From positions 1 to 6,283 of the forward strand of contig JAUVLC010000131.1 of NCBI GenBank assembly GCA_030595925.1: DNA of 6,283 nt, read 5' to 3'. Each line of letters opens with the position of its first letter. Position 1 is the first letter of the stretch. The notes beneath the pieces were generated by a model. That model saw nothing but the letters and a program-made list of their open reading frames with translations, did not search any database and was not told where the DNA came from. Made by a program: the position numbers and the translations under genes. Shown here piece by piece: positions 1 to 6,283 of this stretch. The DNA comes from Clostridia bacterium. GTDB taxonomy: Bacteria > CBDUZB01 > JAGLHV01.

Positions 1-132
1 CGTATCAAAATGTAATTTCCACCGCAAGTCATCAATTTCAGCAATATTTTTTGGTTTTGTCATCGGGATAGCTAAGTTTCGGCAACAAATTGCCTCACAT
101 TCTTTACATACATTCTTTTCTTTAACAATCAT
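1..132 (-). CDS. YkgJ-family cysteine-cluster protein, N-terminal part (cut by window edge)
   Basis: The ATG at 132-130 opens 44 codons that run in frame off the window edge. Residues 9-17 read CKECEAICC, a C-x2-C-x3-CC cluster. A TKPKNIAEIDDLRWKLHF stretch follows, which is the usual continuation in the YkgJ / UPF0153 zinc- or iron-chelating family. Further conserved cysteines would be expected beyond the edge and cannot be checked. The family is a predicted small cytoplasmic metal-binding protein of poorly known function. The start is well supported: AAGGGGGAG (146-138) lies 5 nt upstream. That SD sits inside a hairpin, listed separately. The gene is on the same strand as the large membrane protein, 159 bp downstream of its stop, so cotranscription is possible but not shown. 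Confidence 0.8.
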   Translation of the reverse strand, partial: MIVKEKNVCKECEAICCRNLAIPMTKPKNIAEIDDLRWKLHFDT

Positions 133-134
133 TG

Positions 135-164
135 TTTCTCCCCCTTATAATTTACAGGGAGAAA
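135..164 (-). promoter_or_regulatory. Hairpin overlapping the Shine-Dalgarno of the YkgJ-like gene
   Basis: In the mRNA sense, UUUCUCCC (164-157) can pair perfectly over 8 bp with GGGAGAAA (142-135), with a 14-nt A+U-rich loop. The downstream arm contains most of the ribosome binding site GGGGGAG of the gene starting at 132. If it folds in the mRNA it would occlude the SD, a layout typical of translational or temperature-sensitive control. The pairing is read directly from the sequence; the regulatory role is inference. Confidence 0.45.
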
Positions 165-291
165 TTTGAAAATACTTTGCTTAAAACTCACTCTTCTTCC
201 CCGACTAATACTTTATATTTTTCTTATTATTTAAATCTGCTATTTTCGTCAACTATTTCAAGCCTGTCCTTCTATTTTTCCCTGGCTGCAA

Positions 292-2640
292 TTATTCCAG
301 ATATACATTCCTTTTTTCTTTCCATCGAAGGACGCTTCTACCGTCACATTGTTTTCGAGTATCGGGATTAAATATCCATCGCCAAAGGGGAAACTCTGTA
401 TAAGGGTAATTATCTGTAATAATCGGGACCCCCTCAAGATATTCGGCAAGTTCGTGTTCATTCAATATTAAAAGATTTTGTAGGGCATAAGCTGAAGAAA
501 TCGAATTATCCCATTCATTGATATCTGCCAGGAATTCCCGGTTTCTGAATATTTGATGAAAACGAGCAAGCGGCATATGTAAAAATTGTCGTGTTCCGAT
601 TAAATAAAAGCCGGGAAAGTTTGGCCCTCTCCACAGCGAAGCATGGGGAAAAACGCTTTGGAAGGTACTCATAATCATACGCACTTCTGTATACCTGCCC
701 GGTGGAAGCCATAGACAAATTACACCATCGGGAGTAAGATGTTTTCTACATAACAAAATGAATTCCCGCGAATAAAGATTCACGGTTCCATCGCTATAAA
801 GAGAAGGAGCAGGATCTATAGTAATAACATCATACAACTTTTTTCGCATCAGTAAAAAATTGCGTCCATCGTCGACGTAATAATTAACTCTGGTATTTTG
901 CAATATTTCAGGTCCATCACTGTGGTAAAATTCAAATGTGTTATATGTGTCCGAAACTAATTCTACCACTTCAACGGTAAGATCCTTGTGTGCCACAGCT
1001 GATCGAAGAGTAGTTCCCATTCCAAAACATACGATGAGAATATCCTTAGGATTCTTACATAGAAGTATAGGCAAATGAGCCATGAGTTTTGCTTCGGTTG
1101 ATAATATGGTCATACCAGATCCATTAAGCCATAAGTGTTTTTTCAAACAGTTTGTTTTAGAACCAAAGACAGTCATGGTTGCCGCTACATTTTCTTTGTG
1201 TAAATAAATAATACCGTCATCGTGAAGCTCATCTTGAATTCGATGTTTGATAATCTGATAAAATGGATCTTTCATTACTGCCACCATTGAAATTGTGCAA
1301 GCAATGCTAACAATTCCAACAACAAAACTCAGTGTCCGTTGGTAATTCTGTAAGTCAGTCAGGAACAATATTATTCCCAATAGTAAATTGAGCATTGCTA
1401 AAGCCAAAATGGTGGCTGAGGAACCCCACAGAGAAATAAGAAAAAATCCAATTACCAATGAACCAAAAATACAGCCTATGGTATTGATAGAATATATCTG
1501 ACCTATAGATCTTCCCACATTTTCATTGCTTTTAGTAAAACATCGGGAAACTATCGGAAAAAGTATTCCAAAACATATGGTACTTGGAAAAACAAGCACA
1601 CCGGCAGCTAAAAGTTTACTATAATGACCGGAAAGATATTTAAAAACGACTGTTTCCATAGGTACAAGTAACAACATCCCCAATAGAGCAAAAAAAGCTA
1701 TTAATATCTCCAGAAGAGCAAATAAATGAAGTGGATTTTTTATGCGGTCAACAAATTTTGTTCCCCACAGACTACCCAACGCAATACCAACCAAATAAAT
1801 GCTTAGCATAGTACTAAAGGCATATACTGACGTTTTAAGAAAAAGTTGTAAAATGCGTGTCCAGACTACTTCATAGCCTAATGCAGTGAACCCACTAAAA
1901 GCAAATGCGATAATAATAATTCGTCTGGTTCGGGTAGAATATGGAGATATTTTCGTTTCCACTACGGTTTTTCGGGATTCGGCTCTTTCCCCCTCTATGG
2001 AAATAGGTTCAAGAAACACTCTTCTCCAATCTATGTAATATGCAATAGCCGCTACACATAGGGTACCTCCTACTCCGATGAGGATTGTATTGATTTCTCC
2101 AAGGTAACCTAAAAAAACAAACCCGGCTGAAAAGACCCCTAAAACCGCTCCCAGAGTATTTATCCCATATAAGGATCCTATTTTACTTCCAAAAGTTGAT
2201 TTTTCACGAGCAAGGAAACTGCTTAAAACCGGCAATGTTCCTCCCATCAAGGTAGTAGGAATAATAAGAGCTATAAAAACAAGGCCGGCCCGGACAAAAG
2301 AAAGCATTTGCCCACCAGTAAACGTATATACCCAACGATAGACAGGCACAAGCAAATCGAAAACAAAAGGAAACATCAAGGCTGACAATCCAATACCAAA
2401 CTCAAGAAATGCATATAAGCGTAAAGGACGTGGTGACCGATCAGCATATCGCCCGAAAAAGTAACTACCCAATGCTAACCCGGTCATGAATGCCCCCAGC
2501 ACAACAGACGTAGCATATACGGTACAGCCGAGCACCCTAATGAGCATACGAAGCCAGACTACTTGATATATAAGGGAACTAAAACCAGAAAGAAAAAAAA
2601 GAAAAAAGATAAGTCTTGTTCGGTCGTTTGTTTCTTTCAT
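292..2640 (-). CDS. Membrane protein fused to spermidine-synthase-like (aminopropyltransferase-fold) domain
   Basis: This 782-residue protein belongs to the fused MFS/spermidine-synthase group. Residues 10-205 form a multi-helix membrane module with the family signatures LIYQVVWLR (23-31), GLALGS (54-59), PTTLMGGTLP (128-137) and LYGINTLGA (157-165). Residues 240-455 repeat the module: YEVVWTR (256-262), GIALGS (285-290), PSTICFGILFP (352-362), IYSINTIG (382-389). Residues ~475-690 are a Rossmann-type spermidine-synthase-like domain with ILIVCFGMGTTLR (534-546), VEVVEL (556-561), YVDDGRNFL (588-596) and YDVITIDPAPS (603-613). The C-terminal ITDNYPYTEFPLWR (741-754) is also typical. The nucleotide-binding GGGDG is replaced by CFGMG, and the second Asp of the catalytic DSxDP loop is missing, so classical spermidine synthesis is unlikely; the substrate is unknown. 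The only upstream SD-like match is AGGA, 12 nt from the ATG. A sigma70-like promoter lies at 2824-2796. Confidence 0.88.
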   Translation of the reverse strand: MKETNDRTRLIFFLFFLSGFSSLIYQVVWLRMLIRVLGCTVYATSVVLGAFMTGLALGSYFFGRYADRSPRPLRLYAFLEFGIGLSALMFPFVFDLLVPVYRWVYTFTGGQMLSFVRAGLVFIALIIPTTLMGGTLPVLSSFLAREKSTFGSKIGSLYGINTLGAVLGVFSAGFVFLGYLGEINTILIGVGGTLCVAAIAYYIDWRRVFLEPISIEGERAESRKTVVETKISPYSTRTRRIIIIAFAFSGFTALGYEVVWTRILQLFLKTSVYAFSTMLSIYLVGIALGSLWGTKFVDRIKNPLHLFALLEILIAFFALLGMLLLVPMETVVFKYLSGHYSKLLAAGVLVFPSTICFGILFPIVSRCFTKSNENVGRSIGQIYSINTIGCIFGSLVIGFFLISLWGSSATILALAMLNLLLGIILFLTDLQNYQRTLSFVVGIVSIACTISMVAVMKDPFYQIIKHRIQDELHDDGIIYLHKENVAATMTVFGSKTNCLKKHLWLNGSGMTILSTEAKLMAHLPILLCKNPKDILIVCFGMGTTLRSAVAHKDLTVEVVELVSDTYNTFEFYHSDGPEILQNTRVNYYVDDGRNFLLMRKKLYDVITIDPAPSLYSDGTVNLYSREFILLCRKHLTPDGVICLWLPPGRYTEVRMIMSTFQSVFPHASLWRGPNFPGFYLIGTRQFLHMPLARFHQIFRNREFLADINEWDNSISSAYALQNLLILNEHELAEYLEGVPIITDNYPYTEFPLWRWIFNPDTRKQCDGRSVLRWKEKRNVYLE

Positions 2641-2678
2641 ATTATATATTCATCCTATTTCCCGGTTAATAGATTAAT

Positions 2679-2783
2679 TCATTCTATCTTCGTAAAAATC
2701 CAAAAGTCGGTATTTCGCTTAACAGCAAAGCCCAACGGTACGGGTAATCTCTCCTCCGCTGCATTGAGAAGCTGTGTCAAAAG
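2679..2783 (-). pseudogene. Possible gene remnant (34-codon open frame without start signal)
   Basis: Between an in-frame TAG (2786-2784) and a TGA (2681-2679) the minus strand encodes 34 residues with a protein-like composition, including LPVPLGFAVKRNTDFWIFTK. It looks like the C-terminal end of a globular protein. There is no ATG or GTG and no SD in front of it, and I do not recognise the family. The frame directly upstream, across the TAG, is the 36-codon small ORF, so a single interrupted ancestral gene is also possible. The assignment is weak because short open frames occur by chance; the sequence may simply be the leader of the downstream gene. Confidence 0.18.
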
Positions 2784-2894
2784 CTACTTAATTATGTTAT
2801 AATATAAATCATCAGCATAGTCAATAAAAACCATTAATAACAAGGATATAATATACAATTTAAAAAATGAGTCTCCCTCCCGTATGATAAGCAT
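2784..2894 (-). CDS. Putative 36-residue single-helix membrane peptide
   Basis: The ATG at 2894-2892 opens 36 codons ending in TAG (2786-2784). The product starts MLIIREGDSFFKLY and carries one hydrophobic stretch, about residues 10-24 (FFKLYIISLLLMVFI), followed by an acidic, tyrosine-rich tail. The best support is an SD core, GGGAGGG (2909-2903), 8 nt before the ATG. It begins 23 nt after the stop of the YiiX-like lipoprotein, so it could be the second gene of a small unit. No family is recognised. In A+T-rich DNA a chance ORF of this length is common, and a second GGGAGGG inside the frame (2881-2875) shows that the SD-like run may be part of a direct repeat instead. Confidence 0.25.
   Translation of the reverse strand: MLIIREGDSFFKLYIISLLLMVFIDYADDLYYNIIK
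2796..2824 (-). promoter_or_regulatory. Putative sigma70-type promoter for the fused membrane / spermidine-synthase-like gene
   Basis: On the minus strand TTGACT (2824-2819) and TATAAC (2801-2796) are separated by exactly 17 nt, each one mismatch from the TTGACA/TATAAT consensus. Transcription would start near 2789, giving a leader of roughly 150 nt before the ATG at 2640. In A+T-rich DNA such matches also arise by chance, so this remains a prediction. Confidence 0.35.
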
Positions 2895-2917
2895 ATGTGC
2901 TGCCCTCCCAAAATCCA

Positions 2918-3547
2918 CTAGTTTTCTTCTTTTATTTTTACCAATAAATCAGAATTAAACATCTGAATTGGTGAAATTACTATTTCATCCAAATTAATTT
3001 TATTACCATATCTTTTTTTTATTAAGGCTTTAACCTTAGGGCTAGTTAAATCAAAATCTTTAAATTTTTGTAATTTACCAATCTCAATATTAAATACTCT
3101 TTTATATATTTTCCATACTAATTCTGAACAATAAATTTTGTTATCATCCCATTGAAAAAGATTATCATAATCTTTTTCTTTAAAATATTTTCCGATTTTT
3201 TTCATCTTCAAAATATTTTTAGTAGTCAATATTTCATCTGCATTTTTTAGTCTTTTAATTACATAATGTTTATTTTTTCCCCTTTTAATCCATTTATCCA
3301 ATGGTGTTAGTCGCACAGGTTGTACTGCTTCATAAACATAAAATTTGTCTTTATTTTTATAAATAATTCCCATATGAGTATATTTGGATTTAGTTGCAAG
3401 CTTTAATTCCACGCCTTGTGAAGACATTGATTCGTGGAAAATTATATCTCCATCTTTTATATTTTTATCAATGCCTGATTTGCAACAACTAGTAGAAAAA
3501 ATTAAGATGACGGAATATAATAATACATTTTTCATGAAATTTTCCAT
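2918..3547 (-). CDS. YiiX-like permuted NlpC/P60 (peptidase C92-type) putative lipoprotein
   Basis: This 209-residue protein has the hallmarks of the YiiX/YebB-like permuted papain-fold family. These are GDIIFHES (33-40), a YTHMGI block giving the catalytic His (H58), VYEAVQPVRLTPLDKWIKRG with E73, and YCSELVWKIY with the predicted nucleophile C140. The conserved tail is FDLTSPKVKALI (165-176). Length is normal for the family, whose members are predicted amidases, peptidases or acyltransferases without a settled substrate. The N-terminus MKNVLLYSVILIFSTSCC looks like a lipoprotein signal, cut before C21, but the lipobox (STSC) lacks the usual Leu at -3. Met5 (ATG at 3535-3533) fits the signal peptide as well as Met1, and neither has a good SD. 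The gene is very A+T-rich, with 36 Lys against 5 Arg. It starts just after an attC-like element, so horizontal origin is likely. Confidence 0.85.
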   Translation of the reverse strand: MENFMKNVLLYSVILIFSTSCCKSGIDKNIKDGDIIFHESMSSQGVELKLATKSKYTHMGIIYKNKDKFYVYEAVQPVRLTPLDKWIKRGKNKHYVIKRLKNADEILTTKNILKMKKIGKYFKEKDYDNLFQWDDNKIYCSELVWKIYKRVFNIEIGKLQKFKDFDLTSPKVKALIKKRYGNKINLDEIVISPIQMFNSDLLVKIKEEN

Positions 3548-3586
3548 ATAGCAATATAATTTATATGCTTCCTAAAAGGCAGCAAT

Positions 3587-3686
3587 CATTACGCCCAATG
3601 TTCCACAGCTACACAAAGTTGACAAGCAACAAAAGCTAATTTGGACAAAGCAAAGCAAAGTCGTGTAGTCGCTGTTAGGCATAATG
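3587..3686. repeat. attC-like imperfect inverted repeat (integron cassette recombination site candidate)
   Basis: On the plus strand the ends are GCCCAAT (3593-3599) and GTTAGGC (3674-3680). The second matches the attC R' consensus GTTRRRY exactly; the first is one base off RYYYAAC. Outer arms CATTA/TAATG (3587-3591, 3682-3686) extend the pairing. Inside, ACAGCTACAC (3605-3614) pairs with GTGTAGTCGCTGT (3663-3675), leaving a 3-nt bulge on one strand, as extrahelical bases do in attC hairpins. The core is 88 bp, within the usual attC range. On the minus strand it lies between the DUF2249 gene and the YiiX-like gene. Orientation is uncertain because attC sites are nearly symmetric: read on the minus strand the ends are GCCTAAC (perfect) and ATTGGGC (one mismatch). 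Confidence 0.6.
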
Positions 3687-3738
3687 CCCGGATTTTCATA
3701 AACAAGTTTCAAAAAGTACATGGAAATAGTAATTAAAA

Positions 3739-4455
3739 TCATTCATCCCTTGTCGCTTTATAAAACGTGCTTACATCCGGATTCTTTTCTCCAAATCTTT
3801 CAATGAGTTTTTTTACGATTTCAGGGCATTTAACACCTTTTTTTTCTTGTGTCTTAATAAACTGATAAGCTGCGAACAGTGAAGAAGGGCCAATTTCCGA
3901 TGCAAAATACCCGATACCTTGCTCCCAAACAAACATCGCAAATAATTCATCCAATTCAGCAACAGTAACTCCAATTGAATATGCTTTAATCAACTCTCTT
4001 GTTGCCTGTCTCATCCGGCCTGCCCCAACACCATTGGCAAGAGACAATAAAAGACGGGTCTTCATGTCAATTGCCGGATTTTCCTGTCCCCAGATTAAAT
4101 CCCGGAAATTAACAACTACGTTAGATAGTTTGGGATCAATGAGATTGAAATTCACAATCGCTGTTGGTTTAAGCGGAATATCCATACCATCAGCATATTT
4201 TGGACTTTTCATAATACTACGATAAAAATAAACCTTATATTCCGTTTCAGATATTTTATCAGTATGATGTTCATACCCTAACTCCTCAAAAGCAGAGTAT
4301 AGCGGAATAGGCTCAAAACTCTGCACAATGCATAATCCATTTCCCATTTCCAAACCTTGAGCTTTTTTCAATATGGAGGGTAAAAAATTACCTTTCAACT
4401 CCCGCACATCTTTTACTTCAAAAGTTTCTTTCTGGTTTAACCAATCTTTTTTCAT
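3739..4455 (-). CDS. DUF2249 - carboxymuconolactone decarboxylase-like (CMD) fusion protein
   Basis: The product has two parts (residues counted from the upstream ATG at 4461). Residues ~15-80 match the TusA-like DUF2249 pattern: VKDVRELKGNFLPSILKK, then LEMGNGLCIVQSFEPIPLYSAF and a C-terminal strand EYKVYFYR. Residues ~108-205 resemble a CMD/AhpD-like helical domain: IDPKLSNVVVNFRDLIWG, then MKTRLLLSLANGV and ATRELIKAYSIGVTVAELDE. The CxxC redox pair of AhpD-type members is absent; the only cysteines are C44 and C212. Peroxidase activity is therefore unlikely and the substrate is unknown. No signal peptide is seen, so it is probably cytoplasmic. Start choice: the SD GAGGAGGA (4469-4462) directly abuts the ATG at 4461 but lies 6 nt from the ATG at 4455, which is preferred and gives 238 residues. 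It lies 108 bp downstream of the phosphoesterase gene. Confidence 0.8.
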   Translation of the reverse strand: MKKDWLNQKETFEVKDVRELKGNFLPSILKKAQGLEMGNGLCIVQSFEPIPLYSAFEELGYEHHTDKISETEYKVYFYRSIMKSPKYADGMDIPLKPTAIVNFNLIDPKLSNVVVNFRDLIWGQENPAIDMKTRLLLSLANGVGAGRMRQATRELIKAYSIGVTVAELDELFAMFVWEQGIGYFASEIGPSSLFAAYQFIKTQEKKGVKCPEIVKKLIERFGEKNPDVSTFYKATRDE

Positions 4456-4461
4456 CTTCAT

Positions 4462-4469
4462 TCCTCCTC
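4462..4469 (-). promoter_or_regulatory. Ribosome binding site deciding the start of the DUF2249-CMD gene
   Basis: GAGGAGGA is a near-perfect anti-SD match. It touches the first in-frame ATG (4461) with no spacer and lies 6 nt from the second (4455), so initiation should occur at 4455. Confidence 0.75.
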
Positions 4470-4492
4470 GTATAATGTGTTTTTGTTAAGTC

Positions 4493-4520
4493 TTTATATT
4501 TCCACTTCCTTTCCTCGCAA
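4493..4520 (-). promoter_or_regulatory. Weak candidate sigma70 promoter for the DUF2249-CMD gene
   Basis: TTGCGA (4520-4515) and TATAAA (4498-4493) are spaced by 16 nt on the minus strand, within the gap between the phosphoesterase stop and the DUF2249 gene. The -35 has four of six consensus bases and the -10 has five of six. Read-through from the upstream gene is equally possible, since no terminator hairpin is seen in this gap. Confidence 0.22.
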
Positions 4521-4563
4521 AATTAATTTTTTCTTTTCGTTTTGTTTATTTTAAAACTAAAAC

Positions 4564-5430
4564 TCAAGGACGCGATTTATTTTTGTCCACCGTAGTCTTT
4601 TGTTTAGCATCTTTGTAAATTAAAGGAATAAACTCGTGTTTTATTAGTGTTGGGGAAACATGCCAAAATCTGAAACCCAAAGGTCGCCCATAAAGATTTT
4701 TGCTGGTTGTTTCGCCGGTTACCAATTGAATACCTTTATAGTCATTGACGATTATCGTATGTACGTGTCCTGTAAGAACGGCAACAACTCCGTTTTGTTT
4801 CAGTAGAGTCAACAACTTATTTCTCCTCTTCCGCGGCAAATTGTAATACTTCTCTTTCTCTTTAGGACTTCTCAAATATAAAGGATAATGTCCCACCAGA
4901 AATATTGGACTCTTTTTTTTGCTCGCAGCTGCCAATGTCTGTTCAAACCATAAATCATGCTTCTTTAATTCATTTTTAAGTGGTGCTTTCCATAATTGTG
5001 TGTTGACCATGACAAAAGTGTATCCCTTGTGTTCAAACGAATAGTAGTCTTTCCCAATGACTTTGCGATATCGCTCTAATGATGCATATGTCGGCTTATT
5101 ACCAACATCATGATTTCCGACAACGCAGTAACAAGGAACAACCAATTCATTTTTGATCCTATTAAAATCAGTAAATGATTGGTCATCGGGTTGAGAAACA
5201 AGGTCACCACAAATAACAACAAAATCCGGTTTGAGAAAATTAATTTGTTTTACGGCCAAACCAAATGATTCAACATCGTGTTGATAGCCACCAACTCCCA
5301 ATTGCGTGTCGCATACCTGCACAAAGGTGAAAGTTTCTGCCTTAAGCCCATCAGGATCGGACAACAAAATCGTTATCATAGATAGGATAATGCCAACAAA
5401 AAAAGTACAATACCTAAAATTTTTTTTCAC
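4564..5430 (-). CDS. Exported calcineurin-like metallophosphoesterase (DxQ / CSTP1-like type)
   Basis: The 288-residue product carries the full set of dinuclear metallophosphatase motifs in order: D41-T-Q43 (DxQ replacing the common DxH), G75-D76, G105-N106-H107-D108, G180-H181 and G221-H222-V-H224. DxQ is the form seen in CSTP1-like and related predicted phosphatases. An N-terminal signal peptide is clear: KK, then a hydrophobic run at about residues 9-23, then LKA before ETF, so cleavage after A31 is likely and the enzyme should act outside the cytoplasm. Substrate cannot be told from sequence; phosphoproteins, nucleotides or phospholipid head groups are all possible. The start codon is GTG (5430-5428), supported by GAGGAGGA four nt upstream. 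The C-terminus ends in a Lys-rich tail. The next gene on the strand is the DUF2249-CMD protein; a functional link is not established. Confidence 0.9.
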   Translation of the reverse strand: MKKNFRYCTFFVGIILSMITILLSDPDGLKAETFTFVQVCDTQLGVGGYQHDVESFGLAVKQINFLKPDFVVICGDLVSQPDDQSFTDFNRIKNELVVPCYCVVGNHDVGNKPTYASLERYRKVIGKDYYSFEHKGYTFVMVNTQLWKAPLKNELKKHDLWFEQTLAAASKKKSPIFLVGHYPLYLRSPKEKEKYYNLPRKRRNKLLTLLKQNGVVAVLTGHVHTIIVNDYKGIQLVTGETTSKNLYGRPLGFRFWHVSPTLIKHEFIPLIYKDAKQKTTVDKNKSRP

Positions 5431-5691
5431 CTATTCCTCCTCAACTCCAAATAATTCCATTCATCCAATTTTAATACGCTAAATAATAGCGCAAACGTTT
5501 TCATTTATTTCTCTGTTATTTAAATTTAATCCTCGCTTTATGTTAATTACGTCAACCCCCCGTCCCTGTTTCCTGCAGTAAAATATCCCAAGCACAGCCA
5601 ACGTTGAATTATTTTTTTTCTATCCACACATCTTTATTAAGCCATTTAAAATTTTATCTGTGTAGCCAGGATGTAATCTAAAAACGAATTG
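5431..5691. other. Non-coding gap with a small hairpin, an AAACGTTT palindrome and a G+C-rich patch
   Basis: No supported gene is seen in this 261-bp gap. CGCTA (5477-5481) and TAGCG (5487-5491) form a 5-bp hairpin with a 5-nt loop. Beside it AAACGTTT (5493-5500) is a perfect 8-bp palindrome, reminiscent of LacI-family operator centres, about 65 bp upstream of the phosphoesterase start. A run of C-rich sequence at 5551-5578 stands out against the A+T-rich surroundings. None of these has proven function. Confidence 0.3.
5435..5442 (-). promoter_or_regulatory. Strong ribosome binding site supporting the GTG start of the phosphoesterase
   Basis: GAGGAGGA is followed by four bases and GTG (5430-5428). 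No in-frame ATG has comparable spacing, and the GTG immediately precedes the Lys-Lys of the signal peptide. Confidence 0.75.
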
Positions 5692-5991
5692 CTATGTCAT
5701 ATAAATTAAAGTAGCTGCATCAATTTGCATGGCAATAATCAATAATACTATCGATATAAATAAGACTGCTACTGTAATCCACAAATTTTTCCAATTATTT
5801 TTTATCAAATCCAATACTACAGAAAATGCACCAATCAATATTAAAATTATAGTTATCGCTGCCAATAGCATCTCTATTGGAACATAAATACTTTTCGTAT
5901 ACATATCTGAGTATAGTTGATTATTATGAAGGAATGCAACGATCAATAATATTGTTGGTGTTAATAATGTAATTATATTTCTCATTTTCAT
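5692..5991 (-). CDS. Small three-helix membrane protein of unknown function
   Basis: A 99-residue hydrophobic product begins MKMRNIITLL. Three membrane segments are evident, at about residues 5-21, 39-61 and 71-91, with a short lysine/asparagine loop (IKNNWKNLW) between the second and third. No cysteine, catalytic motif or family signature is recognised. The frame can be extended to a TTG at 6009, but the ATG at 5991 (or 5985) is a more credible start. None of these has an SD, unlike the phosphoesterase and DUF2249 genes downstream. The gene is strikingly A+T-rich and begins about 35 nt past an attC-like inverted repeat, the same arrangement as the YiiX-like gene. Three well-formed helices in one frame argue that it is real, although A+T-rich DNA tends to encode hydrophobic residues by chance. 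Confidence 0.5.
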   Translation of the reverse strand: MKMRNIITLLTPTILLIVAFLHNNQLYSDMYTKSIYVPIEMLLAAITIILILIGAFSVVLDLIKNNWKNLWITVAVLFISIVLLIIAMQIDAATLIYMT

Positions 5992-6024
5992 AATTAATGT
6001 AAAAATCAATTTTTAAATTATTTC

Positions 6025-6134
6025 CGATAACATTTCGCGTGTATACAACGCTTTCACCGGAGTGATACTAATGGTGAAAATATGGCAAAGCCCAGAGTGA
6101 CCAACAGGAAAGGAGAGTGTACACGCTGTTGTGC
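6025..6134. repeat. Second, more degenerate attC-like nested inverted repeat
   Basis: GCGTGTATAC (6037-6046) pairs with GTGTACACGC (6117-6126) in 9 of 10 positions. Inside it TTTCACC (6052-6058) pairs perfectly with GGTGAAA (6073-6079). The right arm at 6117-6134 matches the right arm of the 3663-3680 element in 14 of 18 positions (GTGTANNCGCTGTTNNGC), which links the two structures. The terminal boxes are poorer: GTTGTGC (6128-6134) has one mismatch to GTTRRRY, and the opposite end (CGATAAC, 6025-6031) keeps only YAAC. It lies between the methyltransferase stop and the small membrane gene. Confidence 0.35.
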
Positions 6135-6148
6135 GATAAAACAAGTTA

Positions 6149-6283
6149 TTACTTTTCAGCAATAACCAGCATCTCAAAATCTTCTGTTGTAAGTTTATCC
6201 TTTCTTGAAAAAACTCCGAGTTTTGCTCCATAAATATCAATCTTTTTAAATTCGAGTGATTTTAATAGCCATGTAATTTCAGA
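6149..6283 (-). CDS. Probable class I SAM-dependent methyltransferase, C-terminal fragment (cut by window edge)
   Basis: From the window edge the minus strand is open for 44 codons ending in TAA (6151-6149). The peptide contains SEITWLLKSLEFKKIDIYG and closes with DFEMLVIAEK. The order 'EI..LL...GF..I.IYG ... M.VIA.K' is the usual C-terminal end of class I SAM-dependent methyltransferases, where the last two strands of the fold pair after a variable loop. The SAM-binding motif would lie beyond the edge, so the substrate cannot be assigned. A different-frame ORF overlapping this region has no support. The gene is transcribed toward the attC-like element that starts 14 nt after its stop. Confidence 0.65.
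   Translation of the reverse strand, partial: SEITWLLKSLEFKKIDIYGAKLGVFSRKDKLTTEDFEMLVIAEK

Follow-up and report, generated by a model that had tools for sequence, protein, structure and literature searches.

The window, which is the whole 6,283-bp contig C2 of G000, a 2.6-Mb MAG (97% complete, 193 contigs), very probably holds a site for cassette recombination that belongs to a variant attC family, read on the minus strand and placed at the 3' end of a DUF2249-domain gene, in a decayed, integrase-less, CALIN-like array. With more reserve, we also lean towards a broader reading in which there is a second kind of integron, having a HARP-fused tyrosine recombinase without the I2 helix, an attI of its own made of two palindromes and an attC type of its own, spread over about a tenth of the sampled prokaryote genomes and represented in the window by a decayed member. 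No system of this kind was found in a literature search confined to open-licence papers. The genomes compared, most of them MAGs, include two congeners of G000 (G001 and G002), while the remaining sampled relatives have no more than the domain in common with it.

The site in the window

An earlier note, made from the letters of the window, had proposed an attC-like site here, and much of its description holds. The plus strand does carry the boxes GCCCAAT (3593-3599) and GTTAGGC (3674-3680), an imperfect stem is present at 3593-3680, the core of 88 bp agrees with the stated size near 90 bp, and the pairing said to continue past the core (CATTA/TAATG) is confirmed as complementarity. The site reads on the minus strand, however, and not on the plus strand as it had been drawn. 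The 3-nt bulge that had been reported appears only in the minimum-energy fold; the register backed by covariation, with 3662-3672 opposite 3605-3615, has one A.C mismatch and G.T pairs and no bulge, and the asymmetry of the site sits in its spacers (1 nt versus 5 nt). The features discussed here are as follows.

3593-3680, minus strand: core of the probable variant attC-type cassette recombination site (R2 model match; Omnitrophota homologue; family covariation)
3674-3680, minus strand: R'' box GCCTAAC (sequence; conserved column in the family)
3662-3672, minus strand: L'' arm GCGACTACACG, 1 nt past R'' (pairs with 3605-3615)
3605-3615, minus strand: L' arm TGTGTAGCTGT (pairs with 3662-3672)
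3600-3604, minus strand: asymmetric 5-nt spacer GGAAC preceding R' (alignment A1/A3)
3593-3599, minus strand: R' box ATTGGGC (sequence)
3739-4461, minus strand: gene 5' of the site, with an N-terminal DUF2249 domain (stop 58 nt from the site)
2918-3547, minus strand: gene 3' of the site, a YaeF/YiiX-type C92 amidase (Pfam PF05708, 96.6 bits)
6025-6134, minus strand: a further site of this type, weak, following a methyltransferase gene (R2 15.8 bits, E 0.32)
2894-6139, no strand: block missing at the same locus in congener G002 (blastn of the window against G002 C375)

Set against the attC boxes RYYYAAC and GTTRRRY, the R'' box fits, but R' has an A in place of the crossover G of GTTRRRY, a G that is present in 46 of the 52 scorable sites of the independent set described below.

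Taken by itself, the window hairpin would not stand as an observation. The single-strand fold proposed as a check is no better than chance on either strand (z -0.48 on the plus strand and -1.12 on the minus strand), and a mechanical scan for an R box plus a stem returns equally good matches in shuffled sequence. A search of Rfam gave no match, and the exact pattern GCCYAAC..GTTRGGC does not occur in G000, the window's own MAG. Pattern matches on viral contigs were set aside as coincidences inside coding sequence, and neither the C92 protein nor the recombinase discussed below has relatives among the viral contigs searched. The insignificant fold of the single sequence is what can be said for taking the element as a hairpin arisen by chance, or as a transcription terminator, in AT-rich DNA between genes, a reading that is nonetheless barely conceivable given homology across phyla and covariation, and that is refuted by an independent model match. 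It is because of homology, in the form of an Omnitrophota element and this independent match, that we regard the window site as more than chance.

Homologues and covariation

The first homology search set the window against G000, G001, G002 and an Omnitrophota MAG, JAIORP01 (G041). An element in G041, standing directly after a gene, is 75% identical to the window site over 84 nt (E 8e-8), and a second Omnitrophota genome, G051, has a nearly perfect palindromic relative. A model of four sequences (R1: the window, G041, G051 and G000 contig C136 copies) led to arrays, with eight consecutive sites on contig C12 of G132 and three on C4 of G051, separating single-gene modules that include toxin-antitoxin and restriction modules among others. 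One cassette-like ORF of the G132 array (L100 8878-9342) is built of STSQYGG repeats.

A second model, R2, comprises 22 Omnitrophota sites and no G000 sequence, making the test non-circular. It matches the window at exactly 3593-3680 on the minus strand with 55 bits (E 4e-12 in 115 kb), and at E 8.8e-11 in a search of all of G000. The earlier note had seen a site standing alone, and this did not survive: R2 finds six sites at E<=1e-4 in G000 (on C2, C36, C111, C136, C155 and C165), that is, at least five more of the variant type, and a model of ordinary attC adds two weak canonical matches. Across the sampled tree, 30 of 290 genomes have R2 matches. On four Bacteroidota plasmids R2 gives one match only (E 0.097) though hairpins are visible by eye, and the sites on these plasmids are therefore a further diverged type.

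In the fold of the family, R'' and R' pair over 7 bp and L'' and L' over 11 bp, the R''-L'' spacer being 1 nt long and the L'-R' spacer 5 nt. Three L''/L' pairs are changed on both sides already within four sequences. With alignments fitted to the model, and so biased toward its structure, the covariation score is 0.474 for 31 sites (the four seed sequences and 27 outside the seed) versus 0.184 shuffled and 0.05-0.11 slid, and 0.449 for 53 further sites from other genomes versus 0.169 shuffled and 0.05-0.12 slid. Pair changes on both sides amount to 94 cells in the smaller set and 182 in the larger.

Cassette ends and gene orientation

The cassette test compares the 3' flank of one site with the reverse complement of the 5' flank of the next, whereas independent hairpins predict a match between the two flanks of one site. 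Over 15 consecutive pairs the module ends agree at 12.5 of 18 nt versus 8.4 when permuted, and over 31 pairs from other genomes at 11.7 of 18 versus 8.7, with 0 of 20,000 permutations reaching the observed value in either case (46 consecutive pairs overall, p below 5e-5 in each set). Within single sites, the similarity of the flanks is 8.7-9.0, near background. Such complementary ends are a trait common to integrons and not new: the ends of ordinary class 1 cassettes are complementary at 7/7 positions in the box and about 5/11 outside it, and we dropped out-of-box complementarity as a hallmark of the family since ordinary cassettes reach that value too. In orientation, 72 of 79 family sites have a same-strand stop within 200 nt on their 5' side, as against 6 of 79 in the mirror arrangement, and the window site lies 58 nt past the stop of the same-strand gene 3739-4461.

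These results bear on whether the family could be a MITE-like or REP-like dispersed hairpin having no relation to cassettes. The sites are indeed palindromic and dispersed, with a conserved loop sequence, but the ends of inter-site modules match while the flanks of one site do not, and a MITE predicts the reverse. The cassette signature is, moreover, above permutation, and the sites stand after gene ends in a single orientation, so that we consider this reading highly improbable and retain that of a cassette recombination site.

At a distance of 4 nt outwards from the R boxes, most cassettes read GMAAK on the start side and, as the reverse complement, GMWGK on the end side, which amounts to a recurrent A.C mismatch within otherwise complementary cassette ends. 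Several contigs (L153, L129, L168 and L170) stop no further than about 130 nt from a family site, as though such repeats broke assemblies and hid arrays.

Relation to ordinary attC sites and IntI

The family shares with the attC sites of class 1 and chromosomal integrons the boxes R'' RYYYAAC and R' GTTRRRY, the hairpin, the position after a gene and the complementary cassette ends. It differs in its spacers (1 and 5 nt, where attC has about 9 and 9), in the absence of extrahelical bases at the usual places, in its conserved loop and in being unmatched by a model of ordinary attC. That model, R3, was built on 16 ordinary attC, of which 11 come from plasmid integrons and 5 from the IntI-bearing Omnitrophota MAG, and it recovers held-out ordinary attC. 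The earlier note had named failure of an attC covariance model in both orientations as grounds for giving up its reading, and as regards ordinary attC this is the outcome: R3 has no match in the window at E<=5 on either strand. It also misses the arrays of the variant family. We conclude that the window site is not an ordinary attC because R3 matches it in neither orientation.

Ordinary sites do occur in the same MAG, where R3 has weak matches at C155 2304-2382 (E 0.018) and at about 10049-10116 on C136 (E 0.19). C155 carries an ordinary attC, followed in turn by a gene, by a variant site and by the beginning of a further ordinary attC; since this contig holds ordinary and variant sites together, both site types share arrays.

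The absence of an integrase, noted earlier for the window, extends to the whole of G000, in which the best TIGR02249 match has 75 bits against a cut-off of 265. No IntI with its specific insertion is found in G000, G001 or G002, and the family-rich genomes G000, G051, G132, G055, G355 and G326 have no IntI over the cut-off; among the genomes checked, only G041 does.

We therefore have to weigh whether the window site is an ordinary attC recognised by IntI, left as a CALIN remnant after loss of intI. Canonical attC sites occur in G000, one array (C155) is shared, and G041, with its 75% identical site, has two IntI genes, all of which would fit. We nevertheless judge this unlikely, in that the 16-site model recovers held-out attC and yet misses both the window site and the family arrays, that the site (spacers of 1 and 5 nt, bulge-free L stem) lacks the roughly 9-nt symmetric unpaired spacers and the extrahelical bases of attC, and that the family-rich genomes just listed are without IntI. 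The resemblance to a CALIN is real as far as it goes, namely cassette sites, in an array or dispersed, in a genome without intI; at the window, however, the sites are of the variant type, and there are only one clear site and one weak one (E 0.32). Of the suggestion that the window holds a stray cassette or a CALIN, what stands is the cassette site and the missing integrase, while the identification as ordinary attC falls away and the likely recombinase is not IntI.

A candidate recombinase and an attI-like site

A recombinase of one family, or a remnant of it, occurs in 8 of 51 site loci, which were selected for good matches, whereas none of 20 control regions taken from those genomes has one. 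All eight are on the strand of the array and 5' of it. Two are intact, on C55 of G423 (394 aa) and C1 of G596 (372 aa), and both consist of a HARP-like N-terminus (18 bits, under the Pfam cut-off of 25), Phage_int_SAM_4 and Phage_integrase. They score 234 and 240 bits, respectively, against NF040815 (cut-off 220), and 226 and 208 bits against TIGR02249 (cut-off 265). NF040815, a XerA-like model entitled "site-specific tyrosine recombinase/integron integrase" whose cut-off the linked recombinases pass, covers a core of roughly 263 aa, and a cassette function is undocumented in the material consulted for it.

With IntI (TIGR02249) the linked enzymes have in common the Phage_int_SAM_4 and Phage_integrase domains and a location adjoining attI and cassettes. 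They differ from it in scoring 208-226 bits where the cut-off is 265, in the HARP-like N-terminus, in being encoded on the same strand as the cassettes and 5' of them, and in lacking the IntI-specific inserted segment. Integron-like recombinases do not all retain the IntI insertion (PMC8138268). A recombinase of the HARP type is not found in G000.

Just after the recombinase, most loci have a conserved attI-like site, composed of two palindromes (TATCCGAA..TTCGGATA or GACGACA.TGTCGTC), then GAACRAGTTRRRYGMAAT, and ending GAACRAG^TTRRRY; examples are GAACGAGTTATGTGAAAT, AAACAAGTTAGCGGAAAT, GAACAAGTTAGATGCAAT and AAACGAGTTAGACGAAAT. The first cassette of G423 starts at this site, and its own end matches at 16 of 18 nt (0 of 200 shuffles); at a second G423 locus, C202, the cassette ends agree at 14 of 18 (0 of 200 shuffles). 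The ungapped cassette-end test is not significant in G596, where a 2-nt gap is needed, or at the other recombinase loci, where further sites may intervene. Judged by this linkage, the family sites likely belong with the HARP-type recombinase, and we infer that the enzyme acts on a folded single strand.

In the ancestral system, such a hairpin would have formed the end of a gene cassette. A tyrosine recombinase would have bound the folded single strand and cut the R' box between its G and TT, and the cassette would then have been joined into the attI-like site or into another such hairpin site. The likely enzyme would be a relative of IntI and XerA with a HARP-like N-terminal domain and no I2 insertion, its gene lying on the strand of the array and 5' of it.

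One could suppose instead that these are Xer/dif-type modules moved by host XerC/D, and the candidate recombinase is indeed XerA-like (NF040815, 234-240 bits). The sites are hairpins of 80-100 nt with RYYYAAC/GTTRRRY boxes, though, and so are unlike dif sites, which are 28 bp, and the recombinase linked to them is a dedicated enzyme, having an additional N-terminal domain and an attI-like site that goes with it. We regard the Xer/dif explanation as very unlikely and return to the HARP-type enzyme.

The recombinase of G051 (L107) was also considered as the cognate enzyme; its relatives in G249 are IS91-linked, and it was kept as a lead. Its gene (L107 3057-4036, on G051 C8) is interrupted and XerA-like, and adjoins the cassette-like start AACGAGTTATATGAAATTGCCC, which stands where the contig ends and from which it runs divergently.

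The gain of single-strand recombination by IntI is attributed to acquisition of the I2 helix in an eLife 2020 paper (PMC7790495). A cassette system with hairpin sites and an enzyme without the insertion, if true, would make this idea directly testable, and it would mean that surveys undercount cassette arrays. The IntegronFinder 2.0 paper (PMC9024848) relates that the earlier version of the program found only In0 in Bacteroidetes and that the new one adds a complete integron in Salinibacter. In contrast to these counts, two plasmids from Bacteroidota, one of Rufibacter tibetensis (NZ_CP012644) and one of Chryseobacterium, have a recombinase of the type described here followed by cassette-like arrays of small genes with attC-like hairpins.

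The window locus and its congener

The earlier note had tied its reading to variable neighbouring genes, and these are found. In G002, the matches to window positions 2759-2893 and 6140-6184 are only about 113 bp apart, and that gap, which replaces the block 2894-6139, holds one degenerate site (R2 15.3 bits). About 3.2 kb, including the C92, DUF2249 and metallophosphatase genes, has therefore been gained or lost here. The block is bounded by the weak site at 6025-6134, which by eye is homologous to C136:1043-1152 of G000. The collinear flanks in the congener argue against misbinning of the window, a whole 6.3-kb contig.

The best relative of the DUF2249 gene (84% identical) is a canonical cassette gene in G041, the Omnitrophota MAG with two IntI genes, and is bounded there by GTTAGAGC and by an ordinary attC that begins with CTCTAAC; the relatives of the DUF2249 gene in Bacteroidales are ordinary genes of the chromosome. 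The leader of the window gene (4447-4501) is 89% identical to that of a ferredoxin-like (2Fe-2S) gene elsewhere in the MAG, on C135, and for this reason the transferred DUF2249 gene seems to have been joined to a native promoter region.

Applied to the two sites of the window, the cassette test gives only 4 of 18, and so no intact cassette is evident here. Because the site pair bounds no intact cassette and R' has lost the crossover G, we read the array as decayed, and the site is probably inert, given the loss of this G and a MAG without such a recombinase.

A few further observations concern the rest of the contig. On C120 the MAG carries a paralogue of the metallophosphatase gene (4603-5332), with 73% identity. 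The stretch 6148-6283, in which a methyltransferase gene has its 3' end, is 87% identical to C136:249-384, on another array contig, and the window contig ends within this shared repeat. At the other end, positions 1-141 repeat C185:1-141 exactly in reverse complement; this is an assembly overlap, and it places C185 directly to the left of the window. Where the window has an MFS-spermidine synthase fusion gene (247-2758), G002 has a different methyltransferase gene between conserved flanks.
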